This document shows, piece after piece, positions 1 through 64,000 of a stretch of DNA of 64,000 nt. This DNA is from an uncultured Pelagibacteraceae bacterium (lineage in GTDB: Bacteria > Pseudomonadota > Alphaproteobacteria > Pelagibacterales > Pelagibacteraceae), in the NCBI GenBank assembly GCA_902519255.1, contig CABYIV010000001.1, positions 124,001 through 188,000 on the forward strand, read 5' to 3'. Positions within the stretch are counted from its first letter, which is position 1, and each line of letters begins with the position of its first letter. The position numbers were made by a program, and so were the translations under genes. Below the pieces are notes generated by a model. That model was not told where the DNA came from. It was given only the letters and a program-made list of their open reading frames with translations, and did not search any database.

Positions 1-453
1 GATCAGTTCGCAATGTTCATAAACGATGGAGTAAAACTTCAAGAAGTATCAAAAGATATTAAACAGTTAGATTATTTTATAGCTATGGAAAGCAATACAA
101 AAGTATATGAAAGATCAGTTACAATTATGGATGGATTGTTTGACAAGTTGAGTGAGATCTCTGGAATGGATGAATTTTTAAATAGTGTAGATGATTTATT
201 ATCAATGGTAGACTCAGACGAACTTGATCCAATGGCGATTAGAACAAAATCAAAAGAAGTTGTTGAGTTATTCAATAAAGAAGTCAGCTGGAGAGCAAAT
301 GCTAAAGAAAACTTAATGCCAAAACTTGAGGAATATAATAATGCAATCAAAGAAACAATTGGATTAAGGTTGCAGTCTAAACTTACCAAAGAGCAAGCTA
401 TCTATGTATCTAAATGTAATTCAATACATAGAGATATTTCACTAAATTTTTAA
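1..453 (+). CDS. C-terminal part of an unrecognised protein
   Basis: The reading frame is open to the left edge of the window (codons before the first ATG at 13 are sense), so this is probably the 3' part of a longer gene. The visible 150 residues are mostly helical and charged, without membrane segments, a signal peptide or cysteine motifs; the only Cys is near the end. I recognise no family and assign no function. It ends convergently with the reductase gene on the other strand, overlapping it by 4 nt, which is normal for this compact genome. If the ATG at 13 were the true start it would be a 146-residue protein. Confidence 0.6.
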   Translation, partial: DQFAMFINDGVKLQEVSKDIKQLDYFIAMESNTKVYERSVTIMDGLFDKLSEISGMDEFLNSVDDLLSMVDSDELDPMAIRTKSKEVVELFNKEVSWRANAKENLMPKLEEYNNAIKETIGLRLQSKLTKEQAIYVSKCNSIHRDISLNF

Positions 454-1469
454 ACTGTTAATTTATCAATTAATTCTGATCTTGTATAAAGACCCAAGTC
501 TTCTGCCTTGGACTTTAATTTTTCATTAATCTCTTTTAATTTTGGAACATTTAAATCAAGCTTATTTGCAATTTCTATAATTGAACCAATTATTGGATCT
601 ATTTCTAATGGTTTACCAGCATTTAGATCTTGAGCTGTCGAAGGTCTATGTCCTATAATTGAGACTCCGCCTTTAATTCGATCCTCAATTGATATATTGA
701 ATTTAACTCCAATTTTTTCCCCAACTTGTTGGCATTCTTGCATTAAAACTTTTATTAAATTATAAGTCTCTGGATCATTACCCATCTCATCCATAGTCTT
801 ATTCGTTAGAGCACTTACAGGGTTGAACGAACAGTTTCCCCACAGTTTCACCCAAATTTCGTCTCTTAAATTTTTCTTCTGAGGAGCTTTTAAACCCCCT
901 TCTATGAACAAACTTGAAATTATTTTTAGTCTTTCTGATCTGGTTCCATTTGGTTCGCCTAGAGAAAATCGTTCACCATTACCATTATGTTTAATAACAC
1001 CTGGCTCTAATATCTGACAGGCTGGATAAACTACACAACCAATTGCTCTTTCAGGTCCTAGAGTTTGCCATATCTTTCCACTTGGATCCACACTTTCAAC
1101 TATTTGATTGTCTAATTTGGTGCCCGTATTAGCTTTATAAAAGTACCACCAAGGTAGTCCATTAATGGCGCATATAATTGAAGTTTTTTTACCCATAATT
1201 GGTTTTAAGCTTTCTGAAATTTTACTAATAGCATTAGCTTTTACAGAAATAATTATGAAATCTTGTTCATCCAAATCTTTAGGATTGTCAGTTACATCAA
1301 ATTTATAATTAACTTTATTATCATCTCTTATAAAAGTTAATCCATTTTGCTCTATTGCTTTCTTATGTTCTCCTCTAGCAATTAAAGAGACTTGTGCATT
1401 TGTTTTTTTTAGACTCGTAGCAATAAATCCACCAATAGACCCCGCTCCAAATATACATATTTTAGTCAT
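450..1469 (-). CDS. Ketopantoate reductase family protein (PanE/ApbA-like)
   Basis: A 339-residue NADP-dependent oxidoreductase of the 2-dehydropantoate 2-reductase family. The N-terminal Rossmann motif GAGSIGG is at residues 8-14, and the C-terminal helical domain carries the family stretch around KLWGNCSFNPVSALTNK, which includes the substrate-binding Asn and Lys region. Family members reduce ketopantoate to pantoate in coenzyme A synthesis, but many paralogues act on other 2-keto acids. Its ATG overlaps the stop codon of the upstream acyl-CoA ligase by 1 nt (TGATG), so the two are co-transcribed and probably translationally coupled. The linkage to a CoA ligase and a gamma-glutamyltransferase, not to other pantothenate genes, makes a catabolic or salvage role possible. 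The exact substrate is unknown. Confidence 0.8.
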   Translation of the reverse strand: MTKICIFGAGSIGGFIATSLKKTNAQVSLIARGEHKKAIEQNGLTFIRDDNKVNYKFDVTDNPKDLDEQDFIIISVKANAISKISESLKPIMGKKTSIICAINGLPWWYFYKANTGTKLDNQIVESVDPSGKIWQTLGPERAIGCVVYPACQILEPGVIKHNGNGERFSLGEPNGTRSERLKIISSLFIEGGLKAPQKKNLRDEIWVKLWGNCSFNPVSALTNKTMDEMGNDPETYNLIKVLMQECQQVGEKIGVKFNISIEDRIKGGVSIIGHRPSTAQDLNAGKPLEIDPIIGSIIEIANKLDLNVPKLKEINEKLKSKAEDLGLYTRSELIDKLTV

Positions 1470-2977
1470 CAGTTCACTAACCCAAACTTTTTAGCTAAAG
1501 TATTTCTTTGCAGTTTACCTGTTGCACCTTTAGGAATTTCATTTACAAAAAATATTTTCTTTGGAATTTTAAATTTTGCAAGTTTTTCATTTGCATAAAT
1601 TTTTATATCATCTTCAGTACACTTCATGCCTTCTTTTATGATTATTGCAGTAGCTATATCTTCTCCAAGCATTTTATCCTCATATCCAAAGCAAACGGCT
1701 TGCTCAATATTTGGATGATCCATAAGAATATTATCGACTTCTAAAGGTGAAATCTTTTCGCCACCTTTATTTATTATTTCCTTTAATCTTCCAGAGATTT
1801 TTAGATAACCATCTTTATCAAAATATCCCTGATCTCCTGTTCTAAACCAACCATTTGAAAAGCTATTTTTATTTGCATCTGGATTATTTTCATATCCTGA
1901 AGTAACATTTTCACCCCTAATGCAAACTTCTCCCTCTTCTCCTTGATTTAAAATCTTGTTATTAGTATCCATAATACAAACTTCCGGCCCAGCAGGAATT
2001 CCTACAAATCCAGGTTTTTGGGACTTAGGCGGTAAAGGATTTGAGGTCATTTGATGAGTAGCTTCCGTCATCCCATATGCTTCTATTACTGGACAATTAA
2101 ATACCTTATTTAATTTTTCAAATACAGCTGGAGGTAGAGATGCTGATGATGATCTTAAAAATCTAAGATTTAATTGTTTAGCAGTTTCTAGATTTTTATC
2201 TGCTCTCATCAATATTGCTTGATGCATTGTTGGTACTCCAGAATACCAAGTTATTTTCTCTCTTTTTGCATTATCTAAAAATTTTAATGCATTAAATCCA
2301 CTACTTGCACATACAGATGCCCCTACCTTCATGGATGCTGCAAGAACTGCAATTAAGCCATGTATGTGAAATAATGGCATAATATTTAGACAATGATCTT
2401 TATCAGTTAAATTAAGACTTTTGGAGATATTATCTGCCGAAGAAAAAATATTTTTATTTGTTAAAGGAACAATCTTAGGTCTTGATGTAGTGCCCGAAGT
2501 ATGTAGCACAAGAGCTTCAAGATCTTCGTCTGGCAAAACATAATCACTGCTTTTTTCAAAAAGATTGAAATCTCCGCTTAAATTATTTCTGTCTGATTTT
2601 ATTTCGCAAACAGGAATTTTTAATTTATTTGCGACTTCTACTACTGGATTTTTAGAATTTTTCTCTACAATCACTATCTTTGGCTTTAAATCCTCTAGGT
2701 AAAATTCGAATTCTTCAGACTTATAGTTAGGGTTTAAAGGTGCAGCAGACATGTAGCTTGAAATCGCCAAAAAACTAGTTGCCATGTAAGGACCGTTTGG
2801 CAAAACTATTGCTGCACGATCTTTATTATTAATACCATTACCTGATAATTGTTTTGAAATTCTTTCTATTAATGATTTTAAATCAAGAAATTTTAGTGGA
2901 GAACTACTTTCAGATGTTATTGCAATTCGATTATCATTTTGTGATTCTATAATATTCCTAACAATTCTAGAGTTCAT
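1469..2977 (-). CDS. Acyl-CoA synthetase, oxalyl-CoA synthetase (AAE3/Pcs60) type
   Basis: A 502-residue member of the AMP-forming ligase (ANL) superfamily. The P-loop-like signature HTSGTTSRPK lies near residues 159-168, followed by YGMTEATHQM, the GWFRTGDQGYF motif, the hinge region GRLKEIINKGGEKISP, and the catalytic C-terminal Lys (about residue 488) in GATGKLQRN. The TEATHQMTSNPLPP region and the short length resemble, from memory, plant AAE3 and yeast Pcs60, which activate oxalate to oxalyl-CoA. This specificity is inference; a general medium-chain or dicarboxylate CoA ligase is the alternative. It sits 5 nt downstream of the gamma-glutamyltransferase gene and overlaps the reductase gene, forming a three-gene operon. 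Confidence 0.8.
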   Translation of the reverse strand: MNSRIVRNIIESQNDNRIAITSESSSPLKFLDLKSLIERISKQLSGNGINNKDRAAIVLPNGPYMATSFLAISSYMSAAPLNPNYKSEEFEFYLEDLKPKIVIVEKNSKNPVVEVANKLKIPVCEIKSDRNNLSGDFNLFEKSSDYVLPDEDLEALVLHTSGTTSRPKIVPLTNKNIFSSADNISKSLNLTDKDHCLNIMPLFHIHGLIAVLAASMKVGASVCASSGFNALKFLDNAKREKITWYSGVPTMHQAILMRADKNLETAKQLNLRFLRSSSASLPPAVFEKLNKVFNCPVIEAYGMTEATHQMTSNPLPPKSQKPGFVGIPAGPEVCIMDTNNKILNQGEEGEVCIRGENVTSGYENNPDANKNSFSNGWFRTGDQGYFDKDGYLKISGRLKEIINKGGEKISPLEVDNILMDHPNIEQAVCFGYEDKMLGEDIATAIIIKEGMKCTEDDIKIYANEKLAKFKIPKKIFFVNEIPKGATGKLQRNTLAKKFGLVN

Positions 2978-2982
2978 TTAAA

Positions 2983-4566
2983 TTAATAACCTTTTGCGTA
3001 TCCATCTTTTCTTGGATCTGAACCGCCAACTAAATTTCCTTTTTCTCTATCTATTTGAATTGCTTGTCCACCTCCATGAGTACCATCTATATACTCAACA
3101 TTATGACCGACTTCTTTTAAATTATTAAAAATTTTTTCATCAATACTTTTCTCTAATTTATAAATGTTATTGAAATGGAAGGCTCTAGGAAATGAAATGG
3201 CTTGTTGAGGAGTTAAGTTATAATCAATAATGCTATTTAAAACATGAACTTGTCCTACAGGTTGATATTGTCCTCCCATTACTCCATAAGATAATTCACA
3301 TTCTTTTTTGTTGTTCATAACTATTCCAGGAATTATGGTATGTAGCGGTCTTTTTAATCCTTGAATACAATTAGGATGACCTTCCTCAACTCTAAAATTA
3401 GTTCCTCTATTGTGAAGAACCACTCCAGATTTATCACCTGTTATTCCAGATCCAAAAGCATAGCAAACAGAATTTATAATTGAAACTACATTTAAATCTC
3501 TGTCTACCACGCTTAAATAAACTGTTTCAGGATGGTTTGGAATATTTAGATCTCCTACATCTGCACAGCCATTAATAGATATATTTTTTGAAATATTATC
3601 TATGTTTTGTTCACTTAATATTTTTTTCAAATCTAAATCTACAAATTCTGGATCACCAATATTTTCTTCCTTAAGTTTATAAGCCTGCTTTGTAACTTCT
3701 GCTTCAAGATGGAATCTTTCAAATGAATTCACATCATATTTTTCAATACCTAACTTTTCTAATAATTTCATCATTACTAAAACTGTTATTCCAGGTCCAC
3801 TCGGAGGACATTGATGTATAATAATATCTCTATATCTATCTGATAAAGTGTCTGATTTAATAGTTTTTTGCTTATGGAAATCTTCTATTGTATGTAAGCC
3901 CCCAAACTCTTTTAAAGTTTTAACTAAATCTTCAGCAATTGATCCTTTATAAAATTCTTTAACTCCATTTTTTGAAATTTTTTCGAGAGTCTCTGCAAGT
4001 GCAGGATTTTTATTTACCTCATTAAATTGATAACTTTTACCATTATTTAGCATATGTTTTCTAGAATATGGGTTATCGTTTAATTTATTAAATACGTTGC
4101 TCCAGGCGTTAGCAACAACTTTAGTCACTTTAAAACCATTCTTTGCAATATCTATACCTTTATGAAACAACTCCTCAAAATCGAGTTTTCCAAAATCATT
4201 ATGAATTGAATTCCAAGCATCTAATGCACCAGGAATAGTTACTGCGTGAGGACTTGTTAAACCGATTTTATCTATATTCTTTTCCTTGAAATAATCAAAA
4301 TTTGCTTTTGCTGGAGCAATACCTGATCCATTATATGAAACAGGGTCTTTGCCATTCATTTTTATTATTGCAAAACAATCTCCACCTATACTTGTAGCAT
4401 TAGGCTCTGCAACAGAGAGAACAACAGAAGCTGCAATAGCTGCATCCACTGCATTTCCACCTTTTTGCAATATTCTAAGAGCTTCTTCTGTAGCTATTGG
4501 ATGTGATGTTGCGGCCATACCATTTGAAGAAATGGCATCTTTATCTTTTGTTGAATGATTATTCAT
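2983..4566 (-). CDS. ggt: Gamma-glutamyltransferase family protein (YwrD-like)
   Basis: A 527-residue N-terminal nucleophile hydrolase of the gamma-glutamyltranspeptidase family, which cleaves or transfers gamma-glutamyl groups from glutathione-like substrates after self-cleaving into two subunits. The large-subunit motif NATSIGGDCFAI is near residues 56-67. The expected new N-terminus of the small subunit is Thr348 in ETVYLSVVD, matching the T-x-Y-x-S signature. I see no signal peptide at the N-terminus, so the enzyme is likely cytoplasmic, as for YwrD-type members and unlike the periplasmic E. coli Ggt. First gene of a minus-strand operon with the CoA ligase and reductase, and divergent from the MFS gene with only 30 nt between starts. 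Confidence 0.88.
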   Translation of the reverse strand: MNNHSTKDKDAISSNGMAATSHPIATEEALRILQKGGNAVDAAIAASVVLSVAEPNATSIGGDCFAIIKMNGKDPVSYNGSGIAPAKANFDYFKEKNIDKIGLTSPHAVTIPGALDAWNSIHNDFGKLDFEELFHKGIDIAKNGFKVTKVVANAWSNVFNKLNDNPYSRKHMLNNGKSYQFNEVNKNPALAETLEKISKNGVKEFYKGSIAEDLVKTLKEFGGLHTIEDFHKQKTIKSDTLSDRYRDIIIHQCPPSGPGITVLVMMKLLEKLGIEKYDVNSFERFHLEAEVTKQAYKLKEENIGDPEFVDLDLKKILSEQNIDNISKNISINGCADVGDLNIPNHPETVYLSVVDRDLNVVSIINSVCYAFGSGITGDKSGVVLHNRGTNFRVEEGHPNCIQGLKRPLHTIIPGIVMNNKKECELSYGVMGGQYQPVGQVHVLNSIIDYNLTPQQAISFPRAFHFNNIYKLEKSIDEKIFNNLKEVGHNVEYIDGTHGGGQAIQIDREKGNLVGGSDPRKDGYAKGY

Positions 4567-4596
4567 AATAGAACTGTAATTTCATAAAAAATATAA

Positions 4597-5805
4597 ATGA
4601 TCAATAAAATAAATAAAAGTATTCTAATTTTTTCTGTATTTGCCTTTGGCTTTTTTATATCAAATTTACTGAGATCAATTACCGCAACATTAACACCTGC
4701 TCTTTCAACTGAATTCAATTTAAGTGCCGCAAATCTTGGACTTTTAGCTGGAGGATATTTTCTAGGGTTTTCGCTCATGCAAATTCCTACTGGTATGTTA
4801 TTAGATAGATTCGGTCCAAAAAAAGTTATCGGATATTTATTAATCATTGCTCTTATTGGAACTATTTCATTTGCTTTTGCTAAAAGTTTTGCAGGTTTAT
4901 TAATTTCTAGAATTTTCATTGGTGTAGGTGTTGCTGCTTGCTTAATGGGTCCTTTAACTGGTTACAGAGTATGGTTTGAAGAAAAATATCAACAACGTGC
5001 AAATTCATGGATGTTGATGGTTGCAAATTTTGGATTTGTTGCATCAACTCTACCAGTTCAAATTTTATTACCAATAATTGGTTGGCGATCTATTTTTTTA
5101 ATTATAGCCTCTTTAATTTTGATAAGCATAATATTAATATCAATTTTAATACCTTCGTGGGAAACTAAGAGGGATGAAGACCAAAATAATAATCTTCAAA
5201 ACCTTTCCTACATATGGAAAAATAAATTCTTTATTAGCTTAGTACCGCTTGCATTTTTTAATTATGGAGGTGTTCAAGCAATACAAACATTGTGGGCTGG
5301 CCCATGGATGCTAAATGTGACGGGTTATGATGCAATACAAAGTGCGACAGGTTTATTTTGGATAAATGTAACTATGCTTTTTTCTTTTTTAATATGGGGA
5401 TATTTTTTGCCAAAACTATCTTCCAAAGGAATTGACAGTATGAGAATTGTAAAATTTACACTTCCTGTAAGTTATATAATTTTATTTTTAATCGTCATAA
5501 TGGGAGACAATGCTGGTGCAACCATGTTTACTCTTTATATTTTATCATCAATAGTAATTTCTTTAACCCAACCAGCAATAGCATTAAATTTTCCTACTAA
5601 ACTAGCAGGAAAATCTTTAACTTCATTCAATGTATTTTTATTTTCTGGTACTTTTTTTGTACAATGGATAATTGGTTTAATAATAGATTTTTCCAGAAAT
5701 TTAGGTGCTACTATTACAATGAGCTATCAAATTTCTTTTTCAATTTTTTTATTTTTATGCATTTTAAGTTACTTATTTTTTTTAATATTAAATAAAAATG
5801 AATAA
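4597..5805 (+). CDS. Major facilitator superfamily transporter
   Basis: A 402-residue integral membrane protein with the alternating hydrophobic segments of a 12-helix MFS carrier. The loop after the second helix carries LLDRFGPKKV, the classical MFS motif A (G-x3-D-R-x-G-x-K/R). A hydrophilic central loop with WETKRDEDQNNN separates the two six-helix halves. The substrate cannot be read from sequence. It is divergent from the ggt operon, and its 3' end overlaps the following EamA gene by 8 nt, so the two transporters and the hydrolase after them look like one transcript. Confidence 0.85.
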   Translation: MINKINKSILIFSVFAFGFFISNLLRSITATLTPALSTEFNLSAANLGLLAGGYFLGFSLMQIPTGMLLDRFGPKKVIGYLLIIALIGTISFAFAKSFAGLLISRIFIGVGVAACLMGPLTGYRVWFEEKYQQRANSWMLMVANFGFVASTLPVQILLPIIGWRSIFLIIASLILISIILISILIPSWETKRDEDQNNNLQNLSYIWKNKFFISLVPLAFFNYGGVQAIQTLWAGPWMLNVTGYDAIQSATGLFWINVTMLFSFLIWGYFLPKLSSKGIDSMRIVKFTLPVSYIILFLIVIMGDNAGATMFTLYILSSIVISLTQPAIALNFPTKLAGKSLTSFNVFLFSGTFFVQWIIGLIIDFSRNLGATITMSYQISFSIFLFLCILSYLFFLILNKNE

Positions 5806-6700
5806 AAATTTTATCGGATATTTTCTATTATTGTTTCAGCCACTTTTTATGGCTAGTAATTTAATTGTAGCAAGAGGTGGTGTTGATGATGTTCCTCCCA
5901 TATCTTTATCTTTTTGGAGATGGTTTATTTTTTTCATTATTTTATTCGTCCTAAATTATAAGTATTTAGTTGATAATTTTCAGACTATTAAAAAAGAGAG
6001 TAAAAGAAGTTTTTTTCTAGGTTTGATGGGATGTGGTGTTTGTGGAATATTTCCATATATGGCTGGTTCATCTACAACCATTGTTAATATGGGAATTCTT
6101 TATACTTCTTCACCAATATTTATAATTTTAATCTCATATTTTCTTTTTAAAGATAAGATAAATATTTTCCAATTTATTGGCTTACTTTTTTGTCTAGTTG
6201 GAGTGTTTGCTGTAATTTTAAAGGGCGATATCAATTTACTTCTTGAATTAAAATTTGCTTCTGGAGATTTTTGGATGTTAGGAGCAGCATTAGGCTGGGC
6301 AATTTATACAGTTATGCTTTTTCAATGGAATTCAGAACTTAAATTTTTTCCAAGACTAACAATTATATCTTTCTTTGGTTTTTTATCCATTTTGCCTTTT
6401 TATTTTATAGAGCATTTTTATTTTGAAAAAACTTTATTCAATGAAGAATTTTATTATTGGATTTTGTTTGCAGCAATTTCTCCAGGTATAATCGCTTTCT
6501 CACTATACACATTAACTATTAAATATTTAGGACCATCAACAACTGGTTTCACGCTATACCTCTATACAATTTATGGAGCTTTTTATGGAATAATATTTTT
6601 TTCAGAGATTTTAGAGAATTATCATTTAATAGGTACCATATTTGTATTTTTTGGTATTTATTTGGTAAGAAGAAAAAGTAAAAATGAAATTAAAGCCTAA
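5798..6700 (+). CDS. EamA/DMT-family transporter
   Basis: A 300-residue membrane protein with about ten predicted transmembrane helices in two EamA repeats, the pattern of drug/metabolite transporter superfamily exporters such as RhaT/YdcZ-like and amino-acid or metabolite exporters. The first repeat begins almost at residue 1, with conserved SFWRWFIFF; the second repeat starts around residue 155 at GDFWMLGAALGWAIY. It overlaps the upstream MFS gene by 8 nt and the downstream hydrolase by up to 17 nt. Direction and substrate of transport are unknown. Confidence 0.85.
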   Translation: MNKNFIGYFLLLFQPLFMASNLIVARGGVDDVPPISLSFWRWFIFFIILFVLNYKYLVDNFQTIKKESKRSFFLGLMGCGVCGIFPYMAGSSTTIVNMGILYTSSPIFIILISYFLFKDKINIFQFIGLLFCLVGVFAVILKGDINLLLELKFASGDFWMLGAALGWAIYTVMLFQWNSELKFFPRLTIISFFGFLSILPFYFIEHFYFEKTLFNEEFYYWILFAAISPGIIAFSLYTLTIKYLGPSTTGFTLYLYTIYGAFYGIIFFSEILENYHLIGTIFVFFGIYLVRRKSKNEIKA

Positions 6701-7496
6701 AATGTTATTTGCAAAAATTCTGTTTTATATTTTTATTATTTACTTTGGAGTTTCTCTAATAGTTTATTTTTATCAAAGAAAATTATTATACCATCCTGGT
6801 GAAAATAATTATTTAGATGAAGGACCTCTATCTCACAAAATCGAAAAAGTAAGTATTCAATCTGATAATGATCTAGTTGGATGGTATTATAAAAAAAATA
6901 ATAACTTTAAAACCTTGCTTTTTTTTCACGGAAATGCTGGAAAATTAGATAATAGAATTTATAAACTAAATGAGTTTGCAGATTTAGATTTAAACTATTT
7001 AATTTTTGCATATAGAGGCTTTAGTGGAAACAAAGGCAAACCAACTGAAATTGGTCTTTATAAAGATGCAATTAAAGCTAAAGAATGGCTTAATCAAAAC
7101 AATATAGAAGATAAAGATATTGTTCTCTATGGAGAATCTCTTGGCACTGCTGTAGCAATAGAGACCGCAAGTAACAATTTATTTGCAGGTATAATATTAG
7201 AGTCCCCTTTTACATCCATGGAGATTCTGGCGCAAAAATATTACCCATATCTTCCTGCAAAAATTATTTTAAAAGATAAATACAAATCTATTGAAAAAAT
7301 TAACAAAATAAAGTTTCCCATGCATGTGATGCATGGAAAAAAGGATAATATTGTACCATTTTATATGGGTGAAGAAATATTTAATAAATACGATGGTGTT
7401 AAGTCAAATTATTTTAATGACAACGACGACCATATGATGGAATTTAATAAAGATTTAATTCAATCAATCGACAATTTTATAAAAAGTTTAAATTAA
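6684..7496 (+). CDS. Membrane-anchored alpha/beta hydrolase (BEM46/ABHD13-like)
   Basis: A 270-residue serine hydrolase. Residues 7-30 form an N-terminal membrane anchor, after which the catalytic domain presumably faces the periplasm. The oxyanion motif HGNAG is at 82-86 and the nucleophile elbow GESLG at 150-154 (Ser152). The acid and His are in MHGKKDNIVP and the C-terminal NDDDHMMEF-like stretch. This arrangement is known for BEM46/ABHD13-type hydrolases, whose substrates are poorly known. The start at 6684 overlaps the transporter by 17 nt; a second ATG at 6702 would give a 264-residue product beginning right after the transporter stop, and either is plausible. Confidence 0.82.
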   Translation: MKLKPKMLFAKILFYIFIIYFGVSLIVYFYQRKLLYHPGENNYLDEGPLSHKIEKVSIQSDNDLVGWYYKKNNNFKTLLFFHGNAGKLDNRIYKLNEFADLDLNYLIFAYRGFSGNKGKPTEIGLYKDAIKAKEWLNQNNIEDKDIVLYGESLGTAVAIETASNNLFAGIILESPFTSMEILAQKYYPYLPAKIILKDKYKSIEKINKIKFPMHVMHGKKDNIVPFYMGEEIFNKYDGVKSNYFNDNDDHMMEFNKDLIQSIDNFIKSLN

Positions 7497-7544
7497 GACA
7501 TAATTTAAACAAATCCACATCACTTTTAAATTCTAATTTTAGAT

Positions 7545-8108
7545 ATGTTTAAATTCCCTTTATTACTTTTTTTATTAATATTGCCAACAAAACTTAGTTC
7601 AGAAATAAATAATGAGTACTATGATAACAATTATTTTCATATTGGAAAAATGAACTCTTACAATAGTGAGTTCACTCTATATTTTAAAACACGGAAGAAA
7701 GCTATTTTAGCAAAGGGAGAATTTTCTAATTATATTAATGATTTTCCACAGGACTTATACTTATATGATAAAAATTTAAATAAAGATTACCCTTTAATTT
7801 CATATGACTGGTTTCCAAAAAAAGTTAAAAAAATATCAAAAAAATATAATTACCCACTTTTCCCAGAGGATTTTGCTTACTATTTATTAAATGACAACAA
7901 CACTTTAATTTTGATAAGTGCAAAAAAAAATTTTAATGAAAATTTAAAATATGACATAAAAAATAATAAGCTAGAAATTGCTAAGACTTCTGGAAAATTA
8001 AATTTTATAATCTCTTCTTATGCTGAAAACTGTGGTTATAAATCTCTAAAAAATAATTTTGAGTGCAATATCTATAAACCTTTAATTTCTAAAAATTTGC
8101 TTAATTAA
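7545..8108 (+). CDS. Unknown exported protein
   Basis: A 187-residue protein starting with a clear signal peptide (about residues 1-19, Lys then a Leu/Phe-rich core ending in a Ser-rich stretch), so it is probably periplasmic. The rest is Lys/Asn/Tyr-rich and predicted mainly beta with many aromatic residues. Two cysteines near the C-terminus (in AENCGYKS and FECNIYKP, 14 residues apart) could form a disulfide after export. I recognise no family. It lies 48 nt after the hydrolase gene and overlaps the 3' end of ftsY on the other strand by 8 nt. Confidence 0.7.
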   Translation: MFKFPLLLFLLILPTKLSSEINNEYYDNNYFHIGKMNSYNSEFTLYFKTRKKAILAKGEFSNYINDFPQDLYLYDKNLNKDYPLISYDWFPKKVKKISKKYNYPLFPEDFAYYLLNDNNTLILISAKKNFNENLKYDIKNNKLEIAKTSGKLNFIISSYAENCGYKSLKNNFECNIYKPLISKNLLN

Positions 8109-9018
8109 CTTGGGTAAAAGCATTTGCAAACTTCTCAGCTTCAAATATTTGTAAGTCATCCTCTTTTTCTCCAAGTCCGAGACCAACAATAGGTACTTTA
8201 TATTTCTTTGAAATCGCAATCAATATTCCACCTTTTGCAGTTCCATCAAGTTTTGTCATTATGATGCCTGTAATTGGAAGTAATTTATTAAATTCTTCGA
8301 GTTGATTAATTATGTTTTGTCCTGACGTTGCATCTAAAACTAAAATAACCTCGTGAGGTGCTGTTTCATCACTTTTTTTAATTACATTTCCTATTTTTTT
8401 TAATTCATCCATTAAATTCTTTTTATTTTGCAATCTTCCTGCCGTGTCTACTATTACTTGATTTATTTTTTGATTTTGAGCTATTTCCATTGCTTTAAAA
8501 GCAACTGAAGCCGGATCTGAACCAGGATCTGATTTTACAATTTTAGCATCAACCCTGTTAGCCCATTCTTCTAATTGATCAATAGCAGCTGCTCTAAATG
8601 TATCGCATGCTGAAAAAAGAACTTTATTATTATTTTGTATAAATATTTTTCCTAATTTTCCAATAGTAGTTGTCTTACCAACTCCATTAACACCTGAAAC
8701 TAATATTATATTTGTCTTTTCCTTTTTTAAAAAAAAATCTTTTTTTTCTAGGGGTGTCATTAGTTCTAAAATATAATTATTAAGTATTTCGAAAACTTCC
8801 TTGATTGGATCATTTTTAGGATCAATCTTTTTTTGAGCAATTATAGATTTTATCTCTGATGCTGCATCTATGCCCACATCTGAGCCGATCAAGAATTCTT
8901 CTATTTTATCAAGAGTTGCATCGTCAATTTCTTTCTTAACTATTATTTCTTTAAGGCCTGATGCTATATTGCTTGCACTTCTTTTAAATCCGATTTTAAA
9001 TTTTTCAAAAATACCCAT
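8101..9018 (-). CDS. ftsY: Signal recognition particle receptor FtsY
   Basis: A 305-residue SRP GTPase that docks the Ffh-ribosome complex at the membrane for co-translational insertion. It begins directly with the N domain; the long acidic A domain of E. coli FtsY is absent, as in many alphaproteobacteria. The P-loop GVNGVGKTT is at 109-117, the insertion-box region CDTFRAAAIDQL at about 138-149, the G3 motif DTAGR at 191-195, and TKLDG near 255. Its start codon shares the last base of dapF, so dapF-ftsY is one unit. The partner gene ffh lies just upstream on the opposite strand. Confidence 0.97.
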   Translation of the reverse strand: MGIFEKFKIGFKRSASNIASGLKEIIVKKEIDDATLDKIEEFLIGSDVGIDAASEIKSIIAQKKIDPKNDPIKEVFEILNNYILELMTPLEKKDFFLKKEKTNIILVSGVNGVGKTTTIGKLGKIFIQNNNKVLFSACDTFRAAAIDQLEEWANRVDAKIVKSDPGSDPASVAFKAMEIAQNQKINQVIVDTAGRLQNKKNLMDELKKIGNVIKKSDETAPHEVILVLDATSGQNIINQLEEFNKLLPITGIIMTKLDGTAKGGILIAISKKYKVPIVGLGLGEKEDDLQIFEAEKFANAFTQVN

Positions 9019-9842
9019 TATATTCTGATATTAATCTTTTCAATTTCAGATACAGGACCTCTCATTTTTATATTTAATTCATTATCAATTTGAATATTTA
9101 AAATTCCTGTTGAAAATTCTATTTTTGAATTACTGTTTTGTAGTTGATTTAAATTAGCTGCGACTGCTGTTGCACATGCTGCAGTCCCGCAAGCTTTTGT
9201 TAAACCTGCGCCCCTCTCCCAAACTTTAATTTTGTAATGTTGATCACTAATTTTCTGAGCTATTGTGACATTGCATTTCTCAGGGAAAACTTCATGATTT
9301 TCTATTAATGGTCCATATTTTTTTAAATTTATTTTTTCTATATCCTCGCAAAAATATACTACATGAGGGTTACCAACATTCACTGCAATACCACCATTCA
9401 TTTTATTTCCGTCAATATCAATCATACCAAGTGATAGATTTTTAGTATCAAGATTTTTACTTAAAGGAATTTTGTTCCACTCTAAATTTGGAGTTCCAAT
9501 TATCGTTTCAACATCTTTATTATTAAGAACTTTAGATTTTAATATTTTTGAGGATACCAAAATTTCAATTTCTTTTTTATTTTTTTCAATACTTAGTAAA
9601 TAAGCAACACATCTAGTTCCATTTCCACATGCATCTGAGCGGCTTCCATCCGAGTTAAAAAAAGCAACATCAGCATCAGCTTTTTGACTTTTGTTTATGT
9701 AGATCAACTGATCGCACCCTATGAAATCTCTGTCACAAATTTTTAAGATTTGGTCATTTGATAAGTTTAAACTATTTATTCTCTGATCAATAATAACAAA
9801 GTCGTTACCTAATCCATCCATTTTAAATGCTTCAAATTCCAT
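9018..9842 (-). CDS. dapF: Diaminopimelate epimerase
   Basis: A 274-residue enzyme that interconverts LL- and meso-diaminopimelate, the last step before lysine and the peptidoglycan cross-link amino acid. The two catalytic cysteines are visible: Cys72 in DACGNGTRC and Cys218 in TKACGTAACA, which act as the acid/base pair. The N-terminal KMDGLGNDFV is the family start. It is transcribed divergently from ffh, with a 159-nt gap holding the ffh promoter and leader, and overlaps ftsY by 1 nt. Confidence 0.97.
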   Translation of the reverse strand: MEFEAFKMDGLGNDFVIIDQRINSLNLSNDQILKICDRDFIGCDQLIYINKSQKADADVAFFNSDGSRSDACGNGTRCVAYLLSIEKNKKEIEILVSSKILKSKVLNNKDVETIIGTPNLEWNKIPLSKNLDTKNLSLGMIDIDGNKMNGGIAVNVGNPHVVYFCEDIEKINLKKYGPLIENHEVFPEKCNVTIAQKISDQHYKIKVWERGAGLTKACGTAACATAVAANLNQLQNSNSKIEFSTGILNIQIDNELNIKMRGPVSEIEKINIRI

Positions 9843-9865
9843 ATAAATAATACTTAACTTATTTA

Positions 9866-9891
9866 TTGACTTTTTGAACCTCTAATATAAT
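9866..9891 (+). promoter_or_regulatory. Candidate promoter for ffh leader and operon
   Basis: A perfect -10 hexamer TATAAT at 9886-9891 follows TTGACT at 9866-9871. The spacing is 14 nt, shorter than the usual 16-18, so the -35 call is less certain than the -10. A start 6-7 nt after the -10 falls at about 9897, on the first base pairs of the structured leader. Confidence 0.55.
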
Positions 9892-9894
9892 TTA

Positions 9895-9996
9895 CGCACA
9901 CTTCCGCAAAATACAGCAATTTGCGGTGTCTTTGGAAACAAAGAGATCGACACCAGTCAGCGAGGGTTCGCCCACTGGTGCGATACTTGCTGTGCG
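9895..9996 (+). promoter_or_regulatory. Structured 5' leader of ffh (Pelagibacter ffh motif)
   Basis: An island of higher GC and dense base pairing between dapF and ffh. CGCACA (9895-9900) pairs with TGTGCG (9991-9996) to close the element 5 nt before the ffh ATG at 10002. Inside are three hairpins: 9904-9910/9920-9926; 9927-9930/9949-9952 extended by 9931-9934/9939-9942 with a GAAA loop; and 9953-9957/9974-9978 extended by 9964-9966/9971-9973 with a TTCG loop. A structured RNA upstream of the SRP protein gene was described in Cand. P. ubique as a probable cis-regulator; this should be that element. The closing stem abuts the start codon and there is no separate Shine-Dalgarno, so control of translation initiation is likely. 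The effector is unknown. Confidence 0.85.
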
Positions 9997-10001
9997 AAAT
10001 T

Positions 10002-11360
10002 ATGTTTGAAAATTTAACTAATAAATTTGAAGAAATTTTTTCTTCATTAAAAAAAGCTCCTTCTCTTGATGAAAAGCAAGTTGACGAGGGTTTAAAAGGT
10101 ATAAGGTTGGCTTTGTTAGAAGCCGATGTTTCATTAGACGTAGTTAAGGAGTTTATTAGTAGAGTTAAGCCCAAAGCGCTAGGTCAGGAAATTATAAGAT
10201 CAACTTCTCCCGGGGATATGGTTGTAAAAATCGTTTATGACGAAATAGTATCTTTTTTAGGTGATAAGAATTCTGAAATCTCCCTTAATGCTGTCCCTCC
10301 AGTTCCAATCATGTTAGTTGGATTGCAAGGTTCAGGAAAAACCACAACAACCTCAAAATTAGCAAAATTTTTAGAAAAAAATAATAAGAAAAAAGTAATG
10401 ATGGCTAGTTTAGACGTTTACAGACCTGCCGCGCAAGAGCAATTGAGACTTTTGGGTGAACAAAATAATATTGAAACTTTGCCAATTATAGAAGGCCAGC
10501 TTCCTGTTGATATTTGTAGAAGAGCATTAAGTGCTGCAAATTTAAATGGTTGTGAAGTAGTTTTATTTGATACTGCTGGAAGAACACAAATAGATTTTCA
10601 AATGATGAATGAAATCAAACAAATTGAAACTATTATTAATCCTGCAGAAACTATACTGGTAGCAGATTCTCTAACAGGTCAAGTTGCTGCTAATGTAGCA
10701 AAGGAATTTAAAAATACAGTAAATTTGAGCGGCATTATACTTACAAGAGCAGATGGAGATGGAAGAGGTGGAGCTGCATTGAGTATGAAATATGTTGCTG
10801 AGGTCCCCATAAAGTTTCTTGGTGTTGGAGAGAAAATTGAGAATTTTGAAGTTTTCCATCCTGATCGAATTGCAAATAGAATTTTGGGAATGGGAGATAT
10901 CGTTTCCTTAGTTGAAAAAGCTTCAGAAGATTTAGATCAAGAAAATTTAAAGAAAACAGAAGAGAAACTTAAAAAAGGTCAATTCTCGATGGAAGATTAT
11001 CTTTCTCAATTACGTCAAATGAAAAAGATGGGTGGAATAGAAGGCATAATGTCATTTCTCCCTGGAGTTTCAAAAATTAAATCACAAATGGACCAATCAG
11101 GAATAGATGAAAAAATTATAACTCAAAATGAAGCTGTTATTTTATCAATGACAAAGCAAGAAAGAGAAAATCCTAAAATTATAAATGGATCAAGAAAAAA
11201 AAGAATTGCTAATGGCTCAGGTACAGACATTGCCACTATCAATAAGTTGTTAAAACAATTTAAAATGATGTCAGAAATGATGAAAAAAATGTCCAAAGGA
11301 AACATGAAAGGAATGGCGGATAAAGGGATCCCGCCTGAACTATTTAATCAATTAAAATAA
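10002..11360 (+). CDS. ffh: Signal recognition particle protein Ffh
   Basis: A 452-residue SRP54 GTPase that binds signal sequences and 4.5S RNA. The start at 10002 (MFENLTNKF) is chosen over an in-frame upstream ATG at 9921 because the latter lies inside the structured leader and would add 27 non-homologous residues. The P-loop GLQGSGKT is at 107-114, DVYRPAAQEQL follows near 138, DTAGR near 188, and the Met-rich M domain begins around residue 300, with methionines in MMSEMMKKM near the C-terminus. It is followed 14 nt later by rpsP. Expression is probably set by the leader RNA. Confidence 0.97.
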   Translation: MFENLTNKFEEIFSSLKKAPSLDEKQVDEGLKGIRLALLEADVSLDVVKEFISRVKPKALGQEIIRSTSPGDMVVKIVYDEIVSFLGDKNSEISLNAVPPVPIMLVGLQGSGKTTTTSKLAKFLEKNNKKKVMMASLDVYRPAAQEQLRLLGEQNNIETLPIIEGQLPVDICRRALSAANLNGCEVVLFDTAGRTQIDFQMMNEIKQIETIINPAETILVADSLTGQVAANVAKEFKNTVNLSGIILTRADGDGRGGAALSMKYVAEVPIKFLGVGEKIENFEVFHPDRIANRILGMGDIVSLVEKASEDLDQENLKKTEEKLKKGQFSMEDYLSQLRQMKKMGGIEGIMSFLPGVSKIKSQMDQSGIDEKIITQNEAVILSMTKQERENPKIINGSRKKRIANGSGTDIATINKLLKQFKMMSEMMKKMSKGNMKGMADKGIPPELFNQLK

Positions 11361-11374
11361 AGGAGATATAAGTA

Positions 11375-11821
11375 ATGTTAAAAATGAGACTATCAATGGG
11401 AGGTACTAAAAAAAGGCCAGTATATAAAATTGTTGTGGCTGATAGTAGATTTCCAAGAGACGGAAGGTTTATAGAAAAATTAGGTTTTTATAATCCGTTA
11501 TTACCGAGGGATAAAAAGGAAAGAATTGGCTTAGATTCAGAGCGAATTAAATATTGGTTAGGTCAAGGAGCTCAGCCAACAACAAGAGTTGCAAGGTTAT
11601 TGGGAGAAAACAATATAATGCCAATGCCTGAAAAAGGAAACAATCCTCAAAAAGCAATTCCTAAAAAAGATAGAAAAAAAGCTGACGAAGGTGGAGAAGC
11701 GAAACCAGAAGGAGATGCATCTAAACCAGCAGAAGCACCTAAGGAAGAAGCTAAGCCAGCAGAAGCACCAAAGGAAGAAGCTAAGCCAGCAGAAGCACCA
11801 AAGGAAGAAGAAAAAAAATAA
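11375..11821 (+). CDS. rpsP: 30S ribosomal protein S16 with long charged tail
   Basis: A 148-residue S16; the conserved part (about residues 1-85, [20 protein letters not shown] onward) is followed by a 60-residue Lys/Glu/Ala/Pro tail. The last part of the tail is a 10-residue unit ([10 protein letters not shown] type) repeated three times. S16 is an assembly protein of the 30S body. An AAGGAGATATAAG Shine-Dalgarno region lies at about 11359-11371. Its stop overlaps the trmD start by 1 nt (TAATG). The usual neighbour rimM is missing between rpsP and trmD. Confidence 0.97.
11723..11812 (+). repeat. Three tandem 30-bp repeats inside rpsP
   Basis: Three nearly identical 30-bp units at 11723-11752, 11753-11782 and 11783-11812 encode the repeated charged tail of S16. 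Units two and three are almost identical; unit one differs at a few bases. A multiple of three keeps the frame, so copy number can change without breaking the gene. Confidence 0.9.
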
Positions 11822-12516
11822 TGTTAGAAGCTCGTATATTCACACTCTATCCAGATTTTTTTCCAGGCTATTTAGGCCAAGGTATTTTTGGTAAAGCACT
11901 ATCAGAGAATAAATGGAAAATAGATACTGTGGATATAAGAGAGTATGCATTTGATAAGCATAAAACTGTTGATGACACTCCTTATGGAGGAGGGGAAGGT
12001 ATGTTAATGAAAGCAGATGTATTAGCAAAATCAATAGATAAGAATGTTAAAGATGGCGAAAAGATTATTTATCTAAGTCCAAAGGGTAAGTTGTTCAATC
12101 ATCAATTAGCAAAACAACTATCTCAAGAAAAAACAATAAATATAATTTGTGGACACTTTGAAGGTGTTGATGAAAGATTGTTAAAAACAAGAAATATTGA
12201 GGAAGTAAGTATAGGAGACTTTGTTTTATCTGGAGGTGAAGGAGCTTCGTTTGTAATTCTTGATGCAATTTTAAGATTTATTCCTGGTATTCTTGGTAAT
12301 ACAAATTCAGCTAAAGAAGAAAGTTTTGAAAACGGACTTTTAGAGTATCCTCAATTTACAAAACCTCAAATATGGGAGGAAAAAAGTGTTCCAGATGTGC
12401 TATTATCAGGCGATCACGCCAAAATTAAAGACTGGCGTTTATCTCAATCTGAGGCTATAACACGCGACCGAAGACCGGATTTGTGGCAATTATATAAAAA
12501 GACTAAAGAGAATTAA
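11821..12516 (+). CDS. trmD: tRNA (guanine-N1)-methyltransferase
   Basis: A 231-residue SPOUT methyltransferase that methylates G37 of tRNAs reading CNN codons and prevents frameshifting. The N-terminal [14 protein letters not shown] is typical, and the knotted SAM-binding region shows [11 protein letters not shown] and [12 protein letters not shown]. The C-terminal helical domain contains [14 protein letters not shown]. Translationally coupled to rpsP by a TAATG overlap and followed after 1 nt by rplS. Confidence 0.97.
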
Positions 12517-12517
12517 A

Positions 12518-13099
12518 ATGAAGACAATTGAAGAAATTAATCAATCTAAAGTAAAAAAAATTATTTCTGAGAGAAAGCATCCAGAATTTTTCCCAGGTGA
12601 TATTGTTAAAGTAGGAGTTAGAATAACTGAAGGAAAAAGAGATCGTATTCAATATTTTGAAGGTGTGTGTATTGCAAAAAAAAATAGAGATATCAATTCT
12701 TCTTTTACTGTAAGAAAAATTTCTTTTGGTGAGGGTGTGGAAAGAACATTTGCTTTATATAGCCCGATTGTAGATACAATTAAAGTAGTAAGGTCAGGAA
12801 AAGTTAGAAGAGCCAAGTTATATTATTTGAGAGATAGAACAGGTAAATCTGCAAGAATTGCAGAAAAAATTAAAAAGAAAATAGGTATAGATGTCGAAAC
12901 TAAGATTCACGAAGTAACAGAAGAAAATGTTATGCCTGATACAGAGCAAAAAACAGCAGACAGCCCACAAGATACCAATAAAGATGCTCCAAAAGTAGAA
13001 GCAAAAAAACCAGAAGATAAAAAAGAAACTAAAGAAGAAACCCTATCAGTAGAAAAAAAAACTGATGAAAAAAAAGAAAATCCTGAAGTAAAAAAATAA
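12518..13099 (+). CDS. rplS: 50S ribosomal protein L19 with extended tail
   Basis: A 193-residue L19. Residues 1-120 hold the family core, including [30 protein letters not shown] and [17 protein letters not shown]-like segments. L19 sits at the 30S-50S interface. Bacterial L19 is usually 115-130 residues; here about 70 extra C-terminal residues are a Lys/Glu/Asp/Thr low-complexity tail. Last gene of the ffh-rpsP-trmD-rplS run, 9 nt before leuC, so leu genes may be read through from it. Confidence 0.97.
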
Positions 13100-13108
13100 T
13101 TTTTTACA

Positions 13109-14512
13109 ATGCCTCAAACTATATACGATAAAATATGGAATGATCACCTTGTTCATCAACAAGAAGATGGGACTTCACTTCTATTTGTTGATAGACATTT
13201 AATTCATGAAGTTACTAGTCCACAAGCATTTGAAGGTTTAAGAAATTCTAATAGAAAAGTTAGACAACCTTCTTTAACTTTAGCAGTAGCAGATCACAAT
13301 GTTCCAACAACGGATAGATCAGTGCCTATTACTGACAAAGATTCAAAAATACAAATCGAGACACTAGAAAAAAACTGTGCAGAATTCGGAATAAATCTTT
13401 TTGGAATGAACGATAAAAGACAAGGAATAGTTCATATTATTGGTCCAGAACAGGGATTTACACAACCAGGAACGATTATCGTTTGTGGTGATAGTCACAC
13501 TGCTACACACGGAGCATTTGGTGCATTAGCATTCGGAATTGGAACTTCGGAAGTGGAACATGTCTTGGCAACACAGACTTTAGTTCAAAAAAAATCAAAA
13601 AATTTTAGAATAAACGTTAATGGATCTCTTCCTGTTGGAGTAACATCTAAGGATGTAATATTACAAATAATCGGAAAAATTGGTACAGCTGGTGGAACTG
13701 GTTATGTAATTGAATATGCTGGAAACTTAATTTCGAATTTAAGTGTCGAACAAAGAATGACGATTTGCAATATGACAATTGAAGGTGGAGCAAGGGCTGG
13801 ATTAATAGAGCCAGATGAAAAAGTTTTTAATTATTTAAAAGGTAAACCAATGTCTCCAAAGAATTCAAATTGGGACAAAGCATTAGAATATTGGAGTAAA
13901 TTAAATTCTGATGGTGATGCAGTATTTGACAAAGAAATCAGTCTTGAGGGCAAAGATATTAAACCAATGGTAACTTGGGGAACTTCGCCTCAGGATGTAG
14001 TAGATATTGATGGAATTGTTCCTGATCCTGAAAATGAGCAAAACGAAGACAGAAAAAATTCTATTAACAGGTCATTAAAATATATGGGTTTAAAGCCGAA
14101 AACTAAAATAAAAGATATTAGAATTGATAAAGTTTTTATAGGAAGTTGCACAAATGGAAGAATTGAAGATTTAAGAGAAGCTGCAAAAATCTTAAAAGAT
14201 AAAAAAATTGCTTCTCATGTAAATGCAATGATAGTTCCTGGTTCAGGATTAGTAAAACAACAAGCAGAGCAAGAAGGTTTAGATGTAATATTTAAAAATT
14301 CTGGATTTGAATGGCGTGAGCCAGGTTGTTCAATGTGTTTAGCTATGAATGCAGATAAGTTGAAGCCAGAAGAAAGATGTGCGTCAACATCAAATAGAAA
14401 TTTCGAAGGAAGACAAGGACGAGGTGGAAGAACTCATTTAGTTAGTCCAGCTATGGCTGCTGCAGCTGCTATATCTGGAAATTTAGATGATGTTAGAAAA
14501 TACAATAGTTAA
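13109..14512 (+). CDS. leuC: 3-isopropylmalate dehydratase large subunit
   Basis: A 467-residue aconitase-family protein that, with LeuD, isomerises 2-isopropylmalate to 3-isopropylmalate in leucine synthesis. The cysteines that bind the [4Fe-4S] cluster are in [11 protein letters not shown] and [11 protein letters not shown]. The N-terminal [18 protein letters not shown] is the family start. It is adjacent to leuD without a gap, giving leuCDB. leuA is not in this block. Confidence 0.97.
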
Positions 14513-15118
14513 ATGAACAAATTCTCAACATTAAAAAGTATTCCTGCATATTTACCAATTGTAAATATCGATACAGATATGATCATTCCAAAGCAATTTT
14601 TAAAAACAATAAAAAGAACTGGACTTGGAAAAAATTTATTTTATGAAATGAGATATGACGAAAAAGGTAAAGTAGTAGATGACTTTATCTTAAATAAATC
14701 CCCATATGATAATTCTAAGATTTTAATTGCAGGGAATAATTTTGGATGTGGATCATCTAGAGAACATGCGCCATGGGCACTTTTAGACTTTGGTATCACT
14801 TGTGTTATAAGTACTAGTTACGCAGATATATTTTATAATAATTGTTTTAAAAATGGAATACTGCCTATTAAAGTTAATGATGAACAGATAAAAGAACTTT
14901 CTGAATATTCTAAGAGACAAGAAGAAATTGCAATAAATTTACCAGATCAAAAAATAATTTTTGGGAATAAAGAAATCAAATTTGAATTAGATGAATTTAA
15001 AAAAAAATGTTTAATTGAGGGACTAGATGATATTGCACTGTCTTTGGAAAAGTCTAATAAAATAATTTCATTTGAAGAAAAATTAAAATCCACAAAGCCT
15101 TGGATATTTAATGATTAA
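14513..15118 (+). CDS. leuD: 3-isopropylmalate dehydratase small subunit
   Basis: A 201-residue swivel-domain partner of LeuC. Conserved features are [22 protein letters not shown] near residue 18 and [17 protein letters not shown] near 75-91, which contributes to substrate binding. The ATG follows the leuC stop directly and the 3' end overlaps leuB by 8 nt, so the three Leu proteins are made in coupled fashion. Confidence 0.97.
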
Positions 15119-16220
15119 AGTCAAAAAAAGAAAATTCTTATTATTACCAGGTGATGGTATTGGTCCCGAGGTTATTGGTGAAGTTAAAAAGATTATAACT
15201 TGGTTTAATGTAAATAAATCTCTTGATTTCGATATGGAAGAAGCTTTAGTTGGAGGAGCATCTTACGACAAGCATGGAACACCGATTACAGATGAAGTAT
15301 TTTATAAATCATTAGAATGTGAAGCAGTCATTTTAGGAGCTGTGGGTGGACCAAAATATGATAATTTAGATTTTTCCAAAAGACCTGAGAGAGCTCTTCT
15401 TAAGCTAAGAAAAGAATTAAAATTATTTGCAAATTTGAGGCCTGCAATTTGTTTTAAACAATTAGTCGAGGCATCTACGCTAAAACCTGAAATCGTATCA
15501 GGTCTAGACATCATGATTGTTAGAGAATTGACAGGTGGTATTTATTTTGGTGAGCCGAGAGGTATCAAACCAATTGATAATGGGGAACGTAAAGGAATAA
15601 ACACTCATACTTATACTTCATCAGAAATTAAAAGAGTTGCTAGAGTTGCATTTGATCTAGCAAAGAAGAGAAATAATAAAGTTACTTCCTGTGAAAAATC
15701 GAATGTTATGGAAGCAGGTCAATTATGGAAAGAGGAAGTTCAAAATCTTCACGATAAAGAATTTAAAGATGTTGAGTTAAATCATATGCTTGCAGATAAT
15801 TGTGCAATGCAACTTTTGAGAAATCCAAAGCAATTTGATGTAATTGTGACAGATAATTTGTTTGGTGATATGTTGTCAGATGAAGCATCTATGCTAACGG
15901 GATCTTTAGGTTTATTACCTTCAGCTTCTCTGGGTGCAAAAAATAAAGATGGTGAAATGAGAGCAATGTATGAGCCTGTTCATGGATCAGCTCCAGATAT
16001 TGCTGGAAAAGGAATTGCAAATCCAATTGCAACCATCTTGAGTTTTGCAATGGCCCTGAGGTACTCTCTTGACTTAGATAAAGAGGCTGATGACTTAGAA
16101 AAAGCAGTGCAAAATGTACTAGATGATGGGTTAAGAACTAAAGATATTATGTCAAAAGGAACAAAAGAAATTTCAACTTCTGGTATGGGAGATGCGATTA
16201 TTGCATATTTGCAAAAATAA
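15111..16220 (+). CDS. leuB: 3-isopropylmalate dehydrogenase
   Basis: A 369-residue NAD-dependent beta-decarboxylating dehydrogenase that converts 3-isopropylmalate to 2-oxoisocaproate. Family marks include [11 protein letters not shown] at the N-terminus, GAVGGPKYD, the substrate-binding [14 protein letters not shown] and the metal-binding region [29 protein letters not shown]. The overlap with leuD supports the start chosen. Confidence 0.97.
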
Positions 16221-16252
16221 AAAAATTAACTTAATTTGATACTATTAAATTT

Positions 16253-18013
16253 ATGACTGTTTATTCCGCACCTGTGAAAGATATGATGTTCTTATTTGAA
16301 CATCTAAAAGATAATAAAAATTACAACGAAATTGAAAAATATAAAGAAGTCACTTCTGATCTAGTAAAAGATATCTTAGAGGAAGCTGCAAAAATTAATG
16401 AAGAAATGCTTCTTCCTTTAGCAAAAGCTGGAGACGAAAATCCATGTGTCTATGAAAATGGAGTAGTTAGAACCCCTCCAGGTTATAAAGAGGCATATTC
16501 AAAATTTATAGAAGACGGATGGGTATCTTTAACTTGTGATCCAAAATATGGTGGTCAAGGAATGCCAAAAACTGTAAGTGCTTTTTTTGATGAAATGCTT
16601 TCATCATCAAGTTTATCTTTTAAATTATATAGTGAATTAAGTATAGGTGCATACAATTGTATTTTGAGTCATGCAACTGAAGAAATCAAAAATACATATC
16701 TTCCTAAAATTGTTGAGGGTAAATGGAGTGGGACAATGTGTTTAACAGAGCCTCAATGTGGAACAGATTTAGGATTAATAAAAACAAAGGCAATTAAAAA
16801 TGAAAATGGTACTTATAATATAAGTGGACAAAAAATCTTTATTACTTCTGGTGACCACGATTTAACTGAAAATATTATACACCTTGTTTTAGCAAGAACG
16901 CAGGACGCACCAAAAGGAACGAAGGGGATAAGTTTATTTTTAGTACCAAAATATGAAATAAATGATGCTGGATCAATTGGTCCAAGAAACGGCGTCAATA
17001 CTGTTTCAATTGAATCAAAAATGGGTATTAAAGGTTCACCCGCTTGTGTATTAAGTTTTGATGATGCCAAAGGGTATTTGATCGGACCAGAGAACAAAGG
17101 CTTAAATTCTATGTTTACAATGATGAACTTAGAAAGAATCGTTGTAGGTATACAAGGATTAGGTCTATCTGAAACAGCTTATCAAACTGCTTTAAGTTAT
17201 TCCAAAGAGAGAAAACAAGGTAAATCAAATAATAATTCTAGTGGAGAAACAGATTTAATTATTAAGCACGCAGATATTCGAAGAAGTTTATTAAATATGA
17301 AGTCTATAATTGAGGGAGAAAGATCCTTATCTTTTTGGATGGCTCAGCAGGTAGATGTAAGCTTAAGTCATAGTTCAGAGGAAGTAAAAAAAGATGCATC
17401 GGATATTGTAGGTCTTATGACCCCAGTAATTAAGTCATTTTTTACAGATATGGGTATGGAAATAACCAATGAAGCAATTCAGGTTTTTGGTGGCTATGGT
17501 TATACAAAAGACCAAGGGATAGAACAATTATTTAGAGATAATAGAATTACACCTATATACGAAGGAACAAATTCTGTGCAGGCAATTGATTTTGTATTTA
17601 GAAAAATTAGTCAGAAAAAAGTTTTCGAAAATTTTATGAAATATGTAGATACAGAAATTCAAAATTGTTCAAAAGTAGACAATTTAAATAAACATGTAAA
17701 AAAAATATCTGAATTAAAAAATATATTGTCAGATTTCACGGATTGGATATCTCCTAATGGCAATACGCCAAAAGACGATATAAGCGCATCATGTAACGAT
17801 TATTTAAGATTTTTTGGTTATTTTTGTCTTTCATTTATATGGTTAAAAACAATGAGAAAAAGCTATGAAAATTTGGATAACAATAAAGAGTTTTATGAAG
17901 ATAAATTAAATACAGGAAATTATTATTTTGACAAAATTTTGCCTAGAGCTGAGAGCCATTATAAATCTGCTATTTCTGGTAGTAAATATACTATGAGCGC
18001 AAAATTTAACTGA
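16253..18013 (+). CDS. dmdC: 3-methylmercaptopropionyl-CoA dehydrogenase
   Basis: A 586-residue flavoprotein of the acyl-CoA dehydrogenase family, third enzyme of DMSP demethylation, which oxidises methylmercaptopropionyl-CoA to methylthioacryloyl-CoA. It has the extended length and the N-terminal YSAPVKDMMFLFEHL start typical of DmdC-type enzymes, the FAD segment CLTEPQCGTDLG, and the C-terminal VFGGYGYTKDQGIEQLFRD and YEGTNSVQAIDF, the latter holding the catalytic Glu region. Its stop overlaps the dmdB start (TGATG). The assignment rests mostly on linkage to dmdB and dmdA; by sequence alone a general acyl-CoA dehydrogenase would be possible. Confidence 0.9.
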   Translation: MTVYSAPVKDMMFLFEHLKDNKNYNEIEKYKEVTSDLVKDILEEAAKINEEMLLPLAKAGDENPCVYENGVVRTPPGYKEAYSKFIEDGWVSLTCDPKYGGQGMPKTVSAFFDEMLSSSSLSFKLYSELSIGAYNCILSHATEEIKNTYLPKIVEGKWSGTMCLTEPQCGTDLGLIKTKAIKNENGTYNISGQKIFITSGDHDLTENIIHLVLARTQDAPKGTKGISLFLVPKYEINDAGSIGPRNGVNTVSIESKMGIKGSPACVLSFDDAKGYLIGPENKGLNSMFTMMNLERIVVGIQGLGLSETAYQTALSYSKERKQGKSNNNSSGETDLIIKHADIRRSLLNMKSIIEGERSLSFWMAQQVDVSLSHSSEEVKKDASDIVGLMTPVIKSFFTDMGMEITNEAIQVFGGYGYTKDQGIEQLFRDNRITPIYEGTNSVQAIDFVFRKISQKKVFENFMKYVDTEIQNCSKVDNLNKHVKKISELKNILSDFTDWISPNGNTPKDDISASCNDYLRFFGYFCLSFIWLKTMRKSYENLDNNKEFYEDKLNTGNYYFDKILPRAESHYKSAISGSKYTMSAKFN

Positions 18014-19641
18014 TGAATAAATATAATCAGAACTTAGATAAAAATCCTTCAAATTATGTCCCGTTAACACCGCTTAGCTTTCTAGAAAGAGCAAAAGACA
18101 TTTATCCAAATTATGAGGCTTTAGTATATGAAACTAAATCTTTCACATGGACTGAAGTATTTAACAGGTGCATCAAATTTGCAAGTGCACTAGAGAAAAT
18201 TGGTATTGTTGAAGGAGACACAGTTTCAGTTATGACTTTTAATACTCCAGAGATTTTTGAAGCACATTATTCTGTTCCTATGACAGGAGCCGTTTTAAAT
18301 ACAATTAATTCAAGACTTGATGCAAAAACTGTTGCTTATATTTTAGAACACAGTGAAGCAAAAGTATTAATAATAGATAGACAATTACATGCAGTTGCAG
18401 AAAAGGCTTTATCAACTTTAAAAGAAAAACCAATCGTAATTGATGTTCAAGATGATTTTGCTGACCAATCCTTGTTAAAAAAAATTGGAGATAGAGAATA
18501 CGAGGAATTTTTAAGCACCGGTGATGAAAATTATATTTGGAAAAAACCAAAGGATGAATGGCAAGCAATTTCTTTAAGTTATACGTCTGGAACAACCGGA
18601 AATCCAAAAGGTGTTGTTTATCATCATAGAGGCTCTTATTTAATGTCAACAGGTAGTGCTGTTGCTTGGAATATGCCAAATAGATTAAATTTTTTAACAG
18701 TTGTGCCAATGTTCCACTGTAATGGATGGGGATATCCATGGACAATACCAATGTTAAATGGAAAAACAGTTTGTTTAAGAGCTATTGATGTAAAAAAAAT
18801 ATTTGAATTAATTGAAAAGCATGAAATTACCCATTTTGGAGGTGCACCTATTGTTCTTAATATGATAACAGGTGCATCACAAAATGATATTAAACAATTA
18901 AAAAATAAAGTTTATGTTTTAACTGCTGGAGCACCACCTCCAAGTATTATTTTCAAAAAAATGAAAGCATTAGGATTTGAAGTAATGCATGTCTATGGTT
19001 TAACAGAAACATATGGACATGTTTTACAATGTGCTTGGAATGATGATTGGAATGGTTTTGAAGAAGATAAAATTAATGAAATTAAAGCAAGGCAAGGCGT
19101 GAGGTTTCCAAACACAGAAGGAGTGGTTGTTTTAGATCCAGAAACTATGAAACCTGTACCTTTGGATGGAGAGACCATTGGCGAGATAATGATCAAAGGT
19201 AATGTTGTAATGAAAGGATATTTTAAGGACAAAGAGGCTACTGAAAAGGCTATGAAAGATGGATGGTTTCACTCTGGCGATTTGGCAGTTATTTATCCAG
19301 ATGGATACATCAAGGTTAAAGATAGGTCTAAAGATATTATTATTTCAGGCGGAGAGAATATTTCTTCTATCGAAATCGAAAACACACTTTCTAAGCACCC
19401 AGCTGTTTCAATTGTTGCAGTAGTAGCAAAACCAGATGAGAAATGGGGAGAAGTTCCATGCGCATTTATAGAGAAAGTGGCAGATAAAGAGACAAATGAA
19501 AAAGAATTAATAGATTTTTGTAGAGAAACTCTAGCAGGGTTCAAAATTCCAAAAAAAATAGACTTCTGTGAACTTCCAAAAACATCAACAGGCAAAATCC
19601 AAAAATTTGAATTAAGAAAAAGAGCTAAGGAACTTACTTAG
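18013..19641 (+). CDS. dmdB: Methylmercaptopropionate-CoA ligase
   Basis: A 542-residue AMP-forming acyl-CoA synthetase that activates 3-methylmercaptopropionate, the product of DmdA. ANL motifs: SYTSGTTGNPKG near residues 194-205, VYGLTETYG, GWFHSGDLAV, the hinge KDRSKDIIISGGENIS, and the catalytic Lys near the C-terminus in STGKIQKFELR. The sequence resembles the short/medium-chain fatty acyl-CoA ligase subgroup. It is coupled to dmdC by a 1-nt overlap and lies 64 nt before dmdA, which together support the DMSP assignment. Confidence 0.92.
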   Translation: MNKYNQNLDKNPSNYVPLTPLSFLERAKDIYPNYEALVYETKSFTWTEVFNRCIKFASALEKIGIVEGDTVSVMTFNTPEIFEAHYSVPMTGAVLNTINSRLDAKTVAYILEHSEAKVLIIDRQLHAVAEKALSTLKEKPIVIDVQDDFADQSLLKKIGDREYEEFLSTGDENYIWKKPKDEWQAISLSYTSGTTGNPKGVVYHHRGSYLMSTGSAVAWNMPNRLNFLTVVPMFHCNGWGYPWTIPMLNGKTVCLRAIDVKKIFELIEKHEITHFGGAPIVLNMITGASQNDIKQLKNKVYVLTAGAPPPSIIFKKMKALGFEVMHVYGLTETYGHVLQCAWNDDWNGFEEDKINEIKARQGVRFPNTEGVVVLDPETMKPVPLDGETIGEIMIKGNVVMKGYFKDKEATEKAMKDGWFHSGDLAVIYPDGYIKVKDRSKDIIISGGENISSIEIENTLSKHPAVSIVAVVAKPDEKWGEVPCAFIEKVADKETNEKELIDFCRETLAGFKIPKKIDFCELPKTSTGKIQKFELRKRAKELT

Positions 19642-19705
19642 ATTTCTTTCAAATAAACAACTTACTTTCTTTACAAATAGATAAAAAGATGACACTAAGC
19701 TAAAA

Positions 19706-20815
19706 ATGAAAAACTTTTCTATTGCAAAATCAAGAAGACTTAGAGGTACGCCTTATACATCAAGAATTGAAAAACAAGGTGTTACTGCTTACACAATATA
19801 TAACCATATGTTGCTTCCCGCCGCATTTGGTTCTTTAGAAGACTCATATCATCATTTAAAAGAACATGTTCAAGTTTGGGATGTGGCCGCTGAGAGACAA
19901 GTAGAGATTACTGGAAAAGATGCAGCAAAATTGGTTCAACTTATGACTTGTAGAGATCTTTCAAAATCAAAAGATGGAAGATGTTATTATTGTCCAATTA
20001 TAGATGATAATGCTGGACTAATTAATGACCCAGTTGTTCTAAGATTTAATGAGAATAAATGGTGGGTTTCTATTGCAGATACAGATGTAATCTTATTTGC
20101 TAAAGGATTGGCAATTGGAAATAAATTTGATGTAAATATTATCGAACCTGAAGTTGATATTATGGCTGTGCAAGGGCCTAAATCATTTAAATTAATGGAA
20201 AAAGTTTTTGGTGAAAAAATAACAAATTTAAAATTTTTTGGTTTTGATTATTTCGATTTTGCTGGAGCCAAACATTTAATTGCTCAATCAGGATGGTCTA
20301 AACAAGGTGGATATGAAATTTATGTAGAGAACAATGAGGCGGGTTTAAAACTATACGATCATTTATTTGAAATCGGAGATGAGTTTAATATTAGAGCAGG
20401 ATGTCCTAATTTAATTGAACGTATCGAAAGTGGATTACTTTCTCAAGGAAACGATATGGACAATGGAGACAACCCATACGAATGTGGTTTTGATAAATAT
20501 ATTAATATTGATAGTGATGTTGAATTTTTAGGAAAAGAGAAATTAAAAAAAATAAAGTCTGAAGGAATTAAAAAAAAACTAATGGGCGTTAAAATTGATA
20601 CCGATAAAATAAGCGTAACTGGTTCAATGAATTTAACAGATGAAAGAAATAATATAATAGGAGAACTAAGATCAGGTTGTTACAATCCAACTTTTAAACA
20701 GGTAATTGGTATAGCTATGATAAAAAAACCGTATTTTGAAGCAAAGCAAACATTCAAAATTGATATAAATGGTAATAGTTTTAACGGAACAGTTTGCGAT
20801 TTACCTTTCATTTAG
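19706..20815 (+). CDS. dmdA: DMSP demethylase
   Basis: A 369-residue glycine-cleavage-T-family protein that moves a methyl group from dimethylsulfoniopropionate to tetrahydrofolate, leaving methylmercaptopropionate. Length and sequence agree closely with the characterised Pelagibacter enzyme as I recall it: the N-terminal [29 protein letters not shown], the core [12 protein letters not shown], and the C-terminal [10 protein letters not shown]. The GcvT fold is also used by dimethylglycine-type demethylases, but the dmdC-dmdB context and this close match make DmdA clear. The 64-nt space upstream could hold a separate promoter; I found no convincing hexamers. Confidence 0.96.
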
Positions 20816-20829
20816 TATAAATCTTTAAA

Positions 20830-21840
20830 ATGACTAATATAGCTATCATCGGTGCAACCGGTAATGTTGGAAGAAAGACTCTAGAAGTTATAGAAAAAAA
20901 AGATATTAAATTTGATAACCTTTTCTTAGTTGCCTCTTCTAATAGTGCTGGAAAAAAAATAAGTTTTAAAGGCAAAGATTACGAAGTCCATGATCTTGAA
21001 AAATATGATTTTTCAAATGCAAATATAACTTTTTTTGCAGCAGGTGGTAAAATTGCAGAACAATATGCAGAAAGTGCAGCAAAATTAACAACTGTAATTG
21101 ATAATTCCAGTTTTTTTAGAATGGACCCCGATGTTCCACTTATTGTGCCTCAAGTGAATGCAGAAAAAATTAATGAAATGAAAAAAAATATTGTGGCAAA
21201 TCCTAACTGCTCAACAGCTCAGTTAGTATTAGCTCTTAAACCATTACATGATTTATATAAAATAAAAAGGGTAATAGTTTCTACCTATCAATCTGTTTCT
21301 GGAGGCGGAAAAGCACCTATGGATGAATTGATTGAACAAACTAAATCTTATCTTGATGGAAATCCTGTTCAATCTAAAAATTTTACTAAACAAATAGCAT
21401 TCAATATAATTCCTCACATTGATGTTTTTTCGGATGATGGATATACAAAAGAAGAATTGAAAATGACTAATGAAACAAAAAAAATACTTGATAATAATAT
21501 AGAGTTAACAGCTACGTGCGTTAGAATTCCTGTTCTAGTATCACATTCAGAGTCAGTAAATATAGAGTTTGAAAATCCTTACTCTCTTGATCAAATCAGA
21601 GAGGCATTAAATAATGCTGATGGTTGTAGAGTTATAGATAAAAGAGAAAATGGAGGATATAGCACACCAATAGAAGCAACTGGTAGTGATGAAACATTTA
21701 TCTCCAGAATTAGAGATGATAAGACAAAAGAGAACTCAATTAATTTGTGGATCGTTTCGGATAACCTATTAAGAGGAGCCGCATTGAATTCTGTTGAAAT
21801 TGCAGAAACAATAATGAAAGCAAATCAAAATGGAAAATAA
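20830..21840 (+). CDS. asd: Aspartate-semialdehyde dehydrogenase
   Basis: A 336-residue NADP enzyme that reduces aspartyl phosphate to aspartate semialdehyde, the branch point to lysine, threonine and methionine. The Rossmann motif IGATGNVGRKTLEV is at the N-terminus and the catalytic cysteine is in NPNCSTAQLV near residue 130. The stretch VSTYQSVSGGGKAPMDEL is family-typical. Its 3' end overlaps sdhC by 11 nt. Confidence 0.97.
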   Translation: MTNIAIIGATGNVGRKTLEVIEKKDIKFDNLFLVASSNSAGKKISFKGKDYEVHDLEKYDFSNANITFFAAGGKIAEQYAESAAKLTTVIDNSSFFRMDPDVPLIVPQVNAEKINEMKKNIVANPNCSTAQLVLALKPLHDLYKIKRVIVSTYQSVSGGGKAPMDELIEQTKSYLDGNPVQSKNFTKQIAFNIIPHIDVFSDDGYTKEELKMTNETKKILDNNIELTATCVRIPVLVSHSESVNIEFENPYSLDQIREALNNADGCRVIDKRENGGYSTPIEATGSDETFISRIRDDKTKENSINLWIVSDNLLRGAALNSVEIAETIMKANQNGK

Positions 21841-22210
21841 TCCTTTATCTCCTCACATTCAAATTTATAGATGGCATATTTCATCTTTAGTTTCAATATC
21901 TCATAGAATTACTGGAATAATAAATATATTAGCAATAACTTTAATTTGTATTTTTTTTATATTTTTTTCATTTAGTGAAGAAAGTCATGAATTTATAAAG
22001 TTATTCCTCCAATCTATTATTGGAAAATTTTTCATATTGGGTATTACATGGTCTTTTAGTTTCCAAATCTTAAGTGAGATAAGACATTTAATCATGGATT
22101 TTGGTTATGGATTTGAATTAAAAACTACAAAAATTACAGGGTTGATTGTAATATTTGGATCTTTTGTATTAACCGTTTCAATTTATTTAATAGGACGAAA
22201 TTTATTGTAA
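21830..22210 (+). CDS. sdhC: Succinate dehydrogenase cytochrome b556 subunit
   Basis: A 126-residue membrane anchor with three transmembrane helices. Ser22 and Arg26 in SISHRITG match the ubiquinone-site Ser and Arg of E. coli SdhC, and His86 in EIRHLIMDFG matches the axial haem b ligand. The start overlaps asd. It is coupled to sdhD by TAATG. The partner haem ligand normally supplied by SdhD is missing in this operon. Confidence 0.95.
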   Translation: MENNPLSPHIQIYRWHISSLVSISHRITGIINILAITLICIFFIFFSFSEESHEFIKLFLQSIIGKFFILGITWSFSFQILSEIRHLIMDFGYGFELKTTKITGLIVIFGSFVLTVSIYLIGRNLL

Positions 22211-22539
22211 TGAGAGCAGTAACAAAAAAATGGGTATTTTTAAAGTTGAGTTCTCTCATATTATTACCTTTGATGTTATGGTTTGCTTTAAATTTGGTTA
22301 GTATTTATGATAAAAGTTACTCAGAGATATTAACTTTTCTAACTTCTCAACCTTCAAAGTTTATATTTAGTCTATTTCTTATTTTTGCGTACTTTTTCTC
22401 AGCATTAAGCATAAGTGAGGTTTTTGAAGACTATATTAAAGACGAAAAAATCAAAAATGCCGCAAACAAAGCTTTAAATTTTTTTGCTATAACAATTCCT
22501 TTAATTACAATATTTGCGGTATTTAAACTAACTATATGA
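22210..22539 (+). CDS. sdhD: Succinate dehydrogenase membrane anchor SdhD, histidine-free
   Basis: A 109-residue protein with three hydrophobic helices, placed between sdhC and sdhA, hence SdhD. The conserved Asp-Tyr of the quinone site is present (EDY, residues 73-75). In E. coli-type SdhD the axial haem b histidine lies ten residues before this position; here that residue is Phe63, and the whole protein contains no His. The haem may be absent or bound in another way. The overlaps (1 nt with sdhC, 4 nt ATGA with sdhA) fix the frame. Confidence 0.9.
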
Positions 22540-24311
22540 AATCTTATAATATTATAGATCATGAATACGATGTCGTTGTCCTTGGTGCTGGAGGTTCTGG
22601 CCTAAGAGCTGCGGTTGGTTTAAGTGAAGCTGGATTAAAAACTGCATGCATTTCTAAAGTCTTTCCAACCAGAAGTCATACATCAGCTGCCCAAGGTGGA
22701 ATTTCAGCAGCCCTTGGAAACATGGGAGAAGACGATTGGCGTTGGCATATGTACGATACTGTAAAAGGAGCAGATTGGTTAGGCGATCAAGATAGTATTG
22801 AATATTTGTGTAAGGAAGCTCCAAAAGCAGTTTTAGAATTAGAAAAGTATGGTGTTCCTTTTAGTAGAACAGAAGATGGAAAAATTTATCAAAGACCATT
22901 TGGAGGAATGACAAAAAATTATGGAAATGGAATTGTACAAAGAACTTGTGCTGCAGCAGACAGAACTGGTCATGCAATTCTCCATACATTGTATGGTCAA
23001 GCACTTAAACATAATACAGAATTTTTTATTGAATATTTTGCATTAGACTTAATTATGAAAGATGGACAATGCAAAGGTTTAATTGCCTGGAATTTAAATG
23101 ATGGAACGATTCATCGTTTTAGATCTCACATAACAATTATAGCCACAGGGGGATATGGTAAGGTGTATTACTCAGCAACATCTGCACATACTTGTACTGG
23201 CGATGGTAATGCAATGGTATTAAGAGCTGGATTACCTCTTCAAGATATGGAGTTTGTACAATTTCACCCTACAGGAATATATGGACACGGAACACTTATT
23301 TCTGAAGGTGTAAGAGGTGAAGGTGGATATTTGGTAAACTCTAAAGGTGAAAGATTTATGGAGAGATATGCTCCCAACGCAAAAGATCTTGCATCAAGAG
23401 ATGTAGTTAGCAGATCAATGTCTATTGAAATCAATGAGGGAAGAGGTGTTGGTAAAGATCAAGACCATGTTCATTTATATTTAAGTCATTTAGATAAAAA
23501 AGTTATTGAAGATAGATTGCCAGGCATTACTGAGGCAGCAAGATTATTTGCAAATGTAGATGTAACCAAAGAACCAATACCAGTTGTTCCAACAGTTCAT
23601 TATAATATGGGTGGTATACCAACAAATTATAAAGCGGAAGTTTTAACAGTAAACGGATCTCAAAAAACAGTCCCAGGTTTGATGGCGATTGGTGAGGCCG
23701 CGTGCGTATCTGTGCATGGAGCAAATAGATTAGGTTCAAATTCACTTATTGACTTGGTTGTTTTTGGAAGAGCAGCAGCAAAGAGAGCAGCGGAATTGGT
23801 AAAACCTGGAACGCCTCACGAAGAAGTTAGTGAAAGCGAAACTGAAAAATGTCTAAATAGATTTGATAAACTAAGGTATGCAGAGGGAGATAATGGAACT
23901 GCTGAACTTAGACTGGCGATGCAAAAAACAATGCAGTCTAAATGTGCTGTATTTAGAACTGAAAAGAATCTTAAAGAGGGTGTAGACGAGATCAGAAAAA
24001 CATATGACGGCATGGAATCGATTTCTGTTAAAGATAAATCGTTGGTATTCAATACTGATTTAGTTGAGACTTTAGAATTTGATAATTTAATTAGACAAGC
24101 AATAACAACTGTAGATTCTGCATATCACAGAAAAGAAAGCAGAGGAGCTCATGCTCGTGAAGATTATCCGAAAAGAAATGATGAAAAATTTATGAAACAT
24201 ACATTATCTTGGTGTGATGGAAAAAATACTAAAATTGAATACAGAGATGTACATACTTCAACATTAACAAATGAAGTCCAATATTTTCCTCCACAAGAAA
24301 GAGTGTATTAA
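22536..24311 (+). CDS. sdhA: Succinate dehydrogenase flavoprotein subunit
   Basis: A 591-residue FAD subunit of complex II that oxidises succinate to fumarate. The dinucleotide motif [15 protein letters not shown] is near residue 16, the covalent flavin site [16 protein letters not shown] near 47-62, and the active-site region [25 protein letters not shown] follows. The C-terminal [30 protein letters not shown] is diagnostic. Start overlaps sdhD and stop overlaps sdhB. Confidence 0.98.
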
Positions 24312-25084
24312 TGGTTCAATTAAATTTACCACAAAACTCAAAAGTTAATAAAGGTAAATATTTTAAAGACAAAACCGGTTCAAAGAATATCAGAAAAGTA
24401 AATGTTTATAGATGGGATCCATCCACTGGAGAGAACCCAAGAATAGACACATATGAAGTAGATATGGATAATTGCCCATCTAAAGTTTTAGACATACTAA
24501 ATAAAATTAAAAACGAAATTGATCCAACACTTGCATATAGAAGATCTTGTGCGCATGGAGTTTGTGGTTCTTGTGCAATGAATATGGGTGGAAAAAATGG
24601 TCTTGCATGTACTAAGCCACATGCAGAAATCAAGGGAGATATAGATATATACCCTTTGCCTCACTTAAAAGTAAAAAAAGATTTAATAGGAGACTTAAGC
24701 GGATTATATAAACAATACCAATCCATTGAACCTTGGTTAAAAAATAATTCAAAAAGTGAAACAACAGAAATTCATCAATCTCCAGAAGATAGAGCTAAAC
24801 TTGATGGAGCTTATGAATGTATAATGTGTGCTTGTTGTTCTACTTCATGTCCTAGTTATTGGTGGAATGGCGATAAGTATTTAGGTCCTGCAGTTTTATT
24901 ACAAGCTTATAGATGGATAATGGATAGCAGAGACGAAGATAGAAAGGAAAGACTTCAAAAGGTTGCAGATGAACTTAAGCTTTATAGATGCCATACGATT
25001 TTGAACTGCACTAACGCATGTCCAAAAGGATTAAATCCAGCAAAAGCTATTGCTGAGATAAAGAAAATGCTTGCAACCACATAA
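24311..25084 (+). CDS. sdhB: Succinate dehydrogenase iron-sulfur subunit
   Basis: A 257-residue electron-transfer subunit of complex II. The [2Fe-2S] ligands are in [18 protein letters not shown] plus LACTK; the [4Fe-4S] and [3Fe-4S] clusters are bound by [18 protein letters not shown] and [17 protein letters not shown]. Coupled to sdhA by TAATG, and followed after 20 nt by mmsA. Confidence 0.98.
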
Positions 25085-25104
25085 TTACTTATTTAAATAC
25101 ATCC

Positions 25105-27565
<2,461 letters not shown>

Positions 27566-27568
27566 TTA

Positions 27569-28729
27569 ATGAATATTCACGAACACCAAGCAAAGAATAT
27601 ACTTAGAAAATATGGAGCTAAAGTTCCGGATGGAGTTTATGCTCTAGATGTAAATGAATTATTGGAAAAAGCTAAAAATCTTAAAACTGATAAATATGTG
27701 TTGAAAGCACAAATTCATGCTGGAGGCAGAGGTAAAGCTGGTGGAGTTAAAATAGTAAATGATTTAAAAAGTCTTGAAACAGAAGCAAAATCCTTGCTTG
27801 GAAAAAAATTAATCACTCATCAGACAGGACCTAGCGGAAGAATTGTTAAAAGATTATATGTCGAAGTTTCATCTAACATTGATAAAGAATTTTATTTGTC
27901 TTGTGTTGTAGATCGTGCGAGCTCAAAGATAGCTTTTATCTCAAGTGATCAAGGGGGTATGGATATAGAAGAAGTCGCAATCAAATCTCCTGAGAAAATT
28001 TTAACAACAAAAGTAGATTTAGATAACGAAATATCTGATGAAAATTGTAATAAAATAATAAGTATTTTTAATCTAGATGAAGAAACAAAAGAACAAGGAA
28101 TTAGTCTAATCAAGTCCATATACAAATTATTTATAGAAACCGATGCTAATTTAATCGAAATTAATCCTTTAATTTTAACAAAAGAAAAAGAGTTGATTTG
28201 TTTAGATGCAAAAATGAATTTTGATGGAAATGCTTTATTCAGACATCCAGAGCTAATTGAGTTGAGAGACCTCAATGAAGAAGAAGAAACAGAGATAGAA
28301 GCTAGCAAGCATGATTTAGCATATATTAAACTTGATGGAACAATTGGATGCATGGTTAATGGAGCTGGGCTTGCAATGGCAACTATGGACATAATTAAAT
28401 TATATGGAAAGGAACCAGCAAATTTTTTAGATGTTGGTGGTGGGGCTTCTAAAGAAAAAGTGGCAGCTGCTTTTAAAATAATTTTATCAGATAAAAATGT
28501 TAAAGGAATATTAATTAATATTTTTGGTGGAATAATGAGATGTGATGTTCTTGCCCAAGGTGTTGTGGATGCAGCAAAAGAAATAAAAATGAATGTTCCT
28601 TTAGTTGTAAGATTGGCCGGAACAAATTTTGAAGAGGGAAAAAAAATACTTGATAATTCAGGTCTTGAGTTAATTTCTGCTTCTGATTTATCAGATGCTG
28701 CTAAAAAAATTGTAGAGGCTATTAAATAA
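27569..28729 (+). CDS. sucC: Succinyl-CoA synthetase beta subunit
   Basis: A 386-residue ATP-grasp subunit of succinyl-CoA synthetase. It opens with [22 protein letters not shown], has the ATP-binding [16 protein letters not shown] near 46-61, and the C-terminal [19 protein letters not shown] and [17 protein letters not shown], which meet the alpha subunit. sucD starts on the next base after its stop. A long open frame on the opposite strand within this gene is a composition artefact. Confidence 0.98.
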
Positions 28730-29605
28730 ATGTCAGTTTTAGTTAATAAAAACACAAAGTTAATTTGCCAAGGTTTTACGGGTAGTCACGGAACTTTTCA
28801 TTCAGAGCAAGCAATTAAATATGGAACAAATTTAGTCGGAGGAGTTACACCAAAAAAAGGTGGTCAAACTCATCTAGATAGACCAGTATTTAATACAGTA
28901 AAGGAAGCAGTCGATGAAACTGGTGCCAACGCAACTATGATTTATGTTCCTGCGAAATTTGCATCCGCAGCAATCATAGAGGCCATTGAAGCTAACTTAG
29001 AATTAATCGTTTGTATCACTGAGGGTATACCAGTTCTTGATATGATTAAGGTCAAAAAAAAGTTACTTAATTCAAAATCAAGATTAATCGGTCCCAATTG
29101 TCCAGGGATAATTACGCCTGATGAATGCAAGATCGGAATAATGCCAGGAAATATACATAAAAAGGGTTCTGTTGGTATTGTATCAAGATCTGGAACTTTG
29201 ACCTATGAGGCTGTCGCACAAACTACAGAGAATGATTTGGGACAATCAACATGTATAGGTATAGGTGGTGATCCAATAAATGGTACGAACTTCATTGATT
29301 GTTTAGATTTATTTTTAAAGGATGAGGAAACTAAATCAATTTTAATGATTGGTGAAATAGGAGGATCAGCTGAAGAAGAAGCAGCTGAATTTGTAAAAAA
29401 TCATGAAATAAAAAAACCCATGGTTGGTTTTATTGCAGGTGTTACAGCACCACCGGGTAGAAGAATGGGACATGCAGGCGCCATAATATCAGGTGGCAAA
29501 GGCGGGGCAAAAGATAAGATCAAAAAAATGGAAGATTGTGGTATAGAAGTTGCCACATCCCCTTCAGAAATTGGAAAAACATTGTTAAATAAATTGTCCA
29601 ATTGA
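28730..29605 (+). CDS. sucD: Succinyl-CoA synthetase alpha subunit
   Basis: A 291-residue CoA-binding and phosphohistidine subunit. The CoA fold has [17 protein letters not shown] near residue 14, and the phosphorylated His is in [16 protein letters not shown] near 246. [15 protein letters not shown] is also conserved. Directly abuts sucC and is followed after 30 nt by sucA. Confidence 0.98.
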
Positions 29606-29635
29606 AAACAAAATTTAGTATTATATTAAAATAAA

Positions 29636-32533
29636 ATGAGCTCTCCTAAAAATCTGGAATATAAAAAAACATCATTTCTAAATAAAGCTAATAGTGCATT
29701 TATTGAGGAAATGTATGTAAAATTTATAAATAAAGATCCATCTCTATCTGAAAGTTGGATTGAATATTTCTCAGGTGTAGATGAGGATATGAAGATATTA
29801 GTCGATGAGATAAATGGACCGTCGTGGAAACCTTTCTCAAAAAAAATTAATATACAAGATGTTGAGAAAACAGCTAAAGAAAATGAAAAAAACAAAGATA
29901 ATTCTAGCAAGTTTAATTTTCAAGTAATTGCAAATTCAAATAAAAATTCAATAAGTGCCGTAGCCTTGATAAGAGCTTATCGCTTAAGGGGACATCTATT
30001 ATCAAAACTAGATCCTTTAGAATTGATGAAGTCAGAATATTTAGACGAATTACATCCTGAGTACTATGGTTTTAAAAAAGAAGATTATGACAAAGAAATT
30101 TTTCTAAACGGAATAATAAATAAAAAAAGTGCAAATATTAGAGAAATACTGAAGTTTTTAAAAAAAACTTATTGTGGTCCCATAGGTTATGAATACATGC
30201 ATATTTCAAATCCAACTGAGAGAATGTGGTTTAGAGATAGAGTTGAAAAAGACGAGAATGCACTCAAGTTTACAAAAAATGGAAAGCAAGCAATTTTAAA
30301 TAAATTAATACAAGCAGAGGGATTTGAAAAATTTTTAAACACAAAATATGTTGGTACTAAAAGATTTGGTTTAGATGGTGGAGAAAGTTTAATACCTGCT
30401 CTTGAGCAAATTATAAAAATCGGAGGACAATCCAAAATAAAAGAAGTTAAAATAGGAATGTCACATAGAGGAAGACTAAATGTCTTAGCAAACGTTTTAC
30501 AAAAGTCTTATAAAAGAATTTTTAATGAATTTGCTGGTGAAATGGATGGTTCAGAAGATGGTGCTGGAGATGTCAAATACCATTTAGGAGCCTCATCTGA
30601 TAGAGAATTTGATGGAAATCCTGTACACGTTAGTTTAACAGATAATCCTTCACATTTAGAGGCAGTTAATCCTGTTGTTCTTGGCCAAACTAGAGCTAAA
30701 CAATTTTTTCACCAAGACAAACAAAGAAATAAAGTTATACCAATATTAATTCACGGCGATGCTGCATTTGCAGGGCAAGGAATAGTAGCAGAGTGTTTTG
30801 CGATGTCCGGACTTCCTGGTCATAACACTGGAGGGACAATCCATATTATTGTTAACAACCAAATTGGTTTTACAACAAGTCCTAGATTTGCGCGATCTTC
30901 CCCTTATCCTTCTGACGTAGGTAAAATGGTTGATGCACCAATCATCCATGTTAATGGAGATGATCCTGAGGCAGTTGTTTACGCAACTAGAATAGCAACT
31001 GAGTTTAGATTAAAATTTAATAGAGATGTTGTAATTGATTTAATATGTTACAGAAGATTTGGACATAATGAGGGAGATGAGCCATCTTTCACCCAACCAC
31101 TTATGTACAAAAAAATTAGATCTCATCCATCTACAATTAAAATTTATGGTGAAAAGCTCGTAAATGAAGGACTTTTTACGAAACAAGATTTAGATCAACA
31201 AATTATTGATTTTAAAAATTTATTAGATGATCAATTTAAAAATGCGAAAGATTATAAACCTAAAATTAGGTGGTTTGAGGGAACTTGGTCGAGATATAAA
31301 CCTGAAAGAGGTAAAGATAAAAGAGGTGTAACTGGATCAGATTTGAAAATTTTAAATAATATTTCTGACAGAATACATGTTTTTCCAACCGATAAAAATA
31401 TTCATAAAACCATAACAAAAATTATGGAAAATAGAAAAAAAACTATTAATGAAGGCTCAGGAATTGATTGGGCAACAGCTGAGTCTTTAGCATTTGGTTC
31501 ATTATTAGTTGAAGGTTATCCAGTAAGGTTAGTAGGTCAGGACTCCGGTAGAGGTACTTTTAGTCAAAGACATTCAGTTTTAAGAAATCAAATTGATAAT
31601 TCTAGGTATATACCTTTAAACAATATATCTAGTAACCAAAAAAATTTTGAGATTGTAGATAGTTTTTTATCTGAACTTGCAGTTTTAGGATTTGAATATG
31701 GATACAGTTTAGTAGAACCGAATACACTGACTATTTGGGAAGCTCAATTCGGTGATTTTGCAAATGGTGCTCAAGTAATCATTGATCAATTTATATCATC
31801 TGGTGAAAGAAAGTGGAAACGAGCATCAGGACTAGTTATGTTATTACCTCACGGTTATGAAGGACAAGGTCCAGAACACTCCTCTGCAAGGTTAGAGAGA
31901 TTTTTACAATTATGTGCAAATGATAATTTACAAGTTATGAATTGCACAACACCTGCAAATTATTTTCATGCTTTAAGAAGACAGATGCACCGTGATTTTA
32001 GAAAACCTTTAGTCATAATGACGCCTAAGTCACTTTTAAGAAATAAATATTGTGTATCAAATTTGGAAGATTTTAGTAAACAAAATTCTTTCCATAGAGT
32101 GCTATGGGATCATGCTAGAGATATTAAGCAAAAAGGGTTTATTAAGTTAAAAGACGACAAAAAAATCAGAAAAGTGATATTGTGCTCTGGAAAAATTTAC
32201 TTTGATCTTCTTGCGGCAAGAGAGAAATTAAAAACCAATGATGTGATTTTGTATAGAATTGAACAACTATATCCCTTCCCTGCAAAAAGTTTGGTTAAAG
32301 AGCTAAAACCATTTGCAAAAAATGCAAAGTTTTATTGGTGCCAAGAGGAGCCTAAAAATATGGGTGCTTGGTTTGCTGTTAGAGATTATATACAATGGAC
32401 ATTAGAGACTATTAAGGCTAAAAACAGTGCAATTTCTTACATTGGAAGAAGTCCAGATGCTACACCTGCTACAGGTTATGCAAGAAGACATAATTCTGAA
32501 CAACAAGAAATTATAAATAAAGTATTTGAATAA
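29636..32533 (+). CDS. sucA: 2-oxoglutarate dehydrogenase E1 component
   Basis: A 965-residue thiamine-diphosphate enzyme that decarboxylates 2-oxoglutarate and passes the succinyl group to SucB. The N-terminal segment NSAFIEEMYVKFINKDPSLSESW is the usual lipoyl-complex docking region. GMSHRGRLNVLANVLQKSY, HGDAAFAGQGIVAECF and GTIHIIVNNQIGFTT mark the ThDP and catalytic domain; EAQFGDFANGAQVIIDQF is in the transketolase-like pyrimidine domain. Directly adjacent to sucB. Confidence 0.98.
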   Translation: MSSPKNLEYKKTSFLNKANSAFIEEMYVKFINKDPSLSESWIEYFSGVDEDMKILVDEINGPSWKPFSKKINIQDVEKTAKENEKNKDNSSKFNFQVIANSNKNSISAVALIRAYRLRGHLLSKLDPLELMKSEYLDELHPEYYGFKKEDYDKEIFLNGIINKKSANIREILKFLKKTYCGPIGYEYMHISNPTERMWFRDRVEKDENALKFTKNGKQAILNKLIQAEGFEKFLNTKYVGTKRFGLDGGESLIPALEQIIKIGGQSKIKEVKIGMSHRGRLNVLANVLQKSYKRIFNEFAGEMDGSEDGAGDVKYHLGASSDREFDGNPVHVSLTDNPSHLEAVNPVVLGQTRAKQFFHQDKQRNKVIPILIHGDAAFAGQGIVAECFAMSGLPGHNTGGTIHIIVNNQIGFTTSPRFARSSPYPSDVGKMVDAPIIHVNGDDPEAVVYATRIATEFRLKFNRDVVIDLICYRRFGHNEGDEPSFTQPLMYKKIRSHPSTIKIYGEKLVNEGLFTKQDLDQQIIDFKNLLDDQFKNAKDYKPKIRWFEGTWSRYKPERGKDKRGVTGSDLKILNNISDRIHVFPTDKNIHKTITKIMENRKKTINEGSGIDWATAESLAFGSLLVEGYPVRLVGQDSGRGTFSQRHSVLRNQIDNSRYIPLNNISSNQKNFEIVDSFLSELAVLGFEYGYSLVEPNTLTIWEAQFGDFANGAQVIIDQFISSGERKWKRASGLVMLLPHGYEGQGPEHSSARLERFLQLCANDNLQVMNCTTPANYFHALRRQMHRDFRKPLVIMTPKSLLRNKYCVSNLEDFSKQNSFHRVLWDHARDIKQKGFIKLKDDKKIRKVILCSGKIYFDLLAAREKLKTNDVILYRIEQLYPFPAKSLVKELKPFAKNAKFYWCQEEPKNMGAWFAVRDYIQWTLETIKAKNSAISYIGRSPDATPATGYARRHNSEQQEIINKVFE

Positions 32534-33808
32534 ATGAGTGAAAAAATATTAGTTCCAGTTTTGGGAGAAAGTATTACAGAGGCTACGGTCACGAAATGGT
32601 TAAAGAAAAAGGGTGATAACGTAGTTGCTGATGAAGCTGTAGTAGAATTGGAAACTGACAAAGTAAACTTAGAAGTTCCTGCACCTGCAAGTGGCGTTAT
32701 ATCAGAGATCAACTCAAAAGATGGTGATACAGTTGAAGTTGGAACTGTATTAGGAATGATTTCAGAAGGCAGTGTTCTTAAAGAAGAAAAGGAAGCTGAG
32801 CCGGTTAAAGGAAACGTTGAAAAAAATAATGTAATAAATTTAGAAATCGAAAAGAAAAAAGATACAAAAAAAACTCAAGAACCTTTATTGCTTGATGAAG
32901 AACCATTGGTATTAACTGATGAAGTTGAAGAAACCAAGCCTATTAAACAAAATAAAACACTTTCTCCTGCTGTAAGAAAAATGGTTGTTGAAAATAAAAT
33001 TAATTTAGATGAAGTAAAAGGGACAGGTAAAGATGGAAGAATTTTAAAAGGTGATTTAATAAGTTTAATGGGAGCTAATCCTCAACCTAATGAAAGAAAA
33101 ATTCAATATGGTGAAGAAGAACGAATCAAAATGTCAAGACTAAGACAAACGATTGCTAAACGTTTAAAAGAGGCTCAAAACAATGCTGCTATGCTCACAA
33201 CATTTAATGAGGTTGATATGTCAAATATAATTTCAATGAGAAAAGATAACCAGGAAGATTTCCAAAATAGTTATGGAATTAAACTTGGCTTCATGTCCTT
33301 TTTTGTGAAAGCTTGTATAGTAGGATTAAAATTATTTCCTGCAATAAATGCTGAAGTTGAAAATGATGAAATGGTTTACAAAAATTATTATAATGTGAGC
33401 TTTGCAGTAGGAACTGAAAAAGGATTAGTAGTTCCAGTATTAAAAAATGCTGATGAAATGTCTTTTGCAGATATTGAAAAAAACATAAAAGATCTGTCAG
33501 ACAAAGCAAAAAATGGTAGTCTTACTATAGAGGATCTTCAAGGGGGAACATTTACAATTAGCAATGGAGGTGTGTATGGATCAATGTTATCTACTCCTAT
33601 TTTAAACCCTCCACAATCAGCAGTTCTTGGAATGCATAATATCGTTGAAAGACCTGTTGTTGTTGATGGTGAGATAAAGGCTAGACCTGTAATGTTTTTA
33701 GCATTGTCTTATGATCATAGAATAATTGATGGGAAAGAATCTGTAAGTTTTTTAAAAACTGTTAAAGAAAACTTAGAAGATCCAAGAAGGTTATTTTTAA
33801 ATTTATAA
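32534..33808 (+). CDS. sucB: Dihydrolipoyllysine succinyltransferase E2
   Basis: A 424-residue E2 core of the 2-oxoglutarate dehydrogenase complex. One lipoyl domain at residues 1-75 has the lipoylated Lys in [11 protein letters not shown], then a charged linker, a peripheral subunit-binding domain around [28 protein letters not shown], and the catalytic domain ending in [18 protein letters not shown] with the active-site His. The sucA-sucB junction is contiguous, and lpd follows after 1 nt. Confidence 0.98.
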
Positions 33809-33809
33809 T

Positions 33810-35207
33810 ATGTCAGAAAAATTTGATGTTACGGTAATTGGTGGTGGTCCTGGTGGATATGTTTGTGCAATTAGATTGTCTCAACTTGGACTTAAAACAG
33901 CATGCATAGAGTCTAGAGGATCTTTAGGGGGGACATGTTTAAATATTGGATGCATCCCGTCAAAAAGTTTACTTAATTTATCTGAAAAATTTCATAGTGC
34001 TAAAAATTTTGAAAAAATTGGAATTGAGACTGGAGAAATAAAACTCAATTTAGATAAAATGATGAAAAATAAAGACAAAGCCGTAACAGTTTTGACCAAA
34101 GGAGTTGAATTTTTATTCAAAAAAAACAAAGTCACTTATTTTAAAGGCAAAGGTTCGTTTGAGAACGAAAAATCAATAAAAATTGAAGGCTCTGAAGGCA
34201 CTAAAATAATTCAAACTGATAAAACAATAATCAGTACAGGATCAGAGCCAGTTTCATTGCCTGGAGTAGATTTTGATGAAGAGAGAATTCTATCTTCAAC
34301 TGGAGCCCTATCTATTTCTAAACTCCCCAACAAAATGATTGTTGTTGGAGGAGGTTATATAGGATTGGAAATGGGATCAGTTTGGTCAAGACTTGGCACT
34401 GAAGTCACAGTCGTTGAATTTTTAGATCATATCACGCCTGGAATGGATCGAGATATTTCAAATGAATTTATGAAAATATTAAAGAAGCAAGGTATAAAAT
34501 TCAACCTTAATACTAAAGTTGATAAAATAACTAAAAACTCTAACGGTGTGACGGTTGAGACTTCACAAAATGATGGCCAAAAAGTTAAACATGATGTTGA
34601 TGTTGTTTTAATTTCTGTAGGAAGAAGACCTTATACTAAAAACTTAAATTTAGATAAAGTTGGTGTAAAGTTAGATGAAAAAGGAAGAGTTAAAGTAAAT
34701 AAAAATTTTGAAACGAATGTTAAAAATATTTATGCAATAGGTGATGTTATTGATGGCCCAATGTTAGCCCATAAAGCTGAAGAGGAAGGAATTGCTGTTG
34801 CAGAATTAATAGCAGGTCAATCAGGTCATGTTAATTATGATATTATTCCTGGAGTTGTTTATACATCTCCCGAAGTCGCTTATGTTGGCAAAAGCGAAGA
34901 GCAATTAAAAAAAGAAAACATAGGGTACAAAATTGGTAAATTTCCTTTTATGGCAAATTCAAGAGCCAAAGCAATTGATGAGCCAGAGGGTTTTGTAAAA
35001 ATTTTGGCTGACCAATCAACTGATAAAGTGCTTGGTGTACATATTATTGGTCCTCATGCAGGAGAAATGATAGCTGAGATGGCTGTCGCAATGGAATTTG
35101 GAGCTAGTTCCGAAGATATTGCAAGAACATGTCACGCACACCCAACATTTTCTGAAGCTATAAAAGAAGCAGCATTATCAGTAGATAAAAGACAAATTCA
35201 CTCTTAA
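33810..35207 (+). CDS. lpdA: Dihydrolipoamide dehydrogenase
   Basis: A 465-residue FAD disulfide oxidoreductase, the E3 that reoxidises lipoamide. The FAD motif GGGPGGYVCAIRLSQLGL is at the N-terminus, the redox-active cysteines are in GGTCLNIGCIPSKSLL, the NAD motif is VVGGGYIGLEMGSVW, and the C-terminal catalytic His-Glu is in CHAHPTFSEAIKEAAL. Last gene of the TCA block; it ends 3 nt from the convergent methyltransferase gene. Confidence 0.97.
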   Translation: MSEKFDVTVIGGGPGGYVCAIRLSQLGLKTACIESRGSLGGTCLNIGCIPSKSLLNLSEKFHSAKNFEKIGIETGEIKLNLDKMMKNKDKAVTVLTKGVEFLFKKNKVTYFKGKGSFENEKSIKIEGSEGTKIIQTDKTIISTGSEPVSLPGVDFDEERILSSTGALSISKLPNKMIVVGGGYIGLEMGSVWSRLGTEVTVVEFLDHITPGMDRDISNEFMKILKKQGIKFNLNTKVDKITKNSNGVTVETSQNDGQKVKHDVDVVLISVGRRPYTKNLNLDKVGVKLDEKGRVKVNKNFETNVKNIYAIGDVIDGPMLAHKAEEEGIAVAELIAGQSGHVNYDIIPGVVYTSPEVAYVGKSEEQLKKENIGYKIGKFPFMANSRAKAIDEPEGFVKILADQSTDKVLGVHIIGPHAGEMIAEMAVAMEFGASSEDIARTCHAHPTFSEAIKEAALSVDKRQIHS

Positions 35208-35210
35208 TAA

Positions 35211-35855
35211 TTATTTTTCTACATTCAATAAAGCAAATCTTTTAAATTTTTCTTCAAGTTTTATTTTATTATTATTTGCAAAGTCTTTTATTGCTTTTTC
35301 AACACTTTCAATTTTTGTAATACCTGCAAAATCATCACAAACAATTCTAGAATTATTTTTCATGTTGTCATAAAGTTTCTGTAAATCACTTAAAACTGTA
35401 TCGTAACTATGGCCTCCATCTAAAAATACGAAATCAATTTCATTTAAAGGAACTTTTTCTAAAGTCACCCTTGTGTCTCCTTCTATTAGCTCAATATTTT
35501 GTGAAAATTTCTTTAAAAAATTTTGAACAGATATCTTTGAATTTAAATTTTCTTTTTTTATGAAATTATAATAGATAGTTTTAAGTGGATTCGAAAACTT
35601 TTGATTTTCAAGAAATTTAGGTTCGATCTCATCTACACTTGATGTTTTAGTAGATCCAAATAAATCTAATCCGTAATATCTAAAATCACTACCAAAATTT
35701 GTCTTTAATAATTCACATATATTTCTTGATGTAACACCACAAAAAACACCGATTTCTAATACATTTTTTGGCTTGTATTCCTCAACTAAACTCAAAAAAT
35801 TATCCCCATAAGGTTTTTTTAAACCTGATTTTCTCCAGTAATAATTATATTTCAT
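35211..35855 (-). CDS. Class I SAM-dependent methyltransferase
   Basis: A 214-residue protein with the class I methyltransferase fold: motif I VLEIGVFCGVTSRNI near residue 34, the acidic motif after the second strand (YYGLDLFG), and VFLDGGHSYDTVLSDLQKLYDNMKNNSRIVCDDF in the C-terminal half, which is typical of the Methyltransf_24/CmcI-like group. In that group the Asp-His region binds metal or substrate. The acceptor is unknown. Single gene, convergent with lpdA and divergent from priA across 51 nt. Confidence 0.75.
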   Translation of the reverse strand: MKYNYYWRKSGLKKPYGDNFLSLVEEYKPKNVLEIGVFCGVTSRNICELLKTNFGSDFRYYGLDLFGSTKTSSVDEIEPKFLENQKFSNPLKTIYYNFIKKENLNSKISVQNFLKKFSQNIELIEGDTRVTLEKVPLNEIDFVFLDGGHSYDTVLSDLQKLYDNMKNNSRIVCDDFAGITKIESVEKAIKDFANNNKIKLEEKFKRFALLNVEK

Positions 35856-35906
35856 TTGATCTATTTATATATTTTTAAGATATAAAAAAACTAAAATTAA
35901 ATATTT

Positions 35907-37862
35907 ATGAAATATCCAGTTTTGTTGCCAAATATATTTGATTATCCTTTTACCTATGAAAGTAATATTAAATTAAAAGCAGGAGATTATGTAAAAGTTC
36001 CATTTGGTAAAAAAAATACTATTGGTGTAATTTGGGATTTTTTTGAAGAAAAGAATAATAAGGAATTTAAATTAAAATCTATAATTGAAAAAATAGAAAT
36101 TGAACCACTTAGTAAAAAGACAATGAATTTTCTAAAGTGGTTTTCTAATTACAATCTTGTACCCCTAGGAATGTGTTTAAAACTACATTTGATTAATGAC
36201 GAAAATTTAAAAATAAAAAATGACAGCGATCTATTAAAATATGATCTATCAAGCAAAAAAGAAAGTTATCAACTTTCTGAAGAGCAAGATAAGGCTTATA
36301 AAGAGTTATCTAAAAATGATAGCAGTTTTAGAGTTCATTTACTGCAAGGTACAACCGGTTCAGGAAAAACAATAGTTTATTTTAAAGCTATTGAAAAAAT
36401 TATAAATATAGGATTGCAAGCTCTAATTTTATTACCAGAAATAGGACTAACAAATGAATTTGAAAAAAAATTTAAATCTTATTTTGGATTTGAAGCTGCA
36501 GTTTGGCATTCAAAAGTCAGCCCAAAAAAAAGAAAAATTATATGGAATGGATTATCAGCAGGAAAAATTAAAGTAGTACTTGGAGCAAGATCATCCTTAT
36601 TTCTGCCATTCAAAAAATTAGGTTTGATAACTGTAGATGAAGAGCACGATCAATCTTATAAACAAGATGAAGGAATTATCTATAATGCTAGAGATATGGC
36701 AATATCAAGAGCTAAACACGAAAATATTCCAATAAATTTAGTAACTGCAGTTCCATCAATCGAAACATATGAAAATATTAAAATTAAAAAATATAATTAC
36801 TCAAGATTGCTTAATCGATATAAGGGTGCAAATTTACCTAAACACCATGTTATCGATCTTTATCAAAATCAACTAGCGACCAAAAGTTCTATATCTCTCA
36901 AAACTCTTGAAAAAGTAAAAGAACATTTAAATAAAAAAGATCAAGTTCTCTTTTTCATAAATAGAAGAGGTTTTGCACCCTATGTTTTATGTAAAAAATG
37001 TTTAAATGTTTTTACATGCCCAAGGTGTTCTATAAATTTAGTATTTCACAAAAATAAAAAAATTCTTTTGTGTCATTACTGTGGATATAATTCAAAATTA
37101 AATAGAGATTGTAAAAAAGGAAATGTTTGTGAGTTTGTATTTAGTGGACCTGGGGTAGAAAAAATTGCAGAGGAAGTTAAAAACCTTTTTCCTAATAAAA
37201 AAACAATAATTTTTTCTAGCGACACAATGAATAAAGCATCTGGCAAAGATAAATTGAATAAAATTATATCTGGTGAAATAGATATTCTTGTAGGCACTCA
37301 GTTAATATCAAAAGGATTTCACTTTCCAAAATTGAATTGTATTGTTGTATTAGACATTGATTTAACTTCTCAAGGACACGATCTTAGGAGCACTGAAAAA
37401 AATTTACAACTTTACCATCAGTTATCGGGAAGAGCAGGTAGAACCGGAAAACCAGCTAATATTTATTTCCAAACATACAACTTAAAACCAGAAGTTATAA
37501 ATCAAATTACAAATGAAGATCCTTTTAAATTTTTAGAAAATGAATTAATTTTAAGAAAGAGGAATAATTTACCACCCTACGAAAGATTTATTGCTTTAAT
37601 TTTATCTTCATCAAATGAAAAAAAACTTGATATAGATGCTTTAAAACTTAAAAATATTTTATCAAAATCTATAGATGCAAAAATTTTAGGACCAGTAAAC
37701 GCTCCAATATATAGAATTAATCAAAAATTCAGAAATAGACTATTAATAAGGACAAAAAAAACATCTAGTGTTCAGAAAAAATTGAAAGATGTATTGAAAG
37801 ATTTTCAACTCTCCAAAGGAATGAAACTTTCAGTTGATGTTGACCCTATCAGCTTCAATTAG
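35907..37862 (+). CDS. priA: Primosomal helicase PriA
   Basis: A 651-residue 3'-5' DNA helicase that reloads replication forks, shorter than the 732-residue E. coli protein but with all main domains. The N-terminal 3' DNA-binding domain covers about residues 1-100; Walker A GTTGSGKT is at 148-155 and Walker B DEEHD at 244-248. The zinc region has eight Cys (362, 365, 371, 374, 389, 392, 402, 408). The last pair is spaced C-x5-C where the usual form is C-x2-C, without a change of overall length. The RecA-like C-terminal part has GTQLISKGFHFPKL and QLSGRAGRTGK. Confidence 0.95.
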   Translation: MKYPVLLPNIFDYPFTYESNIKLKAGDYVKVPFGKKNTIGVIWDFFEEKNNKEFKLKSIIEKIEIEPLSKKTMNFLKWFSNYNLVPLGMCLKLHLINDENLKIKNDSDLLKYDLSSKKESYQLSEEQDKAYKELSKNDSSFRVHLLQGTTGSGKTIVYFKAIEKIINIGLQALILLPEIGLTNEFEKKFKSYFGFEAAVWHSKVSPKKRKIIWNGLSAGKIKVVLGARSSLFLPFKKLGLITVDEEHDQSYKQDEGIIYNARDMAISRAKHENIPINLVTAVPSIETYENIKIKKYNYSRLLNRYKGANLPKHHVIDLYQNQLATKSSISLKTLEKVKEHLNKKDQVLFFINRRGFAPYVLCKKCLNVFTCPRCSINLVFHKNKKILLCHYCGYNSKLNRDCKKGNVCEFVFSGPGVEKIAEEVKNLFPNKKTIIFSSDTMNKASGKDKLNKIISGEIDILVGTQLISKGFHFPKLNCIVVLDIDLTSQGHDLRSTEKNLQLYHQLSGRAGRTGKPANIYFQTYNLKPEVINQITNEDPFKFLENELILRKRNNLPPYERFIALILSSSNEKKLDIDALKLKNILSKSIDAKILGPVNAPIYRINQKFRNRLLIRTKKTSSVQKKLKDVLKDFQLSKGMKLSVDVDPISFN

Positions 37863-37882
37863 CCCATTAAATCTTACCATTT

Positions 37883-37912
37883 TTCACAATCTGAGCCTTG
37901 AAGACTGATAAT
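37883..37912 (+). promoter_or_regulatory. Candidate sigma-70 promoter for atpHAGDC
   Basis: TTCACA (37883-37888, five of six to TTGACA) and GATAAT (37907-37912, five of six to TATAAT) are separated by 18 nt in the 102-nt gap between priA and atpH. A start near 37919 would give a leader of about 46 nt. No strong hairpin is visible in the gap. Confidence 0.5.
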
Positions 37913-37964
37913 TCGTATGTTATCTAAGCGAAATTTTAAACATCTTCACAATTGAGAGTATAAA

Positions 37965-38519
37965 TTGAGCGAAAATAAAATATCAATAACTTCTAACAAC
38001 AGTTATGCTCAAGCATTATTTGAGCTGGCTAACGAAGATAAATCTCTGGTAAAAATAGAGGAACAAGTCGTTGCAATAAGTAAGCTCATAAATGAAAGTG
38101 AAGAATTTAGATATTTAATCAAAAACCCCACGACAAGCATTAAGGATTTAACTAGAGTTATTGAAACAATTTCTGAAAAAAATAATTTTGATAATCTTTT
38201 AAAAAGATTTCTAGTTTTTTTAATTCAAAAAAGAAGATTTTTTTATTTAGAAAAAGTTTTAAGTGACTTTATAGAGGTATGTTCGAAAGCTAGAGGTGAA
38301 ATAAAAGCTGAGCTTTTTTCAGCTAAAGAACTTAATGAAACAGATATTTCTAAAATTAAAGAAGAGCTATCTCAAAACTTTGGAGCAAAGATACAGTTAA
38401 ATTATAAATTTGACCCAAGTTTAATTGGTGGCTTGGTATTAAAAGTGGGAAGTACAATGGTAGATAATTCTATTAAAAATAAACTGCAACAAATTCAAAA
38501 ACAAATGATAGAGGCATAA
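37965..38519 (+). CDS. atpH: ATP synthase delta subunit
   Basis: A 184-residue F1 delta subunit linking F1 to the peripheral stalk. SYAQALFELANEDKSL at residues 12-27 is the conserved N-terminal helix, and the C-terminal GGLVLKVGSTMVDNSIKNKLQQIQ is typical. The start is a TTG at 37965; no ATG exists between it and the conserved helix, so TTG is the only fitting start. First gene of the atpHAGDC operon and directly adjacent to atpA. The Fo genes are not in this window, as usual for alphaproteobacteria. Confidence 0.95.
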   Translation: MSENKISITSNNSYAQALFELANEDKSLVKIEEQVVAISKLINESEEFRYLIKNPTTSIKDLTRVIETISEKNNFDNLLKRFLVFLIQKRRFFYLEKVLSDFIEVCSKARGEIKAELFSAKELNETDISKIKEELSQNFGAKIQLNYKFDPSLIGGLVLKVGSTMVDNSIKNKLQQIQKQMIEA

Positions 38520-40040
38520 ATGGAAATAAATCCTTCAGAAGTAACAAAAATATTAAAAGAACAGATAAAAAAACTTGGCGATAGAGCTGAGGTTTCAGAG
38601 GTCGGACAAGTATTATCTGTTGGAGATGGAATTGCAAGAATTTATGGCTTGGATAATGTTCAAGCAGGAGAAATGGTTGAGTTTTCTGATGGCTCTAAAG
38701 GAATGGCATTAAACTTAGAGAGTGACAACGTTGGTGTTGTTATATTTGGCGATGATAGAGAAATTAAAGAGGGTGATACTGTAAAAAGAACTGGTGCGAT
38801 TGTTGATGTACCAGTTGGAAAACAACTTTTAGGAAGAGTTGTTGATGGATTAGGAAATCCAATTGATGGAAAAGGAGCTTTAGATAAAAGTTTAGAAAGA
38901 AAAAGAGTTGAAGTTAAAGCTCCAGGAATTATTCCACGACAATCAGTTGGAGAACCAATGCAAACAGGTTTAAAAGCAATTGATAGCTTAATTCCTGTTG
39001 GAAGAGGGCAAAGAGAACTTATAATTGGAGATCGTCAAACTGGTAAAACCGCAGTAGCTATCGATACAATTATCAATCAAAAGAAAATTAATGAGTCAGA
39101 CGACGAAAGTAAAAAACTTTATTGTATATATGTTGCAATTGGACAAAAAAGATCAACTGTTGCTCAGATTGTAAAAACTTTAGAGGACGCTGGTGCAATG
39201 GAATATACGACTATAGTTTCCGCAACAGCCTCAGACTCTGCGCCTCTTCAGTTTTTAGCTCCTTACACAGGATGTACTATGGGAGAATATTTTAGAGATA
39301 ATGGAATGCATGCTTTAATTATTTACGATGATTTATCTAAGCAAGCAGTCGCATATAGACAAATGTCATTATTATTAAGAAGACCACCGGGGCGTGAAGC
39401 ATACCCAGGAGATGTGTTTTATTTACATAGTAGATTATTAGAAAGAGCTGCTAAATTAAGTGATGAAAATGGCGGAGGTTCTTTAACTGCGCTACCAATT
39501 ATTGAAACACAAGCAGGCGATGTCTCTGCATACATTCCAACAAATGTAATATCTATTACAGACGGGCAAATATTTTTAGAAACTGAACTATTCAATCAAG
39601 GAATTAGACCAGCAGTAAACGTTGGATTATCCGTATCTAGAGTTGGATCAGCTGCACAAACTAAAGCTATGAAATCTGTGGCTGGATCAATTAAATTAGA
39701 ATTAGCTCAATACAGAGAAATGGCAGCTTTTGCTCAATTTGGATCTGATTTAGATGCATCTACACAAAAACTTTTAAATAGAGGTTCGAAGTTAACTGAA
39801 CTTTTAAAACAAGGACAGTATTCTCCCATGACAGTTGCAGAACAAGTTATATCAATTTTCTGTGGTGTAAAAGGTTATTTGGATGATATTGAACTTAAAG
39901 ATGTAGCAGACTTTGAAAATAAAGTTCTACAAAAGTGTAAATCTGATAAGCCTGAGATTATGGAGTCTATTGCCAAAACTGGGAAGATTGAGGAAGACAT
40001 TGAAAAACAATTAGTAGAATTAATTAAAGGAATTAAATAA
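38520..40040 (+). CDS. atpA: ATP synthase alpha subunit
   Basis: A 506-residue non-catalytic F1 subunit. Walker A GDRQTGKT is at 170-177, and [31 protein letters not shown]-type sequence with the [13 protein letters not shown] arginine-finger region follows. It forms the hexamer with AtpD. Starts on the base after the atpH stop. Confidence 0.99.
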
Positions 40041-40046
40041 TCATAA

Positions 40047-42351
<2,305 letters not shown>

Positions 42352-42352
<1 letters not shown>

Positions 42353-42750
42353 TGAGTAATCTCTTTAATATAGATATTGTAAATCCAGAACAATCTTTTC
42401 TTTCTAAAGATAATGTATTTGAAGTTGTAATTCCCGCTGTAGAAGGAGAGATTGGTATTCTTAAAGACCATATTCCAATTATCTCTTTTTTAAAACCAGG
42501 TATAATTAGAGTATTCTCTGAGTCTGAGGAACAAAGTTTCTATGTTGAAGATGGTATTGTCGAATTTAAAGATAATACGTTATCTGTATTAACTAGCTCA
42601 ATTTTTGATTTAAAAGATGCTGATAAAAATTTTGTATCTGAGTCGATAAGCAGCGCTGAAGCAGAATTATCAAAAGATAATATCGATGATCAAAAAAGAT
42701 TTCTTTTAAATCACAAAGTCGAAGTTCTAAAATCTATAAGTATTAATTAA
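42352..42750 (+). CDS. atpC: ATP synthase epsilon subunit
   Basis: A 132-residue central-stalk subunit. The N-terminal beta sandwich has FNIDIVNPEQSFLSKDNVFEVVIPAVEGEIGILKDH-type sequence, with the conserved GEIGIL-x3-H. The C-terminal helical hairpin that inhibits hydrolysis in many bacteria is short but present (SSAEAELSKDN onward). Ends overlapping the convergent rppH gene by 8 nt. Confidence 0.95.
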
Positions 42751-43219
42751 CTACTTTTTCTAGTTCTTTTTGAATTTCTTGGTAAACATGAAGTTTAAAA
42801 TCTACAACTTTAGTTGTTAAATCTTTAATATCTATCCATTTCCAATCTAAAAATTCAGGATGTTTAGTTTTAATGTTAATTTCATTTTCCTCTCCATTAA
42901 ACTTTACAATGAACCACTTTTGCTTTTGGCCTTTATATTTTCCCTTCCAAATAATTCCTAAGAGGCGATCAGGAAGATCATAAGTTGTGTATTTGCTTAT
43001 TTCTTTAACTAGTTCTACTGACTTTATGCTTGTTTCTTCTTTAAGTTCCCTCAACGCTGCATCAAAATAATTTTCACCTTCATCTATACCGCCTTGAGGC
43101 ATCTGCCAAAAATCAGCAGGATTATCAATTCTTTTTGCTACAAATATCTTATTCTCTTTATTTAAGACTGCGATACCAACACCATTTCTTAATGGAAGTT
43201 TTTGAAATTTTTCTTTCAT
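42743..43219 (-). CDS. rppH: RNA pyrophosphohydrolase (Nudix)
   Basis: A 158-residue Nudix hydrolase that removes pyrophosphate from 5'-triphosphate RNA and starts mRNA decay. RNGVGIAVLN near the N-terminus and WQMPQGGIDEGEN are RppH-like. The Nudix box is at residues 43-65, with the metal ligands Arg57-Glu58 and Glu61-Glu62 present; the consensus Gly at box position 22 is Ser64. Last gene of the rplU operon, 2 nt after ctpA. Confidence 0.9.
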   Translation of the reverse strand: MKEKFQKLPLRNGVGIAVLNKENKIFVAKRIDNPADFWQMPQGGIDEGENYFDAALRELKEETSIKSVELVKEISKYTTYDLPDRLLGIIWKGKYKGQKQKWFIVKFNGEENEINIKTKHPEFLDWKWIDIKDLTTKVVDFKLHVYQEIQKELEKVVN

Positions 43220-43221
43220 TC

Positions 43222-44355
43222 TTAACCATTTAATAATTTAAGAGCAAATTCCAACTGGTTATCAGTATCTGTATTAATTCTAAATTCATCTGAACCTTCA
43301 GCAATAACTATATCTGGATTTACACCTACTCTTGAAATTGATTTACCTGATGGGAGATAATATTTAGAAACAGTAAGTCTTATGGCACCTTCATTTTCTA
43401 AAGGAATAATTGACTGAACTGACCCTTTTCCATATGTACTCTCTCCTACTAATATTGCTCTTTTATGATCTTGTAGTGCTCCTGCAACAATTTCAGATGC
43501 TGATGCAGACCCATAATTAATCAAAATAACCATTGTTTCTCCATCAATAATATCTCCTTTTTTTGCAAACCATTTTCTATTTTCATACTTTCTTTTACTT
43601 TTTGTTGAAACTATTTCTCCATTTTCTAAAAAATAATCTGAAATCTTTATTGCTTGAGATAACAATCCACCAGGATTATTTCTTAAATCTAATATGTAAT
43701 TTTTAATTTTCTTATTTTTCTTAAATTCTTTAATTTTATTTTTTATTTGTTTACTACTATTTTCATTGAATGATGTTAATCTTATATAAGCTGTCTGATC
43801 ATCTTTTATTTCAGACTTTACAGATGCAACTTGTATAATTTCTCTTGTAATTGTAAATATAAGTGCTTTTCTTTCTCCCCTTCTTCTAACAGTAATTTCG
43901 ATATCAGATCCAACTGGGCCTCTCATTAATTCTACAGCTTCAGAAAGAGTTTTTCCTTGAACTTGAACATCATCAATTTTAACAATATAATCTCCAGCTT
44001 TAACGCCAACCTCCTCAGCTGGTGAGTTATCAATTGGAGAAATTACTTTTACGACACCAGCCTCCATACTGACTTCAATGCCCAATCCTCCAAATTCTCC
44101 GCTAGTCTCAGTTTGCATATTTTTAAACGAGTCCGGAGACATATATGCTGAATAGGGATCCAAAGATTGCAAAACACCGTTTATAGCAGCATCCATTGCT
44201 TCACTCTGATTTACTTCATCAACATATTCTTTATTAATTTTATCTAAGACTTCGCTGAATAAATCGATTTTTTTGTAAATATCGTTTTCATTACTAAAAA
44301 TTGGGTATGTAAATATAAAAAAAAATAAAGAAGCTATTAAGTTTATTTTTTTCAT
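43222..44355 (-). CDS. ctpA: Carboxy-terminal processing protease (S41)
   Basis: A 377-residue periplasmic serine protease. An N-terminal signal peptide covers about residues 1-20. A PDZ domain spans about residues 85-170, with GGLGIEVSMEAGVVKVISPIDNSPA. The S41 catalytic Ser is in INYGSASASEIVAGAL and the catalytic Lys in STYGKGSVQ, about 26 residues later. Family members trim envelope and peptidoglycan-related proteins. Its start overlaps rsfS by 4 nt. Confidence 0.95.
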   Translation of the reverse strand: MKKINLIASLFFFIFTYPIFSNENDIYKKIDLFSEVLDKINKEYVDEVNQSEAMDAAINGVLQSLDPYSAYMSPDSFKNMQTETSGEFGGLGIEVSMEAGVVKVISPIDNSPAEEVGVKAGDYIVKIDDVQVQGKTLSEAVELMRGPVGSDIEITVRRRGERKALIFTITREIIQVASVKSEIKDDQTAYIRLTSFNENSSKQIKNKIKEFKKNKKIKNYILDLRNNPGGLLSQAIKISDYFLENGEIVSTKSKRKYENRKWFAKKGDIIDGETMVILINYGSASASEIVAGALQDHKRAILVGESTYGKGSVQSIIPLENEGAIRLTVSKYYLPSGKSISRVGVNPDIVIAEGSDEFRINTDTDNQLEFALKLLNG

Positions 44356-44702
44356 ATGATCAGTTTTTCTTTAGGAATTAATTCCGACCACATTTTTTCT
44401 AACTCGTAAAATTTTCTTTTTTCAGGATTAAAAATATGAACTATTAAGTCTATTCCATCTACAAGCTTCCAATCATTGCTATCTTTTCCTTCAATCTTGC
44501 AATTATTCACACCATTAATTTTTAATTTTTCAAAAACTTGTTCAGATAATGCTTGAATATGTCTTGATGATGTACCACTAGCTATAATCATGAAGTCCGC
44601 AACTGATGATTTTCCTTCGAGATCTATTGAAACTATGTCTAAGGCTTTATTAATATCAAGCGTTTTGATTATTTCATCTTTAAGAGCTGATATTTTTTCC
44701 AT
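44352..44702 (-). CDS. rsfS: Ribosome silencing factor
   Basis: A 116-residue RsfS (YbeB/Iojap) protein that binds L14 and blocks subunit joining in starvation. DIVSIDLEGKSSVADFMIIASGTSSRHIQAL and the C-terminal GIDLIVHIFNPEKRKFYELEKMW are the family signature. nadD-rsfS adjacency is conserved widely in bacteria. Overlaps ctpA by 4 nt. Confidence 0.96.
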   Translation of the reverse strand: MEKISALKDEIIKTLDINKALDIVSIDLEGKSSVADFMIIASGTSSRHIQALSEQVFEKLKINGVNNCKIEGKDSNDWKLVDGIDLIVHIFNPEKRKFYELEKMWSELIPKEKLII

Positions 44703-44719
44703 TAATTAAATAAAGAGTA

Positions 44720-45262
44720 TCAAATTTTTCTTAATTGAGAAGATGAAATATTGACTTTATTAAACTTTATAAATTCAACTGCTTTTTTATTATATTTCTT
44801 AAATGATTTAGATCTAAAAGCCTTTGATTTGTATCCATTTCTATCAAATACCAATATTTTGCACATTTTAGTTATTGAATTGTACCCTTTCCATTTATGA
44901 AAATTTATTAGGTTATCGGCCCCCATTAAAAAAAATATTTCTGAATGTTTAAATTTTTTTTTTAAATATTTAATTAAATCTACTGTACGATTAGATTTTA
45001 TTATTTCTTCAAAACATTTAACTTTTATAAATTTATTATTTTTATTAATTTTTTTTGCAAAAGCTGTTCTTTTATATAGATCATTTGGATTATTTTTTTT
45101 AAATGGATTTTGTTTTGTTATAGCCCATATAACTTGGCTCAAATTATAATTTTTTTTTGCCAATTTAGAAATTCTTACATGACCAACATGCGCTGGATCA
45201 AACGATCCACCGAGTACACCAATCTTTTTATTTTCTAATTTGCCCTGTACCATAAACTTCAT
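44720..45262 (-). CDS. nadD: Nicotinate-nucleotide adenylyltransferase, short C-terminus
   Basis: A 180-residue nucleotidyltransferase that makes nicotinate adenine dinucleotide in NAD synthesis. GVLGGSFDPAHVGHV near residue 14 holds the HxGH motif, FLMGADNLINFHKW the substrate region, and NISSSQLRKI the second ATP motif (ISSTxIR). The protein ends immediately after this motif, so the usual 20-30-residue tail is missing. The next stop in frame leaves a 17-nt gap to rsfS, with no sign of a frameshift. The start overlaps proA by 35 nt; an internal ATG at 45253 would shorten the overlap. Confidence 0.92.
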   Translation of the reverse strand: MKFMVQGKLENKKIGVLGGSFDPAHVGHVRISKLAKKNYNLSQVIWAITKQNPFKKNNPNDLYKRTAFAKKINKNNKFIKVKCFEEIIKSNRTVDLIKYLKKKFKHSEIFFLMGADNLINFHKWKGYNSITKMCKILVFDRNGYKSKAFRSKSFKKYNKKAVEFIKFNKVNISSSQLRKI

Positions 45263-46475
45263 ATTTATAACTTACTAACTGATTTAGACCGACAGGACCT
45301 CTTGGTGGCAAGGTGTTTGTTGAAATTCCAACCTCTCCACCAAAACCAAATTCTCCTCCGTCTGCAAATTGTGTTGATGAATTTTGAATAGCAATAGAGC
45401 TTTTTACATTCTTAATAAAGAATTTTGCTGTATTTTTGTTTTTGGTTACTATTGCATCTGTATGCATAGTTCCATATTTGTTGATATGAGCAACTGCTTC
45501 TTTGACATTATTCACTAATTTAACTGAAATAATCGGTGAAAGATGTTCTTTTGACCAAGTATTATTATTTGCAGGATATGTTTTGCCTTTAAATAATTTA
45601 CTTATTTTTTTATCAGCTAAAATTTTACAACCGCTTTTAGCTAGTGAATTTAAAATTAAATTCACTGATTTCGATTTACTTTTATGTATTAAGAGAGTTT
45701 CAGTTGCACCACATATACTAGTATTTCTCAACTTAGCATTTAATACTATTTTGTTTGCCATATTATCTTCTGCCTCTTTATCAATATATGTATGACAAAT
45801 TCCTTCCAAATGACCAATAACTGGAACCTTTGAAAGTTGTTTAACTTTTTTTACTAAATTTTTTCCGCCTCGTGGTATTACAACATCAATGGAGTTTTCC
45901 ATTTTTGATAATAAATAATCGACGAGTTTTCTGCTCTTGTTATTTATAAACTGGACATAATTTTCGTTTACTTTATTTTTTTTTAGAGCTTTCCTAAATA
46001 AATTTACTAAAATTTTATTACTATTGTAGGCTTCGGAACCACCTCTTAATATAACAGCATTTCCAGATTTAAAACATAGTGCTGATACATCCGAAGTAAC
46101 ATTGGGTCTACTTTCAAATATTACACCTATAACTCCTATTGGTATTGTAACTCTTCTAATTTCAAGTCCATTTGGCCTTTTCCATTTGGAAGTTACTTGA
46201 TCTATAGGATCTTTAAAAGAAGTAATAGTTTTAACAGAGTCAATTATACTTTTTAATTTATTATTACTAAGAGTGAGTCTTTGAATTAAGTTTTCTTTTA
46301 ATTTTTTTCCTCTTGCATAAAAAATATCTTTCTTATTTTCGCCAATAATTTTATTCTTATTAATCTCAATTAATTTTACAAAATCTTTTAAAACTTTATT
46401 CTTTTTTTTTGGACTAATACTTGAATTCAAAGCTTTTCTAGAATTTAATCCAATTTTTTTAAGTAGTTTACTCAT
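45228..46475 (-). CDS. proA: Gamma-glutamyl phosphate reductase
   Basis: A 415-residue aldehyde-dehydrogenase-like enzyme, second step of proline synthesis. IPIGVIGVIFESRPNVTSDVSALCFKSGNAVILRGG is the family signature, the catalytic Cys is in LRNTSICGATETLL, and GGEFGFGGEVGISTNTLPPRGPVGL closes the protein. Its start touches the stop of proB. Confidence 0.97.
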   Translation of the reverse strand: MSKLLKKIGLNSRKALNSSISPKKKNKVLKDFVKLIEINKNKIIGENKKDIFYARGKKLKENLIQRLTLSNNKLKSIIDSVKTITSFKDPIDQVTSKWKRPNGLEIRRVTIPIGVIGVIFESRPNVTSDVSALCFKSGNAVILRGGSEAYNSNKILVNLFRKALKKNKVNENYVQFINNKSRKLVDYLLSKMENSIDVVIPRGGKNLVKKVKQLSKVPVIGHLEGICHTYIDKEAEDNMANKIVLNAKLRNTSICGATETLLIHKSKSKSVNLILNSLAKSGCKILADKKISKLFKGKTYPANNNTWSKEHLSPIISVKLVNNVKEAVAHINKYGTMHTDAIVTKNKNTAKFFIKNVKSSIAIQNSSTQFADGGEFGFGGEVGISTNTLPPRGPVGLNQLVSYKYEVYGTGQIRK

Positions 46476-47581
46476 TAAATCTTAACCATATCATCTTTAT
46501 GTATAACTTCAGACTTTGTAACATAACCTAAAAGATTACTAATTTTGTTAGAATGTTCTCCTTTTATTTTGGATATCTCATCAGATGTAAAACTGCTCAA
46601 CCCTCTAGCAAATTCTTTGTTATTTTTATCTAAAATTCTAACATGATCACCTTTAACAAATTTTCCTGAAACTTTTCTAATACCTGCAGCTAATAAACTT
46701 TTTCCATTTTTTAAAGCATTTAAAGCACCATCATCTATAATAATTTCTCCTTTTGGAGATATAGAGCTAATTATCCATTTTTTTCTTGCATCTAATTTAG
46801 ATACTTTTGGCAAAAACCATGTCCCAGAATTATGTTCTAGTATATTTTTAATTGGTCTTTTAATTAAACCATTTGCAATTGCCATATAGCAACCCGAGAC
46901 TTGACATACTTTTGCAGCATCAATTTTTGTTTTCATTCCACCAGTACCATACTCACTTGTGCTTTTACTTGAAAAATTTTCAATTTTAGAATCAATATTT
47001 TTTATTTCTTTAATAAATTTAGCATTTTTATGAATTTTTGGGTTTTTAGAATACAATCCATCAACATCAGACAATAATATTAAGCAATCTGCGCCTGATA
47101 TTTGTGCAACTCTTGATGCTAATCTGTCATTATCTCCGTATTTAATTTCAGAAGTTGCAATACTATCATTTTCATTAACAACAGGTACAAAATTAAGCTC
47201 AAATAAGTTTTCGAAAGTTCTTTTAGCATTTATAGCTCTTCTTCTTTGTTCAGTATCTTCTAAAGTAATTAGAATTTGAGAAATATTTATTTTATTTGAG
47301 CTAAATGTATTTTTAAAAAGATTCATTAACTCTATTTGTCCAATTGATGCAACAGCTTGACTTTTATCAAGCTTTAAAGTTTTTTTATTTAATTGTAATT
47401 TTTTACACCCTAAAGCAATTGCTCCAGAACTCACTATAACAACGTTCTTTTTAAGTTTTTGTAACTCTTTAATATCTTTAGCAAATTCCAAAAGCCATTT
47501 TTCTCTAATAATTTTATTGTCATTTATTAATAAAGATGAACCTATTTTTATTACTACAGTTTTGGAGTCCTCAAGATACAT
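46475..47581 (-). CDS. proB: Glutamate 5-kinase
   Basis: A 368-residue amino-acid kinase, first and normally proline-inhibited step of proline synthesis. VVIKIGSSLLINDN is the N-terminal phosphate-binding part; INENDSIATSEIKYGDNDRLAS-type sequence and GTGGMKTKIDAAKV follow. A C-terminal PUA domain (about residues 280-355) is present. Overlaps obgE by 11 nt. Confidence 0.97.
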   Translation of the reverse strand: MYLEDSKTVVIKIGSSLLINDNKIIREKWLLEFAKDIKELQKLKKNVVIVSSGAIALGCKKLQLNKKTLKLDKSQAVASIGQIELMNLFKNTFSSNKINISQILITLEDTEQRRRAINAKRTFENLFELNFVPVVNENDSIATSEIKYGDNDRLASRVAQISGADCLILLSDVDGLYSKNPKIHKNAKFIKEIKNIDSKIENFSSKSTSEYGTGGMKTKIDAAKVCQVSGCYMAIANGLIKRPIKNILEHNSGTWFLPKVSKLDARKKWIISSISPKGEIIIDDGALNALKNGKSLLAAGIRKVSGKFVKGDHVRILDKNNKEFARGLSSFTSDEISKIKGEHSNKISNLLGYVTKSEVIHKDDMVKI

Positions 47582-48554
47582 AGTTTACCAACTTTGACTT
47601 TATATCTGATACTGATTTTTTATCCATTGTTGACATTAAAAAGATATTTTTTTTTAATTTATTCTTGAGTTTTTTTATCTTCTCTTTTTTTTCCTCTTCA
47701 TCAATTAAGTCAGTTTTATTTAAAACTACTATTTCTTTTTTTTTAACTAAATCTTTACTGTATTTTGATAATTCTTTTCTGACTTGATTGTAAGAAATAA
47801 ATAAATCATCTTCAGTTATATCTATTAAATGCAGCAAAGTTTTGCACCTTTCTATATGTTTTAAAAACTTTATTCCAAGACCAGTTCCGGTATGAGCACC
47901 CTCAATTAAGCCTGGTATATCTGCTAAAGTAACTTCTTTATCATCATAACTAGCAACACCAAGATTTGGATTAATTGTAGTAAATTTATAGTTTGCTATT
48001 TTTGGATTTGCACTCGTCATTGATGCAAGCAAGCTGGATTTCCCAGCATTGGGCAATCCTATGATACCGATATCAGCAATTGTTTTTAGTTGAAGCCAAA
48101 TCCAAAATTCCTCTCCTTGACCCCCTTTTGTAAATTTCTTTGGGGCTCTATTGGTTGAGGACTTAAATCTTGTATTTCCAAATCCTCCTTTACCTCCGCT
48201 TGCTACTAAAAATTCCTCTTTCTGACTTTTAAAATCATAAATAAGTGTTTTATTATCTTCTTCAAATACTTGTGTTCCTAAAGGTACTTTTAAATATAAA
48301 TCTTCACCACCTTTCCCAGTTTTGTTTTTTCCACTGCCATCCTTTCCTCTTTCAGCTTTGAAGTGTTGTTGATACCTGTAATCAATCAAAGTATTAAGAT
48401 TTCTTTCACTAATAAGAATTACAGATCCTCCTTTCCCTCCATCGCCGCCATCAGGGCCACCAAACTCTACAAATTTTTCCCTACGAAAACTTGGAGATCC
48501 CGACCCTCCGTTGCCAGCTTTTACATATATCTTAACTTGATCTAGAAATTTCAT
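47571..48554 (-). CDS. obgE: GTPase ObgE/CgtA
   Basis: A 327-residue ribosome-assembly GTPase. The glycine-rich Obg fold takes residues 1-158 (GNGGSGSPSFRREKFVEFGGPDGGDGGKGG), and the G domain follows with GLPNAGKSSLL, DIPGLIEGAH and NKTDL. The C-terminal domain of longer Obg proteins is absent, as in many short forms. rplU-rpmA-obgE is a widely conserved order. Confidence 0.98.
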   Translation of the reverse strand: MKFLDQVKIYVKAGNGGSGSPSFRREKFVEFGGPDGGDGGKGGSVILISERNLNTLIDYRYQQHFKAERGKDGSGKNKTGKGGEDLYLKVPLGTQVFEEDNKTLIYDFKSQKEEFLVASGGKGGFGNTRFKSSTNRAPKKFTKGGQGEEFWIWLQLKTIADIGIIGLPNAGKSSLLASMTSANPKIANYKFTTINPNLGVASYDDKEVTLADIPGLIEGAHTGTGLGIKFLKHIERCKTLLHLIDITEDDLFISYNQVRKELSKYSKDLVKKKEIVVLNKTDLIDEEEKKEKIKKLKNKLKKNIFLMSTMDKKSVSDIKSKLVNYVS

Positions 48555-48581
48555 ATAACAACTATGTGAGTGTTGTATCTA

Positions 48582-48836
48582 TTAATTGGGCTTTACAGAA
48601 ACGTAAGTTCTATCAGATTTTGATTTTTTAAACTCTACTTTACCTTTAACAACTGAAAATATCGAATGGTCTTTACCCATGCCAACATTTTCTCCAGGAA
48701 ATATTTTAGTTCCCCTTTGTCTTACAATAATGTTGCCAGGCACAACCATCTCGCCACCATATTTTTTCACACCAAGTCTACGACCTGCACTATCTCTTCC
48801 GTTTCTTGACGATCCACCTGCTTTTTTCGTTGCCAT
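48582..48836 (-). CDS. rpmA: 50S ribosomal protein L27
   Basis: An 84-residue L27 that reaches the peptidyl-transferase centre. [20 protein letters not shown] is the standard N-terminus with no Firmicutes-type cleavable leader. [28 protein letters not shown] is conserved. Ten nt after rplU. Confidence 0.98.
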
Positions 48837-48846
48837 AAATTACTTT

Positions 48847-49248
48847 TTATTTAGCTGCTTCCTTAGTTTCAACTGTTTTTTTTGATGGTATTTCTTTTCT
48901 TTTTTCTGCTTCAGAAATAACTTTACCATCTTTTGAATAGATTTTACTTATTCTTACCATTGTAAATTTTTGTCTATGACCATTTTTCCTTCTCGAATTT
49001 TGCCTTCTCCTTTTTTTAAAAATAAGAACTGTTCTATTTTTTCCATTTTTTATTAATTCAGCTTCAACTTTAGCTCCACTAATTGTCGGCTCTCCTAACT
49101 CTAAATTTTTATCATCTCCGTAAGCTAGTATTTCATTAAACTCTATATTTGAATTTTCTTTCGAATCTTCGAGCTTTTCAACTTTGAGAATCTCTCCAGC
49201 TTTCACTTTATACTGTTTACCACCTGTTTGAATTACTGCGAATGACAT
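48847..49248 (-). CDS. rplU: 50S ribosomal protein L21 with C-terminal extension
   Basis: A 133-residue L21. The core (about 1-103) has FAVIQTGGKQYKVKAGEILKVEKL and FKKRRRQNSRRKNGHRQKFTMVRI. About 30 extra residues (KAEKRKEIPSKKTVETKEAAK-like end) form a charged tail. First gene of a nine-gene minus-strand run that continues through rpmA, obgE, proB, proA, nadD, rsfS, ctpA and rppH. Confidence 0.98.
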   Translation of the reverse strand: MSFAVIQTGGKQYKVKAGEILKVEKLEDSKENSNIEFNEILAYGDDKNLELGEPTISGAKVEAELIKNGKNRTVLIFKKRRRQNSRRKNGHRQKFTMVRISKIYSKDGKVISEAEKRKEIPSKKTVETKEAAK

Positions 49249-49274
49249 AGTTAGCCCTAATTTTTATAGTCAGC

Positions 49275-49302
49275 AATATAGTCTGGGTTACATCATAGTC
49301 AA
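49275..49302 (-). promoter_or_regulatory. Candidate sigma-70 promoter for the rplU operon
   Basis: Read on the minus strand: TTGACT (49302-49297), 16-nt spacer, TATATT (49280-49275), each five of six to consensus. A start near 49268 would give a leader of about 20 nt before the rplU ATG at 49248. This is one of the best promoter matches in the window. Confidence 0.65.
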
Positions 49303-49312
49303 GGTTAATAAC

Positions 49313-50032
49313 TTAGAAATTATCCTTTAAATCCCTCAATTTTTTGAAATTTTCTAGATCGTTTGACTTAAGAAAAATGTTACAATTAAGTTCCTCACCA
49401 ATCGTTGATGGCATACTAGTTTTACCTTGTTTAATTTTTTCTTTAATTTCTTTAATTTTGTTTAGTAATTCATTGTTATTTGAATCTTGTGCTAAACAAA
49501 ATTCAGAATTCTTTAAAGTATATTCATGTCCACAATAAATTTTTGTATCTTTATCTAAATTTTTTAAAACTTGTAGTGAGTTGTACATTTGTTCATAACT
49601 CCCTTCAAAAATTCTTCCACATCCCATAGAGAATAAAGTATCTCCTGTAAAAATTAACTTATTTTTAAAAAAATGAAAACAGATATGACCTATTGTATGG
49701 CCAGGGACATGATATATTTTTGCTTCAAAAATATCCTTCTTCCAAATTTCACCATCACTTAAGCAAATATCAATTTGAGGTATTCTATTTTTATCTCCAA
49801 TATAACCTATTACTTCTGCATTAAATTTTTTTTTTAATTCTTCATTCCCGCCAACATGGTCATGATGATGATGAGTATTTAATATATATTTTAAATTTAG
49901 TTTATTTTTCTGTAAATAATTTATAATTGGATCTGCTTCACCAGGATCAACAACACAACAATTTCTATTAGCTTCATTAATTAAAATGTAAGAAAAATTA
50001 TCTTCCAGACACTTAATAATTTCTACTTTCAT
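49313..50032 (-). CDS. gloB: Hydroxyacylglutathione hydrolase (glyoxalase II)
   Basis: A 239-residue metallo-beta-lactamase-fold enzyme that hydrolyses S-lactoylglutathione. The metal-binding motif THHHHDHVGG is near residue 53, further ligands are in HVPGHTIGHICFH and FTGDTLFSMGCGRIFEG, and CGHEYT is also conserved. Abuts metW with no gap (1 nt), suggesting co-transcription with metX-metW. Confidence 0.95.
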   Translation of the reverse strand: MKVEIIKCLEDNFSYILINEANRNCCVVDPGEADPIINYLQKNKLNLKYILNTHHHHDHVGGNEELKKKFNAEVIGYIGDKNRIPQIDICLSDGEIWKKDIFEAKIYHVPGHTIGHICFHFFKNKLIFTGDTLFSMGCGRIFEGSYEQMYNSLQVLKNLDKDTKIYCGHEYTLKNSEFCLAQDSNNNELLNKIKEIKEKIKQGKTSMPSTIGEELNCNIFLKSNDLENFKKLRDLKDNF

Positions 50033-50629
50033 TTAACTTTCTATTAAAAATATACCTAAATGAGAGTCAAGATTTTTATAATTTAAATTTGATTTATTTA
50101 TTTCTGAAATTCGACTTTTTTTTAAAGCGATAGACTTAAATATTTTAATATTCTTACTACTGCAAAAATTATAAAAATCTTTAATTGTGCACATATGTAA
50201 ATTTGGTGTATTGTACCATTCATGAGGTAAATTCTCTGTTACAGGCATTGTGCCTTTAAACAATAATTGTAGTCTAACTCTCCAGTAACCAAAATTAGGT
50301 ATAGTAACAATTACTTTTTTTCCTACTTTTAGTAATTCATTAATTACTAATTCAGGATTAAGAAAAGCTTGTAATGTTTGGCTTAAAATAACGTAATCAA
50401 AAGACGATTTAGGAAATTGTTTTAAATCGCTTTCAGCATTCCCCTCAATTACAGTTAATCCTTTTGACAAACAATTTTGAACTTTTTCTTTAGAGATTTC
50501 TAGTCCACGAATATCTTTAGTTTTGTTTTCTTGTAAAAATTTCATCAAGTCTCCATTGCCACAACCGACATCTAGAACTCTAGTATTTTCCTCAATCAAA
50601 TTAGATATAATGTTAAATTCTTCTTTCAT
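50033..50629 (-). CDS. metW: Methionine biosynthesis protein MetW
   Basis: A 198-residue SAM-fold protein with RVLDVGCGNGDLMKFL near residue 17, and YVILSQTLQAFLNPELVINELLKVGKKVIVTIPNFGYWRVRLQLL. MetW is nearly always encoded next to MetX and is reported to associate with it in homoserine acylation. The 17-nt overlap with metX and the shared SAM-II leader fit that partnership. Confidence 0.95.
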   Translation of the reverse strand: MKEEFNIISNLIEENTRVLDVGCGNGDLMKFLQENKTKDIRGLEISKEKVQNCLSKGLTVIEGNAESDLKQFPKSSFDYVILSQTLQAFLNPELVINELLKVGKKVIVTIPNFGYWRVRLQLLFKGTMPVTENLPHEWYNTPNLHMCTIKDFYNFCSSKNIKIFKSIALKKSRISEINKSNLNYKNLDSHLGIFLIES

Positions 50630-51746
50630 TTATAACTTTGTAGGTTGAATTAATATAATCGCCAAGTGTCTTTAGGAAACTTGGAACATCGAGCAAAAAT
50701 GAGTCATGCCCCTTATCAGATTCTATTTCTACAAATCCGACATCTGCACCAATAGAATTTAGTGCTATAACTATTTCTCTATTCTCCGATGTTGGATACA
50801 ACCAATCTGATGTAAATGATATTACAAAAAATTTTGTTTTAGTTTCTTTGAATGCATCAGATAAGTTTCCTTTGTACTGTTTGGATAAGTCAAAATAATC
50901 CATTGCACGAGTTATATATAAATAACTATTAGCATCAAATCTATCAACAAACACAGATCCTTGGTATCTAAGATAACTCTCAATTTGAAAATCTGCCTCA
51001 AATCCATATCTTAGGCTATCCCTATCTTGCAATTTTCTTCCAAATTTTTCCTGCAATCCTTTTTCAGAAAGATAAGTAATATGTGCTGCCATTCTTGCTA
51101 CCGCTAATCCTTTGTCAGGATTTAATTTGTAATTACTATAAAATCCATTTTCCCACTTACTGTCAGCCATAATTGCCTGTCTTCCTAATTCATTAAACGC
51201 TATGTTTTGTGCCGAGTGACTAGATGTGCAAGCAATCGGTATTGCAAGTTTTGCTTTATCTGGAAAATTGGCAACAAATTGAAGTACTTGCATTCCACCC
51301 ATTGAACCACCTACTACAGCAAAAAGTTTTTCAATTTCTAAATATTTAATTAGCTCATATTGAGCGTTAACCATGTCGTTAATAGTTATAATTGGAAAAT
51401 CAGTTCCTATTTGTTTACCAGTGGACTCATTTATTGTGCTAGGTCCGTAAGATCCCATGCAGCCTCCAATAACGTTTGCACAAATCACAAAAAATTTATT
51501 TGTATCAATTGGCTTATTTTCTCCAACAACATAACTCCACCAACCATCTTTATTAGTTATTGGGTTTTTTCCAGAAACATATTGATCTCCAGTCAAAGCA
51601 TGGAAAACTAATATTGCATTACTTTTTTCACTGTTTAATTCCCCATATGTCTCATATGCTATTGGAAAGTTATTAATTTCCTTACCACAATCCAATTTAA
51701 GGGGATCTGATATAATTATTTTTTTTGTATCAATATTCTTATTCAT
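50613..51746 (-). CDS. metX: Homoserine O-acyltransferase MetX
   Basis: A 377-residue alpha/beta-hydrolase-fold transferase that acylates homoserine, the entry step to methionine by sulfhydrylation. The nucleophile is Ser148 in VVGGSMGGMQVL; the acid is in FTSDWLYP and the His in ESDKGHDSFLLD. Sequence alone does not settle acetyl- versus succinyl-CoA use. It overlaps metW and is preceded by a SAM-II riboswitch and a promoter on the same strand, so methionine supply through this operon is controlled by S-adenosylmethionine. Confidence 0.95.
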   Translation of the reverse strand: MNKNIDTKKIIISDPLKLDCGKEINNFPIAYETYGELNSEKSNAILVFHALTGDQYVSGKNPITNKDGWWSYVVGENKPIDTNKFFVICANVIGGCMGSYGPSTINESTGKQIGTDFPIITINDMVNAQYELIKYLEIEKLFAVVGGSMGGMQVLQFVANFPDKAKLAIPIACTSSHSAQNIAFNELGRQAIMADSKWENGFYSNYKLNPDKGLAVARMAAHITYLSEKGLQEKFGRKLQDRDSLRYGFEADFQIESYLRYQGSVFVDRFDANSYLYITRAMDYFDLSKQYKGNLSDAFKETKTKFFVISFTSDWLYPTSENREIVIALNSIGADVGFVEIESDKGHDSFLLDVPSFLKTLGDYINSTYKVINERRI

Positions 51747-51780
51747 AATAATTGTACTGATTGAATTGTGAGAAAAAAAA

Positions 51781-51830
51781 CATTTTAGCGGTTTTTTTAT
51801 AGCGCTCGCAATTCAGTATAAATCAGCGCA
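51781..51830 (-). promoter_or_regulatory. SAM-II riboswitch upstream of metX
   Basis: On the minus strand this matches the SAM-II aptamer nearly position for position: TGCGCTGATTTA (51830-51819), ATTGCGAGCGCT (51812-51801), then ATAAA and GCTAAAA (51789-51783). P1 is GCGCT (51829-51825) with AGCGC (51806-51802). This element is known from alphaproteobacterial and marine metX/metA leaders, where SAM binding forms a pseudoknot that hides the ribosome-binding region. It ends 35 nt before the metX ATG. Confidence 0.93.
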
Positions 51831-51835
51831 TGCAG

Positions 51836-51864
51836 CTTTTACTTCAAAGGAATTTATATGTCAA
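51836..51864 (-). promoter_or_regulatory. Candidate promoter for metX
   Basis: Minus strand: perfect TTGACA (51864-51859), 17-nt spacer, TAAAAG (51841-51836, four of six). A start 7-8 nt downstream falls at about 51829, the first base pair of the SAM-II P1 stem, so the transcript would begin with the aptamer. Confidence 0.6.
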
Positions 51865-51926
51865 ATATTGATCAATTAATTATTGTTTTATCTAGTTAAA
51901 AGACTATTTATAGTAAAATATTTACT

Positions 51927-53009
51927 ATGACATTGCCAAGATTTAAAAACATAAAATTACAGAGTTACAAACCAGGAAAATCCTTATTGGCTGGTAATAA
52001 AAATATTATTAAGTTATCTGCAAATGAATCTGCTTTAGGTGTCAGTAAAAATGTCGAAAAAATTGTTAAGTCTAAATTTGATTTATCAAAATATCCAGAC
52101 AGTAAATTTACGGAATTAACACAAAAAATATCAAAGAAGTACGGTTGTGATAAATCCAAGATAATTTGTGGCTCTGGTTCTGACGAAGTAATTCAAATGC
52201 TTTGTCAATTGTTCCTTAGAGAAAATGATGAAGTTGTTGTTCCTCAGTACAGTTTCCTCATGTATAGGATATACTCCAAAATCGTTGGGGCAAATGTAAA
52301 ATTAGCTAAAGAAATTAATTTTAAAGTTTCAGTTAAAGAAATTCTTAAAAAGACATCAAAAAAAACAAAAATTGTTTTTATTGCAAATCCAAATAATCCA
52401 ACAGGCACTTACTTAACAAAAAACGAGCTATTAGACTTAAGGAGAAGATTAAATAAAAATATTTTATTGGTTGTTGATGATGCATATTTTGAATATATGA
52501 AGAATAAAGATTACAAATCTGGAATTGAGTTATTTAAAAACTCTAAAAATGTATTTATTTTAAGAACATTTTCAAAAATCTATGGTCTAGCTTCATTAAG
52601 GATAGGCTGGGGATACGGTGATAAATCTATAATTAAAGAATTATATAAAATTAAACCACCTTTTAACGTAAATAAATTTGCTCAAATTTGTGCCGTTGAA
52701 TCACTTAAAGATGATAAATTTGTTAAAAAGTCAGTAATACATAATCTTAAATGGTGCAAAAAAATTAAAAATGAGATGTTAAAATATAATATTGGTACAA
52801 ACAAAATATCTGGAAATTTCTTTTTGTTAGATTTCAAAAAAGCAAAATTTACCGCAGACACAACTTTAAAAAAATTACAGAAATATGGAATTATACTAAG
52901 AGAAATGAATTCATATGGCATAAAAAATTGTCTAAGACTTACAATTGGCAACACAAAAGAAAACCAAATATTCCTTAAAAGAATGAATACTATTTTTAAA
53001 AATGTTTAA
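51927..53009 (+). CDS. hisC: HisC-type aminotransferase (histidinol-phosphate/aromatic)
   Basis: A 360-residue PLP-dependent class I/II aminotransferase. LSANESALGVS at the N-terminus, IANPNNPTGTYL near residue 152, VVDDAYFEY, and the PLP Lys217 in RTFSKIYGLASLRIGWGYG match HisC. It is followed by tyrA with an 8-nt overlap, not by his genes, so it probably works on phenylalanine/tyrosine precursors, perhaps in addition to histidinol phosphate. Divergent from metX over a 180-nt gap that is mostly the metX leader; no clear promoter for this gene was found. Confidence 0.88.
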   Translation: MTLPRFKNIKLQSYKPGKSLLAGNKNIIKLSANESALGVSKNVEKIVKSKFDLSKYPDSKFTELTQKISKKYGCDKSKIICGSGSDEVIQMLCQLFLRENDEVVVPQYSFLMYRIYSKIVGANVKLAKEINFKVSVKEILKKTSKKTKIVFIANPNNPTGTYLTKNELLDLRRRLNKNILLVVDDAYFEYMKNKDYKSGIELFKNSKNVFILRTFSKIYGLASLRIGWGYGDKSIIKELYKIKPPFNVNKFAQICAVESLKDDKFVKKSVIHNLKWCKKIKNEMLKYNIGTNKISGNFFLLDFKKAKFTADTTLKKLQKYGIILREMNSYGIKNCLRLTIGNTKENQIFLKRMNTIFKNV

Positions 53010-53895
53010 TAATATTCTTATTATTGGTTGCGGATTAATAGGCTCATCAATATTAAAGGCTTCAATACAAAAAAAAATTTCTAAAAATTTTTTTGTATTT
53101 GAAAAGTCTAAAAAATATAGATCTATTATTAAAAAATTTAACAAAAAAATTAAATTTTTAACAAGGTTAGATAAAAATTTAAATAAAATTGATCTTGTGA
53201 TTTTAAGCACTCCTATGAGTGAATATCCTAAATTTTTTTCGTCATTAAATAAAAATCTCAATCATAATTCAATTATAACTGACGTTGGTTCAACAAAAAA
53301 AAATCTAATTTCTTTAAAAAAAAAAAAATTATCAAAAAATCTTGATTGGGTGATGAGTCATCCTATCTCAGGATCCGAAGTTAGTGGGCCCAAATATGGT
53401 AATGCTAATTTGTTCAAAAACAAGTGGTGCATAATAATAAAAGATAGAAATGTTCTAAAACAAAAAAAAGTAGGGAGATTTTGGAAATCTTTAGGATCTA
53501 AAATAATTATTATGAACCCCGATGATCATGATAAAATTTTTTCAGTTACTAGCCATCTACCTCACTTGATTGCTTACAATTTAATAAAAACTGCTCAGGA
53601 TTTTCAGAAAAAAAAGAATAAAAATTTGATTAAATTTAGTGCAGGTGGATTAAGAGATTTCTCAAGAATTGCTGCTTCCAACGAAATAATGTGGAGAGAC
53701 ATATTTTTCGAGAATAAAACTAATATGATTGAAGCAATAAATCTTTTTATGAAAAATTTAAAAGATTTTAAGAATAATATAAGTAAGAAAGAAAATTCAA
53801 AAATAATAAAAAAATTAATCAATTCGAAAGTAGTAAGAAAACAAATAATTTCTCAAAAACAAGATATTTCTAAACCTGATTTTGGTCGAGAGTAA
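53002..53895 (+). CDS. tyrA: Prephenate/arogenate dehydrogenase
   Basis: A 297-residue NAD(P)-dependent enzyme of tyrosine synthesis. IIGCGLIGSSILKAS is the nucleotide motif at residues 5-19, TDVGSTKKNL and SHPISGSEVSGPKYGNANLF follow, with the catalytic His in VTSHLPHLIAYNL. The protein is extremely Lys-rich and its gene carries a run of 13 A (53316-53328), read in frame as Lys codons. Ends 1 nt from the convergent peptidase gene. Confidence 0.93.
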   Translation: MFNNILIIGCGLIGSSILKASIQKKISKNFFVFEKSKKYRSIIKKFNKKIKFLTRLDKNLNKIDLVILSTPMSEYPKFFSSLNKNLNHNSIITDVGSTKKNLISLKKKKLSKNLDWVMSHPISGSEVSGPKYGNANLFKNKWCIIIKDRNVLKQKKVGRFWKSLGSKIIIMNPDDHDKIFSVTSHLPHLIAYNLIKTAQDFQKKKNKNLIKFSAGGLRDFSRIAASNEIMWRDIFFENKTNMIEAINLFMKNLKDFKNNISKKENSKIIKKLINSKVVRKQIISQKQDISKPDFGRE

Positions 53896-53896
53896 T

Positions 53897-54643
53897 TCAG
53901 ATCCTTGTTACTTTCTTTACATCTAATTTCGCCGTTTCTTTAATTAGTTTTATCGCTTTTTTAATTGGCATTATGATCACTTTTTTTTTTGGACCATAAG
54001 CGTGGATAAGATCATTTGTATTGATGCATATAGCAACATGTCCTTTCCAAAAAATAATATCACCTTTTTTAAATTTTTTTTTGTATCCCACACCTTTTTT
54101 TAATTTAACTTGATCAATCGTGTCTCTTGGAAAAAAATTATTATTAAATTTATAAAATATCTGCAATAGAGCTGAACAATCAATTCCTTTGAATGTTTTT
54201 CCACCCCATTTATATTTACAATTTAGAAAACTTTTAAATATCTTTACAAAATCAGAATTTTTTTTTTGGATTGGAAATATGTCTTTTGATCTTAGCCATT
54301 TATCTTTCTTATACATAATGAAATTTTGATCCTTTTTTAAAATTTGTATTTTGCTCGTAAATGGTAAAAACTTTTTTGATTTCTTTTTTTTATTACCTAA
54401 ATAAATTCTAGCTTTTAAAATTCCAACTTTGTGAGTTGGATTGAATTTTTCGTAGCTATCAATTTTTTTTATAAAGCCTGAATATTTGTCATATGAAGTC
54501 TTTATTTTAAAATAATTATTTTTTTTACTAATTATTTTAAAACTTTCACCGTAGATAAGTTGAGAGCTAACATTAGAGTTCTTCTTTGGTTCCTCTAATA
54601 TATCGACAAAAGGCTCTTTTAAAAAAAAACTATTTTGCACCAA
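53897..54643 (-). CDS. NlpC/P60 family cell-wall peptidase
   Basis: A 248-residue protein with SH3b-like segments in the N-terminal half and an NlpC/P60 (C40) catalytic domain from about residue 130. Catalytic Cys156 is in GIDCSALLQIFY, His202 in WKGHVAICI, and the third polar residue His214 in DLIHAYG. Family enzymes cut gamma-D-Glu-diaminopimelate bonds in peptidoglycan peptides. No signal peptide is evident, so it may act on muropeptides in the cytoplasm. It overlaps the AmpG-like permease gene by 14 nt, consistent with a murein-recycling pair. Confidence 0.85.
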   Translation of the reverse strand: MVQNSFFLKEPFVDILEEPKKNSNVSSQLIYGESFKIISKKNNYFKIKTSYDKYSGFIKKIDSYEKFNPTHKVGILKARIYLGNKKKKSKKFLPFTSKIQILKKDQNFIMYKKDKWLRSKDIFPIQKKNSDFVKIFKSFLNCKYKWGGKTFKGIDCSALLQIFYKFNNNFFPRDTIDQVKLKKGVGYKKKFKKGDIIFWKGHVAICINTNDLIHAYGPKKKVIIMPIKKAIKLIKETAKLDVKKVTRI

Positions 54644-56003
54644 TTTTAATTTTATTCCTTATAAACCATAAACAAATTAAGGATGGGATGACCATTAAAG
54701 TAGTAATTATAAAAAAGGTTCCCCAGTCTCCATTTAGCCAATCAACTAAAGCACCCGATGAAGAAGCAAGTGTCGTTCTTCCTGCAGTTCCAATTGAAGC
54801 TAGAAGTGCATACTGTGTAGCGGTATAAGTCCTATCCACTAAAAGAGAGATAAAGGCTACGAAAGCAACAGTTGCAAATGCTGCAGATATATCATCAGCG
54901 ATAACCGCTAAAGCAAACAACCATTCAGATTTTCCTGACCACGCGAGAGCAGCAAATAATAAATTTGTTGCTGCCATAAATCCACCAGCAATAAACATTG
55001 TTTTTATTGTGCCAGCTCTCATAGCAAATATTCCACCTAATAATGTAAACACAACTGTCGTTATCCAGCCTAGAGTTTTAGAGTATATCGCTATCTCACC
55101 TTTTGAAAATCCTACCTCTTTATAAAAAACTATGGACATTCTTCCAAGAAAGGCTTCTCCAATTTTAAAGAGAAAGACAAAGCCAAGGATTCCAACTGCA
55201 ATTGAGAAACCATTTTTTTTGAAGAAACTAATTATTGGACCTCCTATTGTACCAGTAATATAAGCAACAAATTTTGTTATTACATTATTTGATCCAAGTT
55301 TTGATTGTATTATTTCGTCTGTTTCTTTTTGTTTGTTTTGCCTATCTGTTGTTATAGGCTCGTGTATAAACATTAAACCTATATTCATCAGGATTACTAC
55401 AACACCAAGAACTAAAAAAGTAGTTTGCCAGTAATCTTCAATTCCAATGTTTTGAAAAAATTCGGCAGTAAACAATGCAATAACACCACCTAACTTATAT
55501 CCGGTCCACCATCCAACTACAGCCATAGCAGCACCTGCTGCCATAGATTTTCCTTCATCAGCATTAATTTGTTCGATTCTCAACGCATCAACTGTAATAT
55601 CTTGTGTAGCCGAAGCAATTGCTATAACTAATCCAACACTAATTAGTAACGCCAAATTTTCTGTAGGGTTAATAAAACTCCAAACAATTAAACTAAATAA
55701 AATTATAATTTGCATAAGGACAATCCAGCCTCGTCGATGCCCTAATCTTTTTGTTAAAAATGGAATTTGTATTCTATCAATTATTGGTGCCCACAAATAA
55801 TTAAAGGCGTACACCCCAAATATTAAACCTGCCCATCCAATAGTTGATCTACTTAAACCTTCTTCTTTTAGCCAAAGGCTTAAACTGCTGGCAATTAAAA
55901 CCCAAGGAAATCCACTAATTGCACCAAGAAGCAATATTCTTAGCATTCGAATATCCTTGTAAACTAAAATAGATTCTGACCAGGTTTGTTTTTTTTCAAA
56001 CAT
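54630..56003 (-). CDS. ampG: AmpG-like muropeptide permease (MFS)
   Basis: A 457-residue 12-14-helix transporter. The start at 56003 (MFEKKQTWSES) is chosen because it forms a TAATG overlap with trkH; a longer frame from 56093 would run inside trkH. LLLGAISGFPWVLIASSLSLWLKEEGLSRSTIGWAG is a typical AmpG opening, and ASATQDITVDALRIEQI is the family signature. AmpG imports anhydromuropeptides. The adjacent NlpC/P60 peptidase strengthens this call. Confidence 0.85.
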   Translation of the reverse strand: MFEKKQTWSESILVYKDIRMLRILLLGAISGFPWVLIASSLSLWLKEEGLSRSTIGWAGLIFGVYAFNYLWAPIIDRIQIPFLTKRLGHRRGWIVLMQIIILFSLIVWSFINPTENLALLISVGLVIAIASATQDITVDALRIEQINADEGKSMAAGAAMAVVGWWTGYKLGGVIALFTAEFFQNIGIEDYWQTTFLVLGVVVILMNIGLMFIHEPITTDRQNKQKETDEIIQSKLGSNNVITKFVAYITGTIGGPIISFFKKNGFSIAVGILGFVFLFKIGEAFLGRMSIVFYKEVGFSKGEIAIYSKTLGWITTVVFTLLGGIFAMRAGTIKTMFIAGGFMAATNLLFAALAWSGKSEWLFALAVIADDISAAFATVAFVAFISLLVDRTYTATQYALLASIGTAGRTTLASSSGALVDWLNGDWGTFFIITTLMVIPSLICLWFIRNKIKIGAK

Positions 56004-57451
56004 TAATATTTTCTCCAAAAAGATGGAATAAATAATACTAGAATTGCAAATAATTCCAACCTTCCAAGTATCATTGCAGCACTGAGAACCCATTTAGAAA
56101 AATCAGACAGGCTTGAAAAACTTCCGTTTGGACCAATAATATCACCTAAACCTGGACCAACATTTGAAATTGACGTGGCAGCTGCTGAAATTGCAGTAAT
56201 AAAATTTAATCCGTCAAGCGATAAAAGCGCAGTCACAACAAAAAATATTAATATATAAAGAAATATAAAAGAAATAATTGAGTCCATAAATTTTTCATCC
56301 ACATTATTATTTTGATATTTAATTTTGAAAATTCCTCGAGGGTAAATTATTTTTTTCAGCTGGTTTGATATGAATTGATACAAAATTTGAACTCTAAAAA
56401 TCTTTATTCCGCAAGTTGTAGAGCCTGCACAGCCTCCAATGAACATTAAAATTATGAAGTATACTAGTGGAAATTGACCCCAATTACTAAAATTTTCTGT
56501 AGCATACCCTGTTCCAGTTAAAATAGAAATTATATTAAAGCTAACAGATAAAAAACTTATCTCAGTTAAGCTTTTATTTATAACAGATAAATAAAAAAAC
56601 ATTAAAAGAATTGAAATAATAACCAAAATTATAAAAGTTTTTATTTGTGTGTCTTTGAAAAATATTTTCTTATCTCCAGCCAAGTATTTGATGTAACTAA
56701 TAAAAGGTATACTTCCAAGAATAATAAATATTATTGCATTAATTTCTATTAACGAGCTGTTAAAATAACCTATAGATTCATTATAATTTGCAAAACCTCC
56801 AGTCGCTATTGTTGTCATAGCATGCACGATGCTATCAAAAAAACTCATCCCAAATATAAAATAAAAGAAAGCACAAGTTAAAGTTAATAAGGAATATATA
56901 GACAATAATCTCAAAGAAACTTCTTTAGTTTTAGGAAAAATTTTTTCAGAAGTATCATTAGATGAAATATTGAAAAGTTGCATACCCCCTATATTCATTA
57001 AAGGCATTAAAGTGATTGCCATTACGATAATTCCAATACCACCAAACCACTGTAACATTCCTCTCCAAAGTAATATCGCTTTAGACGTTTCATTTAGATT
57101 CGTGATAATTGTAGATCCTGTTGTTGTAATACCAGACATGCTCTCAAAAAACGCATCTGTAAAACTCAAATCCGTACTAGAAAAAATTAAAGGTAAAGAA
57201 CCAAATATAGCGATACTTAACCACGAAAGTGCTGTGAGTAAAAAAGCTTGAGGTAAACTTATCTTTTTATCGTGATCATAATTAGAAATGAAAAATAAAA
57301 ATCCAAAAACAATAGTAACAATCATTGATCCGATAAATCCTGCATCAATTTGATCAAATATTAATTGAACCAAAATTGGTACAATCATTGAAAGACCTAA
57401 AATAATTTGCAAAACCCCTAATGTAAAAAAGACAGTTTTATAATTGGACAT
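56003..57451 (-). CDS. trkH: Trk potassium uptake protein TrkH
   Basis: A 482-residue membrane protein with the four-fold M1-P-M2 repeat of Trk/Ktr channels. Filter-type pore loops are seen in SGITTTGSTIITNL, TIATGGFANYNES, LTGTGYATENFSN and ISNVGPGLGDIIGPNG. Needs a cytosolic TrkA regulator, which is not in this window. The start lies 86 nt from the divergent lysS. Confidence 0.93.
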   Translation of the reverse strand: MSNYKTVFFTLGVLQIILGLSMIVPILVQLIFDQIDAGFIGSMIVTIVFGFLFFISNYDHDKKISLPQAFLLTALSWLSIAIFGSLPLIFSSTDLSFTDAFFESMSGITTTGSTIITNLNETSKAILLWRGMLQWFGGIGIIVMAITLMPLMNIGGMQLFNISSNDTSEKIFPKTKEVSLRLLSIYSLLTLTCAFFYFIFGMSFFDSIVHAMTTIATGGFANYNESIGYFNSSLIEINAIIFIILGSIPFISYIKYLAGDKKIFFKDTQIKTFIILVIISILLMFFYLSVINKSLTEISFLSVSFNIISILTGTGYATENFSNWGQFPLVYFIILMFIGGCAGSTTCGIKIFRVQILYQFISNQLKKIIYPRGIFKIKYQNNNVDEKFMDSIISFIFLYILIFFVVTALLSLDGLNFITAISAAATSISNVGPGLGDIIGPNGSFSSLSDFSKWVLSAAMILGRLELFAILVLFIPSFWRKY

Positions 57452-57537
57452 TTTGAATGGACATTATTTTATGGTAAATAAATTTCAACTCTATATGAAT
57501 TATTAAAAAGGCTGATATTAAGGATATTTAAGTAGTT

Positions 57538-59106
57538 GTGATAGACAAAACAAATTTTGACAAAACAAACGCCTGGCCATTTGTTGAGGCTAAAAAGCTA
57601 TTAAGAGAGAGAAAATCGAACATAGAGAAAAAAAATAAAATAGTTTTACAAACTGGTTATGGTCCTAGTGGTCTACCACATATAGGTACATTTGGAGAAG
57701 TTGCAAGGACGACAATGATTGTCAACGCTCTTGATCATTTAACAGATATTCCAAAGGAAATTATTACATTTTCTGATGATATGGATGGACTTAGAAAAGT
57801 ACCTGAAAATGTTCCAAATCAAGAAAAGCTCAAAAATAATCTTCACAAACCTTTAACGGATGTCCCTGATCCATTTGAAAAGTTTAGTAGTTTTGGAGAA
57901 CATAATAATAATATGTTGAAACAATTTCTTGATAATTTTAAATTTAAATATTCATTTAAAAGTTCTACAGAACTCTACAAGTCTGGTTATTTTAATGACA
58001 CCCTAAAATTAGTTCTAGAAAATTATGAAAAAATTATGGAAATAATTCTTCCAACTTTAGGTAAAGAAAGACAGAAAACCTATTCCCCCTTTTTACCAAT
58101 ATGCCCAGAAACTGGAAAAGTTCTTGAAATACCTGTTTTAGAAATTGATTCTAAATCTTCTAAAATCATATTTGATAATAATGGATCAAAATTGGAAAAA
58201 AGTATTTTAGACGGGAACTGCAAATTGCAATGGAAAGTTGATTGGGCAATGAGATGGTACGCTTTAGATGTTGATTTTGAAATGTATGGAAAGGATTTAA
58301 TTGAGAGTGCAATTCTTTCAACTAAGATTATTAAAACATTAGGTAAATCTAACCCATCTGGTTTTGCATATGAACTTTTTTTGGACGAAAAAGGTGAAAA
58401 AATATCTAAATCAAAAGGTAATGGAGTAACTATAGATGAATGGCTGAATTATGCATCTCCTCAAAGTCTATCTCTTTACATGTATCAAAATCCAAAAAGA
58501 GCAAAAAAATTGTACAGAGAAGTTGTTCCAAAAGCTGTTGATGAATATCTAGATTTTATAGAAAAAGGAAAAACTCAAAATGATTTACAGAAGTTAATGA
58601 ATCCAGTTTGGCATGTACATAATGGATCAATGCCAGAAGAAAATACAATTATGACTTTTTCAATGCTTTTAAATTTAGTTGAAACAAGTAATGCGGACAG
58701 CAAACAATTACTTTGGAAATTTGTAAAAAAATACAAGTCAGAAATTAATGAAAATGATCATCCAATTTTTGATAATTTAATTGAATATGCAATAAAATAT
58801 TTCAATGATGTTATAAAAACAAAAAAAATTTACAAAACTCCAAATGAAAAAGAGAAAGTTGCACTGAAAGCATTAATTAAGTCTTTAGATAATTGTAATG
58901 ATAAAATGGCTCCTGAAGATATTCAGACAAATATTTTTACCGTAGGAAAAGAAAATGGTTATAAAGAAAATTTAAGAGAATGGTTTAAGCTTATCTATGA
59001 GGTTGTATTTGGTGACGAAAATGGACCCAGAATGGGCTTCTTCATTAGTTTTTTTGGAGTAAATGAAACCAAAGAATTGATAAGAAAAAAGGTTGAAAAT
59101 GTTTAA
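57538..59106 (+). CDS. lysS: Class I lysyl-tRNA synthetase
   Basis: A 522-residue class I (archaeal-type) LysRS, known also in many alphaproteobacteria, which attaches lysine to tRNA. The class I signatures are PHIGT at residues 47-51 and KISKSKG near 290. The start is GTG at 57538: an in-frame TAA lies three codons upstream and no ATG exists before the HIGH motif. No class II lysS is visible in this window. Its 3' end overlaps pyrD. Confidence 0.95.
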   Translation: MIDKTNFDKTNAWPFVEAKKLLRERKSNIEKKNKIVLQTGYGPSGLPHIGTFGEVARTTMIVNALDHLTDIPKEIITFSDDMDGLRKVPENVPNQEKLKNNLHKPLTDVPDPFEKFSSFGEHNNNMLKQFLDNFKFKYSFKSSTELYKSGYFNDTLKLVLENYEKIMEIILPTLGKERQKTYSPFLPICPETGKVLEIPVLEIDSKSSKIIFDNNGSKLEKSILDGNCKLQWKVDWAMRWYALDVDFEMYGKDLIESAILSTKIIKTLGKSNPSGFAYELFLDEKGEKISKSKGNGVTIDEWLNYASPQSLSLYMYQNPKRAKKLYREVVPKAVDEYLDFIEKGKTQNDLQKLMNPVWHVHNGSMPEENTIMTFSMLLNLVETSNADSKQLLWKFVKKYKSEINENDHPIFDNLIEYAIKYFNDVIKTKKIYKTPNEKEKVALKALIKSLDNCNDKMAPEDIQTNIFTVGKENGYKENLREWFKLIYEVVFGDENGPRMGFFISFFGVNETKELIRKKVENV

Positions 59107-60139
59107 TCTTATAAGACCTTTTATATTTAAATTTAGCCCTGAAGTTGCACACTCGCTAGCAATAAAGGCTTTAAAGTTAAATCAGATACCAGCTATAGAT
59201 AAAACAACCAGAGTTACTATCCAAACTAAATTTTTAGACAAAACCTTAAATTCTCCTCTAGGTGTTGCTGCTGGATTTGATAAAAATGCAGAAGTTTACA
59301 ATCCTCTATACAAACTAGGATTTGGTTTTGTTGAGGTAGGTACAATTACACCTAAACCACAAAAAGGAAATCCGAAGCCAAGAGTGTTCAGATTGGAGGA
59401 AGATGAGGCTTTAATTAATAGACTTGGATTTAACAATATTGGATCAGAAGAAAGTAAAAAAAATATTGAAAATAATTCACCTAATGGATTACTTGGTATT
59501 AATATAGGACCTAATAAAGATACTGAAAACAGAGTTGAAGATTATTTAATTTGTTTCAGAAAATTTCATAATTTAGCAGACTATATTACAATTAATATCT
59601 CTTCTCCTAACACAGAAAATTTAAGAAACTTTCACAAAAATGAAGAGTTAGATAATCTTTTAAAATGCATAAATGAAGAAAAGAAAAATTTAAATTCAAA
59701 TGTGCCAATAGCAGTCAAAGTATCTCCTGATATTGATGAAAAAAGTATTGATGAAATCTCAGAACTTTTTTTAAAATATAATGTTCAAATAGTTATAGTT
59801 TCAAATACGACAGATAGAAATAGAGAAAATATATCTAATATAAATAAATTAGAGAAAGGCGGTTTGTCTGGAAAACCACTTGAAAATATCTCTAATGAAT
59901 TGATTAATAAATTTTTTAAATTAGTTGGAAAAAAAATCTTAATAATTGGAGTTGGAGGCGTTGACTCTGCCGATGGCGTTTTCAATAAAATTGTAAGTGG
60001 TGCAACTCTTGTGCAATTGTATACAGGTATGGTTTATAAAGGACCAACTATTGCTTCAAAGATTAATAAAGATCTCGACGAAATTGTAAAAAGAGAAGGT
60101 TTTAAAAATATTTCTGAAGCTATTGGAACAAAAAATTAA
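59099..60139 (+). CDS. pyrD: Dihydroorotate dehydrogenase (quinone)
   Basis: A 346-residue class 2 enzyme of pyrimidine synthesis that passes electrons to ubiquinone. GVAAGFDKNAEVYNPLYKLGFGFVEVGTITPKPQKGNPKPR is the FMN region and the catalytic Ser is in ITINISSPNTENLR. The N-terminal helix FNLIRPFIFKFSPEVAHSLAIKAL is the membrane-associated quinone part. I choose the ATG at 59099 over a TTG at 59093. Overlaps lysS by 8 nt. Confidence 0.96.
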   Translation: MFNLIRPFIFKFSPEVAHSLAIKALKLNQIPAIDKTTRVTIQTKFLDKTLNSPLGVAAGFDKNAEVYNPLYKLGFGFVEVGTITPKPQKGNPKPRVFRLEEDEALINRLGFNNIGSEESKKNIENNSPNGLLGINIGPNKDTENRVEDYLICFRKFHNLADYITINISSPNTENLRNFHKNEELDNLLKCINEEKKNLNSNVPIAVKVSPDIDEKSIDEISELFLKYNVQIVIVSNTTDRNRENISNINKLEKGGLSGKPLENISNELINKFFKLVGKKILIIGVGGVDSADGVFNKIVSGATLVQLYTGMVYKGPTIASKINKDLDEIVKREGFKNISEAIGTKN

Positions 60140-60141
60140 TC

Positions 60142-60170
60142 TTGACTGGTATACTTTAAGACCATATACA
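60142..60170 (+). promoter_or_regulatory. Candidate sigma-70 promoter for rpmB
   Basis: TTGACT (60142-60147), 17-nt spacer, TATACA (60165-60170) in the 43-nt gap before rpmB. The -35 is five of six and the -10 four of six to consensus. The start would be only a few bases before the ATG at 60183, giving a very short leader. Confidence 0.55.
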
Positions 60171-60182
60171 TCTTGAAAATTT

Positions 60183-60464
60183 ATGTCAAAAAAATGCGAA
60201 CTTACTGGTAAAATCCCTCTAAAAGGCCATAATGTTAGTCACGCTAACAATAAAACTAAGAGAAGATTTCTTCCAAATTTAAAGAAAGTAAAATTTAAAA
60301 GTGAACTTTTAAAAAAATCTATGAGATTAACAGTTTCAAATGCAGGTGTTAGATCTGTAGATAAAAAAGGTAGCTTTGATAATTTCTTAAAATCTGCAAA
60401 ATCAAGAGATTTATCGTTAAGATTAAAAAAGCTTAAAAAATCAATAATCGCAAAAACAGCATAA
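60183..60464 (+). CDS. rpmB: 50S ribosomal protein L28
   Basis: A 93-residue L28 with [33 protein letters not shown], the family N-terminus, and ending in a Lys-rich segment. Alphaproteobacterial length. Overlaps yhhQ by 1 nt. Confidence 0.97.
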
Positions 60465-61012
60465 TGAATAAAGTTTTCCTTACTCTCTCATTTTTAATGG
60501 GATTGGTTGTGCTAGCATCTAATTATTTAGTTCAATTTCCTATAAAATATTACGGTTTAGAGGAAATTTTAACTTACGGTGCTTTTAGTTATCCAATTGC
60601 ATTTTTAATTACAGATTTAGCCAACAGATCCTTTGGAAAATTAGTAGCTAGAAAAATTGTCTATATAGGCTTCACAATTGGAATTTTGTTTACTTTAATA
60701 TTTTCAACTAATTTTACTGATCTTATTTCTATAAGAATAGCAATTGGTTCAGGAACAGCTTTTATAATTGCTCAACTTTTAGATGTTCAGATATTTGATC
60801 AATTAAGACAAAAAAAGTGGTTTATAGCACCTTTAACATCTTCTTTGATAGGTTCAACTGTTGATACTTTTTTATTTTTCTCAATATCGTTCTATGGAAC
60901 GGGAATTCCTTGGGTAACTTTATCGTTAGGAGATCTTGCGGTAAAAATATTTGTAGCTCTTGTAATGTTGATACCTTTTAGATTATTACTCGGCACACTA
61001 AAAGCAGCATAA
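60464..61012 (+). CDS. yhhQ: Queuosine precursor transporter (VUT family)
   Basis: A 182-residue membrane protein with about six helices. The segment YGAFSYPIAFLITDLANRSFGKLVARKIVYIGF is the VUT/YhhQ signature, and GSTVDTFLFFSISFYG the C-terminal one. Family members take up 7-cyano-7-deazaguanine or related bases for queuosine. Coupled to rpmB by TAATG. Confidence 0.88.
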   Translation: MNKVFLTLSFLMGLVVLASNYLVQFPIKYYGLEEILTYGAFSYPIAFLITDLANRSFGKLVARKIVYIGFTIGILFTLIFSTNFTDLISIRIAIGSGTAFIIAQLLDVQIFDQLRQKKWFIAPLTSSLIGSTVDTFLFFSISFYGTGIPWVTLSLGDLAVKIFVALVMLIPFRLLLGTLKAA

Positions 61013-62065
61013 CTAAATTTTAGGTTCTTGTTGGGTCATGCAATGTATTGCACCAAATCCCCATATCAATTTGCTACAATCAACTGTTTCGATTTTTCTA
61101 TTTCTAAAGTAATTTTTGAAAATTTTAATTGCAATATTGTCTTCTTTTACTTTGAATATTGGGAGAATTATTTTTTTATTACAAATATAAAAATTCATAT
61201 AACTTGCAGGAACTCTTGTATTCTCAATATAAATTGGTGAAGGCATAGGAACTTTTATAATTTTGAATTTCTTTCCTTTCTCACATTTACTTTCTTTCAA
61301 TATATTTAAATTCTTATTTAAGTTTTTGTAGTTTATATCTTTTTTATTATTTTCAACTGCAGTCATAATCGTATTTCTTGAAACAAATCTTGATATGTCA
61401 TCAACATGTCCATGTGTATCATCGCCTGCAATTCCTTTCTTAAGCCATATAAAGTTTTTTATATTTAAGTATTTATTAAACATTTTTTCGTAGTCTTTTT
61501 TTTTAAAATTTTTATTTCTTTCTTGAATTTTGCTTAACAAACATTCTTCAGTTAATAGAATTGTACCTGAGCCATTTACATCAAATGCCCCTCCTTCCAT
61601 AATTATTGTTCTAATTCTGCCTTTTTTTTTGATTATTGGATCAATCTTTTTAAAATTAGCAATTTTACTAATACTATTATTGATTTTATTGTCATTTTTA
61701 TAATTTTTATACTTTGACCATCCGTTAAAACCAAAATTTAGTATTACTTTTTTCTTTTCGACTTTGTTTGTTATAAATATGGGTCCAGAGTCTCTTAACC
61801 ATATTCTATCAGTTTTAATATAGTGGAAGTTGATATTTTTAATTTTATTAATTTTTATTAATTTTTTTATATTTTTTATATTTTTGCTAACGATTAAGTT
61901 AATTTTTTGATTTTTTGAAATTTTTTTTATAATCTTTAAAATTACTTCAGGAATAAATTGATATAATCCAGGCCAATCATTTTTATTATAAGGCCAAGCA
62001 ATCCAAACTGAATTTTGAGGCTCCCATTCAGCCGGCATTCTAAATCCATTAAAGTTTTCATTCAT
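61013..62065 (-). CDS. aguA: Agmatine deiminase
   Basis: A 350-residue enzyme of the arginine-deiminase fold that turns agmatine into N-carbamoylputrescine and ammonia. GFRMPAEWEPQNSVWIAWPYNKNDWPG is the family start, IMEGGAFDVNGSGTILLTEECLL the core, GDDTHGHVDDISRF the His-Asp part, and Cys342 in GFGAIHCMTQQEP the nucleophile. Overlaps aguB by 8 nt. Confidence 0.96.
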   Translation of the reverse strand: MNENFNGFRMPAEWEPQNSVWIAWPYNKNDWPGLYQFIPEVILKIIKKISKNQKINLIVSKNIKNIKKLIKINKIKNINFHYIKTDRIWLRDSGPIFITNKVEKKKVILNFGFNGWSKYKNYKNDNKINNSISKIANFKKIDPIIKKKGRIRTIIMEGGAFDVNGSGTILLTEECLLSKIQERNKNFKKKDYEKMFNKYLNIKNFIWLKKGIAGDDTHGHVDDISRFVSRNTIMTAVENNKKDINYKNLNKNLNILKESKCEKGKKFKIIKVPMPSPIYIENTRVPASYMNFYICNKKIILPIFKVKEDNIAIKIFKNYFRNRKIETVDCSKLIWGFGAIHCMTQQEPKI

Positions 62066-62942
62066 CTGCAGGATTTTTTAGTATGCCTTTATAAAAATCG
62101 ATTCTTCTATCCCTTAAAAAAGGCCAATGCTCTCTGGCTGAATCAATTTTTTTATAGTTGATTTCACGAATTAAAATTTCTTCTTGTTTATTCCCAAGTT
62201 TTCCAATTATTTGCCCACTAGGATCTATGATCATTGAGTTTCCCCAGAATTCTATTTTCTTCTTACCTTTTTTTTCTGTTCCAACTCTATTTATAGCAAC
62301 CACATAAGTACCATTTGCGATTGCGTGAGATTTTTGCATTGTTATCCAAGAGTCTAGTTGAGATTTTCCAAATTTCTTTTTCTCTTTAGGATGCCATCCA
62401 ATAGCAGTAGGGTAAAAAATTATTTGTGCACCTTTAAGTGCAGTCAATCTTGCAGCTTCCGGGAACCATTGATCCCAACAAATTAAAGTTCCAATTTTAC
62501 CAAATTTTGTTTTAACAGATTTAAAACCTAAATCTCCAGGAGTAAAATAAAATTTTTCATAATAACCAGGATCATCTGGTATATGCATTTTTCTATATTT
62601 CGATAAAATTTTACCTTTCTCGCTAATAACGATACTAGTATTATGATAGAAGCCATGTGTTTTTTTTTCAAATAATGAAATCATTAATACTATTTGTAAA
62701 TCTTTGGCTAATTCACAAAATATTTTTGTAGTTCTGCCAGGTATTTTTTCCGCTAGCTTAAAGTTGGAATGACTTTCTGTTTGACAAAAATAATTTGATA
62801 AAAATAGTTCTGGTACACAAATTATTTTAGCTTTTTTTGATGCTGCTTTTTTTATATTTTTAATAGCTGAATTTATATTTTTTTGAATATTATCTGAAAT
62901 TTTACTTTGAATAATTCCAATTTTTACCTTTTTGATCATCAA
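62058..62942 (-). CDS. aguB: N-carbamoylputrescine amidase
   Basis: A 294-residue nitrilase-superfamily enzyme that hydrolyses N-carbamoylputrescine to putrescine. The catalytic triad is Glu45 (VPELFLSNYF), Lys118 (YRKMHIPDD) and Cys155 (LICWDQWFPEAAR). The pair aguA-aguB completes agmatine to putrescine. One nt from the upstream deoxyhypusine-synthase-like gene. Confidence 0.96.
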   Translation of the reverse strand: MMIKKVKIGIIQSKISDNIQKNINSAIKNIKKAASKKAKIICVPELFLSNYFCQTESHSNFKLAEKIPGRTTKIFCELAKDLQIVLMISLFEKKTHGFYHNTSIVISEKGKILSKYRKMHIPDDPGYYEKFYFTPGDLGFKSVKTKFGKIGTLICWDQWFPEAARLTALKGAQIIFYPTAIGWHPKEKKKFGKSQLDSWITMQKSHAIANGTYVVAINRVGTEKKGKKKIEFWGNSMIIDPSGQIIGKLGNKQEEILIREINYKKIDSAREHWPFLRDRRIDFYKGILKNPADE

Positions 62943-63983
62943 TCAAAATATTTTGGAAAAGTTTTTTCTGTCTCTATTTTTCCACTCTCCAGTATGATAA
63001 GCGTCACTTGCTATTAATGGTAAAACACTGGTAGCTTCAGCAAATACCATTTGTTCTTTGGTAGTATCAACCTTACCCCATGAACTTGCTTCTTTTAATG
63101 TTGAACTACTGCAAGCTCCATCTCTTGAGTCAGCAACAGTAATTTGTATTGCATATTTGTGCATATCTACATTTTTTCCCAAAAGTTCAGCACAAATTAC
63201 CGTGTCTTGTATAAAGTTTTTAGGAACTCCACCACCAATCATAAATAATCCCGACCCTTTAGATTTAATTTTAATCTCTGTTAATTCTCTAAATTCTCTA
63301 ATTGAGTCTATTGTAATATGACTTTTTGGATTTCTCTCTTGATGCATGACTAATCCAAAACCTGCACTTGAGTCTGTAAATGCAGGACAGAATATAGGTA
63401 CATCGTTATCAAAAGCTGTTTCAATTAAAGAACCTTTCTTTTTAGAATTAGTTTTTAGATATTTGCCAATCTCTTTAATAAATTCTCTTGATGTGTAAGA
63501 CTTCGGTTCAAGTTTGTCTGCTATTTCTCCTATTGTTTTATCACAAACCTGGAGCTCCTCTTCATCGATGTAAGTATCATAAATCCTATCTATATAATTG
63601 TCCCTAAGTTCATTATCATTTTGATATTGTGATCCTTGGTAATGTTTAAATCCAAGCGCTTCAAAAAAATCCATATCTATTATAGATGCTCCAGTTGCTA
63701 CAATTGCATCTACCATGTTGTATTTAACCATATCTCTATAAATATGCATACATCCAGCGGCAGAAGTAGACCCTGCAAGAGTTAGGAATATTGTACAATC
63801 TTTATCTTTAAGCATTTCATTATATATCTTGGATGCATTAGCAGTTTCTCTTGAAACAAAAGACATTTTTTCCATAGAAGATATAATTTTTCTAGAGTCA
63901 AAAGATGTAATATCAATATGCTCAACCTCTTTACTTAAAAAGTCTTTTTTTCTGTTATGATTAAGATTTTTTGTATCTGACAT
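62943..63983 (-). CDS. Deoxyhypusine synthase-like protein
   Basis: A 346-residue NAD-dependent spermidine-binding-family protein. FLTLAGSTSAAGCMHIYRDMVKYNMVDAIVATGA and MIGGGVPKNFIQDT match deoxyhypusine synthase, and Lys304 in SSWGKVD aligns with the catalytic Lys that forms the imine intermediate. Bacteria have no eIF5A to modify, so bacterial members are thought to make polyamines such as homospermidine. Co-transcription with aguB and aguA, which make putrescine, fits this. The product is inference. The window ends 17 nt after its start codon, so any upstream gene of the operon is not visible. Confidence 0.88.
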   Translation of the reverse strand: MSDTKNLNHNRKKDFLSKEVEHIDITSFDSRKIISSMEKMSFVSRETANASKIYNEMLKDKDCTIFLTLAGSTSAAGCMHIYRDMVKYNMVDAIVATGASIIDMDFFEALGFKHYQGSQYQNDNELRDNYIDRIYDTYIDEEELQVCDKTIGEIADKLEPKSYTSREFIKEIGKYLKTNSKKKGSLIETAFDNDVPIFCPAFTDSSAGFGLVMHQERNPKSHITIDSIREFRELTEIKIKSKGSGLFMIGGGVPKNFIQDTVICAELLGKNVDMHKYAIQITVADSRDGACSSSTLKEASSWGKVDTTKEQMVFAEATSVLPLIASDAYHTGEWKNRDRKNFSKIF

Positions 63984-64000
63984 TATGCAACAAGAAACTC

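Follow-up and report, generated by a model that had tools for sequence, protein, structure and literature searches.

Translational riboswitches and thermosensors alternate between two exclusive folds, one of which lies over the ribosome-binding region. Start-site choice is another route to leader-based control, as at E. coli pyrC. Before ffh, the gene for the signal recognition particle (SRP) protein, a single bulged hairpin called the ffh motif was reported in 2009 from SAR11 and several alphaproteobacterial orders (PMC2704228). According to Meyer et al. 2009 (PMC2704228), neither transcriptional nor translational control of Ffh had then been described. In the open literature without supplements, including PMC7717549, PMC5596092, PMC2573895, PMC2881028 and PMC7143759, we found no structure beyond the hairpin for the ffh leader, and a term search of PMC2873474 gave no match. 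RF01793 also appears in a survey of Mesorhizobium sRNAs, with a match in the intergenic region IGR_Pb, apparently on a plasmid (PMC5596092); such a location would be unusual for an ffh leader.

The window, meaning the whole 64-kb stretch of DNA that was analysed, contains a single known RNA by Rfam: the ffh motif RF01793 at 9936-9988, with a score of 58.2 bits, above the gathering cut-off of 35. It stands directly before ffh (10002..11360, plus strand, ATG at 10002-10004), which encodes SRP54 N, GTPase and M domains (Pfam SRP54_N, SRP54 and SRP_SPB). The leader occupies the gap between ffh and dapF (9018-9842, minus strand). Within 8101-13099 of the window, ffh, rpsP, trmD and an rplS-like gene (the last recognized by eye) diverge from dapF and from an SRP54-type gene that has the N and GTPase domains but lacks the M domain and is presumably ftsY; with this divergent arrangement the genes for the SRP protein and the SRP receptor flank one short intergenic region. 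The rpsP and trmD genes overlap by one base with no rimM between them (11375-12516), and a search for the rimM domain PF01782 found none in the genome, which is 84% complete. The S16 protein (rpsP, 11375-11821) ends in a long C-terminal tail built of repeated units. SRP RNA is encoded at another place in the genome. Mimicry of 4.5S or SRP RNA by the leader was rejected, as no SRP-family match occurred in the window at the gathering score, nor in 9800-10100 at E values up to 10; inspection by eye for complementarity between the leader's 3′ tail and the genome's SRP RNA gave nothing convincing.

The leader was compared with 202 SAR11 leaders (155 unique) and 47 loci from other alphaproteobacteria. 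All are RF01793 matches, part of the listed matches having been taken, so the motif hairpin (hp3 below) is present in every one by construction and leaders without it lie outside the sample. By taxonomic rank, genomes with a match at E 0.001 or better number 80 of 101 for the genus, 212 of 247 for the family, 52 of 58 for the order and 75 of 289 for those drawn from the class, 59 of the 75 being above the curated cut-off; the four genome sets overlap and many of the genomes are incomplete. Column-wise helix tests used a MAFFT alignment of 50 of the 202 leaders (49 distinct). Swap tests, which compare duplex energies of a leader's own segments with those of swapped segments, used 153 of the 155 unique leaders, two with N being omitted; their clusters were built from leader similarity with the tested segments included, and the statistic ignores kinship between clusters. 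Folding was done on 37 leaders (30 cluster representatives and seven others). The Ffh protein tree has 93 rows, 80 from SAR11 loci with long DNA and 13 others, whose base triplets were read by eye, that of locus L093 included, the other non-SAR11 rows being unlabelled. Outside SAR11, 45 of the 47 loci entered the arm/tail test and 43 were folded as single sequences (L090, L098, L108 and L244 omitted). The features of the leader are as follows.

9866-9871, plus strand: -35 element TTGACT, its TTGAC conserved among relatives.
9888-9893, plus strand: -10 element TAATTT, 16 nt from the -35 element, from aligned hexamers.
9894-9899, plus strand: spacer between the -10 element and the predicted +1, hypervariable by column information, holding most of the 5′ strand of the proposed closing stem.
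9900, plus strand: predicted +1 at A9900, give or take about 2-3 nt, judged by promoter spacing and the edge of conservation.
9900-9919, plus strand: 5′ arm, which in the P1 state pairs 9905-9907 with 9994-9996 and 9913-9919 with 9987-9993, from folding and arm/tail coevolution.
9904-9926, plus strand: hairpin hp1 (9904-9910 with 9920-9926, loop 9911-9919), from covariation.
9924-9949, plus strand: helix P2ext, CGGU 9924-9927 with AUCG 9946-9949, lying below hp2 and excluding the base of hp1, from covariation.
9929-9944, plus strand: hairpin hp2 (9929-9934 with 9939-9944), with a GAAA loop in the window, from covariation.
9951-9980, plus strand: hairpin hp3, the known ffh motif with its CA/CC internal loop, from the RF01793 match at 9936-9988.
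9981-10001, plus strand: tail up to the ATG, from the alignment read by eye.

TTGAC is present in all 202 SAR11 leaders, starting 35-39 nt 5′ of the TTCC of hp1 (which was sought 33-46 nt on), and in 46 of the 47 other alphaproteobacterial loci it lies 70-125 nt upstream of hp3. At least 163 of the 202 leaders have a -10 hexamer that starts with TA (TAGTTT 73, TAATTT 25, TAGGTT 25, TAGCTT 24 and four rarer forms); AAAAAA in 16 and CTTTTA in eight do not fit. A generic promoter scan did not have this promoter in its list, the -10 element being a weak match. Columns 9894-9899 carry 0.11-0.42 bits each; two bases on, those of the TTCC carry 1.8-2.0. Column 9900 is a purine in 146 of the 202 leaders, yet carries just 0.22 bits. 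Transcription of ffh would thus probably start at about A9900, approximately 102 nt 5′ of the ATG.

Comparison of relatives establishes hp1, hp2, hp3 and P2ext as predicted helices. Among the 49 distinct rows, hp1 has 95.3% of its cells paired and 15 double-sided changes where shuffles give 4.0, three of its pairs changing on both sides; hp2 has 98.2% paired, with double-sided changes at all six pairs. In hp3 pairing is 100%, two of the 11 pairs show double-sided changes, and eight of the 11 together with the inner loop never vary. The inner loop consists of CA (9958-9959) and CC (9972-9973), as in the bulged hairpin with two conserved C that defines RF01793; its invariance extends over the 50 aligned leaders, as expected of a protein-binding site. 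P2ext is likewise 100% paired, with 14 double-sided changes where 4.2 occur in shuffles, its first pair being CG in 35 rows and UA in 14; slides by one to three columns pair 0-57%. The RNAalifold consensus pairs CGGU of the hp1 3′ strand with the AUCG that follows hp2, not with the 5′ strand of hp1. An alternative pairing, GGUGUC with GACACC, was rejected, as it appears broken in several clades when alignment listings are read by eye.

The two helices compete for the same bases, since hp1 and P2ext share CGG and both pairings covary. Across the 202 leaders the shared triplet reads G-C-G in 171, A-U-A in 26 and G-U-G in one, an intermediate (L028); in the remaining four (L051, L151, L165 and L199) the 5′ strand of hp1 is changed or ambiguous. 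The first P2ext pair is able to form in all 202. On the Ffh protein tree there are three changes between G-C-G and A-U-A, and all three positions shift together in three of three independent pairs. SAR11 accounts for two of the changes; the triplet behind the third (L093) was read by eye. With three events a sign test gives p=0.25 and is unable to reach 0.05.

The tail before the ATG has, by eye, a U-G-Y-U-G core in most leaders, a Shine-Dalgarno-like GGAAR in many other clades and UGUGCG in the window. The first-pass annotation saw no room for a separate Shine-Dalgarno just before the ffh ATG, and the window's tail has no Shine-Dalgarno-like run; a search of the incomplete genome for the 16S 3′-end pattern gave no match, so Shine-Dalgarno strength was judged by eye. 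In the swap test the 5′ arm fits its own tail better than swapped ones, with p=1e-4 at 30 clusters and p=0.012, 0.001 and 5e-5 at 12, 16 and 65; the first six nucleotides of the arm alone give p=5e-4. Control segments gave no such fit at 30 clusters (hp1 3′ strand, p=0.97; the 20 nt upstream of +1, p=0.97), nor did the hp1 5′ strand alone (p=0.30). Examples of arm and tail are ACUUCC/GGAAGU, UAUUCC/GGAAUA, AAUUCC/GGAAUU, GUUUCC/GGAAGC (one G-U) and UUUUCC/GGAAAA, and in several clades the pairing covers the GGAAR. The fit is uneven: in 10 of the 30 clusters own arm and tail pair no better than swapped ones, and within the four largest clusters p is 0.32 in the window's own clade, where no arm/tail covariation was seen, and 0.03, 0.92 and 0.27 in the other three. 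Treated as a fixed four-column helix in the MAFFT alignment, RYUU/AARY is 65.8% paired against 65.1% in shuffles, and a slide of -2 columns pairs more (73.0%). P1 is supported statistically, as a candidate helix, in aggregate rather than in every clade. As a class-wide feature it is not claimed: outside SAR11 p=0.088 (45 of 47 loci, 23 families). In the single-sequence folds from outside SAR11, the AUC segment has its partners in the 3′ strand of the earlier hairpin in just seven of 43. The tails of L024, L064 and their relatives, a second clade of the genus, hold by eye a small hairpin (GUUAC/GUAAC, AUUAC/GUAAU), which perhaps takes the place of the arm/tail pairing.

Structure in the window's leader is strong, with z scores of -6.5 for 9880-10020 and -4.1 for 9900-10004. 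A transcript from 9900 is predicted to fold with P1, P2ext and hp3 at -38.2 kcal/mol, versus -35.7 with hp1 kept; pair probabilities are 0.54-0.97 for P1 and 0.83-0.94 for P2ext. The 7-bp pairing of 9913-9919 with 9987-9993 is the main part of this P1 and is nested rather than knotted. When the transcript is grown from 9900 (11 lengths), the hp1 state is predicted at 27-60 nt and at 82 nt, 75 nt folds otherwise, and P1 with P2ext prevails from 95 nt (9994) onward. Across the 30 clusters the mean state difference is -0.8 kcal/mol (sd 4.1), P2ext being lower in 16 and the hp1 state in 14; cluster means span -8.8 to +8.4 kcal/mol, so the balance between the states is not conserved.

Our best reading, to which we give roughly one chance in two, is that the SAR11 ffh mRNA opens with a bistable leader, hp1 against P1/P2ext, that controls ffh translation. 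In state A, the putative ON state, hp1, a short hp2 and hp3 would form and the tail before the ATG would be free. In state B, the putative OFF state, CGGU of the hp1 3′ strand would move to AUCG and lengthen hp2; pairing of CGGU with AUCG opens hp1 and frees its 5′ arm. The freed arm would then form P1 with the tail. Together with hp2 and hp3, P1 would close a three- or four-way junction, and it would cover the ribosome-binding region and so may block initiation. A structured leader whose mutually exclusive pairings take in the tail before the ATG, making an on/off switch possible, had been proposed at the outset and is supported here, with partly different partners. The most likely trigger would be Ffh or SRP status, which is the least supported step. 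A wider proposal, which we hold to be rather doubtful, is a hitherto undescribed class of bistable ffh leaders in which hp1 and P1/P2ext swap on SRP status as SRP autoregulation, the fold in this genome perhaps also being set by the start site (9896 or earlier against 9897 or later).

The partners originally proposed were a closing stem of CGCACA (9895-9900) with TGTGCG (9991-9996), which would exchange with or stack on a pseudoknot of the hairpin loop ACAGCAA (9913-9919) with TTGCTGT (9987-9993), the two overlapping at 9991-9993. These letters and coordinates are right, and both pairings are perfectly complementary in this genome. Transcripts starting at 9892-9896 are predicted to fold with the closing stem (P 0.97-1.00) and hp1, whereas starts at 9897-9903 give P1 and P2ext. 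With +1 near A9900, if placed right, the 5′ strand of the closing stem lies mostly outside the RNA, so of the two RNA helices probably half stands. This strand falls mostly in the hypervariable 6-nt spacer after the -10 element, upstream of the predicted +1, and the spacer fits the tail with p=0.24 in the swap test; a further test gave p=0.145 by energy and 0.033 by longest match. Of the SAR11 leaders, 202 in all, one has the exact 6-bp stem and 23 have the exact 7-bp match of loop and tail. By column, the loop/tail pairing equals shuffles (41.0% paired against 41.2%), slides by -1 and +2 columns pair more than the register of 9913-9919 with 9987-9993, and the swap test gives p=0.09 at 30 clusters and 0.03 at 65. 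When the tail was shuffled 20,000 times base by base, the 7-bp loop match had P=0.0056 and the 6-bp spacer match P=0.0066, so that each is above chance singly but modest considering the many pairings that could be chosen. Loss of the loop/tail match with the closing stem kept had been named as an observation that would count against this scheme, and the reverse was seen: among the 22 genomes with the tail TTGCTGTGCG, the 7-bp match is kept in 21, and the closing stem has at least 5 bp in 17 and at most 3 bp in five. On promoter position, variability and the swap test we rejected the closing stem with its upstream strand as a switch partner, and on shuffles and the swap test the loop/tail pseudoknot as a conserved feature; as a whole this model is improbable.

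In a static leader, hp1, hp2 and hp3 would together be a fixed element that binds a protein or serves stability, and CGGU would owe its second partner to a tertiary contact or to a constrained AUCG linker; this reading is unlikely but deserves the most weight among the alternatives. It would accord with the hp1 state being the lower one in 14 of 30 cluster means, with the hp1-like hairpins seen by eye in many non-SAR11 single-sequence folds, and with an hp3 whose inner loop and eight of 11 pairs are invariant in 49 rows, as in a binding site. It does not account for a triplet that stays complementary in both pairings at once, and it gives no role to arm/tail coevolution. The motif has also been recovered in metatranscriptome small-RNA sets (Meyer 2009, PMC2704228), and S. 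meliloti sm5 is a predicted sRNA of approximately 120 nt at dapF/ffh, its Northern column reading "not done" (PMC2573895). A separate small RNA acting in trans, its position before ffh being secondary, would agree with both entries; this is very improbable, given that 9800-10100 has no terminator-like site, that the motif occurs once per genome among the genomes listed with a match, and that a start codon with ffh-like first codons (by pattern only) comes next in 201 of the 202 SAR11 leaders. If the bistable leader is real, covarying bases encode a change of fold in a marine lineage of very high abundance, and a reporter with a handful of paired mutations could put SRP homeostasis there to the test.

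Among known systems, the leader resembles the pyrC type in that a shift of +1 by a nucleotide or two would decide the fold in this genome; the spacer at ffh is not conserved, so start-site control would be local to the clade. With translational riboswitches and thermosensors it shares exclusive folds, one of them predicted to lie over the ribosome-binding region, but it has no known aptamer or ligand and the sequence covered varies among clades. Like autoregulatory leaders of the rpsB-motif type as described in PMC2704228, it is a structured 5′ UTR of a gene for an RNA-binding protein with pairing that reaches a 3′ extension; unlike them, it has no demonstrated protein partner and no SRP RNA family match. 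The closest system is the RF01793 ffh motif itself: hp3 is the motif, the gene and lineages are identical, and a cis-regulatory role has already been proposed (PMC2704228), whereas the ffh section of that paper says nothing of the conserved promoter, of hp1, hp2 and P2ext, or of the arm/tail helix. The Rfam model covers 53 of approximately 102 leader nucleotides with hp3 alone paired, and would thus describe part of the conserved element if the bistable leader is real. The leader belongs to the ffh motif family and has added parts that the published ffh section does not describe (PMC2704228).
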